Source: Pectinatus sottacetonis (GTDB lineage: Bacteria > Bacillota > Negativicutes > Selenomonadales > Selenomonadaceae). Taken from it: DNA of 64,000 bases. Under the pieces are notes generated by a model that worked only from the letters and a program-made list of their open reading frames with translations, ran no database searches and was not told the origin of the DNA. A program made the translations under genes and the position numbers. Positions 1-64,000 of the stretch are shown here, piece after piece; position 1 is the first letter of the stretch; the number at the start of each line of letters is the position of its first letter. The stretch is taken from the NCBI RefSeq assembly GCF_015732155.1, contig NZ_WIQK01000001.1:2242001-2306000 (forward strand). The letters run 5' to 3'.

Positions 1-277
1 GGTAGTCCTCGTGACGCACGATATTCAACTTGGGATGGGTAGTATTCAGCCATTTTGGCAAATGTCCCCAGGTAATGAAATGAATTTTATTGACCCATGG
101 GGCAAATTTTTCTACACCGCGAAACCAATATTGTAAGTTATCCCAGTCGCGATAACGGCTTATGCGCTTGTCACCATTTACATTGGGGTCATACTTGGCT
201 TTTTCCCTTAACCAGGCCGGGTCACTACCATCTACCCAGCAGACTGTAAAATCTATTGGCTGATTATTTTTTTGCAT
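1..277 (-). CDS. Stealth-family sugar-phosphate transferase, N-terminal part only
   Basis: Only the first 92 codons lie in the window; the gene runs off the left edge. Near residue 10 it reads CWVDGSDPAW, matching the CR1 motif (WVDGSDP) of Stealth proteins. Around residues 40-75 it has RDWDNLQYW and APWVNKIHFITWG, matching the CR2 region. Stealth proteins transfer hexose-1-phosphate units when making capsule or other surface polysaccharide. The ATG at 277 has an AAAGG ribosome site and lies 13 bases after the acyltransferase gene, so it is probably the last visible gene of the LPS operon. The family call is firm; the polymer made is unknown. Confidence 0.8.
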   Translation of the reverse strand, partial: MQKNNQPIDFTVCWVDGSDPAWLREKAKYDPNVNGDKRISRYRDWDNLQYWFRGVEKFAPWVNKIHFITWGHLPKWLNTTHPKLNIVRHEDY

Positions 278-290
278 TTTATCTGCCTTT

Positions 291-1184
291 CTAAGTATAT
301 GTTTTAGTAGCACGATGATTTTCTACTGATTTCCAGCGATCATGCAGCCAGAACCATTCGTTAGGGTATTTTTTTATGTGTTCTTCAATTTTTTGTGTCA
401 GTAGTATAGTAGTTTTTCGGATATCAGCGTGTTTATTGCTGGTTTTTTCTACAAATACAGCTTTGTCAATGTTGATATTATGGGTTCTTCCGGGACCTTT
501 GGAAATAAAAATAGGAATAATGGGGGCTTGAGTGCGGCGGGCAATTGTGGCAGCACCGTGGGCACAGGAAGCATCACGGCCTAAAAATGGAATTACTATA
601 CCATCATCAGCAGCATCCTGATCCATTATAAGACCAATAAGATATCCCTTGGCAATCATTTTGAACATACCACGAACATTATATTTATACATTATATACA
701 TGCCAACCATAGCCCGATATTCATTTATAAATTTATCAGCACCTTGATTGGATTGTTCTTGCGATACGCCGACTAATTTGTATCCATGCTGGGAAAGGGC
801 GCCTCCCAGAAGTTCCCAGTTATCGCTGTGCGCTGTGGCGATTATCCCACCGCGTCCTAAACTTAATGCGGCATCAAGATTTTTTATTCCGGAAAAATTT
901 ATATATTTATCCATGTTATTGCGCATAATAGGGAAACGCAGGACTTCTATAATCATTGGGCCGAAACGTGTCCAGCTGTTTTTTACAATTCTTGAGGCCG
1001 GCCCGGCTGATATATTTAAAGCTTGCTCAGCATTGCTTATGGCCATCTTTTTCCTTTTTGGCGGAACAAATAGCCAAGTAATATATCCAATAAGATCACC
1101 AATAAAATAGGCGGCACTTTCTGGAAGCAGACAAAATAATCTGCTTAATATTTTTAAAATATAGTAAAGGGGAATGATAGACAC
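291..1184 (-). CDS. lpxL: Lipid A acyltransferase, LpxL/HtrB family
   Basis: A 297-residue protein of the usual size for Kdo2-lipid A late acyltransferases, inner-membrane enzymes that add secondary acyl chains to lipid A. The family HX4(D/E) catalytic motif is visible as HSDNWE near residue 118, and a hydrophobic anchor covers about residues 5-40. It follows the heptosyltransferase and precedes the Stealth gene on the same strand. The start is a GTG. An in-frame stop two codons upstream rules out a longer protein, and the AGAAGG ribosome site sits unusually tight against the GTG, so a slightly later non-ATG start is possible. LpxL and LpxM cannot be told apart by eye. Confidence 0.85.
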   Translation of the reverse strand: MSIIPLYYILKILSRLFCLLPESAAYFIGDLIGYITWLFVPPKRKKMAISNAEQALNISAGPASRIVKNSWTRFGPMIIEVLRFPIMRNNMDKYINFSGIKNLDAALSLGRGGIIATAHSDNWELLGGALSQHGYKLVGVSQEQSNQGADKFINEYRAMVGMYIMYKYNVRGMFKMIAKGYLIGLIMDQDAADDGIVIPFLGRDASCAHGAATIARRTQAPIIPIFISKGPGRTHNINIDKAVFVEKTSNKHADIRKTTILLTQKIEEHIKKYPNEWFWLHDRWKSVENHRATKTYT

Positions 1185-1203
1185 CTTCTAACTAGTTGAA
1201 TAA

Positions 1204-2226
1204 TTAGGAAAAAATTATACGTAATTTATCTGCTACCTGTTGAGGTTTTATCGCGGCAAGACAATCACGATGAAACCGGCATTTTCGTTTCCAGCAGTGT
1301 TTGCAGTCATAGCTTACTTCGATGGTATTATGTTTTTGATTATAAGGACCGTTACGGACAGCATCAGTTGGTCCCATGACCATTACGGCAGGAATGTTGA
1401 GCGCTGCTGCCATATGCATACTACCGGTGTCACCGCCAATTACAGCTGCGGCATTTTTTATGATATAGGCTAATTCTTTTAGTGTTGTGTTATTGACTAA
1501 ATTTATGCATTTCACGGAAGTGCCGGCCAATATTTCAGCGGAGATTTTTTTGTCAGTTTTACCGGCACCAGCTAAAAGTACCGTTAGATTTTGTGTTTTA
1601 CACCAGTCTGCCAGCCAGGAAAAATAGCGGGCCGGCCACCTTTTATTGGGCCAGTTAGCCCCAACGATAAAAACAACATAAGGTGCAGTTATACTGATGT
1701 TATTTGTTTTTAACAAAGCCGTTGCATCGGTGATATTTTCGTCAGTTATTCCCAGTGGAAATGATATATTTTCTGTATTGCAGCCTAAAAACCTGACTAC
1801 ATCAAGGTAACGTTCTACAATATGCCCGTTATAGTATTCTCCTTTGATGGGCTTGCTTATAAAACCGCTGCCCTCACGCATATTTACATAGCCTAACTTT
1901 ATATCAGCATGACTTAAATAGGCAATCAAAGCAGATTTTAATAATCCCTGCAAATCTAAACAGATATCATAATGTTTTTGCTGGAGTTTATGTGAAAAAG
2001 GTTTTATATAGTTTATAAAACCCCAAAAGGAATTTAATTTTTTCCGGTCAAATAAAATTATATCATCAATTGCCGGACAATCTTTGACGATATCTGCAGC
2101 CACTGGTGATACTACCCAAGTTATATGGGCATCAGGCCAGGTGTTTTTTATGGCCGATGCCGTTGGCAATGCATGAATGACATCGCCAATAGCACTTAAT
2201 TTTATAATAAGTATATTTTTTGTCAT
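1204..2226 (-). CDS. ADP-heptose:LPS heptosyltransferase, GT family 9
   Basis: A 340-residue GT9 protein. The N-terminus ILIIKLSAIGDVIHALP is the classic family start. The C-terminal half carries ANWPNKRWP and the nucleotide-sugar binding segment GGDTGSMHMAAA followed by VMGPTD. These enzymes add heptose from ADP-heptose to the LPS inner core on the cytoplasmic face of the inner membrane. The two genes just upstream make the ADP-heptose donor, which fits. It lies 9 bases downstream of the adenylyltransferase gene. Whether it is WaaC-, WaaF- or WaaQ-like cannot be decided by eye. Confidence 0.88.
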   Translation of the reverse strand: MTKNILIIKLSAIGDVIHALPTASAIKNTWPDAHITWVVSPVAADIVKDCPAIDDIILFDRKKLNSFWGFINYIKPFSHKLQQKHYDICLDLQGLLKSALIAYLSHADIKLGYVNMREGSGFISKPIKGEYYNGHIVERYLDVVRFLGCNTENISFPLGITDENITDATALLKTNNISITAPYVVFIVGANWPNKRWPARYFSWLADWCKTQNLTVLLAGAGKTDKKISAEILAGTSVKCINLVNNTTLKELAYIIKNAAAVIGGDTGSMHMAAALNIPAVMVMGPTDAVRNGPYNQKHNTIEVSYDCKHCWKRKCRFHRDCLAAIKPQQVADKLRIIFS

Positions 2227-2235
2227 TTTATCATT

Positions 2236-2703
2236 TCAGTATATATTTTTTATTTTGTTTATTATGCTGGTTGTTGAACATCCTTCAACCATATTGATAA
2301 ATTCAGCACGACCGCCGTAGGATTGCAGAATATGGGCTTCTGGGAGCGTGGACAGTGTATAGTCACCGCCTTTTACATAGACAGCCGGTTTTATTTTTTC
2401 CACCAGATCTTCGGCGGTTGTTTCATTGAAAAGAACGACATAGTCAACAAATTTCAGGGAATCTATTACTAAAGCTCGGTTCTCTTCTCCTACTATAGGA
2501 CGATTTTTGCTTTTCCATCTTTTTACGGAAGCATCTGTATTAAGACCTACGATCAGGCAATCACCAAATGAGGCAGCTTTTTTTAAGTATGTTATGTGGC
2601 CGGCATGTATTATATCAAAGCAGCCATTGGTCAAAACAATTTTCTGGCCGGAATGTCTTAATATGTCACAAAATGCGGCAATGTCAGTGTTTTTTATAAT
2701 CAT
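2236..2703 (-). CDS. rfaE2: Heptose-1-phosphate adenylyltransferase (RfaE domain II)
   Basis: A 155-residue nucleotidyltransferase with the HxGH signature in GCFDIIHAGHITYL near residues 27-40 and the C-terminal STTSIINKI motif typical of RfaE/HldE domain II. It transfers AMP from ATP to D-glycero-beta-D-manno-heptose 1-phosphate, the last activation step before epimerisation to ADP-L-heptose. In E. coli this domain is fused to the kinase in HldE; here the two are separate adjacent genes, five bases apart. Its length equals the single domain, so it is a natural split form and not a fragment. Confidence 0.92.
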   Translation of the reverse strand: MIIKNTDIAAFCDILRHSGQKIVLTNGCFDIIHAGHITYLKKAASFGDCLIVGLNTDASVKRWKSKNRPIVGEENRALVIDSLKFVDYVVLFNETTAEDLVEKIKPAVYVKGGDYTLSTLPEAHILQSYGGRAEFINMVEGCSTTSIINKIKNIY

Positions 2704-2707
2704 AATC

Positions 2708-3712
2708 TCACTTTTCCAAAATACTTATGAGTTCCTGTTTGGATACAGTAGCTGTTCCCATTTTCCTTACGGCTATTCCGGCGGCATAATTAGATAATCT
2801 TGCTGCAGCGGTTGATTCTGCCCCGGCAGCTATGGCTGTTATAAATGCAGCGACGCAGGTATCACCTGCCCCTGAAACATCATATACTTCGCTTTTATCC
2901 GAAACAGGAATAGTGTTGATACTGCCGTCATTTTCAAATAGAACCATGCCTTTTTCCCCGCAGGTCACCAAAATACCCTTTGCAGACATTTGATTCAGCA
3001 GTAGTTTACCAGCTTGATGTAAATCTGTGTCATTTTTTATTGTCATTCCGACGGCAGCAGCCAGTTCGGCGTCATTCTGTTTAACATAAGTAACACCTTT
3101 AAAGTCGTGGATGGAATAACGCGAGTCAACTATACAGGGAATGCCGGTCTGGCGGGAATAATCAATGATAAGACTGCGTATTGCTGGTGTGATAGTTCCA
3201 CTGCCATAATCACTGAGGACAACAGCACTACATTGGGGGAGAAGAATTTCCAGACTGGTCAAGAGTTTTTTTTCATCGGAACTATTGACAGGGGTGCGAT
3301 TATCATGGTCAATGCGAACAACCTGTTGGCTCACTGTAGCCCGTCCTCCGGCAATAATGCGTGTTTTGGTAATTGTTGTACGATCATTTGAAGTTATTAA
3401 ACCGTTAATATCAACTTTATTCTTGCTTAATATGTTTTTTAAGCCGTTGGCCGCATTATCATTGCCCAATAAACCTACAGCTGTTACTTTGCCGCCGATA
3501 GTTGCCACGTTGTTTACTACATTGGCGGCACCGCCGGCGACTGTTTTTTCACCGGACTGCTGGAGAACGAGTACAGGTGCTTCCCGAGAAATGCGTTCGA
3601 TTATTCCTTGAAGATATATATCAGCGACCATATCACCTACTACCAAGATATGCTGTTGCTGAAAATTCTTTATGATATTTAGTAAGTCATTATTATTTGT
3701 CATTGTTATCAC
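2708..3712 (-). CDS. rfaE1: Heptose-7-phosphate kinase (RfaE domain I), PfkB family
   Basis: A 334-residue PfkB-type sugar kinase. It has the N-terminal ILVVGDMVADIYL and GGAANVVNNVA segments of RfaE domain I, and the C-terminal GAGDTCVAAF motif carrying the catalytic Asp near residue 283. It phosphorylates heptose-7-phosphate at C1 in ADP-heptose synthesis. The GTG at 3712 overlaps the TGA of the LptD-like gene in GTGA, which suggests translational coupling; an ATG three codons later (3703) is an alternative start. Together with the next gene it replaces the fused HldE of enterobacteria. Confidence 0.92.
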   Translation of the reverse strand: MITMTNNNDLLNIIKNFQQQHILVVGDMVADIYLQGIIERISREAPVLVLQQSGEKTVAGGAANVVNNVATIGGKVTAVGLLGNDNAANGLKNILSKNKVDINGLITSNDRTTITKTRIIAGGRATVSQQVVRIDHDNRTPVNSSDEKKLLTSLEILLPQCSAVVLSDYGSGTITPAIRSLIIDYSRQTGIPCIVDSRYSIHDFKGVTYVKQNDAELAAAVGMTIKNDTDLHQAGKLLLNQMSAKGILVTCGEKGMVLFENDGSINTIPVSDKSEVYDVSGAGDTCVAAFITAIAAGAESTAAARLSNYAAGIAVRKMGTATVSKQELISILEK

Positions 3713-5223
3713 CAGTGAACGAGATTAAATTTTACATGCCAGGATCTTCTTTTTTCCCGATACTGCAGAACCATATTCAGACAATGAAAGTTATGATACC
3801 AATAATAATCGCGGTCCATAGTTTTCATTCCATCACCAGCGTTGAATTCATTGGCAACGACAACACGATCCTTAGGTGTTAATTCATAGCTGAACCCGGC
3901 CGTTATTTTTTTGGAATAATTATCATAGCCATAGTCAAATAAAGAGTTTTGCGTTGTAGAATGGGAATAATGATAAGCTGTATAGGCAATAAACTTGGAA
4001 CTTATATCAGCCATCACGGTGGTATCGTAATAAAAATTATTTGTTTTGCTGTTATCATATGATTCGTGTATCCATGTATAGCCAACATCAGGATATAATT
4101 TTAATTTATCACTAAGCAGGATTGGAGTATGGGCTACACTTACGGTAGTACCGCTGTGCCAGCTGGATTTAATATCATCGTCCCATTTGCCGTATTCAGT
4201 AGAAAGACCAAGAGTAAAAGGACTTTTGGCAATAGGTGTATTGTAATTAAAAATCACAGTAGGTTCTTTTTTTATCCAATTGTTATTGCTATCTTCATAA
4301 TAACCATCTTCCAGCCGGACAGACGCTTTTCCATTATACCATTTTATACCATAGACATTGCGTAGGTCATGCTTGGTATAATAATTAAAGTCAATATATG
4401 TTTTTATTTTATTGTTTATATCTTTATCATAATAATATTGTACATGAAGACCGTCATCGCTATTATAGGTAAGGTGTATAGGAATAGAACTATCTTCGTG
4501 AGTAGCATTTTTACCTATTTTAGCAATATAGCGGCTTTTTTTATAAATTACCTGGTTTTTTATCCAGAATTTTGCGTTGTAAGCAATCATATGATCATCA
4601 GGCCATATTTCTATTTTATCAGCTGACATACGATAGTCAGGTGTTTTAGCCGGACAGCGGGTTATAGATCCATTATATATAATCATTTCCTCCGGGTAAA
4701 ATTCAATTTTTTTGCCCCAAATGAATTTGTTGTTTATAGACCCCTTTATATTTTCCATTTTGCCTTTTTTAGTATTGTAGTTATATCGGGTATCGTAGCC
4801 ATCTAAAACTACCGCTGGAGTATATTGCAGCATATGAGCTTTATCCTTTATGTCGACTTCGCCACTTTTGGCATTGCCATTCATGGCATCCGTTGTCATA
4901 CGGGAATATTTATGGGTTATTTTTACGTTTCCCTTAGCGTATACTGCTCCCGTTAGACTGTTATAGGAAATATCTTTTCCCTCAAAAATTATGGGAGCTG
5001 GTTTACTGGAATCAAGAGGCCGGATAAATTTTTCATTATCGACCTCATTGTGCAGATCAATCAGTTCTTTATTAATGGTATGGTGCAATTCATAGTCCTT
5101 CTGGTCCTGTATGTAATTCAAAAGATTTACGTCTGTGCTGTCTGCTGCTGCTTTAGATGGATTTATATTTAAAGCAGTAGCTAAGGCAGCCAATGTTGAT
5201 AAAAAATACATTTTTTTGTACAT
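3709..5223 (-). CDS. lptD: LptD-like LPS-assembly outer-membrane protein, short form
   Basis: A 504-residue exported protein. Residues 1-27 form a signal peptide ending in an Ala-rich site (PSKAAAD). Residues 75-190 resemble the OstA/LptA-type beta-jellyroll (FEGKDISYNSLTGAVYAKGN). The rest is rich in alternating aromatic and polar residues, as expected for a beta-barrel. LptD inserts LPS into the outer leaflet. It is much shorter than the roughly 780 residues of E. coli LptD, and no obvious paired cysteines are seen. It heads the LPS operon and overlaps the kinase gene by four bases. An LptA-like role is less likely because of the long barrel-like C-terminus. Confidence 0.72.
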   Translation of the reverse strand: MYKKMYFLSTLAALATALNINPSKAAADSTDVNLLNYIQDQKDYELHHTINKELIDLHNEVDNEKFIRPLDSSKPAPIIFEGKDISYNSLTGAVYAKGNVKITHKYSRMTTDAMNGNAKSGEVDIKDKAHMLQYTPAVVLDGYDTRYNYNTKKGKMENIKGSINNKFIWGKKIEFYPEEMIIYNGSITRCPAKTPDYRMSADKIEIWPDDHMIAYNAKFWIKNQVIYKKSRYIAKIGKNATHEDSSIPIHLTYNSDDGLHVQYYYDKDINNKIKTYIDFNYYTKHDLRNVYGIKWYNGKASVRLEDGYYEDSNNNWIKKEPTVIFNYNTPIAKSPFTLGLSTEYGKWDDDIKSSWHSGTTVSVAHTPILLSDKLKLYPDVGYTWIHESYDNSKTNNFYYDTTVMADISSKFIAYTAYHYSHSTTQNSLFDYGYDNYSKKITAGFSYELTPKDRVVVANEFNAGDGMKTMDRDYYWYHNFHCLNMVLQYREKRRSWHVKFNLVHW

Positions 5224-5566
5224 ATATTAAGTTTCTCCTAAAATAAATATCAACCGGATATAATTTGTTAAAGAATGGATGAATAATATTTTATAACTAT
5301 TATATTTAGTTTCTGTATTCTTAAGTATAGCAAAAATCATTTAATATTTACAGCAGATATATAATAAATTTCTTCCTTGGGGAGAACTAATAATATTATT
5401 TTAGTGTAAAGTGCAAAGTTAGCTATAGTTTATAATATTAATAAACTTCATCATAAATACAATCCGGACATCTTGGTAAGTATTTTTTTTCATTAAAATA
5501 GCAGACAGCATAAAAAAATAAATAACAAGAAATTTTAGTGGGTTTGTGACCGCTTAATTAGCATAA
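5224..5566. other. Non-coding stretch between the LysR gene and the LPS operon
   Basis: 343 very AT-rich bases without a convincing gene. It must hold the promoter of the leftward LPS operon and the 3' end of the leftward LysR transcript. AGGAGA, about 11 bases before the lptD-like start, is the ribosome site. On the minus strand a TATACT near 5330 could be a -10 box, but no good -35 is seen. No clear terminator hairpin was found. Confidence 0.5.
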
Positions 5567-6454
5567 TCAGCTATGTAAACTGACCACCTTAAAATATTTT
5601 TCCACAGCGGTAATATATTTATGCAGTTCTCTTGATATATATTTATCTTTATGGTATATCACTCTGAATTCCCGCGACAAAACTTTATCCTTGATAGGAA
5701 TTTGTACTATGTTTGGTGTATGTAACAGCAGTGATTTAGAAACAATTGACACACCTTGTCCTGAAGCAACAATATTGATAATTGAATCAGAGCTATGACA
5801 AACCCATTTCTGTACAATATGAATACCACGCTTTTCAGTTAAGGAAAGTAAAAAAGCCCTGGTACCAGAACCTTCTTCTCGCATTACACAATCCATATCA
5901 GTCAATTCCGCCAATTTCACTGATTTTTTTTGTGCAAAAGGATGTTTTTTACCACAAATCAGCACCATTTCATCCTGATAAATTTCTTTTTTTATTACAT
6001 CTTTTGCATTAACATTGCCTTCTATTATCGCAATATCAAGTTCTCCATCGGAAATTTTCTGGATAATGTTTTGTGAATTATCGATATAAACTCGTATTTT
6101 TACATTATTATTGTCATGTTCATACTGATTTATCATATTAGCTAAAAAAAAGCTGCCTACAGTTAGTGATGCTCCCACATGTATCGTCATTTGTTCGGAA
6201 GCATGTCGCATGTAATGTTCCATTTCTTCGAAATTAGCCATTATATGCTTGGCATATTGTAAAAATTCCCGGCCGGTTTCAGTTATATACAATTTACGTG
6301 AAAGCCTGTCGAACAGCTTTATATGATAGTCAGTTTCAATTTGTGAGATAACATGACTAACCGTTGGCTGGGAAATATACAGTTTTTTAGCAGCTAGGCC
6401 CATTTTTCCCAATTGAGCCACTGCAATAAAAATTTCTAAATCTCTAATCGTCAT
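5567..6454 (-). CDS. LysR-type transcriptional regulator, probable asr operon regulator
   Basis: A 295-residue LysR-family protein. It has an N-terminal winged helix-turn-helix (residues 1-60, with LAAKKLYISQPTVSHVISQIE) and an effector-binding domain from about residue 90 (VGASLTVGSFFLANMI; GQGVSIVSKSLL). It is transcribed divergently from asrABC, the usual arrangement for a LysR regulator and its target, so control by sulfite or sulfur status is inferred. The CbbR/CysL-like subgroup is suggested by the sequence pattern. A T-N11-A palindrome lies in the shared upstream region. The effector cannot be read from the sequence. Confidence 0.9.
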   Translation of the reverse strand: MTIRDLEIFIAVAQLGKMGLAAKKLYISQPTVSHVISQIETDYHIKLFDRLSRKLYITETGREFLQYAKHIMANFEEMEHYMRHASEQMTIHVGASLTVGSFFLANMINQYEHDNNNVKIRVYIDNSQNIIQKISDGELDIAIIEGNVNAKDVIKKEIYQDEMVLICGKKHPFAQKKSVKLAELTDMDCVMREEGSGTRAFLLSLTEKRGIHIVQKWVCHSSDSIINIVASGQGVSIVSKSLLLHTPNIVQIPIKDKVLSREFRVIYHKDKYISRELHKYITAVEKYFKVVSLHS

Positions 6455-6555
6455 AAGATAACTTATTCCTTTACTAATATATGCAAAAAATACTATATAC
6501 TTATAATTAGTTTAGCATTTTACATCAGTATAAACAAGTTTTATAATATTAACGA

Positions 6556-6568
6556 TATGATTTTCATA
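6556..6568. promoter_or_regulatory. Candidate LysR operator (T-N11-A palindrome)
   Basis: TATGATTTTCATA is a 13-base palindrome with a three-base centre that fits the T-N11-A consensus of LysR regulators. It lies about 100 bases before the LysR gene and 165 before asrA, in the divergent region where such boxes are expected. It could be chance in AT-rich DNA. Confidence 0.45.
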
Positions 6569-6633
6569 ATAATCACTCAGTTTCGATTAATTGCAATCAT
6601 TTTTTTATAATTATATCATTAAAATTTTAGCTG

Positions 6634-6666
6634 ATATTTTCTTTTTTCAATAAAAAGTGAAAATAT
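6634..6666. promoter_or_regulatory. Inverted repeat upstream of asrA
   Basis: ATATTTTC (6634-6641) and GAAAATAT (6659-6666) are perfect complements separated by 17 bases, about 65 bases before the asrA start. This is a possible operator or a 5'-leader hairpin; nothing further can be said. Confidence 0.3.
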
Positions 6667-6732
6667 TAACATATTTTATCTTAAAAATTTCAAATGCACT
6701 ATCAATTATTTGTTAGAAAGGAAGCGCTTAGA

Positions 6733-7782
6733 TTGAAACACGCACAAACTTATCAACTAAATGTTGATGAAATGAATGGATTTTTTGAACAACTCAGTGA
6801 AAAGTATGATATTTATGCACCGGTTCGCATCTCGTGCGGTGGCAGATATGCTAAGGATGACTCCATCATTTATCAGCCGATAAATACTTATCAGGAAATC
6901 GAATTTCATGAACGCTCTACTTATCCATTAAAAGAGGTACTCACTCCAATAACCCAAACGTTATTTTATTTTACTGAAGATGAATTCAAAGAAAGCAAAA
7001 GTCCGCAAAAAGATATTTTGATTTTTGGTCGAGCCTGTGATATCAATTCTATAAAAATACAGGACCAAATATATTTAAAAAATGGTAATATTGAAGATTA
7101 TTTCTATAAAAGAATACGGGACAAAGTAAAATTCATCTTAATGGATTGCCCTGAACAGTTTGAAGGTTGTTTTTGTTGTAGTGTAGGAGCCAATAAAACC
7201 GATATGCAGTCATTAGCTGTCTCTGATAATAATGGCAGTGCTTATGTTCAGGTTTATGACAGTGATTTTGCCAATTATTTTGCCAAATATGCTGCAGTTA
7301 ATCATGAAATACAGCCACCATTAAAAAATGAATTGAAAGTGGATTATCCTGTTATTGATAATCTTGAGTTAGCGAATAAACTTAAAGAACATCCCATGTG
7401 GAAAGAATTTGATGCGCGGTGTATTGGCTGTGGTTCCTGTACCGTATCCTGCAGTACCTGTACCTGCTTTGAAACTACTGATATAGTATATACACAAAAT
7501 GCTCACATTGGGGAACGCCGTCGCACTTGTTCTTCCTGTATGATAGACGGTTTTGATAAAGTTGCCAGCGGACAATCTTTCCGCAAAAAAACATCAGAAA
7601 AATATCGCTATAAAATTCTGCATAAAGTTTATGGTTATAACGCTCGTTTTCACACTGGCCCAATGTGTGTCGGCTGTGGTCGTTGCTCTGCCAGATGCCC
7701 TGAGTTAATAAGTTATCCAGCTACGCTGAATAAGCTTTCTCAAGCAATTAAAGAAATAAAAGGAGGTGTGCAGCATGACTAA
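6733..7782 (+). CDS. asrA: Anaerobic sulfite reductase subunit A
   Basis: AsrA is an iron-sulfur electron-transfer subunit of the cytoplasmic sulfite reductase AsrABC, which reduces sulfite to sulfide. Two 4Fe-4S ferredoxin motifs are visible in the C-terminal part: CIGCGSC followed by further cysteines, and CVGCGRCSARCP. I place the start at TTG 6733 because a good ribosome site (AAAGGAAG) lies 8 bases before it. The in-frame ATG at 6694 has none and would add 13 residues. The resulting 349-residue length is usual for the family. The 3' end overlaps asrB by eight bases. Confidence 0.92.
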   Translation: MKHAQTYQLNVDEMNGFFEQLSEKYDIYAPVRISCGGRYAKDDSIIYQPINTYQEIEFHERSTYPLKEVLTPITQTLFYFTEDEFKESKSPQKDILIFGRACDINSIKIQDQIYLKNGNIEDYFYKRIRDKVKFILMDCPEQFEGCFCCSVGANKTDMQSLAVSDNNGSAYVQVYDSDFANYFAKYAAVNHEIQPPLKNELKVDYPVIDNLELANKLKEHPMWKEFDARCIGCGSCTVSCSTCTCFETTDIVYTQNAHIGERRRTCSSCMIDGFDKVASGQSFRKKTSEKYRYKILHKVYGYNARFHTGPMCVGCGRCSARCPELISYPATLNKLSQAIKEIKGGVQHD

Positions 7783-8575
7783 CAATCCCGTTAAACCAAC
7801 TGCTTGTAAACTTCTTGATATCATGCCGCAAACTCAAACTGAATGGACTTTTCGTGTAAAAAACAATCTGCCAATAAAGCATGGTCAATTTATGCAGCTG
7901 TCTTTGCCAAAAGTTGGTGAAGCACCAATTTCAATCAGCGGTTTTGGTAATGGTTATGTCGATTTTACTATAAGAAAAGTCGGCAAAGTAACTGATGGTT
8001 TATTTTCCCTAAGAAAAGGTGACAATATATTCATTCGTGGCTGTTATGGTAATGGCTGGCCAATAGAACAATTCAAAAATAAAACCGTTGTGATCATTGC
8101 TGGCGGGACAGGTGTTTCTCCAGTAAAAAGTCTTATAAATATGCTATGTGACGATAGCGATTATGCTAAGGAGATTTATCTTATCCTTGGCTTTAAAAAT
8201 TCACATAGTATTTTATTTGCCGATGAATTAAAAAAATGGCAGACAGCATCACATTTTCATGTAATATACACTCTGGATGATGAAGACTATCCTGGTTTCC
8301 AAAAAGGTCTTGTGACTGACTTTATTAAAAAAATTCCCTTTACTGCTTTTGCTGACGAATATGAGTGTATAATTGTCGGACCGCCGATTATGATGAAGTT
8401 TGTCGGAATGGATTTACTTATGAATAAAATTCCAGAAAAGAAAATATGGATGTCCTTTGAACGAAAAATGTCCTGCGGCATAGGTAAATGTGGCCACTGT
8501 CGTATAGATGAAACCTATGTGTGCCTTGATGGACCTGTTTTTAACTATACTGTTGGCAAAAAATTAATTGATTAG
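7775..8575 (+). CDS. asrB: Anaerobic sulfite reductase subunit B
   Basis: A 266-residue flavin-dependent electron-transfer subunit of the ferredoxin-NADP reductase type that passes electrons from NAD(P)H to AsrC. An FAD-binding barrel (HGQFMQLSLP) is followed by a nucleotide-binding segment (VIIAGGTGVSPVKSL, about residues 107-121) and a C-terminal cysteine cluster CGIGKCGHC plus a later Cys, as in 2Fe-2S dihydroorotate dehydrogenase electron-transfer subunits. The start is ATG 7775 because AGGAGG (7761-7766) is spaced correctly for it and overlaps the alternative GTG at 7766. Confidence 0.94.
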   Translation: MTNNPVKPTACKLLDIMPQTQTEWTFRVKNNLPIKHGQFMQLSLPKVGEAPISISGFGNGYVDFTIRKVGKVTDGLFSLRKGDNIFIRGCYGNGWPIEQFKNKTVVIIAGGTGVSPVKSLINMLCDDSDYAKEIYLILGFKNSHSILFADELKKWQTASHFHVIYTLDDEDYPGFQKGLVTDFIKKIPFTAFADEYECIIVGPPIMMKFVGMDLLMNKIPEKKIWMSFERKMSCGIGKCGHCRIDETYVCLDGPVFNYTVGKKLID

Positions 8576-8586
8576 GAGGAATAATT

Positions 8587-9612
8587 GTGGTAGAAGATTG
8601 CAATATTAAAAAACTTAGAAATAATTGCTTTCGTCAATCAAAAGTTCCAGGCGAATTCATGCTGCAACTGCGTGTACCAGGTGCTTTAATAGAGGCAAAA
8701 TGGCTGGATGTGATAAAACACGTCTGCCAAACATGGGGAGATGGTACATTCCATATAGGTATGCGACAGACATTAAATGCTCCCAGAATAAAGGCCAAGG
8801 ACATTCCTGCTGTCAATGAATATATCCAACCGTATCTACAGGCCATAGAATGTGGTATGTGTGACGTAGAAATGCAAACCAAAGATGGCTATCCTTATAT
8901 TGCACCACGTAATATAATGGCCTGTATAGGTGGTGTACATTGTATAAAAGGCAATGTATACACCCAAAGATTAGCACAAAAATTGGAAAAACTCATTTAC
9001 CCAAATCCTTATCATATAAAAATTTCCGTTTCCGGATGCCCAAATGATTGTGGTAAAGGGCACTTTCAGGATTTTGGTATAATTGGCTGCACAAAACCTA
9101 TTTACACAATAGACAGATGTATTGGCTGTGGAGCCTGCGTTCGAAAATGTGAAAGTGCTGCTACCCGTGTACTTTCTCTTAATGATAAAAATAAAGTGGA
9201 AAAAGACCCTTGCTGCTGTGTTGGCTGCGGTGAATGTGTTACAGCTTGTCCAACGGGTGCATGGCGGCGCCCAGCCAAAGATTTTTACAAAATAATCATC
9301 GGTGGCAGGACTGGTAAACAATATCCACGTATGGGTAAAATGTTTGCCAACTGGTTAACCGAAGAAAGTGTATTATCAATAATGAAAAACTGGCCCAAAT
9401 TCTCTAAATGGGTTTTGGGTGGCAAGCCGATCTACATCCATGGTGGGCACCTGATTGATAGGGCCGGCTATCAACGCTTCAAAAATTTTATGCTCGACGG
9501 TGTTAATCTCAATCCAGAAGCTATGATCGCCGAAAATATCAACTGGACAGAAACCGAATATCGCAGCAATATTCATGTTAAAGCGCTAGATAAACATTTG
9601 TCTATTAAATAA
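8587..9612 (+). CDS. asrC: Anaerobic sulfite reductase subunit C, sirohaem-binding catalytic subunit
   Basis: A 341-residue catalytic subunit that carries out the six-electron reduction of sulfite to sulfide. The sirohaem/4Fe-4S ligands are visible as C-x5-C (CIGGVHC) near residue 118 and C-x3-C (CPNDC) near residue 152. Two ferredoxin-type clusters follow: CIGCGACVRKC and CVGCGECVTACP. The GTG start at 8587 follows an AGGAGG eight bases upstream and lies 11 bases after asrB, so the three genes form one operon. Length and domain order match the enterobacterial and clostridial proteins. Confidence 0.95.
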   Translation: MVEDCNIKKLRNNCFRQSKVPGEFMLQLRVPGALIEAKWLDVIKHVCQTWGDGTFHIGMRQTLNAPRIKAKDIPAVNEYIQPYLQAIECGMCDVEMQTKDGYPYIAPRNIMACIGGVHCIKGNVYTQRLAQKLEKLIYPNPYHIKISVSGCPNDCGKGHFQDFGIIGCTKPIYTIDRCIGCGACVRKCESAATRVLSLNDKNKVEKDPCCCVGCGECVTACPTGAWRRPAKDFYKIIIGGRTGKQYPRMGKMFANWLTEESVLSIMKNWPKFSKWVLGGKPIYIHGGHLIDRAGYQRFKNFMLDGVNLNPEAMIAENINWTETEYRSNIHVKALDKHLSIK

Positions 9613-9627
9613 GAAAGGAACGATCTT

Positions 9628-10089
9628 ATGAGTGAAATATTTCAAGTTAGTGATTTATTGAACAGTATGGTACGTTTGGAAAAAACGGGCTATGATTTCT
9701 ATACAAAAATGGCTGCGGAATCAGCTGATACAAAAATTAGCAGTTTCTTTAATTTTTTGGCCAATGAAGAAAAAAAACATGAAAAAATCTACATTAATTT
9801 ATCAAATGAATATAAAAATGGCCTGTCTATAGACGAAACACTTGATGATGATTATAAATCTTATTTAAATGTATTAATCAAACAAAACTTTGCTTTTGAT
9901 AATTTAAAACGGCCGACTTTAAAAGAAGCTTTAAAATTTTCCATTTCATTGGAAAAAGACACTTTACTATATGTCAATGAAATTCAAATCATATTTAAAA
10001 ATGAAAAGGCCGATGTTTTCTCTCGTATTAAACAGGAAGAAGAATCTCATCTAAAAATGCTCAGTGAATATTCTCAAAAAAACTTATAA
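9628..10089 (+). CDS. Rubrerythrin-like ferritin-superfamily protein without rubredoxin domain
   Basis: A 153-residue four-helix-bundle di-iron protein. Iron ligands are suggested by RLEKTGYDFY (residue 18 region), NEEKKHEK (E-x-x-H), SLEKD and QEEESHLKM (a second E-x-x-H). There is no C-terminal CxxC rubredoxin domain. Such proteins reduce peroxide or handle iron in anaerobes. It starts 15 bases after asrC behind AAAGGAA and ends just before the terminator, so it is the last gene of the asr operon. A role in protecting the oxygen-sensitive sulfite reductase, or supplying it with iron, is inferred from position only. Confidence 0.8.
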   Translation: MSEIFQVSDLLNSMVRLEKTGYDFYTKMAAESADTKISSFFNFLANEEKKHEKIYINLSNEYKNGLSIDETLDDDYKSYLNVLIKQNFAFDNLKRPTLKEALKFSISLEKDTLLYVNEIQIIFKNEKADVFSRIKQEEESHLKMLSEYSQKNL

Positions 10090-10098
10090 AAACAAAAA

Positions 10099-10161
10099 AG
10101 ACTGTCACATGAATAGTATTGATTTCATAAAAATAGGTACATGTGACAGTCTCGTTTTTTT
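10099..10161 (+). terminator. Intrinsic terminator of the asr operon, probably bidirectional
   Basis: A 13-base perfect stem (AGACTGTCACATG at 10099-10111 with its complement at 10140-10152) is followed by CG and seven T. A run of A before the left arm gives a T tail on the other strand, so it also suits the convergent glycogen operon that ends at 10185. Confidence 0.88.
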
Positions 10162-10184
10162 ATACGATAAAAAATTATATTTTA

Positions 10185-13100
10185 TTATCTTTTATATTTA
10201 CTGGCTAAATTAAATAAAAAATTTGCCGTTTCTCCAGTAAGGGCATTTTTTCCCATCTGCCATAGCCAATTACTGCCAACAGTTCCTGGAGTATTCATTC
10301 TCGCCGATGAATCGAGTTTAAACACATCCTGGATAGGAATCATTGCTATACGGGCATTACTGGCATAAGCGTATTCAATAAGAGCTGTACAGATTTTTTC
10401 TGGAGTAACAGCAACTTTTAAATGCTCTGCCAGAATGGCTTTGGTTTCAGCAGAAAGCTCATTCTTTATCCAGCCGATAGTAGTATTGTTGTCATGGGTG
10501 CCTGTGTAGATAATATTATTGGGGGAACAGACAAAACCTATATTTTTATATTCACTGGGATAAAGTTCAAATTGCAATACTTTCATACCAGGAAAGCCAC
10601 AGGCTGTTTTTAGTTTTTCTACAGCGGGTGTTATAATTCCTAGATCTTCCGCTATTATAGGAATCTTCCCTAATTGTTTTTCTATTGCCTGGAAAAATTG
10701 TATACCGGGACCGGGCAGCCATTTTCCGATACGGGCCGTCGAGGCTGTTCCATCTACAGCCCAGTAAGCAGCAAAACCACGAAAATGATCGAGGCGTATA
10801 ACGTCAACAATCTCATGCAGAGTACGGAATCTCTCGATCCACCAGTGATAGTTTTCTGCGGCCATTTTATCCCATAAATAGTGGGGATTACCCCATAACT
10901 GTCCATTACTGCTGAAATAATCAGGCGGGACACCGGCAATGGTTCTGGGAGAGCCATCATCATTTAAGTTGAATAAATTTTGATGAGCCCATACATCAAC
11001 ACTGTCATGTGAAGGGAAAATGGGCAGATCGCCAATTATTTTAATATTTTTGCTATGGGCGTACAGTTTTAAGTTAGACCATTGTTTAAAAAATATATAT
11101 TGAACAAATTTAACAAAGTTTATTTGCTGGCTGAATTCATTTGCAATTGTCTGCAAGGTATCTTTGGGATAATGTTTTATGTTATCGGGCCAAGTTATCC
11201 ATGATGTACCATTGTGATTTTTTTTCAATACACAAAATAAAGCATAGTCATTCAGCCAATATTTTTGCCCATTACAAAACTTTTTATATTCTTCATTAGG
11301 AGAAAAATTATTAAAAGCTTTAAACAGCAATGCTTCCTTCTGCCGTCCTATAGCGGCAAAGTCATTCCTTATAAAATTATCTTGTGATGGTATGTCATTT
11401 GCTGATAACAAATCATCAGCTACCAGTTCATCGGGGGATATAAGAAGATAGTTACCAGCAAAAACTGATGAGGATTGGTAAGGAGAGTTTTCTATGCCTA
11501 CAGGATTAAGCGGGAGTATCTGCCAATAATGCTGGCCGGCTTTTTCCAGCCAATCAATAAAATGAAAGGAAGTATTTCCTAAATCTCCTATTCCATAAGG
11601 TGAATACAAGGAAGTGGGGTGCATGAGTATGCCGCAGGATGGCTCATAATTATGGCTTTTTTTGACTTGGTGTAAAATAACGGCGGATAAACTGTTGACA
11701 GTTATTTTTAACACATTATTTTCTAAATAAACAGGGGATTTTTCTTGCCAAGGATATTCCAGTTGTTCATAAAATAAACCATGCAGATTTATTTCAAGTG
11801 CTGCAGCATCGGTGCTGCTTTGGTTTATTATTATTATATAGGCGTCATTATCTGCCGACTGACCAAATACATCTTTGCCCTGGCGTATGCAGCGGGCATA
11901 AGCTATTACTGAGTTGGAAGCGTAGAGAAAAAGTATTTCACCAGTACGCAGGGCAATGTTTTCATTTCTTAGTTTGGTGAGTTTCATAAACCAGTTTTTT
12001 AGATCGAGGTCAGGTGTATCCCAGTCATAAGGCGCTCGGTTATAGGGATCACGGAATCCCTGCATGCCTATTTCATCGCCATAATAGATAGAGGGGACAC
12101 CGGGAAAGGTAAGCAGCCATAATGCGGCAAGTTTACTTCTGGCAGCGCCAAGCTGGTAGTGCATATGGTCAAGTTGATAACGAGACTGGACAATGGCGGG
12201 CATGCCATCATAAAAGGAAGCTTCACCTAGTTTGGTGATAATACGTTCTACGTCATGGCTGCTTACTAAGTTCATCATAGCATAATAATTTTCCAACGGA
12301 TAATTTTCTTTTTGACTGGAAAGTTTTTCTATTGTTTTTTCTCCAGGTACATATCCTAGTAGAAAATCAATTATTATTTTGCGCAAGGGATAATTCATTG
12401 CAGAATCCATTTCATAACCGCATAGATATTCACGGGGAACGCCATAACTTACCTTATTAGAAGCATCTTCCCATACTTCACCGATCATTATGGCATTGTC
12501 ATCTAGTTCTTTTAAGGTGCTATAAAATTTGCGGGCGAATCTTTGTGGCAGTTCATCGATTACATCAAGCCGCCAGCCGCTGATACCACTGTTCATCCAG
12601 TGCTTAAGAACACTATTTTCACTAGTTATGATGAAATTCATATAAGAATCTGTAGTTTCGTTTACATTAGGTAGAGTATCAAAGCCCCACCAGCTGTCGT
12701 ACTCATACGGATAATTGCGAAATGTATACCAGTCGTAATATGGAGAGTGTGTTGACTGAAAAGCGCCTATAGAGTTGTAATTATTATAGCGATTAAAGTA
12801 AATACTGTCACTGCCGGTATGGCTAAATACACCATCAATGATTATGTGTATTCCCATTTGTTTTGCTTTGGCACACAGTGCAGTAAAATCTTCGTTAGTG
12901 CCTAAAATAGGATCTATTTTATGGTAATTGCCAGTATCATAGTGATGGTTGCTGGCTGATTCGAAAACCGGATTCAGATAAATAACGGAAATACCCAATT
13001 CTTTTAGGTAAGAAAGTTTTTCCATTATTCCTGCAATATTACCACCAAAAAAATCATAGGAAATGATTTCTTTGGTGTCAACATCTTTATAATAACAAGG

Positions 13101-13607
13101 CTGATCATGCCAATCAGCATGATAAACGGCATTCTTTTTGGCAATGATTGTATTTCCTTTTCGATAAAAGCGATCAGGAAATATTTGATACATTATAGAA
13201 TGTTTAAACCATGTAGGAGTGACAGCATCAAAGCGGTAAACCGTGATTTGAAAAGAGGGCGGTACATGCTCATAAATACGTCCTTTACCGCCAAGATGCT
13301 CAGGATTATTACCATAAAATAAAATTTTTTCTTTTGTTTTTATGATGAAGTAGTACCATAATAGGCAGCCTTTATGAGGCGTTTTAATATTTACAAAATA
13401 ATGATTTTTGTTTTCTTCTGCAGGGGAAAGAATAAAAATTTTTTCTCCGTTGTTTTCCTGCCACAAGCGTAAAGAAATGGTTTCTATAGGTGTGTTTATA
13501 TTTATATCTATTCCTAAATATACAGTGTTGTCTGTTGCAGCAGCTCCTACGGGATGGCGATAATAAGCATTATGTGAGTTATGCAGTAATAAATCCGTAT
13601 CAGACAA
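10185..13607 (-). CDS. Fused GH13 alpha-amylase/neopullulanase and 4-alpha-glucanotransferase (MalQ)
   Basis: A single 1140-residue reading frame with two enzymes. The N-terminal ~120 residues look like a starch-binding domain. A GH13 barrel follows with its conserved regions: DGVFSH (~255), GWRLDVIDE with the nucleophile Asp (~345), GEVWED with the acid Glu (~376) and SSHDVER (~450). From ~655 a complete GH77 amylomaltase follows, starting CGILMHPTSLYSPYGIGDLG, with RLDHFRGF (~940), AEDLG (~983) and GTHDNNT (~1036). Together they would trim and rearrange glycogen-derived malto-oligosaccharides. The start is TTG with AGAAGG seven bases upstream. Last gene of the glg cluster; no signal peptide, so cytoplasmic. 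Confidence 0.93.
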   Translation of the reverse strand: MSDTDLLLHNSHNAYYRHPVGAAATDNTVYLGIDININTPIETISLRLWQENNGEKIFILSPAEENKNHYFVNIKTPHKGCLLWYYFIIKTKEKILFYGNNPEHLGGKGRIYEHVPPSFQITVYRFDAVTPTWFKHSIMYQIFPDRFYRKGNTIIAKKNAVYHADWHDQPCYYKDVDTKEIISYDFFGGNIAGIMEKLSYLKELGISVIYLNPVFESASNHHYDTGNYHKIDPILGTNEDFTALCAKAKQMGIHIIIDGVFSHTGSDSIYFNRYNNYNSIGAFQSTHSPYYDWYTFRNYPYEYDSWWGFDTLPNVNETTDSYMNFIITSENSVLKHWMNSGISGWRLDVIDELPQRFARKFYSTLKELDDNAIMIGEVWEDASNKVSYGVPREYLCGYEMDSAMNYPLRKIIIDFLLGYVPGEKTIEKLSSQKENYPLENYYAMMNLVSSHDVERIITKLGEASFYDGMPAIVQSRYQLDHMHYQLGAARSKLAALWLLTFPGVPSIYYGDEIGMQGFRDPYNRAPYDWDTPDLDLKNWFMKLTKLRNENIALRTGEILFLYASNSVIAYARCIRQGKDVFGQSADNDAYIIIINQSSTDAAALEINLHGLFYEQLEYPWQEKSPVYLENNVLKITVNSLSAVILHQVKKSHNYEPSCGILMHPTSLYSPYGIGDLGNTSFHFIDWLEKAGQHYWQILPLNPVGIENSPYQSSSVFAGNYLLISPDELVADDLLSANDIPSQDNFIRNDFAAIGRQKEALLFKAFNNFSPNEEYKKFCNGQKYWLNDYALFCVLKKNHNGTSWITWPDNIKHYPKDTLQTIANEFSQQINFVKFVQYIFFKQWSNLKLYAHSKNIKIIGDLPIFPSHDSVDVWAHQNLFNLNDDGSPRTIAGVPPDYFSSNGQLWGNPHYLWDKMAAENYHWWIERFRTLHEIVDVIRLDHFRGFAAYWAVDGTASTARIGKWLPGPGIQFFQAIEKQLGKIPIIAEDLGIITPAVEKLKTACGFPGMKVLQFELYPSEYKNIGFVCSPNNIIYTGTHDNNTTIGWIKNELSAETKAILAEHLKVAVTPEKICTALIEYAYASNARIAMIPIQDVFKLDSSARMNTPGTVGSNWLWQMGKNALTGETANFLFNLASKYKR

Positions 13608-13631
13608 GGAAACACCTTCTTATTTATAATA

Positions 13632-15083
13632 TTAGTCAAGGTACTTTTTAGCAAGATCCTCATAAATCATTTTATATTGCTTTGCTGAACCGGTCCAGCT
13701 GTAGTCAGAAGACATAGCGTTTTCGATTATGCGTCGGCGAAGAATAATATCATTGGATTTTTCTAAAGCCCTTTTAATAGAAAATAAAAGTTCATGGGCA
13801 TTATAATTGTTGAATACGAAGCCATTACCGCTGTTTGTATAGCTGTCGTAAGGAAATACAGTATCACGTAAGCCGCCAACAGCATGAACTATGGGAACAC
13901 TTCCGTACCGCAGGGCAATCATTTGGCCTATGCCGCATGGTTCATATCTTGAAGGCATTATGAATAAGGATGAAGCAGCATAAATTTGATGGGCCAAGTT
14001 TTCATCGAATGAAGTATTAACAGAGACTTTTTTAGGAAAACGCCATTGCAAAGAGCGAAACCATTCTTCGTATTTATAGTCACCAGTCCCAAGTAATACA
14101 AATTGAATATCTTCATATTGCAAAAGTTCATCAAGAATTCTTATAAGAAGGTCAATACCCTTGGCTTCGACTAATCTGGAGATAAAAGCTATGACAGGTA
14201 TTTTTCTGTTAATGGGTAATCCCAGCTTCTGTTGTAAGGCTACTTTATTTTCTATCTTTTTTTCTATGGCATTAGCTATTGTATATTGAAAAAATATATG
14301 GGGATCTGTTTCTGGATTGTATTCAGTATAGTCAATGCCGTTTAAAATACCAGTAAGATCTTTGCTGCGCATTTTTAGAATACCATCCAGTTGTTCACCA
14401 AAATAAGGGTTTTGTATTTCACTGGCATAGGAATGACTTACAGTAGTGAGGGCATCTGAATAGATAATACCGCCCTTCATAAAGTTGATATTATTGTAAA
14501 ATTCTAAGTCACCGTTATCAAAGTATTTATTATCCAATCCTAAAACATCTGTTAAAATTCGTTTAGGGAATATTCCCTGATATTTTAAGTTGTGGATAGT
14601 ATAAACTGTTTTGATATTTTGGTATTTTTCTTTATGCATATAATTCAATTTTAAAAATACACTTACAAGACCTGTCTGCCAGTCATTTAAGTTTATTATG
14701 TCTGGCCAGAAATCTATAATTGGCAGCATACTTAATACGGCACGACAGAAGAATGTAAAGCGTTCATCATCATCATCATAGCCATAATAGCCATCACGTT
14801 TAAAATAATCTTCGTTATCTATAAAATAAAAGGTAACATTATTATGTTTTAGCGTTTCAATGCCAAAATATTTTTCCCGCCAAGCTATTTTTAGGCTTCC
14901 AGAATAAATATTCTTCATATTACTGCGATATTGCTCTGCTATGGTACTGTATTTGGGTATGACAACACGCACATCAATATTTTGTTTTTTTAATTCTTTG
15001 GGAAGTGAACCAGCTACATCACCAAGTCCACCGGTTTTTACAAATGGTGATGCTTCCGATGCCACATAAAGAAGTTTTAACAT
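13632..15083 (-). CDS. glgA: Glycogen synthase (ADP-glucose type)
   Basis: A 483-residue GT5 glycogen synthase that extends alpha-1,4-glucan from ADP-glucose. The N-terminal KTGGLGDVAGSLP motif (from about residue 17) binds ADP-glucose, and the C-terminal EPCGIGQMIALRYGSVP and GGLRDTV segments are the usual GT-B C-domain signatures. Length is typical. A strong run of six G precedes the ATG. It follows glgB after 230 non-coding bases that contain a hairpin, so it may have its own promoter. Confidence 0.96.
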   Translation of the reverse strand: MLKLLYVASEASPFVKTGGLGDVAGSLPKELKKQNIDVRVVIPKYSTIAEQYRSNMKNIYSGSLKIAWREKYFGIETLKHNNVTFYFIDNEDYFKRDGYYGYDDDDERFTFFCRAVLSMLPIIDFWPDIINLNDWQTGLVSVFLKLNYMHKEKYQNIKTVYTIHNLKYQGIFPKRILTDVLGLDNKYFDNGDLEFYNNINFMKGGIIYSDALTTVSHSYASEIQNPYFGEQLDGILKMRSKDLTGILNGIDYTEYNPETDPHIFFQYTIANAIEKKIENKVALQQKLGLPINRKIPVIAFISRLVEAKGIDLLIRILDELLQYEDIQFVLLGTGDYKYEEWFRSLQWRFPKKVSVNTSFDENLAHQIYAASSLFIMPSRYEPCGIGQMIALRYGSVPIVHAVGGLRDTVFPYDSYTNSGNGFVFNNYNAHELLFSIKRALEKSNDIILRRRIIENAMSSDYSWTGSAKQYKMIYEDLAKKYLD

Positions 15084-15150
15084 AAGAACAAGCCCCCCTT
15101 AATTTTTTGTTGGTACATATTAATAATCATCAATATACAAATTAAATGGT

Positions 15151-15196
15151 GAAAACAGACTGCTGTTTGGGAAGATAGATAATTTCGTCTGTTTTT
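15151..15196 (-). terminator. Hairpin between glgB and glgA (attenuator or weak terminator)
   Basis: Arms GAAAACAGAC (15151-15160) and GTCTGTTTTT (15187-15196) pair over about 10 bases around a 26-base loop within the 230-base gap between glgB and glgA. The T-rich arm gives it a terminator-like look, but no clean T tail follows on the coding strand. It may tune glgA expression relative to the upstream genes. Confidence 0.35.
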
Positions 15197-15313
15197 CATT
15201 ATGCAGGTTAGAATAAAGAATAAAAACTGGTTTATAAAAAATCCATATAAATTTTTCTGGACACTTTTTATGAATGGATGAAAAATCATTAATATTTAAT
15301 AGTACAAGATGAA

Positions 15314-17326
15314 TTATTTATTTTTACTATATTTTTCCAGCTGTTTTTTTATCTTAGCTATTTTCCTTTTATTATTGCCATGCAGTTTTTTACAAGTAGT
15401 AATATTACTGGCAGCAGATTGCGTTTTTATAGTAGCTAGACGAAGATAAATGGCAGCTAATGGCGGAATTGTCAATAGTAATGACTGCTGTTGATTATTC
15501 CAAGGTTGTGAGGTGGTTTGTATACTTTCTGGATTAGCAACGCCAGAGCCGCCAAATTTTGTAGCATCACTATTAAATACTTCTTTGTAAGTTCCTTTGA
15601 TGGGAACACCAAGTCGGTAACCATAATGCACTTCTGGAGTGAAGTTACAGATAATTATAATGAAATCATCAGTATCTGTTGCTTTTCGCATAAAAGCAAT
15701 AATACTGTTTTGGTTGTCATCACAACTAAGCCATAGGAAGCCGTTCCAATCAAAATCTACTTGCCATAAGGCTGGTGAGTTGACATAAAATTCATTGAGA
15801 CATTGGGAATAATAAAGCATTTTATGGTGCATTGGATATTTTTCTGTAAGATGCCAGTCAAGACTGTCATCATATTTCCATTCAATAAATTGCCCAAATT
15901 CGCCACCCATAAATAGAAGTTTTTTGCCTGGATGTGCCATCCAATAAGCGAAGAATAGACGCAGACCAGCAAATTTTTGCCAATAATCTCCTGGCATTTT
16001 TTCTATGAGAGAACATTTTCCGTGTACTACTTCATCATGTGATAATGGGAGTACAAAGTTTTCGGAGAAAGCATACATTAATGAAAATGTTATTTTATCA
16101 TGATTCCATTTTCGATAAATAGGATCAAGACTAATATATCTAAGCATATCATTCATCCAGCCCATATTCCATTTGTAATTAAAACCCATGCCTCCCATAT
16201 AAACAGGTTTGCTGATCAAGGGCCAGGACGTGGATTCCTCTGCTATCATCAATGCATGAGGATAGTATTTAAAAACAGCCTGATTGAGCTTTTTTATAAA
16301 ATCCATAGCTTCTAAGTTGCCATTATCACCATATTTATTTGGTTCCCAATCGCCGTCTTGCCGTTCATAGTCAAGGTACAGCATGTTGGCAACGGCATCA
16401 ATACGCAAGCCGTCTATATGATATTCATTCAGCCAAAAAATAGCATTTGATATTAAAAAGCTGTGTACCTCTGTACGTCCGTAATCGAAGTTGGTGGTAC
16501 CCCACTGCTTGTTTTCACGACGTTTTTCGTTATCCGACTCGTATAGAGTCTGACCATCGAAACGACGCAATCCGTGAGCATCATTGCAGTAATGTCCAGG
16601 AGCCCAATCCATGATGATACCAATATTATTTTGGTGGGCTGTATCTATTAGATAACGAAAATCGTCAGGGGTACCATAGCGGCTGGTTGCCGCATAGTAA
16701 CCAGTAGCCTGATAGCCCCATGAACCATCAAACGGATGTTCATATAATGGGAGAAATTCAATATGGGTATAATGCATTTTTTTTACATAGCTGATTAATA
16801 CATCTGCAGCATCGCGGTAGGAGAGGTATTCTCCTGACAAGGTGCGGCGCCATGAGCCTAAATGAACTTCATAAATTAGCATGGGATAATCATAGGAAGC
16901 TCTTTTGTTTTTTAAGTTCTGCCATGCTTCATCATGCCAAATATATTTGGACATATTGTAAATACGCGATGCCGTCTTAGGCTTTTTTTCTGCATAAAAG
17001 GCATAGGGATCTGCTTTATAGATGAGATTTTTACTGTTTTGCGGTAGAATGGCATATTTGTATAGTTCACCTTCCTGCAAATGGGGAATAAATGCAACCC
17101 ATATTTCACCGTCATTTATTTTTTTCATAGGATTTGCGGTACTATCCCAGTTATTAAAATCTCCCACAACGCTTACTGCTGCTGCATGTGGAGCCCAGAG
17201 AGTAAAACGTATACCGCTTACATCATTTTCTTTTGTAAAATGAGCGCCAAAGATTCCATATGAATAATAGTTAGTACCCTGATGATATAAATATATATCG
17301 TACGGTTTCAATTTTGAAGTTATCAT
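15314..17326 (-). CDS. glgB: 1,4-alpha-glucan branching enzyme
   Basis: A GH13 branching enzyme of about 670 residues that makes alpha-1,6 branches in glycogen. The N-terminal CBM48 module is seen at FTLWAPHAAAVSVVGDFNNWD. The catalytic barrel has DWAPGHY, GLRIDAVANMLYLDY (nucleophile Asp ~307), IAEEST (Glu ~360) and LSHDEVVHG. I prefer ATG 17326, which has GGAG six bases upstream, over ATG 17338, which has no ribosome site. The last ~35 residues are a Lys-rich tail (HGNNKRKIAKIKKQLEKY) beyond the usual C-terminal beta-domain, which is unusual. Confidence 0.95.
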   Translation of the reverse strand: MITSKLKPYDIYLYHQGTNYYSYGIFGAHFTKENDVSGIRFTLWAPHAAAVSVVGDFNNWDSTANPMKKINDGEIWVAFIPHLQEGELYKYAILPQNSKNLIYKADPYAFYAEKKPKTASRIYNMSKYIWHDEAWQNLKNKRASYDYPMLIYEVHLGSWRRTLSGEYLSYRDAADVLISYVKKMHYTHIEFLPLYEHPFDGSWGYQATGYYAATSRYGTPDDFRYLIDTAHQNNIGIIMDWAPGHYCNDAHGLRRFDGQTLYESDNEKRRENKQWGTTNFDYGRTEVHSFLISNAIFWLNEYHIDGLRIDAVANMLYLDYERQDGDWEPNKYGDNGNLEAMDFIKKLNQAVFKYYPHALMIAEESTSWPLISKPVYMGGMGFNYKWNMGWMNDMLRYISLDPIYRKWNHDKITFSLMYAFSENFVLPLSHDEVVHGKCSLIEKMPGDYWQKFAGLRLFFAYWMAHPGKKLLFMGGEFGQFIEWKYDDSLDWHLTEKYPMHHKMLYYSQCLNEFYVNSPALWQVDFDWNGFLWLSCDDNQNSIIAFMRKATDTDDFIIIICNFTPEVHYGYRLGVPIKGTYKEVFNSDATKFGGSGVANPESIQTTSQPWNNQQQSLLLTIPPLAAIYLRLATIKTQSAASNITTCKKLHGNNKRKIAKIKKQLEKYSKNK

Positions 17327-17429
17327 AGCTGTCTCCATTTTCTATAACATAAATAATTCATCCATTAAATAAAATATAAATAAAATTTTTGTTATGATTG
17401 GGTATGACGAGAACATAATAGAGAGTGTA

Positions 17430-19871
17430 TTATAATTTTATTGTATGCATATGCCATATTTCTTTAGCATATTCCATAATGGTTCTGTCACTAGAAAATA
17501 TTCCCGAATGGGCTATGTTTATAAGGCTGGACATTTGCCATTCATGGGCATTGTTATATTTTTGTTGAATTTTCTGATGGGCTTGGCAGTAAGAAGGGAA
17601 GTCTTTAAAGACAAAATATTCATCATTGCTGCCAAATAGATAATTATATAAATCGCGGAAATCACCATTGCCCACAAATTCACCTGACAATAATTGGTCA
17701 ACAACATGGTGCAAATCAGGATTATTATTATATTCATCCCAAGCCGAATAATGACCGTTTTGATAATAGGATAATATTTCATTGGCATTAAGCCCGAAAA
17801 TAACACAATTATCCGAGCCTACGGCGTCATGAATTTCTACATTTGCTCCATCAAGAGTCCCTAAAGTTATGGCACCGTTCATCATAAACTTCATATTGCT
17901 TGTGCCGGAAGCCTCTTTACCAGCTGTTGATATCTGTTCACTAACATTAGCAGCAGGAAATAATTTTTCGGCGAGTGATATGCCATAATTTTCCAAAAAA
18001 ACAATTTTTAGTTTTTTATTAACTTTTTCATTGGCATTTACTATCTCGGCAACAGTGTTTATAAGACGGATAGTTTCTTTGGCGATATGGTAACTTGGAG
18101 CGGCTTTTCCCCCAAAAATAAAAGTGTGAGGAATCATTTCTAGTTCGGGATTTTCACATAATTTATTATAGAGATACATTAAGTGAAAAATATTCATTAT
18201 TTGACGCTTATATGAATGAATACGTTTTATCTGTATATCAAATATGGATAATGGATCTATTATTATACCGTTCTTATTTTTTATTAATTCAGCTAATTTT
18301 TGTTTATGACCTTGTTTGACCTGACTGAGTTTTTCTAAGGCTGCTGGGTCTTCTTTGTATTGGAGAAGTTTTATCAAGTGACTGGGATGGGTGCGCCATT
18401 TATCTGTGATTAAATCATCTATTAATGATGATAGTTGAGGATTGGAAGCCATCAGCCAGCGTCTGTGTGTTATACCATTGGTTTTATTATTGAATTTATT
18501 AGGATAGTAATCGCTGAATTGTTTCATACTGTAATTTTTTAGAATATCTGAATGGATTTTTGCTACACCATTAACACTGTGACTTCCTACAATAGCAAGA
18601 CGAGCCATATGAACAAGACCGTCTTGTAAGATGGAAAAGCTATGGATAATTTCTTCATTTTGGGGATATCTCTGGCGTACATTGATAAGAAAACGGCGAT
18701 TAATTTCTTGAATGATCAAATAAATGCGCGGCAATAGTGATTTAAACATATCTGTTGACCATGTTTCTAGAGCTTCAGGCATGATAGTATGGTTAGTGTA
18801 AGCTACAGTCCGTATTGTAATATCCCAAGCTTGCTCCCATGAGAAACCTTCTTCATCTAAAAAAATCCTCATTAATTCAGGAATAGCCATTGCTGGATGA
18901 GTATCATTTATATGAATGGCAACTTTTTCCGAAAACTGGGCTAAGGGTAAATTAGATTTTTTATAATGACGAATGATGCTTTGTACACCGGCAGATACGA
19001 GAAAATATTCCTGGGTAAGCCGGAGTTGTTTTCCTTTTTGTGAGCTATCATCCGGGTATAGACAGTTAGTAATTGCTTTTAATTGGTATTGTGATTTTAG
19101 TTTTTCTTGCAGCTGTTCATGGGTCAAAGCACCGCTTTCGGCAAAATTTTCACTTACTTCGGCATTCCATAAACGTAATGTATTTACAATGCCGTTATGG
19201 TAACCAACAATAGGCACATCATATGGAACAGCGGATACAGTAGTATAATTTTCGTAAATTGGTTTTAGATTACCATCAGGCATAGATTTCATATAAGCAT
19301 TTCCTGAAAATTTAACAATGATTTCTTTTTCGGTTTTTCTGTATTCCCAGGCAAAGCCGTTTTTTAGCCAATTATCAGGTATTTCCACCTGATTCCTATT
19401 TATTATTTTTTGCTCAAATAAACCATATTGGTAGCGAATGCTACAGCCATGGCCGGCTATTCCTAAAGAGGCCATGGAATCAATAAAACATGCTGCCAGA
19501 CGCCCTAAACCACCGTTACCAAGGCCAGCATCTGGTTCTTCTTCAAATAAGTCATCAAGATTGATTCCCAGGTCATGCATGGCGGAATAACATATATCCC
19601 CAATATTTAAGTTCATTATATTACAGTTTAATAGTCGCCCTAAAAGAAATTCTATTGAAAAATAGTAAACTTGTTTTTCTTGGTGTTCACTATAATATTT
19701 ATTGGTCTGAATCCAATTATCACTGATATATTGTCTGATAGTACTTACCAGAGCTTGATATAAATTTTCTTTGGTAAGTTCTTCCATATCGCGGCCGAAC
19801 ATTATACTGGCTGTTTGTAAAAACAAATGTTCAAATTTGTTTTTTTCTTCCAAAGCCTTGTTTGTCAACAT
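17430..19871 (-). CDS. glgP: Glycogen phosphorylase
   Basis: An 813-residue GT35 phosphorylase that releases glucose-1-phosphate from glycogen ends. GNGGLGRLAACFIDSMA lies near residue 125. The pyridoxal-phosphate site EASGTSNMKFMMNGA, with the PLP-binding Lys, is near residue 660. Full family length. It starts at ATG 19871 with GAGAGGG ten bases upstream. Placing degradation (glgP) between the synthetic genes glgD and glgB in one operon is common in Firmicutes. Confidence 0.96.
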   Translation of the reverse strand: MLTNKALEEKNKFEHLFLQTASIMFGRDMEELTKENLYQALVSTIRQYISDNWIQTNKYYSEHQEKQVYYFSIEFLLGRLLNCNIMNLNIGDICYSAMHDLGINLDDLFEEEPDAGLGNGGLGRLAACFIDSMASLGIAGHGCSIRYQYGLFEQKIINRNQVEIPDNWLKNGFAWEYRKTEKEIIVKFSGNAYMKSMPDGNLKPIYENYTTVSAVPYDVPIVGYHNGIVNTLRLWNAEVSENFAESGALTHEQLQEKLKSQYQLKAITNCLYPDDSSQKGKQLRLTQEYFLVSAGVQSIIRHYKKSNLPLAQFSEKVAIHINDTHPAMAIPELMRIFLDEEGFSWEQAWDITIRTVAYTNHTIMPEALETWSTDMFKSLLPRIYLIIQEINRRFLINVRQRYPQNEEIIHSFSILQDGLVHMARLAIVGSHSVNGVAKIHSDILKNYSMKQFSDYYPNKFNNKTNGITHRRWLMASNPQLSSLIDDLITDKWRTHPSHLIKLLQYKEDPAALEKLSQVKQGHKQKLAELIKNKNGIIIDPLSIFDIQIKRIHSYKRQIMNIFHLMYLYNKLCENPELEMIPHTFIFGGKAAPSYHIAKETIRLINTVAEIVNANEKVNKKLKIVFLENYGISLAEKLFPAANVSEQISTAGKEASGTSNMKFMMNGAITLGTLDGANVEIHDAVGSDNCVIFGLNANEILSYYQNGHYSAWDEYNNNPDLHHVVDQLLSGEFVGNGDFRDLYNYLFGSNDEYFVFKDFPSYCQAHQKIQQKYNNAHEWQMSSLINIAHSGIFSSDRTIMEYAKEIWHMHTIKL

Positions 19872-19913
19872 GCTGGTAACACCCTCTCACTTTTAATATG
19901 AATTTAAAATTGA

Positions 19914-19951
19914 AGGCTATCTATATTGCTATATAGCAATATAGGCAGCCT
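19914..19951. repeat. Long palindrome between glgD and glgP
   Basis: A perfect 24-base palindrome (19921-19944, core GCTATATAGC) is flanked after a 2-base internal loop by AGGCT on the left and AGCCT on the right, so the whole folds into a hairpin of about 17 pairs in the 84-base gap between glgD and glgP. On the coding strand it is followed by a weak T-rich stretch. Likely an mRNA processing or attenuation hairpin, or an operator. Confidence 0.6.
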
Positions 19952-19955
19952 ATTG

Positions 19956-21062
19956 TTAAATTACAGTATTTTTTTCTATAACAAATGGATAATTTTTAGC
20001 CCCTTTAAGCCATTTTTGTGAATTTATAATAACATTTTTGTCACAAATAACATTTTCAATAAGTGAATTTTCTTTTATTTCACAGCCAGGCATGATAATG
20101 CTGTTTTTTATTGTGGCTCCCCTTTCAATTTTAACATTGCGGAATAAAATACTATTGTCAACACTGCCTTCTATAGAACAGCCATTTGATATAAGAGAAT
20201 TATGAACTTTGGCTTGTGTTTTATATTGGGCCGGTACATCATCTTTGACCATCGTATATATAGGAGAGTTTTCCAAAAAAAGTTTTTGCCAGATTTTAGG
20301 GTCTAATAATTGCATACTGGCTTTATAGTAATCAATTATGGAATTTACTGTGGATACGTAACCGGTATATTGATAACCGTAAATATTGTATTTATCTTGC
20401 ACGCGCATTATACCATCTGCAAGAAAATCAGTGCCACCTCGTTCATAGGAATATCTAATTATATCGACAAAAGTCTTGAGGGACATGAGGCATACTCCCA
20501 TAGATATATTGGATCCCTTGTAGGCTACGTGGCGGCTGGCAATATCTGTCAGCAGACCGTTGTCCTTGGTTTGTATGACAGTGCAGGGAGCAGCCGTTTC
20601 ATTACTATTTGTGTAGTAAATCATTGTTATAGCTGCACCAGTGTTTTGATGGAAACGCAATACGTTATTAAAATCCATATTAAATACGGTATGGCTACTG
20701 GACAATAATACATAATCCTGACCGCTGTGTTCTATAAAGTCAATATTTTGATAAAGTGTTCTTAATTCAGATTGAGAATTATTGTTTTTGTCATATCTGG
20801 GAGGAAGATAAAATAAGCCTTCATGGCGTCGTGCTAAATCCCAATCTTTGCCAGAGCGTATATGATTGAGAACGGAGTTTGATTTATTTGGTAGAAGAAT
20901 GCCAACATTTATAATACCTGAATTTACCATGTTGGATAAAATAAAATCAATGAGTCTATAGCGCCCGGCAAATGGAATGGTAGCTATAGGACGTTCTCTG
21001 GTTATTTCTCTTATAAGACTATTATCTTCTTGCAAATTTATTAAGCCTAAAACATGATTCAT
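19956..21062 (-). CDS. glgD: Glucose-1-phosphate adenylyltransferase, GlgD subunit
   Basis: A 368-residue GlgC paralogue in which the substrate loop is altered (FAGRYRLIDFILSNMVNSG is kept, but the N-terminal Gly-rich catalytic loop is replaced by INLQEDNSLI). In other Firmicutes GlgD forms a heterotetramer with GlgC and has a mostly regulatory or activating role in ADP-glucose synthesis. The C-terminus has left-handed beta-helix repeats. The start is ATG 21062, preceded by AGGGGGA; a longer reading to 21110 would overlap glgC and lacks a ribosome site. Confidence 0.93.
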   Translation of the reverse strand: MNHVLGLINLQEDNSLIREITRERPIATIPFAGRYRLIDFILSNMVNSGIINVGILLPNKSNSVLNHIRSGKDWDLARRHEGLFYLPPRYDKNNNSQSELRTLYQNIDFIEHSGQDYVLLSSSHTVFNMDFNNVLRFHQNTGAAITMIYYTNSNETAAPCTVIQTKDNGLLTDIASRHVAYKGSNISMGVCLMSLKTFVDIIRYSYERGGTDFLADGIMRVQDKYNIYGYQYTGYVSTVNSIIDYYKASMQLLDPKIWQKLFLENSPIYTMVKDDVPAQYKTQAKVHNSLISNGCSIEGSVDNSILFRNVKIERGATIKNSIIMPGCEIKENSLIENVICDKNVIINSQKWLKGAKNYPFVIEKNTVI

Positions 21063-21081
21063 ATTTATTCCCCCTGTCGTT

Positions 21082-22239
21082 TTATCCCACTTGTTTGTTG
21101 CCGTTATCAACAGGTGTTATAATTTCTCCCTCAGGAATAACAGCGATAGAGTTATCATCTGACATTACCTGAGCATTTTTGGTGATTTCACAATTTTGGG
21201 CTATAATGGCCTTTTCGATAACTGCATTTTCACCGATCACACTAAAAGGCATTACAACAGAATTATTGACCTTGGCACCGGCACCTATTTTAACACCGGA
21301 AAAAATTACTGAATTTTTTACACTGCCTTCTACTATAGCACCGGAACTTATTAATGAATTTTTTACATTGGCAGTTTTACCTATAAAATGTGGTGGCAGG
21401 GCATGATTGGAAGAATATATGCGCCACGCACCTCCCAAGTCAAATGAAGGGTTGTCCTTTAATAAATCCATATTTGCCTGCCATAGGCTTTCGATAGTGC
21501 CTACATCTTTCCAATAACCATCAAATGAATAGGAAAATAAGCGTACATTGCTAGAAAGCATTTTGGGAATGATGTTTTTACCAAAATCATGGGAGGAAAC
21601 GCTGTCAATGGAATCTTCTTCTAGGTAGTGCTTCAAAAGTTTCCAGTTAAAAATGTATATGCCCATTGAAGCCAAATTACTTTGGGGATGTTGAGGCTTT
21701 TCTTCAAAAGCAACTATCCTACCGTCTTTGTCTGTTGTCATTATGCCAAAACGAGAGGCTTCCTTTATGGGAACTTTTATTACACTTATAGTGGCTTCAG
21801 CTTTATTCATTTTATGTTCTTCCAGCATCCAGGAATAATCCATTGTATAAATATGGTCACCGGAAAGAATCAATACATAGTCAGGATCATAGGTTTCAAT
21901 GAAATTAATATTTTGATAAATCGCATCAGCAGTACCCTTGTACCAATCTGCTCCCTTTTCTCTGGCATAAGGCGGTAATATATATACACCACCATTTTTC
22001 CTATCTAAATTCCATGTTTCTCCTGTGCCAAGATATGTATGCAGCTCTAAGGGTTTATATTGGGTTAGTACGCCTACTGTTTCAATACCAGAATTTGCGC
22101 AGTTACTTAAAGGAAAATCAATTATCCGATATTTACCGCCAAATGGTACAGCCGGTTTAGCTATCTTTTTGGTTAAGCAGCCTAAGCGGCTTCCTTGGCC
22201 TCCTGCTAAAATCATTGCTAAACATTCTATCTTTTTCAT
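21082..22239 (-). CDS. glgC: Glucose-1-phosphate adenylyltransferase, GlgC catalytic subunit
   Basis: A 385-residue enzyme making ADP-glucose from ATP and glucose-1-phosphate, the committed step of glycogen synthesis. The catalytic loop [21 protein letters not shown] is complete, followed by [29 protein letters not shown] and FEEKP. C-terminal hexapeptide repeats form the beta-helix domain. A strong GAGGAGG ribosome site precedes the ATG. It is the first gene of the cluster glgC-D-P-B-A-amylase/MalQ, all leftward. Confidence 0.96.
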
Positions 22240-22328
22240 AAAAATTCCTCCTCAGCACGATTAAATTTCCCACTAAAAGTGAATTGCTATAATATAAATG
22301 CTAGATTATTATGCTATTGAGAAAACAT

Positions 22329-22800
22329 TTATTGGTTAAAAACTTGTTTCATAAAATTAATATAACTGTTAGCTAATGCAGTAAGATTTATATTAACAGT
22401 GGATGCATCAGCAGGAGTCAGTTTTATAATACGAATGTTTTCATAATATATAATAATAGTACCATCGGTATTCATTAAATAATAACCGGGGTTGTAGTTT
22501 TTCTGTTGCGATGTAGTATAAGGGTTTCCGGTGAGAAAATAGGCTCGTTCAAGTGCATTAAACCATCTGCTGTGTTTGGTATCAAAGGTGAATGATGGTT
22601 GTTTTTATAAGTATAAATAGCTCTATTATCTTTCGCTATGGAAAATTTTATATTCTTTTTCGACTTGAATGGCAGCATTCTTACTAATAAAAATATCTTG
22701 AATGGGGGAAATTATTCCGGCATAAGTAATAGTTGAAAAAACGAGCATTGATATAAATAAGGCTAATATAATGAATAGATTATAAAATTGGTTTCCCCAT
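22329..22800 (-). pseudogene. Decayed gene for a small secreted or membrane-anchored protein
   Basis: On the minus strand three frames carry protein-like pieces in order. A membrane or signal segment (NLFIILALFISMLVFS, then TYAGIISPIQDIF and on to KIFHSER) stops at 22626. A middle piece follows. The third (22604-22329) contains FDTKHSRWFNALERAYFLTG, GYYLMNTDGTIIIYYENIRI and ends FMKQVFNQ. The ATG at 22800 is in yet another frame from the hydrophobic segment. At least two single-base shifts are needed to join them into a protein of roughly 150 residues. I do not recognise the family. Sequencing error is the main alternative to genuine decay. Confidence 0.5.
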
Positions 22801-22964
22801 TTTTATAATTAACTCCAAATAATTATTTTTTAAATGGCTGTAATTAATTTATGATTATAGAATGCTACGATACTATATGATATAGTTTGATTTTATTTTA
22901 TATTGACACATTTCTGTATTTAAGGCGATAAATCCTGCTGAATTGCAGATAAATTTAAATAAAA

Positions 22965-23585
22965 TCAGTAATTAAAAGATTTTCTAATTATTTTTATGCC
23001 ACGGTAAAATTTACTTTCTTTAGAAATTTTTAGTCCTAGTTTTGCTTTTATAAGTTCAGTGAGAGAAATAAGATCTTTTTTATATCCCTTTTTTAATTCT
23101 AGTTCAAGTTCACATATAGGTAGCTGTTTATCAGCAGCATAAATAAAACCGATATCTATGGCCAATTCTATTTTTGTACCGTTAAAAAATAGAATTGATT
23201 TTTGCCGACAAAAGTTATTTGTGACTATTGGCTGGAATGTTTTTAAAAGAAGAGTATCTGCCATAGTAGGGAAATTATTGATAAAAGGACTTATATCAGG
23301 AGTGATAGAAGAAACTTTATGGTTAATTTCCAAACGGTCAGTCAGAAAAGTATTTGAATTGTTTTTTCCTTTTATAGTTGCGATATAATTGTTATTTTCT
23401 CGGCGGACTCTATAGGTGAGATTATGTTTAAATAAGAACATATCTGTAGTATCATAGTAATATGCGGACATGTGGAGTATTTGTTTTTTACCCAGCATGT
23501 ATAATGATGAGGTGAATTTTTTGATGCGAAATATATCAGTTTCATTTAAGGAAAATTTTACTTCTACTTCTGTATTATTTTTCAT
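22965..23585 (-). CDS. CYTH-domain protein (triphosphate tunnel metalloenzyme family)
   Basis: A 206-residue protein beginning with the CYTH signature ExExK (EVEVKF, residues 6-11). Alternating charged beta strands follow (YRVRRENNNYIATIKGK; RLEINHK; CELELELKKG), as expected for the eight-stranded tunnel. Members hydrolyse triphosphates such as tripolyphosphate or thiamine triphosphate, or make cAMP (class IV cyclase). The exact substrate cannot be told. Start ATG 23585 behind GGAGGAG. Confidence 0.85.
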   Translation of the reverse strand: MKNNTEVEVKFSLNETDIFRIKKFTSSLYMLGKKQILHMSAYYYDTTDMFLFKHNLTYRVRRENNNYIATIKGKNNSNTFLTDRLEINHKVSSITPDISPFINNFPTMADTLLLKTFQPIVTNNFCRQKSILFFNGTKIELAIDIGFIYAADKQLPICELELELKKGYKKDLISLTELIKAKLGLKISKESKFYRGIKIIRKSFNY

Positions 23586-23723
23586 AGGTGTGCTCCTCCA
23601 TTATTTTATATAGTAATATCTTTTAATCATGTTAATGGTAAAAGATACTTATTGTTTACAAAGTTGACAAAGAAATAGCCAGCCAAGGTGATGAGCCATG
23701 ACTGACTATTATAAAAAATATAT

Positions 23724-24059
23724 TCATATTAACATTAATATTATAGAACCGATGAACAATGTCATACTTAAGGATTTTAGCATGGAACGCAAAAATACTG
23801 CATGACTTTTGCTGAACTTGTGGGTGTAATACTGCATTATCCATATAAGAAAAGCTATACTGAAAAAGCATGCAGGAATATCAAATGATATTATGCTATA
23901 AATAAATACAATCATGGCAATGAATAAAGCTGTAAATTGTCCTCTACTGAGTTGTTTTGTATTTTTTGATAAAATTGGTCTATTAGCATGTTTTCCACAT
24001 TTATCATAAGCTTTTTCTGCTTCAATGAAATCTTTCTGCGAAAAGTTTTTATATATCAT
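23724..24059 (-). CDS. Small membrane protein of unknown function
   Basis: A 111-residue protein with a soluble N-terminus of about 40 residues and three likely membrane segments (TALFIAMIVFIYSIISF, FFSIAFLIWIMQYY, LSMTLFIGSIILMLI). I do not recognise a family. A GAGGGA ribosome site six bases before ATG 24059, and the position between the ABC exporter and the CYTH gene on the same strand, support it being real. It lies 67 bases downstream of the ABC gene and could be co-transcribed. Confidence 0.6.
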   Translation of the reverse strand: MIYKNFSQKDFIEAEKAYDKCGKHANRPILSKNTKQLSRGQFTALFIAMIVFIYSIISFDIPACFFSIAFLIWIMQYYTHKFSKSHAVFLRSMLKSLSMTLFIGSIILMLI

Positions 24060-24126
24060 GAAAATCCCTCATTATAAATATATGATGTTTGGAGTTTTAT
24101 CTGGTAAGAATGATATAAATACCAAA

Positions 24127-25851
24127 TTATGCTTGATTAACCAAAGATAAATCATATGTAGTATTGTCATTTATGGTAAGTTTATATTTATGAAATTTCA
24201 TAAGTGTAGAGCGATGTCCTATGCTTATTATTGTAATATAAGGTATATTTTTTTTCAACATTACATATAGATATTCTTCTATATGTTCATCAAGAGCTGA
24301 GGTAGACTCATCCATAAAGACCCAGTAGGGTCTTTTTATGAGAATACGGGCAAAAGCCAATTTTTGTTGTTCACCTAATGACAGTATCTTACTCCAATTA
24401 TTCAATGAATCTAATTTGGCAATAAATTTATCTAATTTGCACATAGAAAGAATAGTGGATAGATCTTTGTCAATATTTATCCGCGGTTGTATCTGCGGAT
24501 AATATAATGCCTGACGCAGTGTTCCCAAGGGAATATATGGTTTTTGCGGTAAAAACAGAATTTCATTTTGCTTAGGTATATATAATTTCCCACTGCAAAA
24601 AGGCCATATTTGAGCCAACGTGCGTAGTAAAGTGCTTTTACCAGAACCAGAAGGTCCGGTGATTATTAAACTTTCCTGTGCATTGAGCGTTAGATTCAAA
24701 TCCTTGATAACAGGTTTTCCATCAGGCAGGAATATGGAAAGTTCTTTCGCTGATAAAGCATTTGCAGGAATAGTAGTTACTGCTGAATTTATTTGGGCAG
24801 TTTGCTCCATTTTCTGGTTAAAAGAATGTAGACGACGAATTACAGACAACCATTGAGCTATGTCAGTATAGGAGTTGACCAGATATGATAATGAGTCCTG
24901 TATTCTGCCGAACACGCTCAGAACTTGTATAAACCAGCCCAATGGTAGTGTTTCATTGAAATAACGGGGAGCTGCAATAAGCATAGGAATGATAATGGCT
25001 AATTGGGAATAACTGACAGTCATGCCAGTTAGTATTTTTTGCCGATTCATAATACTTTTGAAATTGTATATTATATTTTTAAACCGTAGCATAAAACTGT
25101 TATTTTCAGAATTTTCTCCTTTATAAAAGGCAATACATTCACTATTTTCCAAAACACGAATTAATGAAAAACGAAAATCAGCTTCCAGTTTTTGCTGGTT
25201 AAAATTTAAATTTATTAACTGATGACCTACTTTATGAGTGATAAATGTTCCAATAATAGAATAAATAAGTGTTACCCATACCATGAAACCAGAGATTGAG
25301 ATGTTATGACCATTTAAAGAAAAAGTAACCGTACCGGAAAGAAGCCAGAGCAGTCCAACAAAGGATAAGAAAATTGTTATTTGCTTGAATAACCCAATAC
25401 CAAGGCTCAAAGTCAGTGATACAAATAAATTTATATCTTCTTGAATACGTTGGTCAGGATTATCAGGAGAAGCTTCATCGGTCTGTAGTCTGTAATAAAC
25501 TTGTTTATACATCCATTTTGACAGATAGTTTTTAGTCAGCCATGTACGCCATTTTATTTGGAGCATTTGTTGCAAATAAAGTGAATAAACAGCTAAAAAT
25601 ATCAAAAGAAAAGCTATTATACTAAATTTTCCTATTGAATGAAAAAATTTATCATAAGAATAGTTTTGCATGATGGTATAAAATTCATTATACCAGTCAG
25701 TTATTTTTATCATTAGATATACAGAAGTTAAATTTAATACTATCACTATGGAAAGCAAACCACGCGCCTGCCATTTTTCTTCTGACTGCCAGTATCCTTT
25801 GAATAAATCGGTAAAGATATTTAATGCTTCTTTTATGTTATGTATTTTCAT
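24127..25851 (-). CDS. ABC transporter with fused membrane and ATPase domains, SbmA/YddA type
   Basis: A 574-residue half-transporter. Membrane segments in the first ~330 residues resemble the SbmA/BacA/YddA group (DWYNEFYTIMQ near residue 50). The ATPase domain from ~375 has Walker A GPSGSGKST, signature LSLGEQQKLAFARI and Walker B VFMDESTSALDE. This group moves peptides, long-chain fatty acyl compounds or cobalamin, and presumably works as a homodimer in the inner membrane. Start ATG 25851 behind AGAGGA. Substrate unknown. Confidence 0.85.
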   Translation of the reverse strand: MKIHNIKEALNIFTDLFKGYWQSEEKWQARGLLSIVIVLNLTSVYLMIKITDWYNEFYTIMQNYSYDKFFHSIGKFSIIAFLLIFLAVYSLYLQQMLQIKWRTWLTKNYLSKWMYKQVYYRLQTDEASPDNPDQRIQEDINLFVSLTLSLGIGLFKQITIFLSFVGLLWLLSGTVTFSLNGHNISISGFMVWVTLIYSIIGTFITHKVGHQLINLNFNQQKLEADFRFSLIRVLENSECIAFYKGENSENNSFMLRFKNIIYNFKSIMNRQKILTGMTVSYSQLAIIIPMLIAAPRYFNETLPLGWFIQVLSVFGRIQDSLSYLVNSYTDIAQWLSVIRRLHSFNQKMEQTAQINSAVTTIPANALSAKELSIFLPDGKPVIKDLNLTLNAQESLIITGPSGSGKSTLLRTLAQIWPFCSGKLYIPKQNEILFLPQKPYIPLGTLRQALYYPQIQPRINIDKDLSTILSMCKLDKFIAKLDSLNNWSKILSLGEQQKLAFARILIKRPYWVFMDESTSALDEHIEEYLYVMLKKNIPYITIISIGHRSTLMKFHKYKLTINDNTTYDLSLVNQA

Positions 25852-25956
25852 ATTATATCCTCTTTATACCTTGAATTTCAACATAATTAAAAGTATAATT
25901 AAAAAATAAGTGTATTGCAATCATAATATTATAAATTGCTGATTTAGGAGTTGAAA

Positions 25957-26619
25957 ATGAACTTTGATTTTTTATTGGCGGGGATAATTTTATTTGTGAT
26001 AATTCTCATATATGCTGGTTATTTTTATCTTCCCCAGAGACGGGTTTTTTACATATTTTGTGCAATTATAATTGTTAGTGTAGTTTCTACTATTGGATTT
26101 TGGCACATTTACCAGCGGGGAACTGGTATGACGGAGAAACAGAAAATGCAGATTCTAAGTGAGCAGCCTTTTTTTGTGACATGGTATGAAGCGTACAAAC
26201 AGGATGTTGAAAAAATAGATCGCATTTGGGCACAATATAATAATATTATCAGTGATTTTCAACAAGATAAAATATCAGTATCAGTGATGCGCAGTAAAAT
26301 GGTTAAAGTTGAAAATGAATCTAACTTATTAGTAAAAAAAATGGGAATTAGTTTGCCGCCTAAAGAATTATCAGATAAAAATTATAGAATCAGCTATGAC
26401 ATTTTAGAAAAAACACGTCATTATTTGGGAAAGCAAAATAAAATAATAAAACGAACAGTTGATATTATTAATGAAAAGGGATTCACGAGGGAAGCACATG
26501 ATGTGCAATATAAAAAGATTGATAATATGCGCATTTTATATGCACCGGTGAATCTTTATATTGCTTCAGATATTTCGCAAATACGTGACGATCTGAGTTT
26601 ATCAGCTTGGCAAAACTGA
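25957..26619 (+). CDS. Hypothetical protein with two N-terminal membrane helices
   Basis: A 220-residue protein. Two hydrophobic helices (residues 5-25, FLLAGIILFVIILIYAGYF, and 33-50, VFYIFCAIIIVSVVSTIGF) precede a charged, probably helical domain of about 150 residues. I do not recognise it. ATG 25957 fits AGGAG (25946-25950) better than the in-frame TTG at 25951. It is the first rightward gene before rsmH, where mraZ would often be found, but it is not MraZ-like. Confidence 0.65.
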   Translation: MNFDFLLAGIILFVIILIYAGYFYLPQRRVFYIFCAIIIVSVVSTIGFWHIYQRGTGMTEKQKMQILSEQPFFVTWYEAYKQDVEKIDRIWAQYNNIISDFQQDKISVSVMRSKMVKVENESNLLVKKMGISLPPKELSDKNYRISYDILEKTRHYLGKQNKIIKRTVDIINEKGFTREAHDVQYKKIDNMRILYAPVNLYIASDISQIRDDLSLSAWQN

Positions 26620-26716
26620 AAGATGGATAGAAACCTCATGATTTTATAGAAATTATATAAGAATGTTAAAACTGGATAATGGATAATGACAGAGGTAGTA
26701 AGGAGTGTTCACTTAA

Positions 26717-27652
26717 GTGGAATTTCATCATATAAGTGTTATGTCTGATGAAGTTATCAATGGTTTAAGGATAAACCCTGATGGTATATATGTCGATTGT
26801 ACTTTGGGAGGAGCTGGTCATTCATCGCGCATTGCGAAAAAATTAAGTGCAAGGGGAATACTTTTAGGAATAGATCAGGATCAGGAGGCAGTCAAAGCAG
26901 CACGGGAACGTTTAGCAAAATATAAATGTAATATTAGAATAGTTCATGATAATTTCAAAAATTTAGCGACTATTTTTAAACAGGAAGGTATTACTGGGAT
27001 AGATGGCGTTTTGTTTGATTTGGGAGTTTCGTCGCCGCAGATTGATAATGCTGAGAGAGGTTTTTCCTATATGCATAGTGCAGTGTTGGATATGCGTATG
27101 GATACTGATGCTGTATTGACAGCTTATGATGTAGTAAATAATTATTCGCGGGAACATTTGACGGAAATATTTAAGACATATGGTGAGGAAAGATGGGCTA
27201 AACGCATAGCTTCATTTATAGAAGAAAAACGAAAAGAAGCTCCAATAAAAACCACTGATGAACTGGTAAGGCTGGTTTGTTGCGCTATTCCGGCAGCAGT
27301 GAGACGAAAAAGTCAGGGGCATCCGGCAAAAAGGGTATTTCAGGCCATCAGGATTGAAGTTAATAATGAACTTGGCATTTTAAAAGATGCATTTGAATGT
27401 GCTGTGGATTATTTAAATCCACAAGGAAGAATTGCAATAATAACTTTTCATTCATTAGAAGACCGTATAGCAAAAACAACTTTAAGATTTATGGCACGAG
27501 GCTGTGTTTGCCCGCCGCAATTGCCGGTATGTATTTGCGGGCATAAAAAACAAATCAAACTTTGTGGTAAGGCGGTAAAGCCTTCTATAGAAGAATTAGA
27601 GAATAATCCGCGGGCTAGAAGTGCAAAGCTGCGCATAGCGGAAAAATTGTAA
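26717..27652 (+). CDS. rsmH: 16S rRNA (cytosine(1402)-N(4))-methyltransferase
   Basis: A 311-residue SAM-dependent methyltransferase (MraW) that N4-methylates C1402 of 16S rRNA. The SAM site DCTLGGAGHSSRI (~residue 27), DGVLFDLGVSSPQ, AFQAIRIEVN-type segment and FHSLEDRI are all present. Full length. The GTG start at 26717 is preceded by AAGGAG. It opens the division and wall cluster; no mraZ is found upstream. Confidence 0.95.
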   Translation: MEFHHISVMSDEVINGLRINPDGIYVDCTLGGAGHSSRIAKKLSARGILLGIDQDQEAVKAARERLAKYKCNIRIVHDNFKNLATIFKQEGITGIDGVLFDLGVSSPQIDNAERGFSYMHSAVLDMRMDTDAVLTAYDVVNNYSREHLTEIFKTYGEERWAKRIASFIEEKRKEAPIKTTDELVRLVCCAIPAAVRRKSQGHPAKRVFQAIRIEVNNELGILKDAFECAVDYLNPQGRIAIITFHSLEDRIAKTTLRFMARGCVCPPQLPVCICGHKKQIKLCGKAVKPSIEELENNPRARSAKLRIAEKL

Positions 27653-27685
27653 CACTGTCCAACAGAATAAGTGGAGGAACGGACA

Positions 27686-28057
27686 ATGTCAAAATATTAT
27701 ACATATGGAAATTTAGCAGAAAATACGGCGGAGAAAAGGCATAAAAAACCTGTTCGCGATATCAGACATTACAAAACTAAACAATTAAATACTAAACTAC
27801 GTTCACAATGTCTGCTGCTAGTTGTTGTGGTGGCAGCAATGGCTATGTTTATAATATTTCGCAATAGTGCTGCAGTAAACCAGGGCTATCAATTAGTTAA
27901 GATGAAGTCGGAAGTCGCGTCACTGGAGCAGCAAAATGCGCGACTGCGTTTAGATATTGCTCAGTTAAAATCACCTGAACGCATAAGAAATATTGCTATT
28001 AATGAATTAGGAATGGTGCTTCCGCCTAAAATATATTTCGCCAATAAAAATCACTAA
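27686..28057 (+). CDS. ftsL: FtsL-like septum protein
   Basis: A 123-residue bitopic protein. A basic cytoplasmic N-terminus is followed by a membrane helix (LLLVVVVAAMAMFIIF) and a coiled coil (MKSEVASLEQQNARLRLDIAQL) that ends in SPERIRNIAINELGM, the typical FtsL/DivIC pattern. FtsL acts in the FtsQLB complex that activates septal wall synthesis. ATG 27686 follows GGAGG at the right distance; an upstream GTG in frame overlaps that site. Sequence conservation in the family is low; position right after rsmH supports the call. Confidence 0.82.
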   Translation: MSKYYTYGNLAENTAEKRHKKPVRDIRHYKTKQLNTKLRSQCLLLVVVVAAMAMFIIFRNSAAVNQGYQLVKMKSEVASLEQQNARLRLDIAQLKSPERIRNIAINELGMVLPPKIYFANKNH

Positions 28058-28058
28058 A

Positions 28059-28101
28059 CAAACTAAAAAGGGGCTGTTTTTAACAGCTCCTTTTTAGTTT
28101 G
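28059..28101 (+). terminator. Terminator-like hairpin between ftsL and murE
   Basis: CAAACTAAAAAGGGGCTGTT pairs with AACAGCTCCTTTTTAGTTTG across a short T loop with one G-U pair, giving a 20-bp stem right after the ftsL stop. The second arm is T-rich. It separates rsmH-ftsL from murE at the place where ftsI/spoVD is usually found. Confidence 0.7.
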
Positions 28102-28152
28102 AAAAATATCTGTTATAATATATTTGTTTTGGAAAAAAGGGAGGTTTTATAG

Positions 28153-29655
28153 ATGGAAAAATCTATAGATAATATATTAAAGAAGTTAGCTAATCCTAAA
28201 GTTTTTAATTATAGTGACAAACAAATCAATTCTATTGAATGTGATTCCCGAAAAGTAAAAAAAGGGGCTTTGTTTTTTTGTATCAAAGGAGCAACGGTTG
28301 ATGGGCATGACTTTGTACCGCAGGCAGTAAAAAATGGTGCTGTTGCCATCATAGCGGAGAAAGACGTTGTAGTACCTGATAATATAATAAAAATCATAGT
28401 CAGCAATGTACATGAGGCAATAGAAAAAATAGTTCCGTATTTTTATGACTATCCCGGGAAAAAAATGCGTATGATAGGTGTTACGGGGACTAATGGAAAA
28501 ACAACTATTACGTATATTATTCGTGCTATTTTACGCAAGGCAGGATATAAAGTCGGGCTGATAGGTACGATAAAAATAATGATAGAGGATAAGGTTATGG
28601 CAATTCATAATACAACACCAGATATCATAAAGCTACAGCAGACGTTGTATGATATGGATAAGGCTGGTATGCAGTATGTTGTCATGGAAGTGTCTTCACA
28701 TGCTCTAGCGTTAAATCGTGTGGCTGGTTGCGAATATGATACAGCTGTATTTACAAATTTAACAAGAGATCATTTGGATTTTCATAAGACTTTTGCAAAT
28801 TATGCTAAAGCCAAGGCAAAATTGTTTATTTCTCTCACCGCTCAGGATAATATAAAGAATAATAAGACGGCAATAATAAATATAGATGATAAGACAGGTC
28901 CTTTCATGCTGGAACATACTAAATGCAGGGTTTTAACTTATGCTGTTGATAAGGCATCAGCAAGTATAAAAGCTTCTAATATTAATATACATGCTAATGG
29001 AGCAGATTTCTCAGTGACTTATGAAAATACAACTATCAATTTAAATTTGGGCATTACGGGGCTTTTCAATGTATACAATGTAATGGGAGCTATAGGGGCA
29101 GCTTTAGCAGAGAATATTAAACCAGCAGTAATTAAAGAAGCATTGGAAACTTTTCATAGTGTTCCGGGGAGATTTGAACTTGTCAGAGCGGGACAGGATT
29201 TTTCGGTTATAGTTGATTATGCCCATACACCAGATGGACTAGAAAATGTATTGAAAACAGCAAAACAGATTGCTAAGAAGCGGATTATAACTGTTTTTGG
29301 CTGTGGTGGTGACAGAGATCGTACTAAACGACCTATAATGGGAGAAATTGCCGCAAGATTGTCAGATGTTGTTATTGCCACTTCGGATAATCCCCGCTCG
29401 GAAGATCCGGAATTTATATTAGCAGAAGTTGAAAAAGGGGTTATACCGGCATTGCATGGTAATTTTCATGAAAAGATTACTGATAGACGTAAGGCTATAT
29501 ATAGGGCAGTTGAACTGGCAGAAAAAGATGATATTATAATCATAACGGGAAAAGGGCATGAAAACTATCAGATATTGAAAGATGAAACAATACATTTTGA
29601 TGATAAAGAAGTGGCTGTAGATGCTATAAAAGAAAAAAATAGGGAGGAAAAATAA
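28153..29655 (+). CDS. murE: UDP-MurNAc-tripeptide synthetase (diaminopimelate-adding)
   Basis: A 500-residue Mur ligase. The ATP loop GVTGTNGKTTITY lies near residue 110, and the DNPRSEDP motif near residue 415 marks specificity for meso-diaminopimelate rather than lysine. It adds meso-DAP to UDP-MurNAc-L-Ala-D-Glu in the cytoplasm. ATG 28153 follows GGGAGG. Its stop abuts the TTG of murF, so the two are translationally coupled. Confidence 0.95.
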   Translation: MEKSIDNILKKLANPKVFNYSDKQINSIECDSRKVKKGALFFCIKGATVDGHDFVPQAVKNGAVAIIAEKDVVVPDNIIKIIVSNVHEAIEKIVPYFYDYPGKKMRMIGVTGTNGKTTITYIIRAILRKAGYKVGLIGTIKIMIEDKVMAIHNTTPDIIKLQQTLYDMDKAGMQYVVMEVSSHALALNRVAGCEYDTAVFTNLTRDHLDFHKTFANYAKAKAKLFISLTAQDNIKNNKTAIINIDDKTGPFMLEHTKCRVLTYAVDKASASIKASNINIHANGADFSVTYENTTINLNLGITGLFNVYNVMGAIGAALAENIKPAVIKEALETFHSVPGRFELVRAGQDFSVIVDYAHTPDGLENVLKTAKQIAKKRIITVFGCGGDRDRTKRPIMGEIAARLSDVVIATSDNPRSEDPEFILAEVEKGVIPALHGNFHEKITDRRKAIYRAVELAEKDDIIIITGKGHENYQILKDETIHFDDKEVAVDAIKEKNREEK

Positions 29656-31029
29656 TTGCCTTTTTTTACGCTGGAGCAGTTAAAAAAATGTACAGATTGT
29701 AAAGTGTTGTCACAGTCAGCCAATAAATTTTCAGCTATAAGTACTGATACCCGTACTATTAAAAAGGGAATGGTTTTTTTAGCAATAAGGGGAGAAAAGT
29801 TTGACGGGCATAATTTTATAAAAAAAGCGATAGAAAAGGGTGCAGCGGGAATAATTATTTCCGAGCGGGAAAAAGCAGAAAATTTTATACAAAATTCTGT
29901 TACTATTATGCTGGTAGAAGATACTCTACAGTCATATATTAATATTGCAGGCAGCTGGCGGGATCAGTTTAAAATACCTGTTATTGCTATAACCGGTTCT
30001 AATGGTAAAACTACTACTAAGGATTTAGCAGCAGCACTTTTATCAGTAAAATACAATGTACTGAAAACACAAAAGAATTTTAACTCGGAAATTGGCATGG
30101 CTTTGACACTGTTATCACTTGAGCAGCAATATCAGGCAGCTGTAATCGAAATAGGCATGCGTGGATTAGGGCAGATAAGGACACTGGCTAAAGCGGCAAA
30201 ACCGGATATAGGTGTTGTACTGAATATTGGGCAAACACATATGGAACTTCTGGGATCGCAGGAAAATATTGCTAGGGCAAAGGGAGAACTTGTAGAAGCG
30301 ATAAAGCCAGGTGGAAAAGTTATTTTAAATGCTGATGATAAATATGTTGATTATATGATAAAGAAAAGCCAGGGCAAGGTGATTACGTTTGCTATATATA
30401 GTCATGCAGATATCAGGGCAGAAAACATACAGATGCTTGGAAATAATAAAACAAGGTTTGAATGTATAATGCCTAATGGCAGGGTAGAAGTTACGATACC
30501 ACTTATTGGTATTCATAATGTATATGATGCCTTGGCTGCCATAGCTATTGGCTATGAAATGCACCTTAATGTAGAAGATATACAAAGAGGCTTTGATACT
30601 TTTAAGCCATCAGGAATGCGATTTGAAATATTGCAAGTCAATGGATACACATTAATCAATGATGCTTATAATGCCAGCCCGGCATCAATGAAGGCGGCTA
30701 TAGATAATTTGCTGGTAATGACAGCAAAAAAAAGGATAGTCGTTTTTGGAGATATGAAAGAATTGGGAAGTATAGAGAAAAGTGCGCATAGAGAAATAGG
30801 CACTATTTGCGCTAACAAAAATATTAATGTATTGATAACGCTGGGCGAACTGGCACGTTATGCTGGAATTTCAGCAAGGGCAGAAAATATGAAAAATGTA
30901 TATATGTGTGCTGCACATGAAGAAATAGTGTCAATATTAAATGATATTTTGGAAGAAGGAGATATTGTTTTAATAAAAGGTTCACACAGTATGCATATGG
31001 AAAAAATAATAAACTTATTGGAGAAATAA
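29656..31029 (+). CDS. murF: UDP-MurNAc-pentapeptide synthetase
   Basis: A 457-residue Mur ligase that adds D-Ala-D-Ala to the UDP-MurNAc tripeptide. It has the ATP loop ITGSNGKTTTKD (~113), NFNSEIG, GMRGLGQI and the C-terminal NDAYNASPASMKAA motif characteristic of MurF. The TTG start at 29656 immediately follows the murE stop, with GGGAGG inside the murE end. Confidence 0.95.
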   Translation: MPFFTLEQLKKCTDCKVLSQSANKFSAISTDTRTIKKGMVFLAIRGEKFDGHNFIKKAIEKGAAGIIISEREKAENFIQNSVTIMLVEDTLQSYINIAGSWRDQFKIPVIAITGSNGKTTTKDLAAALLSVKYNVLKTQKNFNSEIGMALTLLSLEQQYQAAVIEIGMRGLGQIRTLAKAAKPDIGVVLNIGQTHMELLGSQENIARAKGELVEAIKPGGKVILNADDKYVDYMIKKSQGKVITFAIYSHADIRAENIQMLGNNKTRFECIMPNGRVEVTIPLIGIHNVYDALAAIAIGYEMHLNVEDIQRGFDTFKPSGMRFEILQVNGYTLINDAYNASPASMKAAIDNLLVMTAKKRIVVFGDMKELGSIEKSAHREIGTICANKNINVLITLGELARYAGISARAENMKNVYMCAAHEEIVSILNDILEEGDIVLIKGSHSMHMEKIINLLEK

Positions 31030-31032
31030 TAA

Positions 31033-32004
31033 ATGGAAATAATTGTTTACCCTCTTCTGGCAGCTGTTGTTTCTGCAGCTAGTGTACTTTTTTGCGGGCC
31101 AAGGTTAATTCCTAAATTGCATCAGCTAAAATTTGGTCAGAGTATAAGGCAGGAGGGTCCTAAAAGCCATCAGGCAAAGTCGGGAACGCCGACGATGGGT
31201 GGAATAATGATAGCTATAGGGATCATTATAGGGACACTTTTGTTTGCCCATTTGAATGTAGAAATAATATTAGCTTTACTTACGATGATGGGATATTTTA
31301 TGATAGGGTTCATAGATGACTATATAAAAGTTGTTTTGAAGAGAAACTTGGGATTAAGAGCATGGCAGAAATTCCTTGGACAGCTTATAATAGCATCGCT
31401 TGTCACTTATATAGGAATACACAGTAATGTGCTTAAGACAATATTATGGATTCCTTTTGTGAATATTGATATAAATATAGGAATGTTTTATTATATACTA
31501 GTTTGGCTTGTGTTTGTTGGAACTACTAATGCTGTTAATTTAACTGATGGATTAGATGGCTTAGCAGCGGGAGCAACAGCCGTTGCTTCGTTTGTATATG
31601 CTCTTATTTGTATGTATTTTGTTAGATTTGATTTAGCTGTCTTTTGTTTGTCATGTACGGGAGCATTGGTTGCTTTTTTGAAATTTAATAAGCATCCTGC
31701 GAAAATCTTTATGGGAGATACGGGTTCATTGGCTATTGGTGGCGTTATTTCAGCGGCTGCTGTTTTAACACAGACTGAGTTACTGCTGGTTGTAGTTGGA
31801 GGCCTTTTTGTTATTGAAGCATTGTCTGTCATAATTCAAGTGGTTTCGTATCGTTGTAGACATGGAAAACGAGTATTTTTAATGAGTCCACTGCATCATC
31901 ATTTTGAATTGAAAGGCTGGCCGGAAGAAAAAGTAGTGAAAAGATTCTGGTTGGTCAGTGTTTTATTTGGTTTGGCAGGATTGGTTATAATGTTATTGAG
32001 TTGA
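31033..32004 (+). CDS. mraY: Phospho-MurNAc-pentapeptide transferase
   Basis: A 323-residue polytopic membrane enzyme that makes lipid I from UDP-MurNAc-pentapeptide and undecaprenyl phosphate. Family motifs are visible: GTPTMGG (~50), DDYIKV (~96), NLTDGLDGLAAG (~170), FMGDTGSLAIGG (~228) and SPLHHHFELKGW (~285). It starts three bases after murF. It is the last gene before a 193-base gap where murD and ftsW usually follow. Confidence 0.95.
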   Translation: MEIIVYPLLAAVVSAASVLFCGPRLIPKLHQLKFGQSIRQEGPKSHQAKSGTPTMGGIMIAIGIIIGTLLFAHLNVEIILALLTMMGYFMIGFIDDYIKVVLKRNLGLRAWQKFLGQLIIASLVTYIGIHSNVLKTILWIPFVNIDINIGMFYYILVWLVFVGTTNAVNLTDGLDGLAAGATAVASFVYALICMYFVRFDLAVFCLSCTGALVAFLKFNKHPAKIFMGDTGSLAIGGVISAAAVLTQTELLLVVVGGLFVIEALSVIIQVVSYRCRHGKRVFLMSPLHHHFELKGWPEEKVVKRFWLVSVLFGLAGLVIMLLS

Positions 32005-32197
32005 ATAAAAAAAGTTTTTGTGAGATGTTAAAAGGACAGGAACTTGAATATAGGTTATAATATTAAAAAACAAGAGTGACAAACAGAGGCTGTTTTTTCT
32101 GTGCAAGTGCTGATATGAATATTAAAAGGCACATGATAGCCTTTTAATATGGACAATATTTTAAAATAAACAAAAATAGTGAGTAGGTAGTTTTTAA
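32005..32197 (+). promoter_or_regulatory. mraY-murG gap with a 12-bp perfect hairpin
   Basis: The gap contains a perfect inverted repeat, ATATTAAAAGGC (32119-32130) and GCCTTTTAATAT (32139-32150), with an 8-base loop. No T tail follows on the plus strand, so it is not a standard terminator. A TATAAT at 32056-32061 may be part of a promoter, but its -35 is poor. murD and ftsW, usual between these genes, are missing. Confidence 0.5.
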
Positions 32198-33304
32198 ATG
32201 AAGTTTATTTTTTCCGGTGGTGGTACGGGTGGACATATTTATCCGGCGATAACGCTTATAGAAACAATCAGAGAAAAATATCCAGAAGCACAGATACTTT
32301 ATGTAGGAACGAAAAAAGGGCTGGAAGCGGACATTGTACCTAAAGCAGGATTTTCTTTTAAGACAATTGATATTGAGGGATTTGAACGTAGATTTACCCT
32401 GCGGAATGTTGTAGTTTTGGGAAAAGCCTTTAAAGGGCTCATAAAAGCTTATAAAATATTAAAAAATTTTTCTCCAGACGCAGTCATAGGTACAGGGGGC
32501 TATGTAAGCGGTCCTATATTACTGATGGCAGCGTTGATGAAAATTCCTACATTGATCCAGGATCAGAATGCGATTCCGGGAATTACTAATAAAATTCTGT
32601 CTAAGTTTGTAACACAGATAGCGTGTGGTTATCAATCGGCTTGTAAACATTTCCCTCAAGAAAAGACTTTTTTAACAGGAAATCCAATAAGAAGAAATGT
32701 CATGCTCTGCAAGCGTGATCAAGCTATAGATGAGTTAAAACTGGCCGCAAATAAAAAAACTATATTAGTAACAGGAGGCAGCAGAGGAGCACGCAAAATT
32801 AATAAGGCAATGCTGGAACTTTATCATCACTTTGCTGATAGTGATGATATACAGATATTACATATAACGGGAAAATTGGAATATGAGAGAGTTATGGCAG
32901 ATTTAAGGATCAGGCATATTGATAGTAAAAAGGCAAAGAATATCTTTATAAAACCATATTTATACGATATGCCACAAGCCCTGGCTGCTGCAGATATAAT
33001 CATTTCACGGGCGGGAGCTATTGGTCTAGCAGAGATAACTGCCAGGGGAATACCATCTATATTGATACCATATCCTTATGCGGCTGAAAATCATCAGGAA
33101 TATAATGCCAAGGCATTAGTAGAAGCTGGTGCGGCGGTAATGATATTGAACAAAGATCTCACTGGTAGTAAATTGATACATGTCTTGGATGAATTATTGG
33201 CATCTGAAGAAAAAATGGCTGATATGCGGTGTAAAAGCAAAAAAATGGGATATCCAAATGCAGCAGGAGATATAGCAAAAATGATTTTATCCATTGTAAA
33301 ATAG
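32198..33304 (+). CDS. murG: Lipid I N-acetylglucosaminyltransferase
   Basis: A 368-residue GT28 enzyme that adds GlcNAc to lipid I to give lipid II at the inner face of the membrane. Visible motifs are the N-terminal GGGTGGHIYPA, GTGGYVSGP (~97), DQNAIPG, TGGSRGARKIN (~193) and the UDP-GlcNAc site SRAGAIGLAEI followed by PYPYAAENHQ. Full length. Its start lacks a strong ribosome site (GTAGGTAG upstream). Confidence 0.95.
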   Translation: MKFIFSGGGTGGHIYPAITLIETIREKYPEAQILYVGTKKGLEADIVPKAGFSFKTIDIEGFERRFTLRNVVVLGKAFKGLIKAYKILKNFSPDAVIGTGGYVSGPILLMAALMKIPTLIQDQNAIPGITNKILSKFVTQIACGYQSACKHFPQEKTFLTGNPIRRNVMLCKRDQAIDELKLAANKKTILVTGGSRGARKINKAMLELYHHFADSDDIQILHITGKLEYERVMADLRIRHIDSKKAKNIFIKPYLYDMPQALAAADIIISRAGAIGLAEITARGIPSILIPYPYAAENHQEYNAKALVEAGAAVMILNKDLTGSKLIHVLDELLASEEKMADMRCKSKKMGYPNAAGDIAKMILSIVK

Positions 33305-33430
33305 ACCGGGGCTATTATAAAAAATAATGAATGACTGATTCGGGAATAAGCAGTAAAGTTATAAATGTTTGTGGTCTAAGATCCATGTTGTGTAAGTAAT
33401 TATTTTAATTTGTGGCAGGAGGAAATTTTT

Positions 33431-34792
33431 TTGCTGGAAAATATTAAAAAAGTTCATTTTGTCGGCATAGGTGGAGTTGGTATGAGTGCTATTGCTGATG
33501 TATTATGGGAAAAAGGTTATAAAGTATCAGGCTCGGACTTAAATTCAAGTGATATTGTGACAAATTTAGCTCAAAAAGGTATAAAAATATATAAAAATCA
33601 TGCTGAGGAAAATATAAGGGATAGTGATATAGTAGTCATTTCTTCAGCAATTTCCCGGGATAATCCAGAAGTCGCAGCAGCTATTAGACAAAATATAAAA
33701 GTATGTCATCGTTCTGATATACTGGCGGCATTATTGAATTCAGCAAAGGGGATTGCTGTTGCTGGCTCACATGGAAAAACAACGACATCGTCTATGCTTA
33801 GTGTGGTTTTGGATAATGCAGGGATTGATCCCACGGTTTTGATTGGTGGGGTAGTAGATTATTTCCACGGAAATGCTCGTTTGGGTAAAAGTGAATATGT
33901 AATTGCTGAAGCGGATGAAAGCGATGGGTCTTTTTTAAAATTTTTTCCGTATATAGCTGTAGTTACGAATATTGAAGATGATCATATGGATCATTATGGT
34001 ACTATGGAAAATATTATAAAGGCATTTGACCAGTTTGTAGGTCAGGTTACAGAAGGAGGCACAGCTGTTTTGTGTCTTGACCATGAAAATGTTCGCACAA
34101 TAGCTAATTGTACCAAAAAAAATTATATTTCCTATGCTATAGATAATGATGCTGATTATAGAGCTGTTAATATAAATATGTCAAAACATAGGACAGCATT
34201 TGATGTTATTTATAAAAATGATAATATTGGACACATTGAACTTAATATACCGGGGCGGCATAATATTTTAGATGCGCTGGCTGCGATTGCTGTATGCCGA
34301 TTTTTGGGAGTATCTTTTGCAAAGATAGCAGCTGGCTTTATGTTATTTCATGGGGCAAAACGGCGTTTTCAGACGAAAAAGAAAAATGAAAATTATTGGA
34401 TCGTTGATGATTATGGGCATCATCCTACTGAAATAAGGACAACGTTAGAAGCAGCAAAACAGACAATGCCTAAAAGACTCATATGTATTTTTCAGCCGCA
34501 TCGTTATAGCCGGACAAAGCTTTTGGCAAGGGAATTTGGCAATTGTTTTAAAAAGGCAGATATTTTGATTTGTACTGATATATATCCGGCAGGCGAAAAA
34601 CCATTGCCTGGTATCAGCGGCAGGACAATTTTGTCTGAAGTGGAAAAAAATGGTCAAAAGGCCATATATATAGAAGATATGAATAAAATTGCAGCTTATG
34701 TAAAAGGAATAATGAAACCGGGAGATCTTATTATAACAATGGGGGCAGGAAATATTTTCCTTTGCGGTGAACAGATTGCTGAAATGATATAA
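33431..34792 (+). CDS. murC: UDP-MurNAc:L-alanine ligase
   Basis: The first Mur ligase, about 453 residues. It has the N-terminal Rossmann motif HFVGIGGVGMSAIA, the ATP loop AGSHGKTTTSSM (~103), EADESDGSF and DDYGHHPTEI. I place the start at TTG 33431 because AGGAGG (33417-33422) is spaced for it; the in-frame TTG at 33410 lies before that site. murD is not adjacent, and ddl follows directly. Confidence 0.94.
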   Translation: MLENIKKVHFVGIGGVGMSAIADVLWEKGYKVSGSDLNSSDIVTNLAQKGIKIYKNHAEENIRDSDIVVISSAISRDNPEVAAAIRQNIKVCHRSDILAALLNSAKGIAVAGSHGKTTTSSMLSVVLDNAGIDPTVLIGGVVDYFHGNARLGKSEYVIAEADESDGSFLKFFPYIAVVTNIEDDHMDHYGTMENIIKAFDQFVGQVTEGGTAVLCLDHENVRTIANCTKKNYISYAIDNDADYRAVNINMSKHRTAFDVIYKNDNIGHIELNIPGRHNILDALAAIAVCRFLGVSFAKIAAGFMLFHGAKRRFQTKKKNENYWIVDDYGHHPTEIRTTLEAAKQTMPKRLICIFQPHRYSRTKLLAREFGNCFKKADILICTDIYPAGEKPLPGISGRTILSEVEKNGQKAIYIEDMNKIAAYVKGIMKPGDLIITMGAGNIFLCGEQIAEMI

Positions 34793-34806
34793 ATATGGAG
34801 GATAAG

Positions 34807-35739
34807 ATGAAATATAATAAAATTGCCGTCGTTATGGGCGGCCCGTCTTCAGAGGCAGTAATATCACGACAAACGGCAAAGGAAGTAATAGATGCCTTGA
34901 GAAGTATAGGCCATGAAGTGGTTCCTTTGGAACTGAACCCGCAGACAATAGTAAATGATGTGAAAAACAGCGGCTGTGATGCTGTGTTCAATGCTGTACA
35001 TGGTAAATATGGAGAAGATGGTATTCTCTACGCAGTTATGCAGATGATCAATATGCCATGCACAGGATCAAATGTATTGGCAAGTGCAGTAACGATGAAT
35101 AAGGCTGTTAGCAAAAGACTTTTTCTGGCAGCGGGAATCAGTACCCCGAAAACGTTGTTTTTTAAAAAAGATGATTTGACTGATCTTGATATTAAAGAAC
35201 AGGTCATGGCAGAATTTGATTTTCCGCTGGTAGTGAAGTCAGTTGACCAGGGTTCAAGCATAGGTGTGGTAATTGTAAAAAACGATAATGAACTCGAAAA
35301 AGGAATAAATGAAGCATTTAAATACAGTCGGGAAATAATTATTGAGGAATTTATAAATGGCCGTGAACTTACTGTAGCTGTTTATGGGAATAAAGAAAAA
35401 AAAGTTATGCCTATTATAGAAATAAAAACTAATAATGGTGTATATGATTATCATAATAAATATACGGCTGGATGTTCTGAACATGTTATTCCTGCACCAT
35501 TGGCAAAAGAAATAGCCGAAAAAGTAAAAGAAATATCGATAGACGCTTGTAATGTTACGGAATGTAGTGGGGTAGCAAGAGTTGATATTATGCTCAGTGA
35601 GGATAATATACCATATGTGCTGGAAATAAATACGGTACCAGGATTGACAAGGACTTCATTAGTTCCAGATACGGCAAAGCATATGGGTATTAAATTTGCT
35701 GATCTATGTGAAATGATGTTGGATATGATTGAAGAATAA
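34807..35739 (+). CDS. ddl: D-alanine:D-alanine ligase
   Basis: A 310-residue ATP-grasp enzyme that makes the D-Ala-D-Ala substrate of MurF. It has VVMGGPSSEAVIS at the start, VKSVDQGSSIGV and EEFINGRELTVAVYG in the ATP-grasp core, and RVDIMLSEDN plus EINTVPGLT in the metal-binding end. ATG 34807 is favoured by GGAGG (34797-34801); an in-frame ATG at 34795 overlaps that site. It takes the place often held by murB in related clusters. Confidence 0.94.
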   Translation: MKYNKIAVVMGGPSSEAVISRQTAKEVIDALRSIGHEVVPLELNPQTIVNDVKNSGCDAVFNAVHGKYGEDGILYAVMQMINMPCTGSNVLASAVTMNKAVSKRLFLAAGISTPKTLFFKKDDLTDLDIKEQVMAEFDFPLVVKSVDQGSSIGVVIVKNDNELEKGINEAFKYSREIIIEEFINGRELTVAVYGNKEKKVMPIIEIKTNNGVYDYHNKYTAGCSEHVIPAPLAKEIAEKVKEISIDACNVTECSGVARVDIMLSEDNIPYVLEINTVPGLTRTSLVPDTAKHMGIKFADLCEMMLDMIEE

Positions 35740-35786
35740 CCGTTATGTTTATTGCCGCGTTGAGGGGGACAGGCTGATGTCTGTAT

Positions 35787-36512
35787 ATGATAATGAGAAA
35801 AAGAATTTCTAGACGATATGTTATTAAGGGTGTTTTACTTATTTTATTACTATCAGGGTTGATATTTTTTATAAAATCACCTCTATTAGCTGTTAGCAAT
35901 ATAGTAGTAGAGGGAAATTCTTTTTTAAATAAGGATCAGATATGCAATATAGCAGGTATAGGAGAACCACTTAACATTTTTAATATTCATACTGATTTGT
36001 TACAGAATCGTCTGGAACAAGATTTGCGAATAAAAAAAGCTGCTGTAAGAAGGATCTTTCCCAATACGCTTTTGATCAAGATAGAAGAACGACAGCCTTG
36101 GGCAATTTTACATTGTGACTTTGGTTACGTTGATATAAGTGCAGACGGGGTAATTCTTGATGCATATAAAAACTTAAAGACAATGAAATATCCAATGATA
36201 ACAGGACCAATCTTGCATGATGTATACATTGGTGATAAAATAAACGACACAAATATACTAAGGGCAGTATCGTATCTTGCGGCTATGGATGATACTGCCA
36301 GAGTACAAATATCGGAGATTAATTTGTCAATGGATAAGCAAATTGTTGCCTATACTAATACAGGAGTACAGATAAGGCTGGGAGATTTGTCTGCACCTGT
36401 ACAAAAAGCTGCTAGGACAATGACTTTTTTACGGGATTTGAAGGGAATAAAAAGACCAATTAAGTATGTTGATTTTAGTTATGCAGCACCTGTATTTAAG
36501 TTTAAATCCTAA
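35787..36512 (+). CDS. ftsQ: FtsQ/DivIB division protein (POTRA domain), start uncertain
   Basis: A 241-residue bitopic protein. A basic N-terminus and membrane helix (KGVLLILLLSGLIFFI, ~residues 14-30) lead into a POTRA domain (LLAVSNIVVEGNSFLNKDQICNIAG) and a beta domain (PNTLLIKIEERQPWAIL), the DivIB/FtsQ layout. It acts with FtsL in septal wall control. The start is odd. The ribosome site GAGGGGG (35762-35768) is spaced for ATG 35776, which lies in another frame and ends after 11 codons. One A fewer in the A5 tract at 35799 would fuse that leader to this frame (MSVYDNEKRISRRY). The ATG at 35787 has no ribosome site of its own. Confidence 0.82.
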   Translation: MIMRKRISRRYVIKGVLLILLLSGLIFFIKSPLLAVSNIVVEGNSFLNKDQICNIAGIGEPLNIFNIHTDLLQNRLEQDLRIKKAAVRRIFPNTLLIKIEERQPWAILHCDFGYVDISADGVILDAYKNLKTMKYPMITGPILHDVYIGDKINDTNILRAVSYLAAMDDTARVQISEINLSMDKQIVAYTNTGVQIRLGDLSAPVQKAARTMTFLRDLKGIKRPIKYVDFSYAAPVFKFKS

Positions 36513-36527
36513 ACTGAGGAGAATAGC

Positions 36528-37214
36528 ATGTTATCATTTAAGCATTGTAAAATATCAATCATATTGGCGTGTTTTATTTTAGGCTTTATGCTGGCAGTAC
36601 AATTTCATTCTACGCAGAATAGTTTGAAGTATTCAACACAGTATCAGCGTATGAGTGATCTGTCACAACGATTGCTGGAAACTGAAAGGGAAAGAGATGC
36701 TTTAAAAGAACAAATTAAGGATCATGCAATAACAGCTGCTCCTGCATTATCTAAAGCAGAAATTATTGAATCAGGAGCCTCTGCTGTAAAAGGACCAGGA
36801 GTTGTTGTTACAGTTGTGGACAGCGATAAAAAAGCCCTTGCAGATGAAAATGTAAATTTATATGTAGTCCATGATGAAGATATGCTGCGAATAGTTAATG
36901 AACTGCGTGCGGCGGGTGCAGAAGCTATTTCTATAAATGGACAGAGAATGGTTGCCACTACAGAAATAAGATGCGCTGGGCCAACGATTTCTGTTAATAA
37001 CGAACGGTCAGCTCCGCCTTTTGAAATAAAAGCGATAGGTGATGCTGAAACTATGGAAAATGCTCTTAAAATGCGTGGCGGTGTTATTGAAACTCTCGGA
37101 GTATGGGGCATTAAAATCAATGTGGAAAAGAAGGGGTATATAACAATACCTGCGTATAATAGAATTAGTAGTTTTAAATATGCTGTGGCAGTGAAGAAGG
37201 GCGAAGATAAATGA
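36528..37214 (+). CDS. DUF881-family protein
   Basis: A 228-residue bitopic protein. A single N-terminal helix (IILACFILGFMLAVQF) is followed by a coiled coil (QRLLETERERDALKEQIKD) and the DUF881 domain (GPGVVVTVVDSD; NELRAAGAEAISINGQRM; CAGPTISVN). It is almost always found with the small basic protein near ftsZ in Firmicutes; its role is unknown but presumed linked to division. GAGGAG precedes ATG 36528, and the 3' end overlaps the next gene by four bases. Confidence 0.88.
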   Translation: MLSFKHCKISIILACFILGFMLAVQFHSTQNSLKYSTQYQRMSDLSQRLLETERERDALKEQIKDHAITAAPALSKAEIIESGASAVKGPGVVVTVVDSDKKALADENVNLYVVHDEDMLRIVNELRAAGAEAISINGQRMVATTEIRCAGPTISVNNERSAPPFEIKAIGDAETMENALKMRGGVIETLGVWGIKINVEKKGYITIPAYNRISSFKYAVAVKKGEDK

Positions 37215-37540
37215 TTTTTGCTATTATAAGTCTAGTTGCAGGTGCACTTGTTGGGTACTTTTGTAATATAACTATACCAGTTGAATACAGTAAGTTGTTT
37301 TCTGTGGCATTATTAGCGGGATTTGATGCCGTGTTTGGCGGACTGAAAGCTATTTCACTCAGAACTTTTGATAATGTGAATTTTTTATCAGGCTTTTTTG
37401 CAAATGCATTACTGGCAGTGTTATTAGTTTATGTTGGTGATAATTTGTCAATAGATTTATATTATGTGGCATTACTGGCTTTTGGTTTGAGAATTTTTAA
37501 AAATTTATCGTATTTGCGCCACTGGTTGATAAAAAAATAA
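37211..37540 (+). CDS. sbp: Small basic membrane protein (DUF1290, Sbp family)
   Basis: A 109-residue polytopic protein with three to four hydrophobic segments and the conserved core LLAGFDAVFGGLKA followed by FLSGFFANALLAV, typical of the DUF1290 small basic family next to ftsZ. Start ATG 37211 overlaps the DUF881 stop (ATGA), implying coupled translation. Function is unknown. Confidence 0.88.
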   Translation: MIFAIISLVAGALVGYFCNITIPVEYSKLFSVALLAGFDAVFGGLKAISLRTFDNVNFLSGFFANALLAVLLVYVGDNLSIDLYYVALLAFGLRIFKNLSYLRHWLIKK

Positions 37541-37563
37541 TACTATAATAATGTAAATTAAGA

Positions 37564-37592
37564 TGGATTATTTACTTTTTATGTTATATAAT
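37564..37592 (+). promoter_or_regulatory. Possible ftsZ promoter
   Basis: A perfect -10 box TATAAT (37587-37592) lies 17 bases after TGGATT (37564-37569), a poor -35, in the 123-base gap before ftsZ. This would allow ftsZ to be transcribed apart from the upstream wall genes. Confidence 0.4.
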
Positions 37593-37663
37593 ATACATAT
37601 TAAACTTGACTATTTACATGTCGACAGCGGCAGTTTATATGGAATATATGGAGGTTGCTTCTA

Positions 37664-38737
37664 GTGTTTGAATTAGATATGGATGTTGATCAATTCGCCA
37701 AGATAAAAGTAATTGGCGTTGGCGGCGGTGGTAATAACGCCGTGAACCGCATGATTGAATCAGGACTTAAGGGTGTTGATTTTATAGCGGTTAATACCGA
37801 TGCACAAGCTTTATTAAATGCCAAAGCACAAAACCGTATTCAAATAGGAGAAAAACTGACACGAGGATTGGGTGCAGGGGCAAAGCCGGAAATTGGTGAA
37901 AAAGCTGCAGAAGAAAGTCGTGAAGAGTTATTAGGAGCACTTCGCGGGGCTGATATGATTTTTGTAACAGCTGGTATGGGTGGTGGCACGGGAACAGGTG
38001 CAGCACCTATAGTTGCTGAATGTGCTAGAGAAATAGGGGCTTTAACAGTTGGGGTTGTTACTAAACCTTTTACATTTGAAGGACGCAAGCGTTTTAAACA
38101 GGCCGAGGCAGGGATAGTCAATTTAAAAACTAATGTTGATACATTGATTACTATTCCTAATGATCGTCTGCTTGATGTTGTAGATAAAAAAACTTCAATG
38201 ATGGATGCTTTTCGTATAGCCGATGATGTATTGCGTCAGGGTGTACAAGGAATATCTGATTTAATTGCTATTCCGGGATTGATAAATCTTGATTTTGCTG
38301 ATGTGAAATCAGTAATGAACAATGCTGGTTCAGCTTTAATGGGAATTGGGGATTCATCAGGTGAGAATGCGGCAGTCGATGCAGCACGTGCAGCGGTAAA
38401 CAGTCCTTTGTTAGAAACATCCATTCAAGGCGCAAGAGGAGTACTGCTTAATATAACTGGTGGGTCTAATTTGAGCTTATTTCAAGTAAATGAAGCTTCT
38501 GCGATAATTTCGGAAGCTGCACATGAAGATGCCAATATTATCTTTGGTGCAGCAATAGACGAGAATATGGAAGATAAAGTGCGGGTTACAGTTATTGCAA
38601 CTGGATTTGATGATAGTACGGTCACAGTAGAAATGAACGGTAAAAAAATGGATGTAAATACAGTTACACATAAAATTGATGATTTTAAACTGGATAGAGA
38701 CATTCCGGATATTCCCATTTGGATGAGGAAAAAATAG
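37664..38737 (+). CDS. ftsZ: Cell division protein FtsZ
   Basis: A 357-residue tubulin homologue that forms the division ring. The N-terminal [17 protein letters not shown] and the GTP-binding [13 protein letters not shown] (tubulin signature, ~105) are complete, as is the synergy-loop segment [14 protein letters not shown]. The C-terminal linker is very short, but the conserved tail peptide DIPIWMRKK, which binds partner proteins, is intact. GTG 37664 suits GGAGG at 37650-37654 better than TTG 37655. No ftsA lies upstream. Confidence 0.96.
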
Positions 38738-38749
38738 TAAACGGGAAAA

Positions 38750-38785
38750 AGCAATCGTTGCTTTCGCAATGGTTGCTTATTTTTT
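38750..38785 (+). terminator. Terminator after ftsZ
   Basis: AAGCAATCGTTGC, loop TTTC, then GCAATGGTTGCTT forms a 13-bp stem with two G-U or mismatched positions, followed by ATTTTTT. It lies 12 bases after the ftsZ stop and ends the division cluster transcript. Confidence 0.8.
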
Positions 38786-38864
38786 ATAAGATGTTATACT
38801 TTAATATGAAGTAAGTTTCGTCAGAATTCAATAATTGTTTGTATGTGGTCTAAGGAGGCTGTTT

Positions 38865-39914
38865 ATGCGGCGCTATGTACCGCTGATTTTTATTGTATGC
38901 AGTATTTTATTGATTTTGGTATCGATAAATACTTATTGGGTTTATCATACTGCAACTAATAACAATCAACAGATTACTACTATACCGAGAAGTAAAATAA
39001 CAGTTTATTCTACATTACCTGCACCAATAGCAGCAGCTATTGCCGCTGATTACGAGAAATTTAACAGGGTAAAGGTAAATTTTGTTTTATTGTCAAGAAA
39101 AGCATTAATAGATAAAATTAAAAGCAAAGCAAAACCTTTGAATGGTCAGGCAGATATAATACTGGCAAGTGAAAACGTTTTAAAACAAGCAGTTCCGGAA
39201 AATATATTGTCAGCTGTTTCTTCAGAACAGGAAGACATAATAGCTGGTGAATTTAAGGATAAAAATAATTTGTGGACGGGTATATGGTATGATCCCATTA
39301 TTTTTTGTGCAAATAGAGATTTTCTACAAGGAACATCTGATATTCCGCGGACATGGCAGGAGCTGGCAGCAAGCAAAAATGTCCGTATAGGAATAACTGA
39401 TTTTTTGGCATCTGATACATCAGCAAATTTGTTTTATGCGCTTATTGATCATTATGGTGAGGATAAAGCTTTTTTTATTTTACGTGAATTACATCCACAT
39501 ATAGTTCAGTATGCGAAATATTTGTCCACACCGGTACGGATGGCAGGCATGGGTGAAGTAGATATATCTATTGCAGTGCAGAGTGAGGCAATAAAATATT
39601 TGAATAACGATTATCCACTGATAATAGTTTATCCAGAGGATGGTACATACAGACAGCTTACCGGTGCAGCTTTGTTGAGAAATGCACCTAATAGGACAGA
39701 GGCAAAGCGTTTTTTAAAATGGCTTTTAGGTGATGATGTGCAGATCTGCCTGCAGAAAAATGGCTTTTTTTTCATACCAACAAATTATTCAACGTTGACT
39801 TATAAAACATTTGCGGTAAAAAATCTTACCTTGTTTAGTGATAAACAGTCTTTAGATGATGAGCAGAAAGCTTTATTACTTGATAGATGGGTAAAAACTA
39901 TACGTTTGCAGTAA
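38865..39914 (+). CDS. Extracellular solute-binding protein, iron(III)/thiamine-type family
   Basis: A 349-residue exported binding protein. A membrane or signal segment covers residues 4-24 (VPLIFIVCSILLILVSI) with no lipobox Cys. The mature part begins ITVYSTLPAPIAAAIAADYEKF, typical of Fe3+ and spermidine/thiamine-type periplasmic binding proteins, and later has WYDPIIFCANRDF, RTWQELAA and TGAALLRNAPNRTEAKRFLKWL. No permease or ATPase genes are adjacent, so it is an orphan and may have a signalling or wall-related role. ATG 38865 follows AAGGAGG. Confidence 0.78.
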   Translation: MRRYVPLIFIVCSILLILVSINTYWVYHTATNNNQQITTIPRSKITVYSTLPAPIAAAIAADYEKFNRVKVNFVLLSRKALIDKIKSKAKPLNGQADIILASENVLKQAVPENILSAVSSEQEDIIAGEFKDKNNLWTGIWYDPIIFCANRDFLQGTSDIPRTWQELAASKNVRIGITDFLASDTSANLFYALIDHYGEDKAFFILRELHPHIVQYAKYLSTPVRMAGMGEVDISIAVQSEAIKYLNNDYPLIIVYPEDGTYRQLTGAALLRNAPNRTEAKRFLKWLLGDDVQICLQKNGFFFIPTNYSTLTYKTFAVKNLTLFSDKQSLDDEQKALLLDRWVKTIRLQ

Positions 39915-39976
39915 TGCGCGTAGTGCAATGTGTAAATATTAACTTACTTTAGTACATTTTATTTTGGAGGAACTAA

Positions 39977-41320
39977 ATGCTGAAAGCAGGATTTGTAAGC
40001 TTGGGATGTTCTAAAAATCGTGTTGATACAGAGGTAATGCTGGGAATTTTAGCAGAAAATAAGATAGAGATCACAGCTGAGCCAGCCGATGCAGATATAT
40101 TAATAGTGAATACCTGTAGTTTCATTGAATCGGCAAGAGAAGAATCGGTTACGACTATTTTAGATATGGCAGAATATAAGAATAAGGGTAACTGTCGTTC
40201 TTTGATCATAGCCGGGTGTCTGGGGCAACGCTATGGACAGACACTGCTTGATGAAATACCGGAAGCCGATGCTGTTGTGGGAACAGGAGCATGGGATAGG
40301 ATAATTGAGGCTGTTAATACTACATTATCTGGTAAAAGAATAGTTATTACGGGAAAATCAGAAAATATATATCATCAGGATACGCCGCGTATTATAACTA
40401 CACCCTCGTTCAGCACATATGTCAAGATAGCAGAAGGCTGTAATCATCGTTGTGCATTTTGTTCAATACCGCTTGTAAGAGGAAACTATCGCAGCCGCAG
40501 TATCGAGGATATAAAGGAAGAAGTAGCCCATTTAGTAAAAGATGGTGTAAAAGAAGTGAATCTGGTAGCGCAAGATACTACTAACTATGGTTCTGATTTA
40601 TATGGAAAAGCTAGTCTGGCTAAATTACTGCGTGAACTTGTTAAAATAAAAGATTTATCATGGCTCAGGGTGCAATATACATATCCGCATTCTTTTAATG
40701 ATGAACTGATAGATGTTATGGCTTCGGAAGAAAAGATCTGCAAGTATGCGGATATTCCCTTGCAGCATGCCCATAATGCTGTTTTAAAAAGTATGCGCCG
40801 CAGTGATACAACAGAATATATAGAAGATGTAATAGGCAAGATAAGGGATCGTATTCCAGGAGTATCATTACGTACAACATTTATTGTAGGGTTTCCGGGA
40901 GAAACTGATTCGCAATATCATACGCTGCGAAGTTTTGTTGAAAAATATAGATTTGATAAAGTGGGGGTTTTCACTTTTTCTAAAGAGGAAAATACACCTG
41001 CTTTTGATATGCCTAATCAGATACCGGAAAATATAATGCAGGAACGTTATCATGATCTTATGAGTGTTCAAAGTAAGATATCAGAAGAAATAAATAAAGA
41101 ATTGGAAGATAAGGTAATGGATGTCCTTATTGAAGGGCGTGATACGGATCAGTCAGATGTTGCTTATGGCAGAAGCTATCGCGAAGCACCGGACGTGGAC
41201 GGACAAATATATGTAGAAAATGATAAGGACAGTAAACCGGGTGATATTGTAAAAGTAAGGATACAGCAAGGGTTTGCATATGATCTAGTTGGTGAAAAAT
41301 TGAAGGGAAAAGGTGAATAA
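39977..41320 (+). CDS. rimO: Ribosomal protein S12 methylthiotransferase
   Basis: A 447-residue radical-SAM enzyme that adds a methylthio group to an Asp of ribosomal protein S12. The N-terminal UPF0004 domain has SLGCSKNRVDTE and two further cysteines (NTCSF; AGCLGQRY). The radical-SAM cluster CNHRCAFC is near residue 155, and a TRAM domain closes the protein (DGQIYVEND). GCSKNRVD favours RimO over MiaB. GGAGG precedes ATG 39977; the end overlaps cinA. Confidence 0.95.
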   Translation: MLKAGFVSLGCSKNRVDTEVMLGILAENKIEITAEPADADILIVNTCSFIESAREESVTTILDMAEYKNKGNCRSLIIAGCLGQRYGQTLLDEIPEADAVVGTGAWDRIIEAVNTTLSGKRIVITGKSENIYHQDTPRIITTPSFSTYVKIAEGCNHRCAFCSIPLVRGNYRSRSIEDIKEEVAHLVKDGVKEVNLVAQDTTNYGSDLYGKASLAKLLRELVKIKDLSWLRVQYTYPHSFNDELIDVMASEEKICKYADIPLQHAHNAVLKSMRRSDTTEYIEDVIGKIRDRIPGVSLRTTFIVGFPGETDSQYHTLRSFVEKYRFDKVGVFTFSKEENTPAFDMPNQIPENIMQERYHDLMSVQSKISEEINKELEDKVMDVLIEGRDTDQSDVAYGRSYREAPDVDGQIYVENDKDSKPGDIVKVRIQQGFAYDLVGEKLKGKGE

Positions 41321-42572
41321 AGTGCGCGTGGAGCTGATTACTACAGGCAGTGAACTTTTGCTGGGACAAATCGTTAATACTAACAGCGCCTATATGGCGT
41401 CAAAATTAAATGATGTTGGTTTTGACGTTATATATCAGACTACTGTGGGGGATAATCATGACCGCATGAAAGAAGTTATAGAAAATGCTTTAGCCAGAGT
41501 TGATATTGTGATTACGACTGGAGGATTGGGGCCTACTCAGGGTGATATAACAAAATATGTCAGTGCCGAAATTACCGGACATGAAATGGTTGACCATAAA
41601 GAAAGCCATATTCATATGGATGAACATTTTGCTGCACGAAACATAAAAATGACGCCTAATAATTTACGTCAGGTACTTGTTCCGGAAGGGGCTCATGTTC
41701 TTTTGAATCATAATGGAATAGCGCCGGGAATAGTGCAGGAATATAATGGTAAACTGCTTATAAATCTTCCTGGACCACCACGGGAAATGAAAGAAATGTT
41801 TGAAAATGAACTGAAACCGTTTTTACAAAAAAAAGTAGGTTTTAAACATGTAATTCATTCGAGGGTGTTAAATACTTTTGATATTGGAGAATCTCTGTTA
41901 GAAACTAAAATAAGTGATCTTATACTAAGGCAGAAAAATCCGACGCTGGCTCTTTTGGTTCGTAACAGTGGAGTAATTATAAGAATTACTGCTAAGGGAA
42001 ATGATTTTTCCGAAACTGAAAAGTTAATAATACCTTTGGAAAAAGAGATATATTCTCGTGTTGGCAAGTATATTTATGCTAAAGATGATGAACCTATGGA
42101 AGATGTAGTAGGTCATTTATTGAAGAAGGAAAATTTAACAATATCATGTGCAGAATCTTGTACAGGAGGTCTTTTGACGAGCAGACTTACTGATATTGTG
42201 GGAAGTTCACAGTATGTTAAAGGCAGCATAATTTCTTATTCCAATGAGGTTAAAATGAAACAGTTGCATGTGCCAGAAACTATTTTGGCTGATAAAGGTG
42301 CTGTGAGCCTAGAAACAGCAAAGTTTATGGCTGACGGTGTTGCTAAAAGCTTAAATACAGATATAGGTGTCAGTATCACAGGGATCGCCGGTCCTAATGG
42401 AGGAAGTGTAGCTAAACCAGTGGGGCTTGTATATATTGCTGTATCGGGGAAAAAAGGAACATATGTTACTAAAAATTTGTTTTCAGGTAAGAGAAATGAA
42501 ATTAAATATCGTTCTACCCAAAAAGCATTAAATATGGTACGATTATATCTAACAGATAGAATTACCATGTAA
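41313..42572 (+). CDS. cinA: CinA-family nicotinamide-nucleotide amidase
   Basis: A 419-residue two-domain protein. An N-terminal molybdopterin-binding-like (COG1058) domain (ELITTGSELLLGQIVNTNSAY; TTGGLGPTQGD) is joined to a C-terminal CinA amidase domain (SCAESCTGGLLTSRLTDIVGSS; GITGIAGPNGG). It is linked to NMN deamidation and pyridine-nucleotide recycling. The GTG at 41313 overlaps the rimO stop by eight bases; GTG 41322 is an equally plausible start. Confidence 0.93.
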   Translation: MNKVRVELITTGSELLLGQIVNTNSAYMASKLNDVGFDVIYQTTVGDNHDRMKEVIENALARVDIVITTGGLGPTQGDITKYVSAEITGHEMVDHKESHIHMDEHFAARNIKMTPNNLRQVLVPEGAHVLLNHNGIAPGIVQEYNGKLLINLPGPPREMKEMFENELKPFLQKKVGFKHVIHSRVLNTFDIGESLLETKISDLILRQKNPTLALLVRNSGVIIRITAKGNDFSETEKLIIPLEKEIYSRVGKYIYAKDDEPMEDVVGHLLKKENLTISCAESCTGGLLTSRLTDIVGSSQYVKGSIISYSNEVKMKQLHVPETILADKGAVSLETAKFMADGVAKSLNTDIGVSITGIAGPNGGSVAKPVGLVYIAVSGKKGTYVTKNLFSGKRNEIKYRSTQKALNMVRLYLTDRITM

Positions 42573-42620
42573 AATAATATGAATATTAATTTTATGTAAA
42601 TAAAGCAGGAGGATTTATAT

Positions 42621-44219
42621 TTGAAAAATGAAATGCAGGCATTTGGCAATCTTGAATTAAGCAAGAAAGTTGCTAATGCATTAAGGGATATGGGATTTGA
42701 AGAACCATCTCCTATTCAAAGTCAGACCATTCCATTAGTAATGGAAGGCAGGGACGTTTTAGGACAAGCACAGACAGGCACGGGTAAAACAGCTGCTTTC
42801 GGTATTCCAACTATAGAAAAGATAGATGAAGGCAACAAGTATATACAGGCACTTGTAATTGCGCCCACAAGAGAACTTGCTATTCAGGTAGCGGAAGAAT
42901 TAAATAAAATCGGTAAATATAAAAAGATAAAAACACTGCCAATATATGGTGGTCAGATGATTGAACGTCAGATCAGGGCACTTAAAAATGGGATAAAAAT
43001 TATAGTAGGTACACCGGGACGTTTACTAGATCATATTAAAAGAAAAACAATAAAACTAGATCATATTCAAACTCTTGTTTTGGATGAAGCAGATGAAATG
43101 CTTGATATGGGATTTGTTGATGATATAAAATCAATTATGTCTCATATACCTAAGGAAAACAGGCAAACATTGTTATTTTCGGCAACTATGCCTGCTCCTA
43201 TTGAAAAATTAGCACAGGGGTATATGAAAAATCCTAAAAAAGTTTTGATAAGCCGGGAACATTTAACTGTTCCGCTTATTGATCAGATTTATTATGAAAC
43301 ACGTGATAAATTTGATGGATTATGCCGTGTTTTAGATGTTGAGGGAACGGGTAAATTTATTATTTTTTGTCGTACAAAAAAGGGTGTTGATGATTTAATT
43401 GCCTCACTCGATGCAAGAGGTTATATGGCAGGTGGGTTACATGGCGATATGAATCAGGCTCAACGACAGCGGGTAATGAAAAAATTCCGTGATGGTAAAT
43501 TGGATATCCTCATAGCTACTGATGTGGCAGCACGAGGAATAGATATAGATGATATAACACATGTTATTAATTTTGATATACCACAGGATCATGAATCATA
43601 TGTTCACCGTATTGGAAGAACTGGCCGTGCGGGGAGAAGCGGTATAGCAATAACTTTTATTGAACCACGTGAATATCGTCAGCTTCGCCTTATTGAAAAA
43701 CTTATTAAGCATCGCATGATACGCGGGCAACTGCCAACATCAGCAGATGTATTAGAATTACAGAAAGAGTCTATTAAGGAAAAACTTGTTAAAATTTTGC
43801 AGGCTAATAATTATGCGGATTATCATATGATAGTTTCTGATTTAGTGGCAGATAATTATGAGTCGCTTGATATTGCAGCAGCAGCAGTAAAATTATCCGT
43901 GGAAGGCTTAAAAAATAAAGATAAATCAGATGATGATAATTTAGAAGAAAAGTTTAATAACAGCGGTGGAGCGCCTGGTATGGTAAGACTTTTTATCAAC
44001 ATAGGCAGGCAGCAGAAAATCCGTCCGGAAGATATTGTCCGTTTTATAGCTACTGAGGCTGATATTCCGGGTAATATCATTGGAGTTATAAATATATATG
44101 ATAAATTTACTTTTGTCGAAGTTCCTCATAGTGTAGCGGAACGTGTTATATCAGTAATGCATAGAAATACTTTAAAAGGTTATAAAATAAACGTAGAGCC
44201 AGCAAGAAGTCGCAACTGA
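42621..44219 (+). CDS. DEAD-box RNA helicase with DbpA-type RNA-binding domain
   Basis: A 532-residue helicase. Q motif (FEEPSPIQ), Walker A AQTGTGKTAAF (~50), PTRELA, DEAD (~155), SAT, and HRIGRTGRAGR (~332) are all present. The C-terminus (~445-525) is a DbpA-type RNA-binding fold (GMVRLFINIGRQQKIRPEDIV). Such CshA/DeaD-like proteins act in ribosome assembly, RNA decay and cold adaptation. The TTG at 42621 has AGGAGG eight bases upstream. Confidence 0.93.
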   Translation: MKNEMQAFGNLELSKKVANALRDMGFEEPSPIQSQTIPLVMEGRDVLGQAQTGTGKTAAFGIPTIEKIDEGNKYIQALVIAPTRELAIQVAEELNKIGKYKKIKTLPIYGGQMIERQIRALKNGIKIIVGTPGRLLDHIKRKTIKLDHIQTLVLDEADEMLDMGFVDDIKSIMSHIPKENRQTLLFSATMPAPIEKLAQGYMKNPKKVLISREHLTVPLIDQIYYETRDKFDGLCRVLDVEGTGKFIIFCRTKKGVDDLIASLDARGYMAGGLHGDMNQAQRQRVMKKFRDGKLDILIATDVAARGIDIDDITHVINFDIPQDHESYVHRIGRTGRAGRSGIAITFIEPREYRQLRLIEKLIKHRMIRGQLPTSADVLELQKESIKEKLVKILQANNYADYHMIVSDLVADNYESLDIAAAAVKLSVEGLKNKDKSDDDNLEEKFNNSGGAPGMVRLFINIGRQQKIRPEDIVRFIATEADIPGNIIGVINIYDKFTFVEVPHSVAERVISVMHRNTLKGYKINVEPARSRN

Positions 44220-44253
44220 TTATTATGTTGCGTAAAGTATCAATTTTGTTGAT

Positions 44254-44295
44254 AAAAATCCCCATTATAGATTAGTTTCTATAATGGGGATTTTT
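44254..44295. terminator. Bidirectional terminator between helicase and glmM
   Basis: A 17-base perfect stem (AAAAATCCCCATTATAG at 44254-44270 with its complement at 44279-44295) with an 8-base loop lies between convergent genes. A and T runs at its ends provide a U tail in both directions. Confidence 0.9.
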
Positions 44296-44312
44296 AATAA
44301 AATATTTACATT

Positions 44313-45662
44313 TTATCCCTGTGCCTGTTTGATGATTTTGCCTATTGCCTTACAAATTGTTTCTAGTTGTGACTGGTCAGGACCTTCAGCCATTATACGT
44401 ATTAACGGTTCCGTGCCGGAAGGACGAACAAGGATGCGTCCGTCATTGCCAAGATCATGTTCGCCTTCTTTTATAGCTGCCTTTATGGATTTGTTATTCT
44501 GCCAACCGTCTTTTGTCTGTACTTTGACATTGATAAGCAGTTGGGGATAACTGATCATTGCATCAACTATAGTAGATGCCTTGAGTTTATTATTTATCAT
44601 ATAGGATAGTACCTGCAGAGCAGTAATAAGCCCATCTCCTGTTGTGGCAAAATCGCTGAAAATAACATGACCGGATTGCTCGCCGCCTAAATTGTAATCA
44701 TTCTGCAGCATGTTTTCCAAAACATATCTGTCACCAACAGCTGTTACTTCTACTTTACAGCCATTTTCTTTTAATATTTTATGAAAGCCGATATTAGCCA
44801 TTACGGTTGATACTACTGTATCTTTTTTTAATGTGCCTTGCTTTTTCATAGCTAAAGCGCAGGCGGCAATTATATGGTCACCATCAATGATACGACCTTT
44901 TTCATCAACACACAAACAACGGTCAGCATCACCATCGTGGGCGATGCCAATATCTGCTTTGTGCATGAGAACTTCTTTTTGTAAACCTGATAAATGGGTA
45001 GAACCACAATTATCATTGATATTAATACCATCAGGGCTATCATTTAAAACGATTAGGTTAGCTCCTAATTCACGTAATACAGCTGGCATAGCCTCATAAG
45101 CAGCCCCATTAGCACAGTCTAAAACGATCTTTAATCCTGTGAGTTTAGTGGTACAGGTTGATAATACATAATCAATGTACTCATGTACTAAGTCATGACG
45201 GTATTCTATGGTGCCAATTTCTTTGCCAGCAGCACGGGGATAGGTGTCGTTTTCAGTAATTTTATTAACTATTTCTGTTAGGTCATCCTCTACTTTATCG
45301 GCTAATTTATAGCCATCACCACCGAAGAATTTAATACCATTATCATGAAAGGGATTATGTGAGGCGGAAATGACTATACCGGCATTTCCATTATGTTTTT
45401 TAGTTAAATAAGCAATTGCTGGCGTGGGGATGATGCCAGTTATAATTACATTACCACCGGCAGAACAGATCCCTGCTGCCAATGCAGCTTCAAACATGGC
45501 ACCAGAAATTCTTGTATCTCGCCCAATTAATATTTTGCAGTTATTAGTATTATTTTTACCAAAGTATAAGGCAGCAGCTCGGCCTAGTTTATAGGCGAGT
45601 TCTGTACTCAGTTCTTTATTTGCCTCACCACGTACACCATCAGTTCCAAAAAGTCTAGTCAT
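44313..45662 (-). CDS. glmM: Phosphoglucosamine mutase
   Basis: A 449-residue enzyme converting glucosamine-6-phosphate to glucosamine-1-phosphate, an early step to UDP-GlcNAc for wall and LPS. The phosphoserine loop SASHNPFHDNGIKFF (~100), the metal site DGDADRCL (~240) and RPSGTEPLIRIM near the end are intact. It is the last gene of the cdaA-cdaR operon, the conserved c-di-AMP and GlmM arrangement of Firmicutes. ATG 45662 behind GAGGAGAG. Confidence 0.96.
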   Translation of the reverse strand: MTRLFGTDGVRGEANKELSTELAYKLGRAAALYFGKNNTNNCKILIGRDTRISGAMFEAALAAGICSAGGNVIITGIIPTPAIAYLTKKHNGNAGIVISASHNPFHDNGIKFFGGDGYKLADKVEDDLTEIVNKITENDTYPRAAGKEIGTIEYRHDLVHEYIDYVLSTCTTKLTGLKIVLDCANGAAYEAMPAVLRELGANLIVLNDSPDGININDNCGSTHLSGLQKEVLMHKADIGIAHDGDADRCLCVDEKGRIIDGDHIIAACALAMKKQGTLKKDTVVSTVMANIGFHKILKENGCKVEVTAVGDRYVLENMLQNDYNLGGEQSGHVIFSDFATTGDGLITALQVLSYMINNKLKASTIVDAMISYPQLLINVKVQTKDGWQNNKSIKAAIKEGEHDLGNDGRILVRPSGTEPLIRIMAEGPDQSQLETICKAIGKIIKQAQG

Positions 45663-45692
45663 TAAAGAAATCTCTCCTCAAAAATAGTTTTA

Positions 45693-47315
45693 TTAAATAG
45701 TTTGGTTTTTGCGAATGTAGCTTAAGGCCGCGTTCATTCCATCAATGGCAGCACTCATTATACCACCGGCGTAACCGGCTCCCTCACCTATAGGATATAA
45801 ACCAAATGTATTTGAAGACATAGAAGTATCTTTTTCGCGCAGAATACGGCATGGTGCAGAAGATCTCATTTCAAGGCCGGTCATTACAGCGTTTTTAGCA
45901 GCAAATCCGGGAAGCTTTTTATCAAAATTTATTAAGGCCGCTTCTAATGATAACGCGATATTTTGCGGCAGACAGTTATGCAGGTCAAGTAGTGTCACAC
46001 CTGGTTTATAAGTAGGCTCAGTTAAAAAATTATCATGACCATGCGTATGATTAAGAAAATCTCCTACAGTCTGTGCCGGAGCAAAATAATTTTTACCGGC
46101 TAATTTGAAGGCTAAATTTTCATAATGTCGCTGAAATTTAATGCCATCTAAAATATTATTGCCAAATTCTTGAGGGCCTATTGGTGATAATAAGGCACTA
46201 TTAGCAATGCCTGAATTGCGCGAGTAATAGCTCATGCCATTTGTAGTTATGCTATTTTTTTCTGAAGCGGCAGCAATTACTTTTCCTCCCGGACACATAC
46301 AAAATGAATAACAAGATAATCCTCGGTTTTTGTCCTGAAATGTCAGGTTATAATCAGCGACCGGCAATAGAGTATTCCCTGCGTCAGGTCCATATTGAGC
46401 ATTATCTATAAATGCCTGAGGGTGTTCAATGCGCACTCCAATGGCAAATGGTTTTGCTTGCATTGCAACTTTATGTCTAAACAACATTTCATAGGTATCT
46501 CTGGCACTATGCCCAATACCTAAAAATAATGTGTTGCAAGGCAACACTTCCTTATCAGTAATGGTAATTTTTTGTAAATTACCATTACTGACTGTTAGAT
46601 CTGTCAATTGGTGAGAAAAAAATATTTTCCCACCAAGGGAAAGTATTTTATCACGTATGTTTTTTACAACTATATGAAGTATGTCAGTACCTATATGGGG
46701 TTTGTGCAGATATTTTATTTCTGCTGGAGCACCGGCTGCAACAAAATCAGTGAGAATCTGCTGCATTTTTGGATCGTGGATTCTGGTAGTTAATTTTCCA
46801 TCGGAAAAAGCACCGGCACCTCCTTCACCGAATTGAACATTAGATGATGTATTTAAGGTTCCCGACTGCCAAAACGTTTTAATGTCTTTACAACGAGATG
46901 TTATCTCACGACCGCGTTCTAATATGATGGGTTTATAACCATAACGGCAAAGTGTAAGGGCACAAAACATGCCGGCAGGGCCAAAACCAACGACTACAGG
47001 TACAGGGGAAACAGCGGTCCTGGCTGAAATATCTGCCGGTAAATGTTTAATGGGACGGGTGGAAATAATTTCCCGATTTTTATCTTTGGGAAGTTTTTTT
47101 AAGATTTTTTTTTCCGAAATATTATTTTTAATTTTGATATCAAGCGTATATACATTATATATAGGTGCATTTTTGTAACGACGGGCATCAATTGCTTTAC
47201 GGATAATAGTTACACATTCTATCAGATCGGGTGATAAATTCAAGGTCTTACCAGACAGTTCTTTTAAAGACATTTTGGTATTAAAAGGGACATTTAAATT
47301 TTTTATGCGGATCAA
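45693..47315 (-). CDS. FAD-dependent oxidoreductase, COG2509 type
   Basis: About 540 residues. A small N-terminal domain (IRIKNLNVPFNTKM...) is followed by an FAD-binding motif VVGFGPAGMFCALTLCRYG (~105-125), ERGREI and QFGEGGAGAFSDGKLTTR. It ends in GEGAGYAGGIMSAAIDGM. Members of this family are called uncharacterised FAD-dependent dehydrogenases; the substrate is unknown. TTG 47315 is preferred because GAGGTG (47325-47330) is correctly spaced for it, and it gives the usual MIRI start; GTG 47327 overlaps that site. It is inserted between cdaR and glmM. Confidence 0.82.
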   Translation of the reverse strand: MIRIKNLNVPFNTKMSLKELSGKTLNLSPDLIECVTIIRKAIDARRYKNAPIYNVYTLDIKIKNNISEKKILKKLPKDKNREIISTRPIKHLPADISARTAVSPVPVVVGFGPAGMFCALTLCRYGYKPIILERGREITSRCKDIKTFWQSGTLNTSSNVQFGEGGAGAFSDGKLTTRIHDPKMQQILTDFVAAGAPAEIKYLHKPHIGTDILHIVVKNIRDKILSLGGKIFFSHQLTDLTVSNGNLQKITITDKEVLPCNTLFLGIGHSARDTYEMLFRHKVAMQAKPFAIGVRIEHPQAFIDNAQYGPDAGNTLLPVADYNLTFQDKNRGLSCYSFCMCPGGKVIAAASEKNSITTNGMSYYSRNSGIANSALLSPIGPQEFGNNILDGIKFQRHYENLAFKLAGKNYFAPAQTVGDFLNHTHGHDNFLTEPTYKPGVTLLDLHNCLPQNIALSLEAALINFDKKLPGFAAKNAVMTGLEMRSSAPCRILREKDTSMSSNTFGLYPIGEGAGYAGGIMSAAIDGMNAALSYIRKNQTI

Positions 47316-47328
47316 GTTAGCAGGCACC

Positions 47329-48261
47329 TCAATTTTTGTCAGTTTTTTTAGGGGAAATTTTTATATCAACAGTAACTGTGTCATTGGAAACTGTAATTCC
47401 CTCGGGGATAGCAATTTTTACAGCTTTTTTCTGGGAAGAACTAATGTCTTTTAAAGAGATACTTTCTGTATCAAGAAAATTAACTGTACTGATGACTTTG
47501 GGATCACCGGTTATTTCCACTTTATCAGGATAGGCTTTAAGAGCATCCAATACATAACGATCAGGTAGATCTGAGCCGGCAATAGGTTTGATAGTAACTA
47601 CTTTACGAGTAAGTCCACGAGCCAGGGAAATGTCAGCATTGACTGTGGGGGTGAGCAATGTAACATCAGACACTTCCTTATTATTGCTGTTGATAGCACG
47701 TAGGGGAACGATTACTTTGAAGTCTTCTTTGTTGTTGTCAAGACCTATATAACCTACTGCACGCCGAATGTTGTTTATTTCGGGCCGTGGACCTTTTACG
47801 ACTATAGTGTCCGCAGATTGCTTGACTTTTGCAACAACCATACCATTTGCGGGTTGTCCTGATAATATCAAATCCACAGGGATACTTTTTTCTATTATTT
47901 TGTTTAAGGTGAAGCTGACTTTTAAAGGGGTTGAAGATAAAAGTTCAAATCCTTTTGGTATTTGTATGTGAACAGGTAATGCCTCGGTGCCTTCTTTGGC
48001 ATTTTTTAGGTCTACGTATGCTTTGAAATCAGAACTATTAATAGAGGCAAATAACGAGCGTGGAGCTTTTACCTTTAAATTAATTTTATCGTTATTGTGC
48101 AGTATCTGGTAATCGCCGGGAGCATTTATAACGCTGAGATCAATGGTTATAGAACTTGTTATAGAAGGGTTTTGCTCATTCATAACATAAAGCCATAATC
48201 CCAAGGCGAGAAATAAAGAAATACATTTTAAGATTAGATTATGTTTAAACAATTTTATCAT
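47329..48261 (-). CDS. cdaR: YbbR-domain regulator of diadenylate cyclase
   Basis: A 310-residue protein with one N-terminal membrane helix (LILKCISLFLALGLWLYVM) and several YbbR repeats outside the membrane (each with I-D-L...NAPGDY, IPVDLILSGQP, VVTIKPIAGSDLP and VKIAIPEGI type strands). In other Firmicutes CdaR binds and modulates CdaA. It overlaps the cdaA stop by four bases, and its own stop nearly touches the next gene, so translation is coupled throughout. Confidence 0.92.
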   Translation of the reverse strand: MIKLFKHNLILKCISLFLALGLWLYVMNEQNPSITSSITIDLSVINAPGDYQILHNNDKINLKVKAPRSLFASINSSDFKAYVDLKNAKEGTEALPVHIQIPKGFELLSSTPLKVSFTLNKIIEKSIPVDLILSGQPANGMVVAKVKQSADTIVVKGPRPEINNIRRAVGYIGLDNNKEDFKVIVPLRAINSNNKEVSDVTLLTPTVNADISLARGLTRKVVTIKPIAGSDLPDRYVLDALKAYPDKVEITGDPKVISTVNFLDTESISLKDISSSQKKAVKIAIPEGITVSNDTVTVDIKISPKKTDKN

Positions 48262-49082
48262 TTTTTACCGTTCCTCCAGTTTTTGATAAAATCTCTGAAA
48301 ACGGATGATTTTTGTGAAAACAATGGTATTAAATATTGTTTAAGCTGATCAGAGTCAAGATGACGGTAAATCCTTCCATGTTCAGCAACAGATATGGTTC
48401 CTGTTTCCTCACTTACTACTACTATAACAGCATCACATTGCTCGGAAAGACCAATGGCAGCGCGATGGCGTGTTCCTAATTCTGTACTTAAAGTCCTATC
48501 ATCAGTAAGTGGAAGAAGACATGCAGAAGCAATTATTCTTTTGCCGCGAATTATTGTGGCACCATCATGGAGAGGAGTATTGGGAATGAAAATGTTCATT
48601 AATAATTCTGATGAAACTATGCCATCGATAAAGATACCGTTTGATGATATATCATCAAGTCCCATTTCTCGTTCAATTACAAGCAGCGCCCCAATTTTTT
48701 TTTGCGACATACGCATTATGGCAGAATCAATTTCACTAACTAGCCCACGAGCTTCCTGGACATCAAGCAGTGTCGAACGAACAAATAAACGTCCCTGTCC
48801 TATATGTTCAAGAGCACGGCGCAGTTCTGGTTGAAAGACAATTGGGAGAGCAACAAACAATAGTGTTACAGTTTTCTGGAGCAGCCAATAGATGACATGC
48901 AGACCAAGCCAGTCACTGACCATTGTTAATATTAGTAATACTATAATTCCCTTGACTAATGTTATAGCACGGGTATTGTTAAGCATTTCATATAATTTGT
49001 ATAAAATAATTGCGACAATTATTATGTCAATTATATCAAGAACTCCAATAGTAGATAATAATCCTTTTATTTCTATTAACAT
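48258..49082 (-). CDS. cdaA: Diadenylate cyclase CdaA
   Basis: A 274-residue membrane enzyme that makes the second messenger c-di-AMP from two ATP. Three N-terminal helices (IIDIIIVAIILYKLYEML; ITLVKGIIVLLILTMV; VTLLFVALPIVFQ) lead to the DAC domain with its catalytic signatures LHDGATIIRG (~171) and GTRHRAAIG (~204). It heads the operon cdaA-cdaR-FAD protein-glmM and would control osmotic and wall homeostasis. Confidence 0.95.
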   Translation of the reverse strand: MLIEIKGLLSTIGVLDIIDIIIVAIILYKLYEMLNNTRAITLVKGIIVLLILTMVSDWLGLHVIYWLLQKTVTLLFVALPIVFQPELRRALEHIGQGRLFVRSTLLDVQEARGLVSEIDSAIMRMSQKKIGALLVIEREMGLDDISSNGIFIDGIVSSELLMNIFIPNTPLHDGATIIRGKRIIASACLLPLTDDRTLSTELGTRHRAAIGLSEQCDAVIVVVSEETGTISVAEHGRIYRHLDSDQLKQYLIPLFSQKSSVFRDFIKNWRNGKK

Positions 49083-49386
49083 TGCATAATTCTCCTAAAC
49101 AAAATATATATTAATTATTCGTGATTTTATTTATAATATCCTTGCTGTTTCCTTATTTTTTATAATATGATTGAATTTACTATATAAAATAAAGTCATAA
49201 AATTAATTATAAAACAATTCAGCTTATAAATAAACTTTATTTTTACAATTCATGTTGATTTGATATATAATATTAGCATCAGTGTTTCTATGTATAGAAT
49301 AAAATTTTCTTAATATTAATAGTAAGAATTGTTGACAGCAGGATAATAGTACTAATACAATAATATATGTAGAAAAGGAGGACGTT
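49083..49386. other. Divergent intergenic region upstream of cdaA and the metallo-hydrolase gene
   Basis: 304 AT-rich bases without a gene. On the right it holds a strong sigma-A-type promoter for the rightward genes. The leftward promoter for cdaA must also lie here, but no clear -35/-10 pair stands out on the minus strand. No structured element was noticed. Confidence 0.5.
49332..49361 (+). promoter_or_regulatory. Sigma-A promoter for the metallo-hydrolase gene
   Basis: TTGACA (49332-49337), 18 bases, then TACAAT (49356-49361), followed 26 bases later by the ATG with AAAGGAGG. A near-consensus housekeeping promoter. Confidence 0.7.
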
Positions 49387-50103
49387 ATGCAGAAAAACAT
49401 GAAAGTAACATACCTTTATAATAGCGGTTTTTTAGTAGAATTAAGTAATTGCGCACTGATTTTTGATTATTATTTGGACAAAAAAGAGTGTGTTACTAGT
49501 ATTCTGCCAAATTATGATAAAATATATTTTTTTGTATCGCATAGTCATTTTGACCATTGGAATAGTGATATAAGTAAATTTTCAGCAGAAACAGAAAAAT
49601 ATTTTTTAAGCTATGATATTCATAAAACGGGATCGCTGCCTAAAGGGAAAATAGTATTTTTAAATGAATATGATGCATATGAGGACAGTAATATTTCGGT
49701 TCATTCATATAGCTCGACTGATGCAGGAATATCTTTTTTGGTTGAAGTTGATGACTGGAAGATTTTTCATGCCGGTGATTTTAATTGGTGGAATTGGAAG
49801 GGAGATACAAAACAAAATAATGCATTTGCCAAAAATGGTTTTTTCAAACAAATGAAGAAAATTGCAGGATTGGAAGCTGATATTGCATTTTTTCCTGTAG
49901 ATACACGTTTAGAGGAATGTTGTGATTGGGGCGTTAAAAAATTCTGTGAGCAGACATATATACAAAATTTGGTTACTATGCATAATGCAGGACGTCACCC
50001 GTGGAAATTAGATTTAAGGAATATAAGCATGAATAAGGAAATAACAGTCTGGTCTCCACAAGAAACAGGAGAGACAAAAATACTAGGTAAACAAGGGGAT
50101 TAG
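49387..50103 (+). CDS. Metallo-beta-lactamase-fold hydrolase, UlaG-like
   Basis: A 238-residue protein with the metal-binding motif HSHFDH (~residue 55) and a second site FHAGDFNWW (~140). The N-terminus [23 protein letters not shown] is typical of the short MBL-fold family that includes UlaG. Substrate unknown. It has its own promoter and an AAAGGAGG ribosome site, and is followed after one base by the cyclophilin gene. Confidence 0.8.
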
Positions 50104-50104
50104 A

Positions 50105-50581
50105 ATGAAAAAAAATCGTGTTGCTGTGTTTGAAACGAATATGAAAAATTTTACAATAGAGTTATTTGAGGATAAGGCTCCTATAACAACAAAGAATTTT
50201 ATAGATTTGGTACAGAAGGGTTTTTATGACGGGCTGATATTTCATCGTGTGATTGCTGATTTTATGATACAGGGAGGAGATCCTGAGGGAAATGGAACTG
50301 GCGGGCCTGGATATACTATACCTGATGAATTTGATGCTGCATTGAAACATGATAGCGAAGGTGTTTTGTCAATGGCAAATGCAGGACCAGATACAGGTGG
50401 CTCGCAATTTTTTATAACATTAGTTCCTACGCCATGGCTTGACGGTCATCATTCTGTATTTGGCAGAGTTATTGCCGGAATGGAAAATATACAGCAGATT
50501 GGTGAAGTAGAAACAGATTTCCGGGATAAGCCATGTGAGGATGTGATAATAAAAACGGTGACCATAGAAGAACAAGAATAG
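50105..50581 (+). CDS. Cyclophilin-type peptidyl-prolyl cis-trans isomerase
   Basis: A 158-residue cyclophilin. [25 protein letters not shown] (from ~residue 40) contains the catalytic Arg, and [22 protein letters not shown] is the second signature. No signal peptide is seen, so it acts in the cytoplasm on proline peptide bonds. The start overlaps nothing but is one base after the previous stop, so it is in the same transcript. Confidence 0.94.
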
Positions 50582-50583
50582 TA

Positions 50584-50850
50584 ATGAATGCTTATACATA
50601 CTTGCTATGTTGCAATGATGGTAGTTTTTATGCCGGCTGGACTAATAATTTACAAAAGCGTATAGCAGTGCATAATAAGGGAAAGGGCGCTAGATACACA
50701 AGAGTAAGGCTTCCTGTGAAGCTGGTTTATTACGAGATTTATACTACGAAGATAGAAGCTATGCGTCGTGAATATGCAATAAAACAGTTAAAACATATGG
50801 AAAAACTCAAATTATGTGAGAGTTTCCCTAAAACTTTGCTGCAGTTATGA
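50584..50850 (+). CDS. GIY-YIG nuclease superfamily protein (UPF0213)
   Basis: An 88-residue protein. YTYLLCCNDGSFYAGWT corresponds to the GIY-YIG core, followed by the conserved Arg segment RIAVHNKGKGARYTR and a C-terminal REYAIKQLKHMEK. It is the small YhbQ/YazA-like form common in bacteria, of uncertain role in DNA repair or processing. It starts two bases after the cyclophilin stop. Confidence 0.9.
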   Translation: MNAYTYLLCCNDGSFYAGWTNNLQKRIAVHNKGKGARYTRVRLPVKLVYYEIYTTKIEAMRREYAIKQLKHMEKLKLCESFPKTLLQL

Positions 50851-50901
50851 TAAATATATTGTATGATTTTATGGAGTTAAATTTAGTAGGAGGATTGTTT
50901 T

Positions 50902-51846
50902 ATGAAAAAATTAATAACAGAAGTATTAAACATTAAGTATCCTATAATTCAAGGTGGCATGGCATGGGTATCAGAGGCAGAACTTACTGCAGCTGTTTCT
51001 AATGCCGGTGGAGCTGGTATTATATCAAGCGGTGGTCGGACAACAGAATTTGTCAGGGAACAAATAAGGAAGGCAAAGAGTCTTACGGATAAACCGTTTG
51101 GTGTTAATATGATGCTTATGGCACCAAATAAAGATGAAATATTTGAAGTTATTTGTGAGGAAAAACCTGCGTTTGTTACTTTGGGAGCAGGAAATCCAGT
51201 TCCATTTTTTGCGGGTTTGCATGAAGCGGGGATAAAGGCTATTCCTGTAATTCCTAATGTAAAACTGGCTAAAAGAGTAGCTGCTGCGGGAGCCGATGCT
51301 ATGGTTGCCGAAGGTATGGAAGCTGGTGGGCATATTGGTGTATTAAGCACAATGGCACTTATGGAACAGGTCCTCCCAGCTGTTGATGTTCCTGTAGTAA
51401 TGGCTGGTGGATTTGCTGACGGCCGTGGGTTGGCAGCTGCATTATTGATGGGAGCAGCTGGAATCCAAATGGGAACACGATTTTTGGTCGCAGCTGAATG
51501 CAAGGTGCACCAAAATGTAAAAGAAAAATTATTAAAGGCTATTGATACTGACACTATCGTTACAGGATATACACTGGGAGCTGCTGTCAGAGGAATAAAA
51601 AATAAGTTTTCCCTAGATTTTGTTGAAAAAGAAAATAATGGTAGTGCGACGAAGGAAGAATTGATAAAAATGGCTACTGGTACCAATAAGCTGGCTGCTG
51701 TTGGCGGTGATGTCGATAATGGAATGGTTCAGGCCGGACAGAGCCTTATTCCTTTGAATAAGATAGAACCAGCAACTGTAATAATTGAAAAAATTATGGC
51801 AGATGCAAGAACAACGTTGCATATGGCAAATGATATAGAAATATAA
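50902..51846 (+). CDS. fabK: Enoyl-ACP reductase FabK (FMN-dependent)
   Basis: A 314-residue FMN-binding TIM-barrel protein. YPIIQGGMAWVSEAELTAAVSNAGG at the start, GADAMVAEGMEAGGHIG (~130) and AGGFADGRGLAAAL (~168) match FabK and the related nitronate monooxygenases. FabK reduces enoyl-ACP in fatty acid elongation in Firmicutes lacking FabI. No other fab genes are nearby, so nitronate monooxygenase is the alternative. GTAGGAGG precedes the ATG, and a terminator follows. Confidence 0.85.
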   Translation: MKKLITEVLNIKYPIIQGGMAWVSEAELTAAVSNAGGAGIISSGGRTTEFVREQIRKAKSLTDKPFGVNMMLMAPNKDEIFEVICEEKPAFVTLGAGNPVPFFAGLHEAGIKAIPVIPNVKLAKRVAAAGADAMVAEGMEAGGHIGVLSTMALMEQVLPAVDVPVVMAGGFADGRGLAAALLMGAAGIQMGTRFLVAAECKVHQNVKEKLLKAIDTDTIVTGYTLGAAVRGIKNKFSLDFVEKENNGSATKEELIKMATGTNKLAAVGGDVDNGMVQAGQSLIPLNKIEPATVIIEKIMADARTTLHMANDIEI

Positions 51847-51876
51847 TATATTTTATAAGATTTACTGTAAAAAAAA

Positions 51877-51919
51877 TATAATAAAAACGGCGAGGTAAGT
51901 CTTCGCCGTTTTTATTATA
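51877..51919 (+). terminator. Terminator after fabK
   Basis: AATAAAAACGGCGA pairs with TCGCCGTTTTTATT around a 9-base loop, ending in a T-rich arm. A strong GC core and U tail 30 bases after the fabK stop. Confidence 0.88.
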
Positions 51920-52115
51920 GTGTAACTTATAATAAAAACTCGTAAATATTTTTATTATTGTTCGCAAAGCTTGATGTATAAGGGAGAAACAGGTTTTATG
52001 TAAAATAAAAAAAAAGTTTTATTTATATAGGATTTTTGATAAAGAATATGGAATTTATATTAAGTTGGCCAATGCTATTTATAAAAAGGATTATTAATCC
52101 AGGGAGGAATCAAGC

Positions 52116-52901
52116 TTGGAAAAATCAACAATTATAGGTTTAGTTGTAGGATTTGTATCTCTAGGGATAGGATATGTTATGAAAGGTGCAGATCCATCAG
52201 TATTAGTTACTCCAGCAGCATACCTGATTATTTTGGGAGGTACATGTTCATGTTTGTTTACAGGATTTACTTTGGAGCAAATGAAAAATTTTCCTAAGTT
52301 AATCAAAAAAACTTTACAGCCACCTGATAATAAACCAAAAGGTGAAATGCTGCAGTTGTTTGTGGAATTATCACAGATTGCCCGTCGCGAAGGGATACTT
52401 GCTTTGGAAAATAGAGTAAACGAAATACAGGATCCATTTTTCCGTTCGGGGTTATCTATGGTTATTGATGGGATGGATCCGGAATTTGTAAGTGATGTGT
52501 TAGAAGCGGAGCTGCAGGTTATGGAACATAGACATTCAGAAGGTATGTCCATATTTGTTCAGGCTGGTACATATGCACCAACACTTGGGGTATTAGGTGC
52601 GGTTGTTGGACTTATTGCAGCACTGGGGAATTTATCTGATATTGAAAAACTCGGGCATGCCATTTCGGCAGCTTTTGTAGCGACATTGTTAGGTATTTTT
52701 ACAGGGTATGTATTATGGCTGCCTATCGCAAATAAATTGAAAGTTTTATCACAAATGGAAATTGCTCAAAAAAGAATGATAATTGAGGGTATATTATCAT
52801 TACAGGCAGGTGATTCACCTACAGCTATTGAAGCAAAATTGATGGTATTTATTCCACAAAGCGAAAGGGATAAAGTTAAAACTGAAAGAGCAGGTGAATA
52901 A
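52116..52901 (+). CDS. motA: Flagellar stator protein MotA
   Basis: A 261-residue MotA/TolQ/ExbB-family protein with four membrane helices; the pair near residues 150-205 (GTYAPTLGVLGAVVGLIAAL; AISAAFVATLLGIFTGYVLWLP) is the proton-channel pair. The cytoplasmic loop has EGILALENRVNEI and GMDPEFVSDVLE. With MotB it forms the ion-driven stator. The TTG at 52116 follows GGGAGG by eight bases. motB starts four bases downstream. Confidence 0.94.
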   Translation: MEKSTIIGLVVGFVSLGIGYVMKGADPSVLVTPAAYLIILGGTCSCLFTGFTLEQMKNFPKLIKKTLQPPDNKPKGEMLQLFVELSQIARREGILALENRVNEIQDPFFRSGLSMVIDGMDPEFVSDVLEAELQVMEHRHSEGMSIFVQAGTYAPTLGVLGAVVGLIAALGNLSDIEKLGHAISAAFVATLLGIFTGYVLWLPIANKLKVLSQMEIAQKRMIIEGILSLQAGDSPTAIEAKLMVFIPQSERDKVKTERAGE

Positions 52902-52904
52902 AGT

Positions 52905-53678
52905 ATGGCAAGAAAAAAAAGGCCAAAGCCCAAGGAAGAACATCCTAGTGAAATGTGGCTATTACCATATTCAGATTTACTGACGCTGTTACTGGCTTTA
53001 TTCATTGTATTGTTTGCTATAAATGCTGCACAGAAAAAAACCAGTGAAGAGTCTGTTACAGCATCGTTTAAACGTGGGTTTAACAGTGGTGGGATATCAT
53101 TTTTTAACAAAATGGGTAACCAAAGTGGATATACGGCTTATTTGACGACAGATCAGTCTAATGGCAAAGCTGCAAGCAGCTACATGAGCGAAAATGAAAG
53201 TTTGGAAAAGGAAAGGCAAAAAATTCAAGGCTATATTAAGAAAAATAATCTTGAAAGTGAAGTAAGTACACAGCTTGTAGAACCGGGGTTAATGATACGC
53301 ATAAAGGAAAAAGCATTATTTGCTTCTGGCAGTGCACAGCTTGGTAATGATTCAGATAAAGTTACGACTATTGTAGCACAGCTGTTGGGAGAGGTATCAC
53401 AAAATGTGATAATTTCCGGACATACAGATAATGTTCCTATAGCTAATAGCAGATATTCGTCTAACTGGGAATTAAGTACCCAAAGGGCACTTAATTTCAT
53501 GGAAGAAGTTTTAAGAAAAAATCCTCGGCTTAATCCAGCAAGATTCCAGGCTACAGGATATAGCCAATATCATCCTATAGTGCCTAATGATACAGCGGAA
53601 CACAGGGCACAGAATAGGCGAGTAGAAGTTTTAATTGCACGTTCTTATAAAGAGCCTAAGATGCAAAATATTAATTGA
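52905..53678 (+). CDS. motB: Flagellar stator protein MotB
   Basis: A 257-residue protein with one N-terminal helix (LLPYSDLLTLLLALFIVLFAI) that carries the proton-binding Asp in PYSDLLTL, and a C-terminal OmpA-type peptidoglycan-binding domain (ISGHTDNVPIANSRYSSNWELSTQRA, ~165-190; RRVEVLI). It anchors the stator to the wall. No other flagellar genes are in the window. Confidence 0.94.
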   Translation: MARKKRPKPKEEHPSEMWLLPYSDLLTLLLALFIVLFAINAAQKKTSEESVTASFKRGFNSGGISFFNKMGNQSGYTAYLTTDQSNGKAASSYMSENESLEKERQKIQGYIKKNNLESEVSTQLVEPGLMIRIKEKALFASGSAQLGNDSDKVTTIVAQLLGEVSQNVIISGHTDNVPIANSRYSSNWELSTQRALNFMEEVLRKNPRLNPARFQATGYSQYHPIVPNDTAEHRAQNRRVEVLIARSYKEPKMQNIN

Positions 53679-53690
53679 TATTATATAATT

Positions 53691-53737
53691 AATGCATATT
53701 GAACTTGATATTTTTTATATTGAGCTTGATATGCATT
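53691..53737. repeat. Paired 16-base repeats inside an inverted repeat, upstream of nnrED gene
   Basis: ATATTGAACTTGATAT (53696-53711) recurs as ATATTGAGCTTGATAT (53717-53732), 21 bases apart, two helical turns. The pair is enclosed by the inverted arms AATGCATAT (53691-53699) and ATATGCATT (53729-53737). Between motB and the next gene. Possible regulator site or 3' hairpin of motB. Confidence 0.5.
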
Positions 53738-53784
53738 TTATTATGTGGTTTTATAATTATAAGAATAAATAAGGAGGTATTTTG

Positions 53785-55341
53785 ATGTATATAGCGACAG
53801 CAGCGGAAATAAGAAATATAGAGGAAACTACGATAAAAGAATATGGTATAAAAGAACTGGTGTTGATGGAAAATGCGGGTAAAGTAGTAGCTGATGCAGT
53901 AACTGTCCTACTAAATAGAGTCGTAGTTGGCAGCAATGTGTTTATTGCTGCTGGTACAGGCAATAATGGCGGTGATGCTTTAGTAGCAGGGCGGCATTTG
54001 CTAAATTATGGTGCTAAGATAAAAGTTTTTTTTGTAGGAAATATGGAGCATTTGACACAATCAGCTAAGGTTAATTATGATATTTTACAAAAAATGAAGG
54101 CTGATTTTTATTATATAGAATCAGAACACGACTGGGATAAAGTGAAGGCGGCTTTGGATTTTTCTGATATCGTTATCGATGGTTTATGTGGGACGGGAGT
54201 AAATTTGCCCTTACGTAATAATTATAAAAAAATGATTACCTGCCTTAATAAATCAGGACGAAAAATTGTTTCGGTAGATATGCCAAGCGGTGTAGAAACC
54301 GATAAAGGAATGGTTGATGGTAGCTATGCAGTAAAAGCAACGACAACAGTTACACTTGGTTTGGCAAAAATAGGATTGTTTTTATACCCAGGGATGTGTT
54401 TTGTTGGTAAAATAATTGTGGATAGCATAGGTATTCCGGGAAATTTATTGGAAGATAATAAAATAGCGCAGAAATTAATTGAAAGGGATTTAGTTAAAAA
54501 AATTATTCCCCAACGGCCGGTAAATGTTTATAAAAATACATGTGGCAGAGTGTTGGCTGTAGCAGGCTCTATAGGTTATACTGGTGCTGCAGTGCTTTGC
54601 TCAGAAGCTGCCTTGAGAACAGGTGCAGGTCTTGTTACTCTGGCTGTTGGTAGTAGACTCTATAATGTTTTTGCAGCTAAATTAACAGAAGTTATGGTAA
54701 AACCACTGCCGGAAGAAGAAAATGGCTTATTAGGAGAAAAGGCTGTTAAAACAATATTACCGCGGGAGGAAAGCTATGATACTGTGTTAATAGGCCCGGG
54801 AATGGGCCGGGAAGCAGATACTTTGAAGTTTATCAGGGAACTTGCTTTAAAGGTAAAAAAAACACTGGTATTGGATGCTGATGCTGTTTTTGCTTTTTCT
54901 GGTCATTTGGATGAGTTGAAAAAATGTGTACATGTGCCAATTTTAACGCCGCATTTAGGTGAAATGGCTAGCTTGCTCCAAATAAAAGTAAAAGATTTAA
55001 AGCTTGATTTGTGGAAAATAGTTCGTGAAGCGGCAGCACAATACAATTGTATATTTGTCTTGAAAAGTGAAAAAACCATTGTGGCTTGTCCTAATAAAAA
55101 AATATTTTTAACTACAGTAGGCAATCGGGGAATGGCTACTGCTGGTTGCGGAGATACTCTGGCGGGTGTAATAGCAGCTTTAAGAGCTGATAAAATTAGG
55201 GAAGATAAAGCTGCTATTGCGGGTGTATATTTGCATGGAAAAGCTGGTGATTTTGCAGCTCGGCAGGGAATGGCAGGCCTTATTGCAGGAGATATAGTAA
55301 AAAATATTCAGGCTGCCCGTAAATCTATTGATGATAAATAG
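53785..55341 (+). CDS. nnr: Bifunctional NAD(P)HX epimerase and ADP-dependent dehydratase
   Basis: About 518 residues that repair hydrated NADH and NADPH. The N-terminal YjeF_N epimerase domain (MENAGKVVADAV; AGTGNNGGDALVAGRHL) is followed by the C-terminal ribokinase-like dehydratase (GRVLAVAGSIGYTGAAVL; IGPGMGRE; LDADAVFAF; GNRGMATAGCGDTLAGVIA). ATG 53785 suits AAGGAGG better than the adjacent TTG 53782. In many Firmicutes this gene sits near alr and the EndoAI/EndoA pair; here the pair follows directly. Confidence 0.95.
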   Translation: MYIATAAEIRNIEETTIKEYGIKELVLMENAGKVVADAVTVLLNRVVVGSNVFIAAGTGNNGGDALVAGRHLLNYGAKIKVFFVGNMEHLTQSAKVNYDILQKMKADFYYIESEHDWDKVKAALDFSDIVIDGLCGTGVNLPLRNNYKKMITCLNKSGRKIVSVDMPSGVETDKGMVDGSYAVKATTTVTLGLAKIGLFLYPGMCFVGKIIVDSIGIPGNLLEDNKIAQKLIERDLVKKIIPQRPVNVYKNTCGRVLAVAGSIGYTGAAVLCSEAALRTGAGLVTLAVGSRLYNVFAAKLTEVMVKPLPEEENGLLGEKAVKTILPREESYDTVLIGPGMGREADTLKFIRELALKVKKTLVLDADAVFAFSGHLDELKKCVHVPILTPHLGEMASLLQIKVKDLKLDLWKIVREAAAQYNCIFVLKSEKTIVACPNKKIFLTTVGNRGMATAGCGDTLAGVIAALRADKIREDKAAIAGVYLHGKAGDFAARQGMAGLIAGDIVKNIQAARKSIDDK

Positions 55342-55443
55342 CAGGTAAACATAAAATATTTAACCTTAATTGACAATTGTTTTTAGATTATCTATACTAT
55401 AAATAGTTGTATCCTGTTATATCGCAGCATGGGAGGGGTTTTA

Positions 55444-55686
55444 TTGTCAGCGTGCAGACGTATTGTTATTGACTTGCCGAATGAGCTGGCTGGCGAATTA
55501 GAAACATTGGCACAGGAGGAACAAACTAGTCATGAAGAATTATTGTGCAAGGCAGTTCAATGTTATATTGAAACTTGTAAGCATCTGGATAATATCGAAC
55601 AAATGAAAAAAGGTTATAAAGAAATGGGGTTAATTAATATAACTTTAGCGGAAGAAGGTTTATATGGAGGGATATCAAAAAAATGA
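55444..55686 (+). CDS. Ribbon-helix-helix antitoxin, EndoAI/MazE-like
   Basis: An 80-residue protein. The N-terminal strand [20 protein letters not shown] with following helices is the ribbon-helix-helix DNA-binding fold; the acidic C-terminal region would mask the toxin. TTG 55444 is chosen because GGGAGG (55431-55436) lies seven bases upstream. Its stop overlaps the toxin gene by 23 bases, the usual coupling for this type II pair. Confidence 0.85.
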
Positions 55687-56038
55687 CCACGTGATAAGGC
55701 GTGGTGATATTTTCTATGCGAATCTCAGCCCGGTGGTTGGTTCTGAACAGGGAGGATCGCGTCCGGTATTGGTATTGCAGAATGATATTGGTAATAAATA
55801 CAGTCCTACTACAATTGTAGCAGCGATAACTGCCCAGATTTCCAAGGCTAAGCTGCCTACACATGTAGAAATAAGGGCTGATCAATGCAATTTAGAACGC
55901 GATTCTGTTATTTTACTGGAGCAGGTACGCACTATAGATAAAAAGAGACTTCGCAATAAGATAACTACACTTGATCCAGCTATAATGAAAAACGTGGACG
56001 ATGCAATAAAAATAAGCGTTGGTTTGGTTCATTTTTAA
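55664..56038 (+). CDS. ndoA: EndoA/MazF-family mRNA interferase toxin
   Basis: A 124-residue MazF/PemK toxin that cleaves single-stranded m[33 protein letters not shown] is almost the family consensus, followed by [24 protein letters not shown] and [19 protein letters not shown]. It carries about nine extra N-terminal residues compared with common relatives; a GTG at 55691 would give the shorter form but lacks a well-spaced ribosome site. Forms a chromosomal toxin-antitoxin module with the preceding gene. Confidence 0.94.
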
Positions 56039-56064
56039 TATTAATTCAGGTTAATTAGTATTAA
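56035..56064. repeat. AT-rich inverted repeat at the toxin gene end
   Basis: TTAATATTAATT (56035-56046) and AATTAGTATTAA (56053-56064) pair with one mismatch, overlapping the toxin stop codon. No T tail, so only a weak 3' hairpin. The rest of the 267-base gap to the amidase gene shows nothing distinct. Confidence 0.35.
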
Positions 56065-56305
56065 TGAAGTATTGAATTAGAAGATGAATTATCGGATAAT
56101 TGTAGTTTTTATTTAGTATGCTGATAATAGCCAAATGTTATGCGAGATATATATACAGGTATAGTAAAAATACATAGAAAATGAAAATGGATTTTTTCAT
56201 AAATAAGGTAAGTTGTTTATGAATATTAATAAAGGATATATTTAATGAAGGTAATTTTTAATTAGATAAGGATGATTCTCGAAGAAAAGAAAGTAGGAAT
56301 TAAGT

Positions 56306-57343
56306 TTGATAAAGAAAATATTCGGGTTATTTTTAATATCACTGGTTTTTATGCAGTCAGTTTGCCTGGCAGCTTCAAGTGTAAAAGATTTTCGTTACAG
56401 TAGATTGAAACTTTCGGCAGAGGAAAATTATCTGCACATGGAAATTTCAGTAAACCATAAGCAGGAAAAATATGAGCTGCAGATAAACCCTAACAATAAA
56501 AAACAGCTTATTTTGACAATTTTTAATGCTAGATTGAAAAATGATAATTTACGAAAAGTAAAATTAGATGGTGAATTTGCTGATGATATAAAATTCAGCG
56601 AAGAAGGGAATAATGTTAAGGCATATATTTCTCTTCCAACTAATGCAGCGGAAACAAATTATAAAGCTTATATGCTTGATAAGAATAAGTATCACAGAGG
56701 AAGTTCAATATTGGCAGTTGATATCAGTAAAAAACCTGCGGTTAAACATCAAGTTAGTTTAGCGGCAATTGCTGGGCACACTATTGTAATAGATCCTGGA
56801 CATGGAGGCAGTGATTCAGGTGCTGTTGGCCCTGATGGCATAATGGAAAAGACTGTTACTTTGGCTATCGCAAAGAAAGTGGATAAAATTCTCCGCGACA
56901 ATGGGGCAATAGTTGTGATGACACGTACTACAGATAAGGATGTATATGGCCCGGATGCCACAGATGTTCAGGAACTTCAGGCGCGTGTTAATGTGGCTGA
57001 AAGAACCAAAGAAACAGATATTTTTCTCAGTATTCATGCTAACTCGTTTGTAAGTCCGTCAGCACATGGTACAGCAACTTATTATTATAGTTCTTCTGTG
57101 CGGGGAAAAAAATTGGCTGGTTTTGTTCAAAATGAGTTGATCGCTGCTGACGGATTGACAAATAGGGGTATTTCTCCAGCTAATTTCTATGTATTAAAAC
57201 ATTCTTCTGTGCCGGCTATTTTGATAGAGACGGCGTTTATTTCTAATTATAAAGAAGAACAGCTTTTAACTGAAGATAACTTTCAAATGATATTGGCTCA
57301 AGCTATTTGTCGCGGTATTAACAAATATTTTCAAAGTAATTAA
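56306..57343 (+). CDS. N-acetylmuramoyl-L-alanine amidase with AMIN-like domain
   Basis: A 345-residue exported wall hydrolase. A signal peptide (IFGLFLISLVFMQSVCLAASS) is followed by an AMIN-type beta domain (~25-140) and a zinc-dependent Amidase_3 domain: VIDPGHGGSDSGAVG (zinc His), the downstream Glu in MEKTVTLAIAKKV, LSIHANS (zinc His) and ILIETAFISN (catalytic Glu). It cleaves the amide bond between MurNAc and L-Ala, in daughter-cell separation or remodelling. TTG 56306 behind AGGAAT. Confidence 0.92.
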   Translation: MIKKIFGLFLISLVFMQSVCLAASSVKDFRYSRLKLSAEENYLHMEISVNHKQEKYELQINPNNKKQLILTIFNARLKNDNLRKVKLDGEFADDIKFSEEGNNVKAYISLPTNAAETNYKAYMLDKNKYHRGSSILAVDISKKPAVKHQVSLAAIAGHTIVIDPGHGGSDSGAVGPDGIMEKTVTLAIAKKVDKILRDNGAIVVMTRTTDKDVYGPDATDVQELQARVNVAERTKETDIFLSIHANSFVSPSAHGTATYYYSSSVRGKKLAGFVQNELIAADGLTNRGISPANFYVLKHSSVPAILIETAFISNYKEEQLLTEDNFQMILAQAICRGINKYFQSN

Positions 57344-57359
57344 ATAGGAGGCAGAAAAC

Positions 57360-57950
57360 TTGAAGCAGTTTAAAATAGTATTATTTGGATTGTTGGTTTT
57401 GACAATGGTCTTTATTGCAGGCTGTGGGAATAATAGTCAGGAGTCGGCTCAACAGGAACAGAATAATAAAATAACAGCGAATGGACAAGTTGATCAAGCC
57501 AATAAAAATAATGTTAAAAAGAAAGTAAAAACACAGCAGATAACGGTTTATTTTCCTAATGAAAACGGAGAAAAATTAATAGCAGCTAGAAGAACTATAG
57601 ATTTAACGAAAACTGATAAATATACTGCAGCTGTGCAGGAATTAGTAAAAGGACCAAAAACAGGAGAAGGTATTGCAATAATACCGAAACAGGCAAAGTT
57701 ATTAGATGTTAAGCTAAACAGCAAGGGAATTGCGATAGTAAATTTTGATAAAAATTTAGTAAAAAAATTTGTCGGCGGTTCTACGGGAGAAACAATGCTT
57801 GTCGGTTCAGTTGTAGATACGCTTACCAATTTTCCAGAAGTTAAATCAGTGGAATTCTTTGTGGAAGGTAAACAATTAGATACGTTGAGTGGACATCTCG
57901 ATTTAACAACACCTATTACAAGAATGAAGGATATTTTGCCAAATAATTGA
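57360..57950 (+). CDS. GerMN-domain lipoprotein
   Basis: A 196-residue lipoprotein. The signal peptide ends in a lipobox (VFIAGC, Cys ~22), followed by a Gln/Asn-rich linker and a GerMN (sporulation/spore germination-type) domain from ~60 (ITVYFPNENGEKLIAARR; AVQELVKGP; GIAIVNFDKNL; TLTNFPEVKSVEFFVEGK). It lies 16 bases after the amidase, so the two probably act together at the wall. TTG 57360 behind AGGAGG. Confidence 0.9.
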   Translation: MKQFKIVLFGLLVLTMVFIAGCGNNSQESAQQEQNNKITANGQVDQANKNNVKKKVKTQQITVYFPNENGEKLIAARRTIDLTKTDKYTAAVQELVKGPKTGEGIAIIPKQAKLLDVKLNSKGIAIVNFDKNLVKKFVGGSTGETMLVGSVVDTLTNFPEVKSVEFFVEGKQLDTLSGHLDLTTPITRMKDILPNN

Positions 57951-57966
57951 GGTTGGATAGAAAATA

Positions 57967-58015
57967 AAAAAATGCCATCACAGCATTGTTAAATGTCTTG
58001 TGATGGCATTTTTTT
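57967..58015. terminator. Bidirectional terminator overlapping the end of the HTH gene
   Basis: AAAAAATGCCATCACA (57967-57982) pairs with TGTGATGGCATTTTTT (57999-58014). It ends the amidase-GerMN transcript, and on the other strand includes the last codons of the convergent 508-residue regulator gene. Confidence 0.88.
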
Positions 58016-59515
58016 ATTTTCTATCCAAATACGATGGAGAAAAGAAATATTCTTTTTATAAATTTTTTCCAGTTCTTCAGCGGAAAAATTATGGCAATTA
58101 GCTTGATTTTTTTTGTCGAGAAAAAATGAATTGAATTTATTGATTAAGACAGGATTTTTTAGTAGATAGATAGTTTTGCCTTCACTGTTTAGAAAAGCTT
58201 TATTCTTTTTTAAATAGGCCGTATCGGTATTACTGTAGTATGATAGTTTAAAATAATCACTATCATTTAAAGGCTGGGATTCATTAAGTAAAAGGATATT
58301 TATATTAGGATTATTTTTCATTGATTTTATTAATTGCTGAAATTGTAGTTCCCGTTCAGTTACAGATGTTGTATAATCTATTTCTCCATAAGTCAATTTA
58401 CCATTTTCTATATAATGCATAATATTTGCTTCTGGCAAAAAAAAGTCAATATGGGCTTTTTCAAATTGTTCTTCCCAAGTTATTTGCATGTTTTGGATGG
58501 TTTGCCGCATATCAGAGGAATACTTGTATTTTACGGAAGAGTCTAAAAGTTTATTGAAAGCTTCTTTTGGCAGGAAAAATTCAAAACCCTTTGCACAAAA
58601 GATAATTAAATTATTATTTAGATAGAAAAAGGACCGAAATTTTACTAATTCAATATCATTTTTGGGCTCAATAAGATAAGTGGTATAAGAAAATTTTTCA
58701 TATGTGCGCTCCCAAATATTATTTACAATACTTTTTTCGTTTATATAAGTGCAAATGTCAATCAAATTATCATCGTGCAGTGAGTATTGCAGGGAAAAAT
58801 AATTTTTTATGACAATAATGTTGGAATTATGGAATTTTTTATTATTATGTATATGAAAATCAATGTAAATAAATTTATTAAAAAAATTATATAAATTTAT
58901 TATAAAATCAAGATTACAGTGATAGAGTTTTTCTATGCTGCAGCCAATATGTATATCGATTTTTTTAGCAGAAAAATGACAATAATTAAGAAAATCAAAA
59001 AAATAATTTTTAGTTAATAGTGTGATTATATCACCGGTTATGTATATTTCTATATTTTCTTTTATATTACTTAATAAAAGGGCAATTTTGGTATTAAAAA
59101 ACTTTTTTACATTTGTTCTGCCAATTATTGTTTGATAAGTACATGAAGGAAAATCAATATTGTTTTTAGGTGAATTAGCAGCTTGTGAATGCTGATAATA
59201 GGCGTCCATTAACATATTGTTTATTTCACTTTCTAGTGCGGTCTGAGTTTTATCACTGGAAACTTGTTTTTTTAGCTTAATATTAAATTCACTGAGAAAA
59301 GGATAAAATTGATTTTGGTTTATAATTTCATTAGCAATAAATGAAGAAATACAATTATTTATGCGGGTAATATATTTTACGGAAGGTTGATTCGTATTAT
59401 TGCACCATTTACTGATATAAGAAACATCATAACCAATAAAATCAGCAAGAGAACTTAACTTTATTCCGGAGAATTTTATTAAATGTTTTAGGACTTGCGC
59501 AAAAGTATTTTCCAT
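57989..59515 (-). CDS. Large helix-turn-helix protein of unknown family, putative regulator of the lactate genes
   Basis: A 508-residue protein. Residues 9-57 form an Xre-like helix-turn-helix (GIKLSSLADFIGYDVSYISKWCNN, with a second helix pair ending in INNCISSFI). The remaining ~430 residues match nothing I recognise; they are rich in Asn, Lys, Ile, Phe and Tyr, with no membrane helix, no obvious nucleotide-binding loop and few cysteines. It is divergent from lctP with 660 bases between, containing palindromes, so control of lactate uptake is inferred. The start ATG 59515 has only a weak ribosome site. Its last codons lie in the terminator stem. Confidence 0.65.
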   Translation of the reverse strand: MENTFAQVLKHLIKFSGIKLSSLADFIGYDVSYISKWCNNTNQPSVKYITRINNCISSFIANEIINQNQFYPFLSEFNIKLKKQVSSDKTQTALESEINNMLMDAYYQHSQAANSPKNNIDFPSCTYQTIIGRTNVKKFFNTKIALLLSNIKENIEIYITGDIITLLTKNYFFDFLNYCHFSAKKIDIHIGCSIEKLYHCNLDFIINLYNFFNKFIYIDFHIHNNKKFHNSNIIVIKNYFSLQYSLHDDNLIDICTYINEKSIVNNIWERTYEKFSYTTYLIEPKNDIELVKFRSFFYLNNNLIIFCAKGFEFFLPKEAFNKLLDSSVKYKYSSDMRQTIQNMQITWEEQFEKAHIDFFLPEANIMHYIENGKLTYGEIDYTTSVTERELQFQQLIKSMKNNPNINILLLNESQPLNDSDYFKLSYYSNTDTAYLKKNKAFLNSEGKTIYLLKNPVLINKFNSFFLDKKNQANCHNFSAEELEKIYKKNISFLHRIWIENKKMPSQDI

Positions 59516-59594
59516 ATTTATACACTTTCTATTAAATTTTTAAAGATTATTTAATTATTTATTATAAAACTGTACTCAATTATTATACTATATA

Positions 59595-59746
59595 ATTATT
59601 GAATAATATATAACAGATAATATTAAGTCTTAGTTTGCACATAATTTCCCTTGATTTAAATTGAACTTTAAAATTCAATTTAAATCAATAAAATAAAATT
59701 TAAATACCGTTAATACTTATAATTATAGGGTGAATTATTGAATAAT
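59595..59746. repeat. Two copies of a 13-base palindrome (candidate operators)
   Basis: ATTATTGAATAAT occurs at 59595-59607 and again at 59734-59746, each a 6-1-6 palindrome. The first lies within a larger imperfect palindrome at 59576-59602. Partial copies (ATTCAACAAT, ATTATTCAAG) follow. Placed about 80 and 220 bases from the regulator start. Confidence 0.5.
59651..59688. repeat. Perfect 15-base inverted repeat
   Basis: TTGATTTAAATTGAA (59651-59665), 8-base spacer, TTCAATTTAAATCAA (59674-59688). A long perfect palindrome between the two copies of the 13-base element. No T tail; operator more likely than terminator. Confidence 0.6.
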
Positions 59747-59857
59747 ACAAGTTAGAAATATTCAACAATATTATATTATAGAGAAAAAATGTAATAATAA
59801 AAAGAATATTATTAATTGATTTATTATTCAAGTTAATTTGTTGAAATATATAATGGA

Positions 59858-59887
59858 TTGACTTTTATTTATAAAAAAAATTATACT
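59858..59887 (+). promoter_or_regulatory. Sigma-A-type promoter for lctP
   Basis: TTGACT (59858-59863), 18 bases, TATACT (59882-59887). It is downstream of all the palindromes, which would therefore act as upstream regulator sites. Confidence 0.6.
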
Positions 59888-60175
59888 ATATACAGCCAAG
59901 GATGATGTATTACAAATATTTATCAATTAGGATTTCAATGATAATATAAAAAATATTTAATAAATTTACTTTTTTTTGATATATCAGATAATGTGCTGTA
60001 TACAAAAATATAAATTAAATTCTTTTCTGTTGACATGAAATAAAAGATAGGAGGGAACTAGAACCTTTATTTTAAAACGTGTGCTGGAGAATTAAGCTAT
60101 AGTAAATTTTGTGTCCAATAATGAAAGGAAGCGTAATTTTGTTTTTATATTTATTTTATGTGAGGAGAGATAAAA

Positions 60176-61933
60176 ATGTATATGCAGAATTTTGATCCGC
60201 TAAACAATATGATTTTATCAGCGCTACTGGCATTTTTACCAATTGCTTATTTTTTTATTGTACTTATTGTTTTTAAGGTAAAGGGACATTGGGCAGCCAT
60301 TTCAACAACTGTTTTGGCAATCATACTCGCCGGATGGGTATATAAAATGCCAATCATATTATCTGTGATGTCGGCAGTGCATGGTGCATTGTATGGATTA
60401 TTTCCTATTGGCTGGATAGTTATAGGAGCTGTTTTCCTATACAATATAAGTGTAAAAACAGGGCAATTTGAAATTATAAAAAAATCTATTATATCAATAA
60501 CGAATGACCGTCGTTTGCAAGTTTTACTTATTGCCTTTTCTTTTGGGGCTTTTCTGGAAGGTGCTGCTGGATTCGGAACACCTGTAGCCATCACTTCAGC
60601 AATGCTGATTGGAATGGGTTTCAAGGCAAAAAAAGCAGCCTGTCTAAGCCTTTTGGCTAATACAGCTCCAGTAGCTTTTGGTGGATTAGGTATACCGGTA
60701 CTAGTTGCTGGTCAGGTAACAGGTTTTTCAGGAGCATATCTGGCTAAATTGCTGGCGTTTATCTGTCCTATAATTGGCTTTATTGTACCATTTTACCTTA
60801 TCATAGTAATGACTGGATTAAAAGGAATAAAGGAAGTTTGGCCAGCCGTTTTAGTAACGTCAGTGTCTTTTTCCATACCTATGTGTCTGTCTTCATATTT
60901 TCTCGGGCCAATTCTCCCGGATATAGTAGCATCGCTTTGTTCAATGATTGCATTAGTTCTTTTCTTGAAAATATGGCAGCCTAAGCATATCTATAGGTTT
61001 GAAAATGAAAGTGCAGTGGAAGAAAAGCATGAAAGTTTGAGTACTAAAACAGTAATAAAGGCATGGAGTCCGTTTATTATCTTAATAATTTTCATTGCTG
61101 ATTGGGGAATGAAGAGTGTGGAAAGCTTATTAAATATGGTAAATGTTTCATTTGGTTTGCCCTATTTGAATAATGCTATTATAAATGGTACTACGAATGC
61201 TCCTATATTGGCAGTTTTTAAATTTAATTGGCTTTCAGCAGCAGGAACTGGTATTGTTTTGGCCGCATTTATGTCATGCATTATTCTGCATGTTTCCCTG
61301 GGAAAATCTATAAGTATCTTTGGTTCTACATTAAATGAACTTAAAATAGCTTTACTAACAATAAGCGGAGTATTGGCATATGCATATGTAGCAAATAATA
61401 GTGGTATGACAACAACAATGGGGCTTGTCGTATCTAAAACAGGTAAATGGTTCCCGTTATTTGCGCCTATCGTTGGTTGGCTTGGAGTCTTTGTAACAGG
61501 TTCCGATACTTCAGCAAATGCTCTGTTTGGTAAACTGCAGACTACAGCATTCCAGGCGGTTGGTATACTACCTGTTATGGGAATTGGTGCCAATCTGGCC
61601 GGTGGTGCTGTTGGTAAAATGATTTCACCTCAGTCTATTGCTATTGCAGCGGGAACTACAGGACTGACAGGAAAAGAAGGGGAAATCTATAAATTCAGCA
61701 TAAAACATTCAATTATATTGCTTACAATGATATGTTTGATAATGTTCTTTTATAAAGACTTATTTGTTTCACTACTGGCAGGAGAAAGTGGGAAAATGGC
61801 TGCTCCTATGGCAGCAGCAAATGTTGTTTCGAGTACAGGAGTAATAATATTATTAGTATCCTTTATTGTCATTTTCTTAGCAAGGTTTATGCTTCATGAT
61901 GATGAAAATGGACATAATTATAAATTGCAATAA
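60176..61933 (+). CDS. lctP: L-lactate permease
   Basis: A 585-residue LctP-family transporter with about 13 membrane segments. GAFLEGAAGFGTPVAITSAMLIGMGF (~123-148) and PIVGWLGVFVTGSDTSANALFGKLQ (~430-455) are the conserved family segments. It imports lactate (or glycolate) with protons. ATG 60176 follows GAGGAGAG. The next genes encode lactate-oxidation proteins, so the locus takes up and oxidises lactate. Confidence 0.95.
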   Translation: MYMQNFDPLNNMILSALLAFLPIAYFFIVLIVFKVKGHWAAISTTVLAIILAGWVYKMPIILSVMSAVHGALYGLFPIGWIVIGAVFLYNISVKTGQFEIIKKSIISITNDRRLQVLLIAFSFGAFLEGAAGFGTPVAITSAMLIGMGFKAKKAACLSLLANTAPVAFGGLGIPVLVAGQVTGFSGAYLAKLLAFICPIIGFIVPFYLIIVMTGLKGIKEVWPAVLVTSVSFSIPMCLSSYFLGPILPDIVASLCSMIALVLFLKIWQPKHIYRFENESAVEEKHESLSTKTVIKAWSPFIILIIFIADWGMKSVESLLNMVNVSFGLPYLNNAIINGTTNAPILAVFKFNWLSAAGTGIVLAAFMSCIILHVSLGKSISIFGSTLNELKIALLTISGVLAYAYVANNSGMTTTMGLVVSKTGKWFPLFAPIVGWLGVFVTGSDTSANALFGKLQTTAFQAVGILPVMGIGANLAGGAVGKMISPQSIAIAAGTTGLTGKEGEIYKFSIKHSIILLTMICLIMFFYKDLFVSLLAGESGKMAAPMAAANVVSSTGVIILLVSFIVIFLARFMLHDDENGHNYKLQ

Positions 61934-62300
61934 GGATTATTAATTAGATTTTATCCAAACGAATGAAGTTATACTCTTTTGTCTTCGGATACAGTAAAAG
62001 TAATAACAAGAGAGTATAACGCAGTTCAAAATTATGGCAGTTTTATCCATGGTATGGTTGTGTGCGGGTATTATGTTTATGAGTCTTAGATATGAGCGTT
62101 TAAATGGGAGCCGTATACTTGTGACTTTAGTCGTGAGTTAGGGTGTAAAAAACCATAGAAACTATGATGATAACCTGTGAGGTTAAGAGATTTATTATAA
62201 TTATGGCAGATTAAAAAAACAAAATACTAGTATACGATGGCTATATATTAGGCATTAAAAGATGGTAATTTAATGATTATAAAACGAGGAGTGAGGCATC
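61934..62300. other. lctP-lutC gap with several hairpins
   Basis: 367 bases. It holds an inverted repeat GTTATACT (61968-61975)/AGTATAAC (62013-62020) with a short inner pairing, then the IS605-like segment described separately, then AT-rich DNA up to the GAGGAG before lutC. No protein gene is supported; a 36-codon open frame (62034-62141) covers the hairpin region but has no ribosome site. Confidence 0.5.
62085..62190 (+). mobile_element. Possible remnant of an IS200/IS605 right end (omega-RNA-like hairpins)
   Basis: A G-rich island in AT-rich DNA: GGGAGCCGT, then the stem CTTGTGAC-TTTA-GTCGTGAG (62118-62137; 8 pairs counting G-U), AGTTAGGGTG, and two small hairpins CATAG-AAA-CTATG (62154-62166) and AACCT-GTG-AGGTT (62172-62184). 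The GACTTTAGTC-type hairpin followed by AGGGTG resembles the 3' scaffold found at the end of tnpB genes in IS605-family elements. No tnpA or tnpB reading frame remains. The identification rests on memory of such ends. Confidence 0.4.
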
Positions 62301-62894
62301 GTGAAAAAAATATGTCATGAATGGCAGAAATATTTGGATAAAGGTTTTATAGATAAAAAATATTGGGAAAGTTTTAAAGAAAATGCGCAGGCTGCTTCAG
62401 TGGAATTAAAAGAAATAAAAAGCTATGATGAAGCATTACCGATAATAGAGGCTTTAATAGATGAAGTGAATGCACAGAAACTTGCCGGAGTTGGACAGGA
62501 TGATTCAAAGGCTATAATGAACATATACCATGAGCTGGGGAAAAAACATCAGATTTATACGGATAAATTTGCTATAACTGAAAATGCCCCTATTCTTGAT
62601 ATTGGTATTTCTACTGCTGAGTTTGGTGTTGGAGAAACAGGGAGTATTTGTGTTGATAATTATTCATACGAAGCTAGACTTGTAAGTATGCTGCCACCAA
62701 TAAATATTGTTTTTATGAATAAAAACAATATTGTTGATACAATGACAGAAGCTTTTGAAATATTGGAACAAGTATTTGATAAAGGATATACTGGTTTTGT
62801 AACGGGACCAAGCCGGACATCTGATATTGAAAGAGTTTTGACATTAGGAGTTCACGGACCAAGCAGATTGATATTATTTGCAGTAGATGAATAG
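62301..62894 (+). CDS. lutC: LutC-like LUD-domain protein (lactate utilisation)
   Basis: A 197-residue LUD-domain protein of the LutC/YkgG family. Characteristic stretches are DIGISTAEFGVGETGSICVD (~100-119), LPPINIVFMNKNNIV and TGPSRTSDIERVLTLGVHGPSRL (~165-187). With LutA and LutB it oxidises L-lactate to pyruvate by an iron-sulfur route in the cytoplasm. GTG 62301 follows GAGGAG. It precedes lutB by 11 bases. Confidence 0.92.
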   Translation: MKKICHEWQKYLDKGFIDKKYWESFKENAQAASVELKEIKSYDEALPIIEALIDEVNAQKLAGVGQDDSKAIMNIYHELGKKHQIYTDKFAITENAPILDIGISTAEFGVGETGSICVDNYSYEARLVSMLPPINIVFMNKNNIVDTMTEAFEILEQVFDKGYTGFVTGPSRTSDIERVLTLGVHGPSRLILFAVDE

Positions 62895-62905
62895 GAGTGA
62901 ATGAA

Positions 62906-64000
62906 ATGGTACAACGTAATATAAAAAGTGAAATAGATTCTAAACTGCATGATCCAATTTTACGTAGCAATTTGGAAAGATTTTCAGAACAGTATCCTAT
63001 TGCAAGAGCAAAAGCATATGCAAATGTTGATAGTATAGAAGACTTGCGTGATGATTTACGTGATATGAAACGTTATTCAGTGGCACATATTGAAAAATTA
63101 GCTGATGAGTTTCAAGCTTCCTTGGAAAAAAGAGGAGCTAAAGTTTTTCGGGCTAAAGACGGCGATGAATTAAAAGAACAACTTATGGCTATCTGCCGTG
63201 AAAATAATGTGCATAATATCGTTAAATCAAAATCGATGGCAACAGAAGAAATTCGCTTGAATGATTACTTGGAGGAAAAGGGACTTCATGTAAAGGAAAC
63301 TGATTTAGGCGAATGGATGCTTTCAGTTGCCGGGCAGCATCCTTCTCATATGGTAATGCCAGCAATACATTTAAATAGAAAACAGTGTGCTAAGTTTTTT
63401 TCTGATGAATTAAAGGAAGATATTCCCAGCGATATTCCTTTTATGGTGCAGACAGCTAGAAAAGTAATGCGTAAAGAGTTTTTAAAAGCAGATATGGGCA
63501 TATCAGGGGCAAATTTTGGTATTGCAGAAAATGGAGCGATTGGGCTTGTTACTAATGAGGGAAATGCCAGAATAGTTACGACTTTGCCGCCTGTTCATGT
63601 AATTATCATAGGATATGAAAAACTTATACCTAAAGTAAGCGATGCCTCTAAAATAATGCGTCTATTGCCCCGCAATGGTACTGGGCAGAGAATGGTAAGT
63701 TATCTGACTTTGGTTGATGGACCAACACCGATAATACATGAAAAAAATGGTAAATTGATTGAAGAAAATAAAAAAGTTTATGCTATTTTGCTAGACAATG
63801 GAAGACTAAAGGCAGCACATGATCCTGTTATGAAGGAAGTATATCAATGTGTTCGGTGTGCATCGTGTCTTAATGTTTGTCCGATATGGTCAACCGTAGG
63901 TGGAAATGTATACGGTCATATATATTCAGGTGGGATAGGAGCTATACTTACAGGTCTGCTGAACGGAATGGATGAGTTCGCTCAATTCAGTGATTTGTGC
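62906..64000 (+). CDS. lutB: LutB-like iron-sulfur protein, C-terminus cut by window edge
   Basis: The first 365 codons are present. A LUD domain (SKSMATEEIRLNDYLEEKGL ~113; DLGEWMLSVAGQHPSHMVMPA; GISGANFGIAENGAIGLVTNEGNA ~195) is followed by the first ferredoxin-type cluster CVRCASCLNVCP (~316) and the family segment GNVYGHIYSGGIGAIL. LutB carries electrons in lactate oxidation. ATG 62906 with GGAG nine bases upstream. The second cluster and any lutA lie beyond the window. Confidence 0.93.
   Translation, partial: MVQRNIKSEIDSKLHDPILRSNLERFSEQYPIARAKAYANVDSIEDLRDDLRDMKRYSVAHIEKLADEFQASLEKRGAKVFRAKDGDELKEQLMAICRENNVHNIVKSKSMATEEIRLNDYLEEKGLHVKETDLGEWMLSVAGQHPSHMVMPAIHLNRKQCAKFFSDELKEDIPSDIPFMVQTARKVMRKEFLKADMGISGANFGIAENGAIGLVTNEGNARIVTTLPPVHVIIIGYEKLIPKVSDASKIMRLLPRNGTGQRMVSYLTLVDGPTPIIHEKNGKLIEENKKVYAILLDNGRLKAAHDPVMKEVYQCVRCASCLNVCPIWSTVGGNVYGHIYSGGIGAILTGLLNGMDEFAQFSDLC

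Follow-up and report, generated by a model that had tools for sequence, protein, structure and literature searches.

A 508-residue protein of Pectinatus sottacetonis, encoded in the 64,000-nucleotide stretch of DNA analysed here (the window), is fairly likely to be a one-component regulator in which an XRE-type helix-turn-helix (HTH) is joined to a catalytically dead phospholipase D (PLD)-like sensor, and which most likely activates the divergent lactate operon and an unlinked gene resembling that of a D-lactate dehydrogenase (the dld-like gene). Judging by the promoters and neighbourhoods described below, it probably belongs to an undescribed family of one-component regulators of fermentation operons that would act as activators. 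We lean, only slightly, towards a wider reading: a large, uncatalogued superfamily of bacterial regulators in Negativicutes and other Bacillota that couple an XRE HTH to a double, catalytically dead PLD sensor. Its subfamilies would each serve one fermentation pathway and would activate transcription from an operator flanking the −35 element or standing in its place. We describe the candidate regulator along with its sites and its regulon, all of which can be tested directly.

The regulator gene and its lactate neighbourhood

The regulator gene and its presumed targets occupy the right-hand part of the window, as follows.

57989-59515, minus strand: regulator gene, 508 aa (ATG-started 508-codon ORF, orthologues, AlphaFold2 (AF2) model and fold comparison)
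59516-60175, 660 bp: divergent intergenic region between the regulator and lctP
60176-61933, plus strand: lctP, L-lactate permease, presumed target (PF02652, E 5.9e-168)
62301-62894, plus strand: gene for a lutC-like LUD protein, presumed target (LUD domain)
From about 62897 to past the window end, after lutC: lutB, 724 aa (LUD, CCG and Fer4)

The initial annotation had drawn a 508-residue ORF divergent from lctP-lutC-lutB. The domain matches listed above confirm the neighbours, and the ORF agrees exactly in extent, with an ATG start on the minus strand and conserved orthologues. An open ORF with 59-64% identity is present in 4/4 other Pectinatus genomes searched (P. cerevisiiphilus, P. haikarae, P. 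frisingensis and P. brassicae, from a species-representative collection), and one genome of another genus (G090) encodes a full-length orthologue with 45% identity. Since the frame is open in all of these, the ORF represents a genuine gene rather than a chance reading frame. A search among relatives found the regulator in 5/60 genomes, all Pectinatus with the own genome counted, and a profile search of the host family matched 8/189 genomes, namely the five Pectinatus and G090 at full length and two through the HTH only.

The regulator is divergent from lactate genes in 6/6 orthologous loci. Three Pectinatus have lctP-etfB-etfA-lctD-lutC-lutB as the operon facing it; the window species and G001 have lctP-lutC-lutB, and G090 has lutC-lutB-etfB-etfA-lctD, without lctP. 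On its other side the regulator is flanked by genes at 56306-57343 and 57360-57950, which we take to be an amidase/lipoprotein gene pair and which are kept in the other Pectinatus loci. The gene at this position differs in G090, so general synteny does not explain the link with lactate genes. Nor is the regulator needed for lactate use in general, since an LctD homologue (E<=1e-80) occurs in 66/189 host-family genomes and a full-length regulator in only six. A remnant of etf/lctD was sought between lctP and lutC in the window and not found; the LctD homologues of the own genome (G000) sit elsewhere on contig C1.

An XRE-type HTH with a predicted PLD-like fold

Only the HTH had been recognisable when the protein was first annotated, and the same holds for Pfam, where residues 17-52 match HTH_3 (E 1.5e-4; 22.2 bits vs a cut-off of 23 bits) and nothing else matches. 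NCBIfam gave an RstR HTH match far under its cut-off. A PDB sequence search with the single protein yielded no significant match, and one with the 35-row family profile yielded only short HTH-length stretches, the C-terminal part staying unplaced; for the single protein, Pfam, NCBIfam and PDB sequence searches assigned no family to that part. Across the family, HTH_3 was found by Pfam in 12/35 members at E<=0.01 (best 1.2e-5), each full-length chain carries an HTH, and the recognition-helix region is near-identical (GYDxSYxxKW). In structural alignment (VIA-align) the N-terminus of the regulator aligns with XRE/HigA-type chains with Z-scores of 8-9 (7zvi: Z 9.2, 3.2 Å, 93 residues). Pfam and structural alignment together place an XRE-type HTH at one end of the chain.

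The structure was modelled using AF2 with the 35 sequences of alignment A3 (pLDDT 85.1, pTM 0.70). An earlier run with five sequences was poor (pLDDT 55), and Foldseek already indicated PLD for it. The 35-sequence model, used throughout, comprises the following parts.

About residues 1-66: XRE-type HTH (AF2 model)
Between the HTH and the first PLD-like half: linker helix (AF2 model)
About residues 124-286: first PLD-like half (AF2 model and fold comparison)
About residues 302-501: second half, with a similar strand/helix order (AF2 model, and Foldseek alignments of 400 columns and more)

Comparison of the model with the PDB using Foldseek was led by PLD-superfamily enzymes (E 3.2e-8 for 7e0m; alignments of 400-490 columns), with archaeal TrmBL2 at rank 17 and TrmB at rank 41. 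VIA-align paired NucT with residues 123-281 (Z 9.9, 3.5 Å, 142 residues) and TrmB (3qph) with residues 123-284 (Z 9.1, 3.7 Å, 134 residues); its rows cover mainly residues 1-284 of the regulator, and the absence of a family from this table does not exclude that family. The first half thus has, in the predicted model, the PLD-like α/β half-domain fold. A profile comparison of the two halves found no mutual sequence similarity. The HxKx4D (HKD) motif is missing from 34/35 family sequences, the window regulator among them, and the sole match, in L057, lies at residue 466 of 492, near the C-terminus. As modelled, the C-terminal region is a PLD-like fold without the HKD catalytic motif, the fold being predicted for the first half, and it is probably a pair of PLD-like half-domains. 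The initial annotation had supposed a large soluble domain of a new type: large and uncatalogued it is, but the fold is a known one, predicted to be PLD-like as in archaeal TrmB (Foldseek, VIA-align).

Candidate operators in the divergent region

Three blocks, A, B and C, are common to 6/6 regulator-lactate intergenic regions. In the window they lie among two likely promoters.

59661-59694, no strand: block A, TTGAAC-N6-ATTCAA plus AATCAATAAAA (intergenic alignment)
59722-59750, minus strand: likely regulator promoter, with −35 TTGTAT (59745-59750), a 17-bp spacer and −10 TATAAT (59722-59727) (by-eye reading of the alignment)
59731-59765, no strand: block B, TGAATTATTGAATAATACAAG...ATATTCAA, overlapping the regulator's likely promoter (intergenic alignment)
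59825-59841, plus strand: block C, TATTCAAGTTAATTTGT (intergenic alignment)
59858-59887, plus strand: likely lactate operon promoter, with −35 TTGACT (59858-59863), an 18-bp spacer and −10 TATACT (59882-59887) (intergenic alignment)

In its general form block A consists of a TTGAAT-like word, a 6-bp gap, an ATTCAA-like word and then AAATCAA; it is recognisable in 6/6 regions and degenerate in G090. The shared form of block B, TGAATTnTTGAATAAAACAAG, spans the −35 and spacer of the likely regulator promoter in Pectinatus and is weaker in G090 and at locus L009. Block C, with the shared form ATTCAAGnnAATTTG, lies upstream of a likely promoter resembling TTGACT/G-17/18-TATNNT, and its TTCAAG is 31-32 bp from the lactate −35 in 6/6 regions; L009 has a second TTGACT 9 bp nearer block C. 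The distance between B and C is either 87-89 or 98-99 bp, the dld promoter of the own genome included, which puts the two values one helical turn apart.

The words TTGAAT/ATTCAA, chosen after the alignment had been viewed, occur 28 times in the 350 bp upstream of the six orthologous genes against 4.8 expected, the largest count in 300 simulations being 13. The blocks, like the cousin operator described below, were defined from the same sequences as their statistics, which are optimistic for that reason. An adjacent half-site pattern, TTGAATNNTTGAAT, gave no match in the own genome because block B of the window deviates from it.

A second candidate target at an unlinked dehydrogenase gene

Scanning the own genome with the block C consensus returned, among the matches listed, a zero-mismatch site on contig 2. 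At up to three mismatches the counts (127+136) were little above those of the reversed control (102+124), so only the zero-mismatch match was followed; the block C site of the window is not among the matches listed but came out in a separate search. It lies upstream of the gene for a 957-aa dehydrogenase (FAD_binding_4, FAD-oxidase_C and Fer4), and the gene before that one, on the same strand, is not a regulator and is presumably a PEP carboxykinase gene. NCBIfam gave only sub-cut-off D-2-hydroxyglutarate dehydrogenase/GlcD matches for the 957-aa protein, and we infer for this FAD/Fe-S protein the label D-lactate-dehydrogenase-like. Its domains fall within a set given in PMC8914356 just before the FMN-dependent L-LDH; the label of that set is cut off in the passage available from PMC8914356, and two of its members, PF09330 and PF02754, were not found here.

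The own dld promoter carries block B and the right part of block A upstream of block C. The spacings of B to C (87 bp) and of C to the −35 (32 bp) are accompanied by an A-B distance of 98, vs 53-56 elsewhere. A model, R1, was built from seven promoters, the own dld promoter included, and run over six genomes. In the own genome it found two sites, at 58.2 and 42.6 bits, with the next match at 12.1 bits and no strong site at the LctD homologues. A held-out match at 35.8 bits (E 2.2e-8) lies directly upstream of the orthologous dehydrogenase gene on contig C26 of G001. A second, weak one in the same position on contig C19 of G003 (18.6 bits, E 0.005) is little higher than the unrelated matches in other genomes, at 16.1 (the best in the six genomes), 15.8 and 15.4 bits; here block C stands 22 bp from the −35, closer by one helical turn. 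The gene is present in G002 and G004 with the sites missing from its promoter, and no dld-like gene was found in G090 at the threshold used. These matches suggest that the regulon probably reaches the unlinked dld-like gene in two, probably three, of the five Pectinatus species.

A further model, R2, made from blocks A and B, gave nothing at the dld loci of G001, G002, G003 and G004 and found no further strong site over the six genomes. It ranked the dld blocks of the own genome, with their A-B distance of 98, no higher than fourth (E 3.6). By eye only, A- and B-like words can be seen at the dld loci of G001 and G003.

Paralogues beside other fermentation pathways

A class-wide search matched 24/380 genomes, 18 with full-length members and six with the HTH only. 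Those 18 comprise the five Pectinatus, G090 and, from a second Negativicutes family (f4), 12 genomes with 31 hits between them (one TGA-interrupted, one partial). Alignment A3 was assembled without L060 (the same regulator as L059, TGA-interrupted copy nearby) and L067 (a near copy of L065) and retains the partial L076; the tree, also of 35 proteins, leaves out L076 and adds L099, a member from the phylum sample described below. The lactate clade is separate in this tree (100/100), and the f4 paralogues group by neighbourhood.

Two f4 clades, prd and cro, are referred to here by neighbour families that were named from one representative per cluster. Divergent from the regulator stand prdC and prdA in 6/6 loci of the prd clade, four of which also show a prdB-like gene, and a crotonase gene in 10/10 cro-clade loci with the promoter side present. 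An acyl-CoA dehydrogenase gene follows the crotonase gene in the six loci where one is visible. The neighbour-family models that scored over cut-off were TIGR04481, TIGR04480 and TIGR04483, and the crotonase and acyl-CoA dehydrogenase neighbours fell under the cut-offs of their best models. Locus L064 had been labelled prd beforehand, yet sits in the cro clade of the tree; its prd genes are tail-to-tail with the regulator and its promoter side is off the contig.

Neither LctP nor LutBC was found near f4 members in the stretch fetched for the 31 loci (E<=1e-10); the related hits there were EtfBA-like (38-39%, L049) and LctD-like (33%, L053). The initial annotation had linked the protein to lactate and raised the idea that its homologues always sit beside lctP/lut genes. 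This link stands for the orthologous clade, where lactate-gene adjacency occurs together with conserved promoter sites in 6/6 loci (in G090 with lut and no lctP) and is joined by the similar sites at the unlinked dld-like gene. It breaks down in the wider family: the f4 paralogues have D-proline reductase or crotonase neighbours, so 'always with lactate' is false for them, and the combination of lactate genes and sites is confined to the orthologues.

A shared motif, TCCT[GA]TTT..., which we refer to as the cousin operator, stands upstream of the regulator genes at 16 prd and cro loci (L064 left out). In 14/16 promoters a −10-like hexamer of the divergent operon follows it at exactly 28 nt (27 nt in L055, while L066 has no −10 passing the test), which puts the motif where a −35 would be. 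It resembles block B on the opposite strand (CTTGTTTTATTCAA). The words TTGAAT/ATTCAA occur 24 times upstream of f4 regulators vs 16.2 in shuffles (largest 27), which is not clearly above; the f4 regulator operator has the related form TCCTGTTT.

Searching the 12 f4 genomes with the cousin pattern plus −10, at no more than one mismatch, yielded 15 matches vs 0 in the reversed control, 13 of the 15 being loci that gave the pattern. The two new ones lie before the TGA-interrupted regulator copy in G332 and, in G342, at the end of a contig, where an acyl-CoA dehydrogenase gene follows. Fourteen of the 15 matches are 142-245 bp upstream of a family member, and 9/12 genomes are represented, with no match in G345, G346 and G347. 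Within these 12 genomes the pattern appears very specific, mostly at loci that supplied it. The 12 f4 loci that belong to neither the prd nor the cro clade do not share the cousin operator; four of them have 11-12/13 matches at differing places.

Beyond the class, a sample of the phylum gave matches in 20/398 genomes: four already-known Pectinatus or f4, 15 with mainly N-terminal matches and one (G727) with a new full-length member, L099. Apart from three short N-terminal matches (G456, G711 and G713), which were not fetched, 13 phylum loci were retrieved: L099, L102 (shortened ORF) and 11 of 485-570 aa that were aligned as A4. These unnamed proteins of the wider phylum match the regulator family over the full length at profile level (hhalign of A3 vs A4: probability 98.1, E 7.8e-14, 462 columns) with about 17% identity. 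Pfam finds an HTH at most in them, plus one weak DUF3987 match in 1/11, and the NCBIfam search gave no match. Their neighbourhoods, read from sequence starts, are varied, with no lactate or prd genes noticed. Members at E<=1e-15 occur in 8/194 genomes of the order to which G727 belongs, one with an internal stop. In two of the eight (G727 and G885), both outside Negativicutes, the member follows a 2-hydroxyacyl-CoA dehydratase gene set, and in the other six the visible neighbours differ or the contig ends.

In the wider, superfamily reading, the subfamilies would have a closely similar recognition helix and related operators and would serve one fermentation pathway apiece: lactate oxidation, D-proline reductase, crotonase/acyl-CoA dehydrogenase or 2-hydroxyacyl-CoA dehydratase. 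No Pfam or NCBIfam model tried matches the combination of an XRE HTH with pathway-specific paralogues and what are probably two PLD-like halves. The reading would put a name to proteins in which the library models tried find an HTH at most.

Proposed mechanism and alternative readings

In the mechanism that we propose, in which DNA binding, activation and ligand are all inferred, the N-terminal XRE-type HTH would bind half-sites of the TTGAAT/ATTCAA type, and the PLD-like region without HKD would act as an effector-binding and oligomerisation domain, by analogy with archaeal TrmB. Its binding sites would be the blocks of the 660-bp divergent region (A, B and C) and those at the dld-like gene. 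The regulon would then consist of the divergent lactate operon and, in two, probably three, of the five Pectinatus species, the unlinked FAD/Fe-S D-lactate-dehydrogenase-like gene. From block C it would most likely stimulate the lactate promoter when its ligand is present; from block B, over its own −35, it would limit or adjust its own synthesis. Lactate, another 2-hydroxy acid or a product are candidate ligands. Our first guess is that lactate or a related 2-hydroxy acid is the likely ligand in the lactate clade, because both presumed targets would oxidise or import such an acid.

The signal might instead be a general one. A sensor of redox or energy state, with paralogues that share one signal (NADH, acyl-CoA or a CoA thioester) and differ in target operon, would be compatible with activation or repression, and we consider it rather unlikely. 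It would make sense of paralogues placed beside electron-consuming or -supplying pathways of different chemistry: D-proline reductase and crotonase/acyl-CoA dehydrogenase besides lactate oxidation, with 2-hydroxyacyl-CoA dehydratase in two genomes from outside the class. An anionic ligand of this kind would also suit the invariant R388, K436 and K437 and the near-invariant R294, which, with W347, Y106 and Y450, are invariant or near-invariant outside the HTH. Against a common signal, conservation is modest along the whole length of the alignment (mean column identity 47% in A3), and the clades track the neighbouring operons, as expected if each senses its own substrate.

The sign of regulation is a separate question. 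LutR and LldR repress until ligand releases them, and many XRE proteins repress. A repressor bound at A, B and C would loop the DNA and shut down both the lactate operon and its own gene until released by ligand. The overlap of block B with the regulator's likely −35/−10 region fits this, as does a B-C distance that differs by one whole helical turn between species, and a position over a −35, as seen for block B and the cousin operators, is also a repressor's place. We nevertheless judge a repressor unlikely and favour activation with moderate confidence, because the cousin operator replaces the −35 at a fixed spacing (14/16), the layout of an activator-dependent promoter, and because block C stands at a fixed 31-32 bp upstream of a good lactate −35 (TTGACT or TTGACG) with no overlap of the promoter.

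It is highly improbable that the PLD-like part has kept an enzymatic role, as a nuclease, phosphodiesterase or transferase, with the gene not primarily one for a transcription factor, and this reading was rejected on the missing HKD: the nearest folds by Foldseek are mostly PLD enzymes, but the motif is absent from 34/35 sequences and occurs in the 35th only near the C-terminus, an HTH is present on each full-length chain, and the adjacent promoters carry conserved candidate operators.

Relation to known regulators

The proposed activator of the lactate operon has the XRE HTH in common with lambda CI, ComR and Rgg. Some XRE activators of this kind stimulate transcription from near the −35. To our knowledge their C-terminal domains differ, and none is PLD-like.

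LutR, LctA and LldR are GntR/FadR proteins (GntR HTH plus FCD domain), and their genes likewise adjoin lct/lut clusters. Unlike them, the regulator has no GntR or FCD domain match in Pfam or NCBIfam, on which ground a GntR/LutR type was rejected. LctA, named as a LutR regulator, lies beside the lct cluster of A. soehngenii in the passage available from PMC8914356. Searches of the open PMC literature returned, among the matches listed, no paper on the regulator family or on a PLD-type XRE regulator, and no description of the regulation of lactate or proline fermentation in Negativicutes such as Pectinatus.

One-component regulators as a kind, and a PLD-like core in archaeal TrmB, are already known. 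The archaeal TrmB, TrmBL1 and TrmBL2 are the nearest functional analogue, likewise with an N-terminal HTH and a core like one PLD half. According to the passage available from PMC4158304, TrmB-type regulators bind a small effector and can repress transcription, activate it or do both. The two Pfam models that define TrmB, PF01978 (HTH) and PF11495 (effector domain), match neither the regulator nor the 35 members. In contrast to TrmB, the regulator family is bacterial; its members, mostly of 484-530 aa, pair an XRE HTH with what are probably two PLD-like halves. If our reading is true, a PLD-type enzyme fold would be convertible to a sensor in bacteria too, in line with what TrmB suggests for archaea. 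The PLD enzymes themselves (Nuc/NucT, phospholipase D and phosphatidylserine synthase) share the predicted fold of residues about 123-285, from which the regulator differs by the loss of the HKD motif and the added HTH.

The lactate operon and its promoter region

The lctP and lutC genes of the lactate operon, which diverges from the regulator gene, are separated by a 367-bp gap (window 61934-62300). In three sister species this interval is occupied by etfB-etfA-lctD, and a search of the gap in the window for a remnant of these genes found none. EtfB in another Pectinatus genome, G004, was matched as two separate pieces of 202 and 70 aa (L006:12181-12970), perhaps reflecting a frameshift or an assembly error.

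On the 3' side of the likely lactate −10 element, the words TATACAGC and GCTGTATA form an inverted pair with approximately 100 bp between them (window 59889-60002). This pair was not evident in other species when the regulator-lactate intergenic regions were aligned.

Other genes near the regulator

The far side of the regulator carries the following feature:

55429-56038, two small overlapping genes

We take this pair to resemble a MazEF-type antitoxin and toxin. A 125-aa gene lies at the matching distance in all four of the other Pectinatus loci (4/4). In G090, a genome of another genus, the regulator is separated from its neighbour by a presumably IS200-type transposase-like gene (L021:8118-8567), and a second, identical copy of the protein is encoded at L021:19442-19891.

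Paralogs beside D-proline reductase genes

In f4, a second Negativicutes family with regulator paralogs, the D-proline reductase genes prdC and prdA are present at loci L059, L062, L066, L069, L072 and L075, some of which also carry prdB. A search of the open PMC literature on Megasphaera and proline reductase gave just two papers, both apparently unrelated. One f4 paralog is interrupted by a TGA codon (G332:C112:40535-41974; L059/L060), while the pattern of operator motif (TCCT[GA]TTT...) and −10 element ahead of it is intact.
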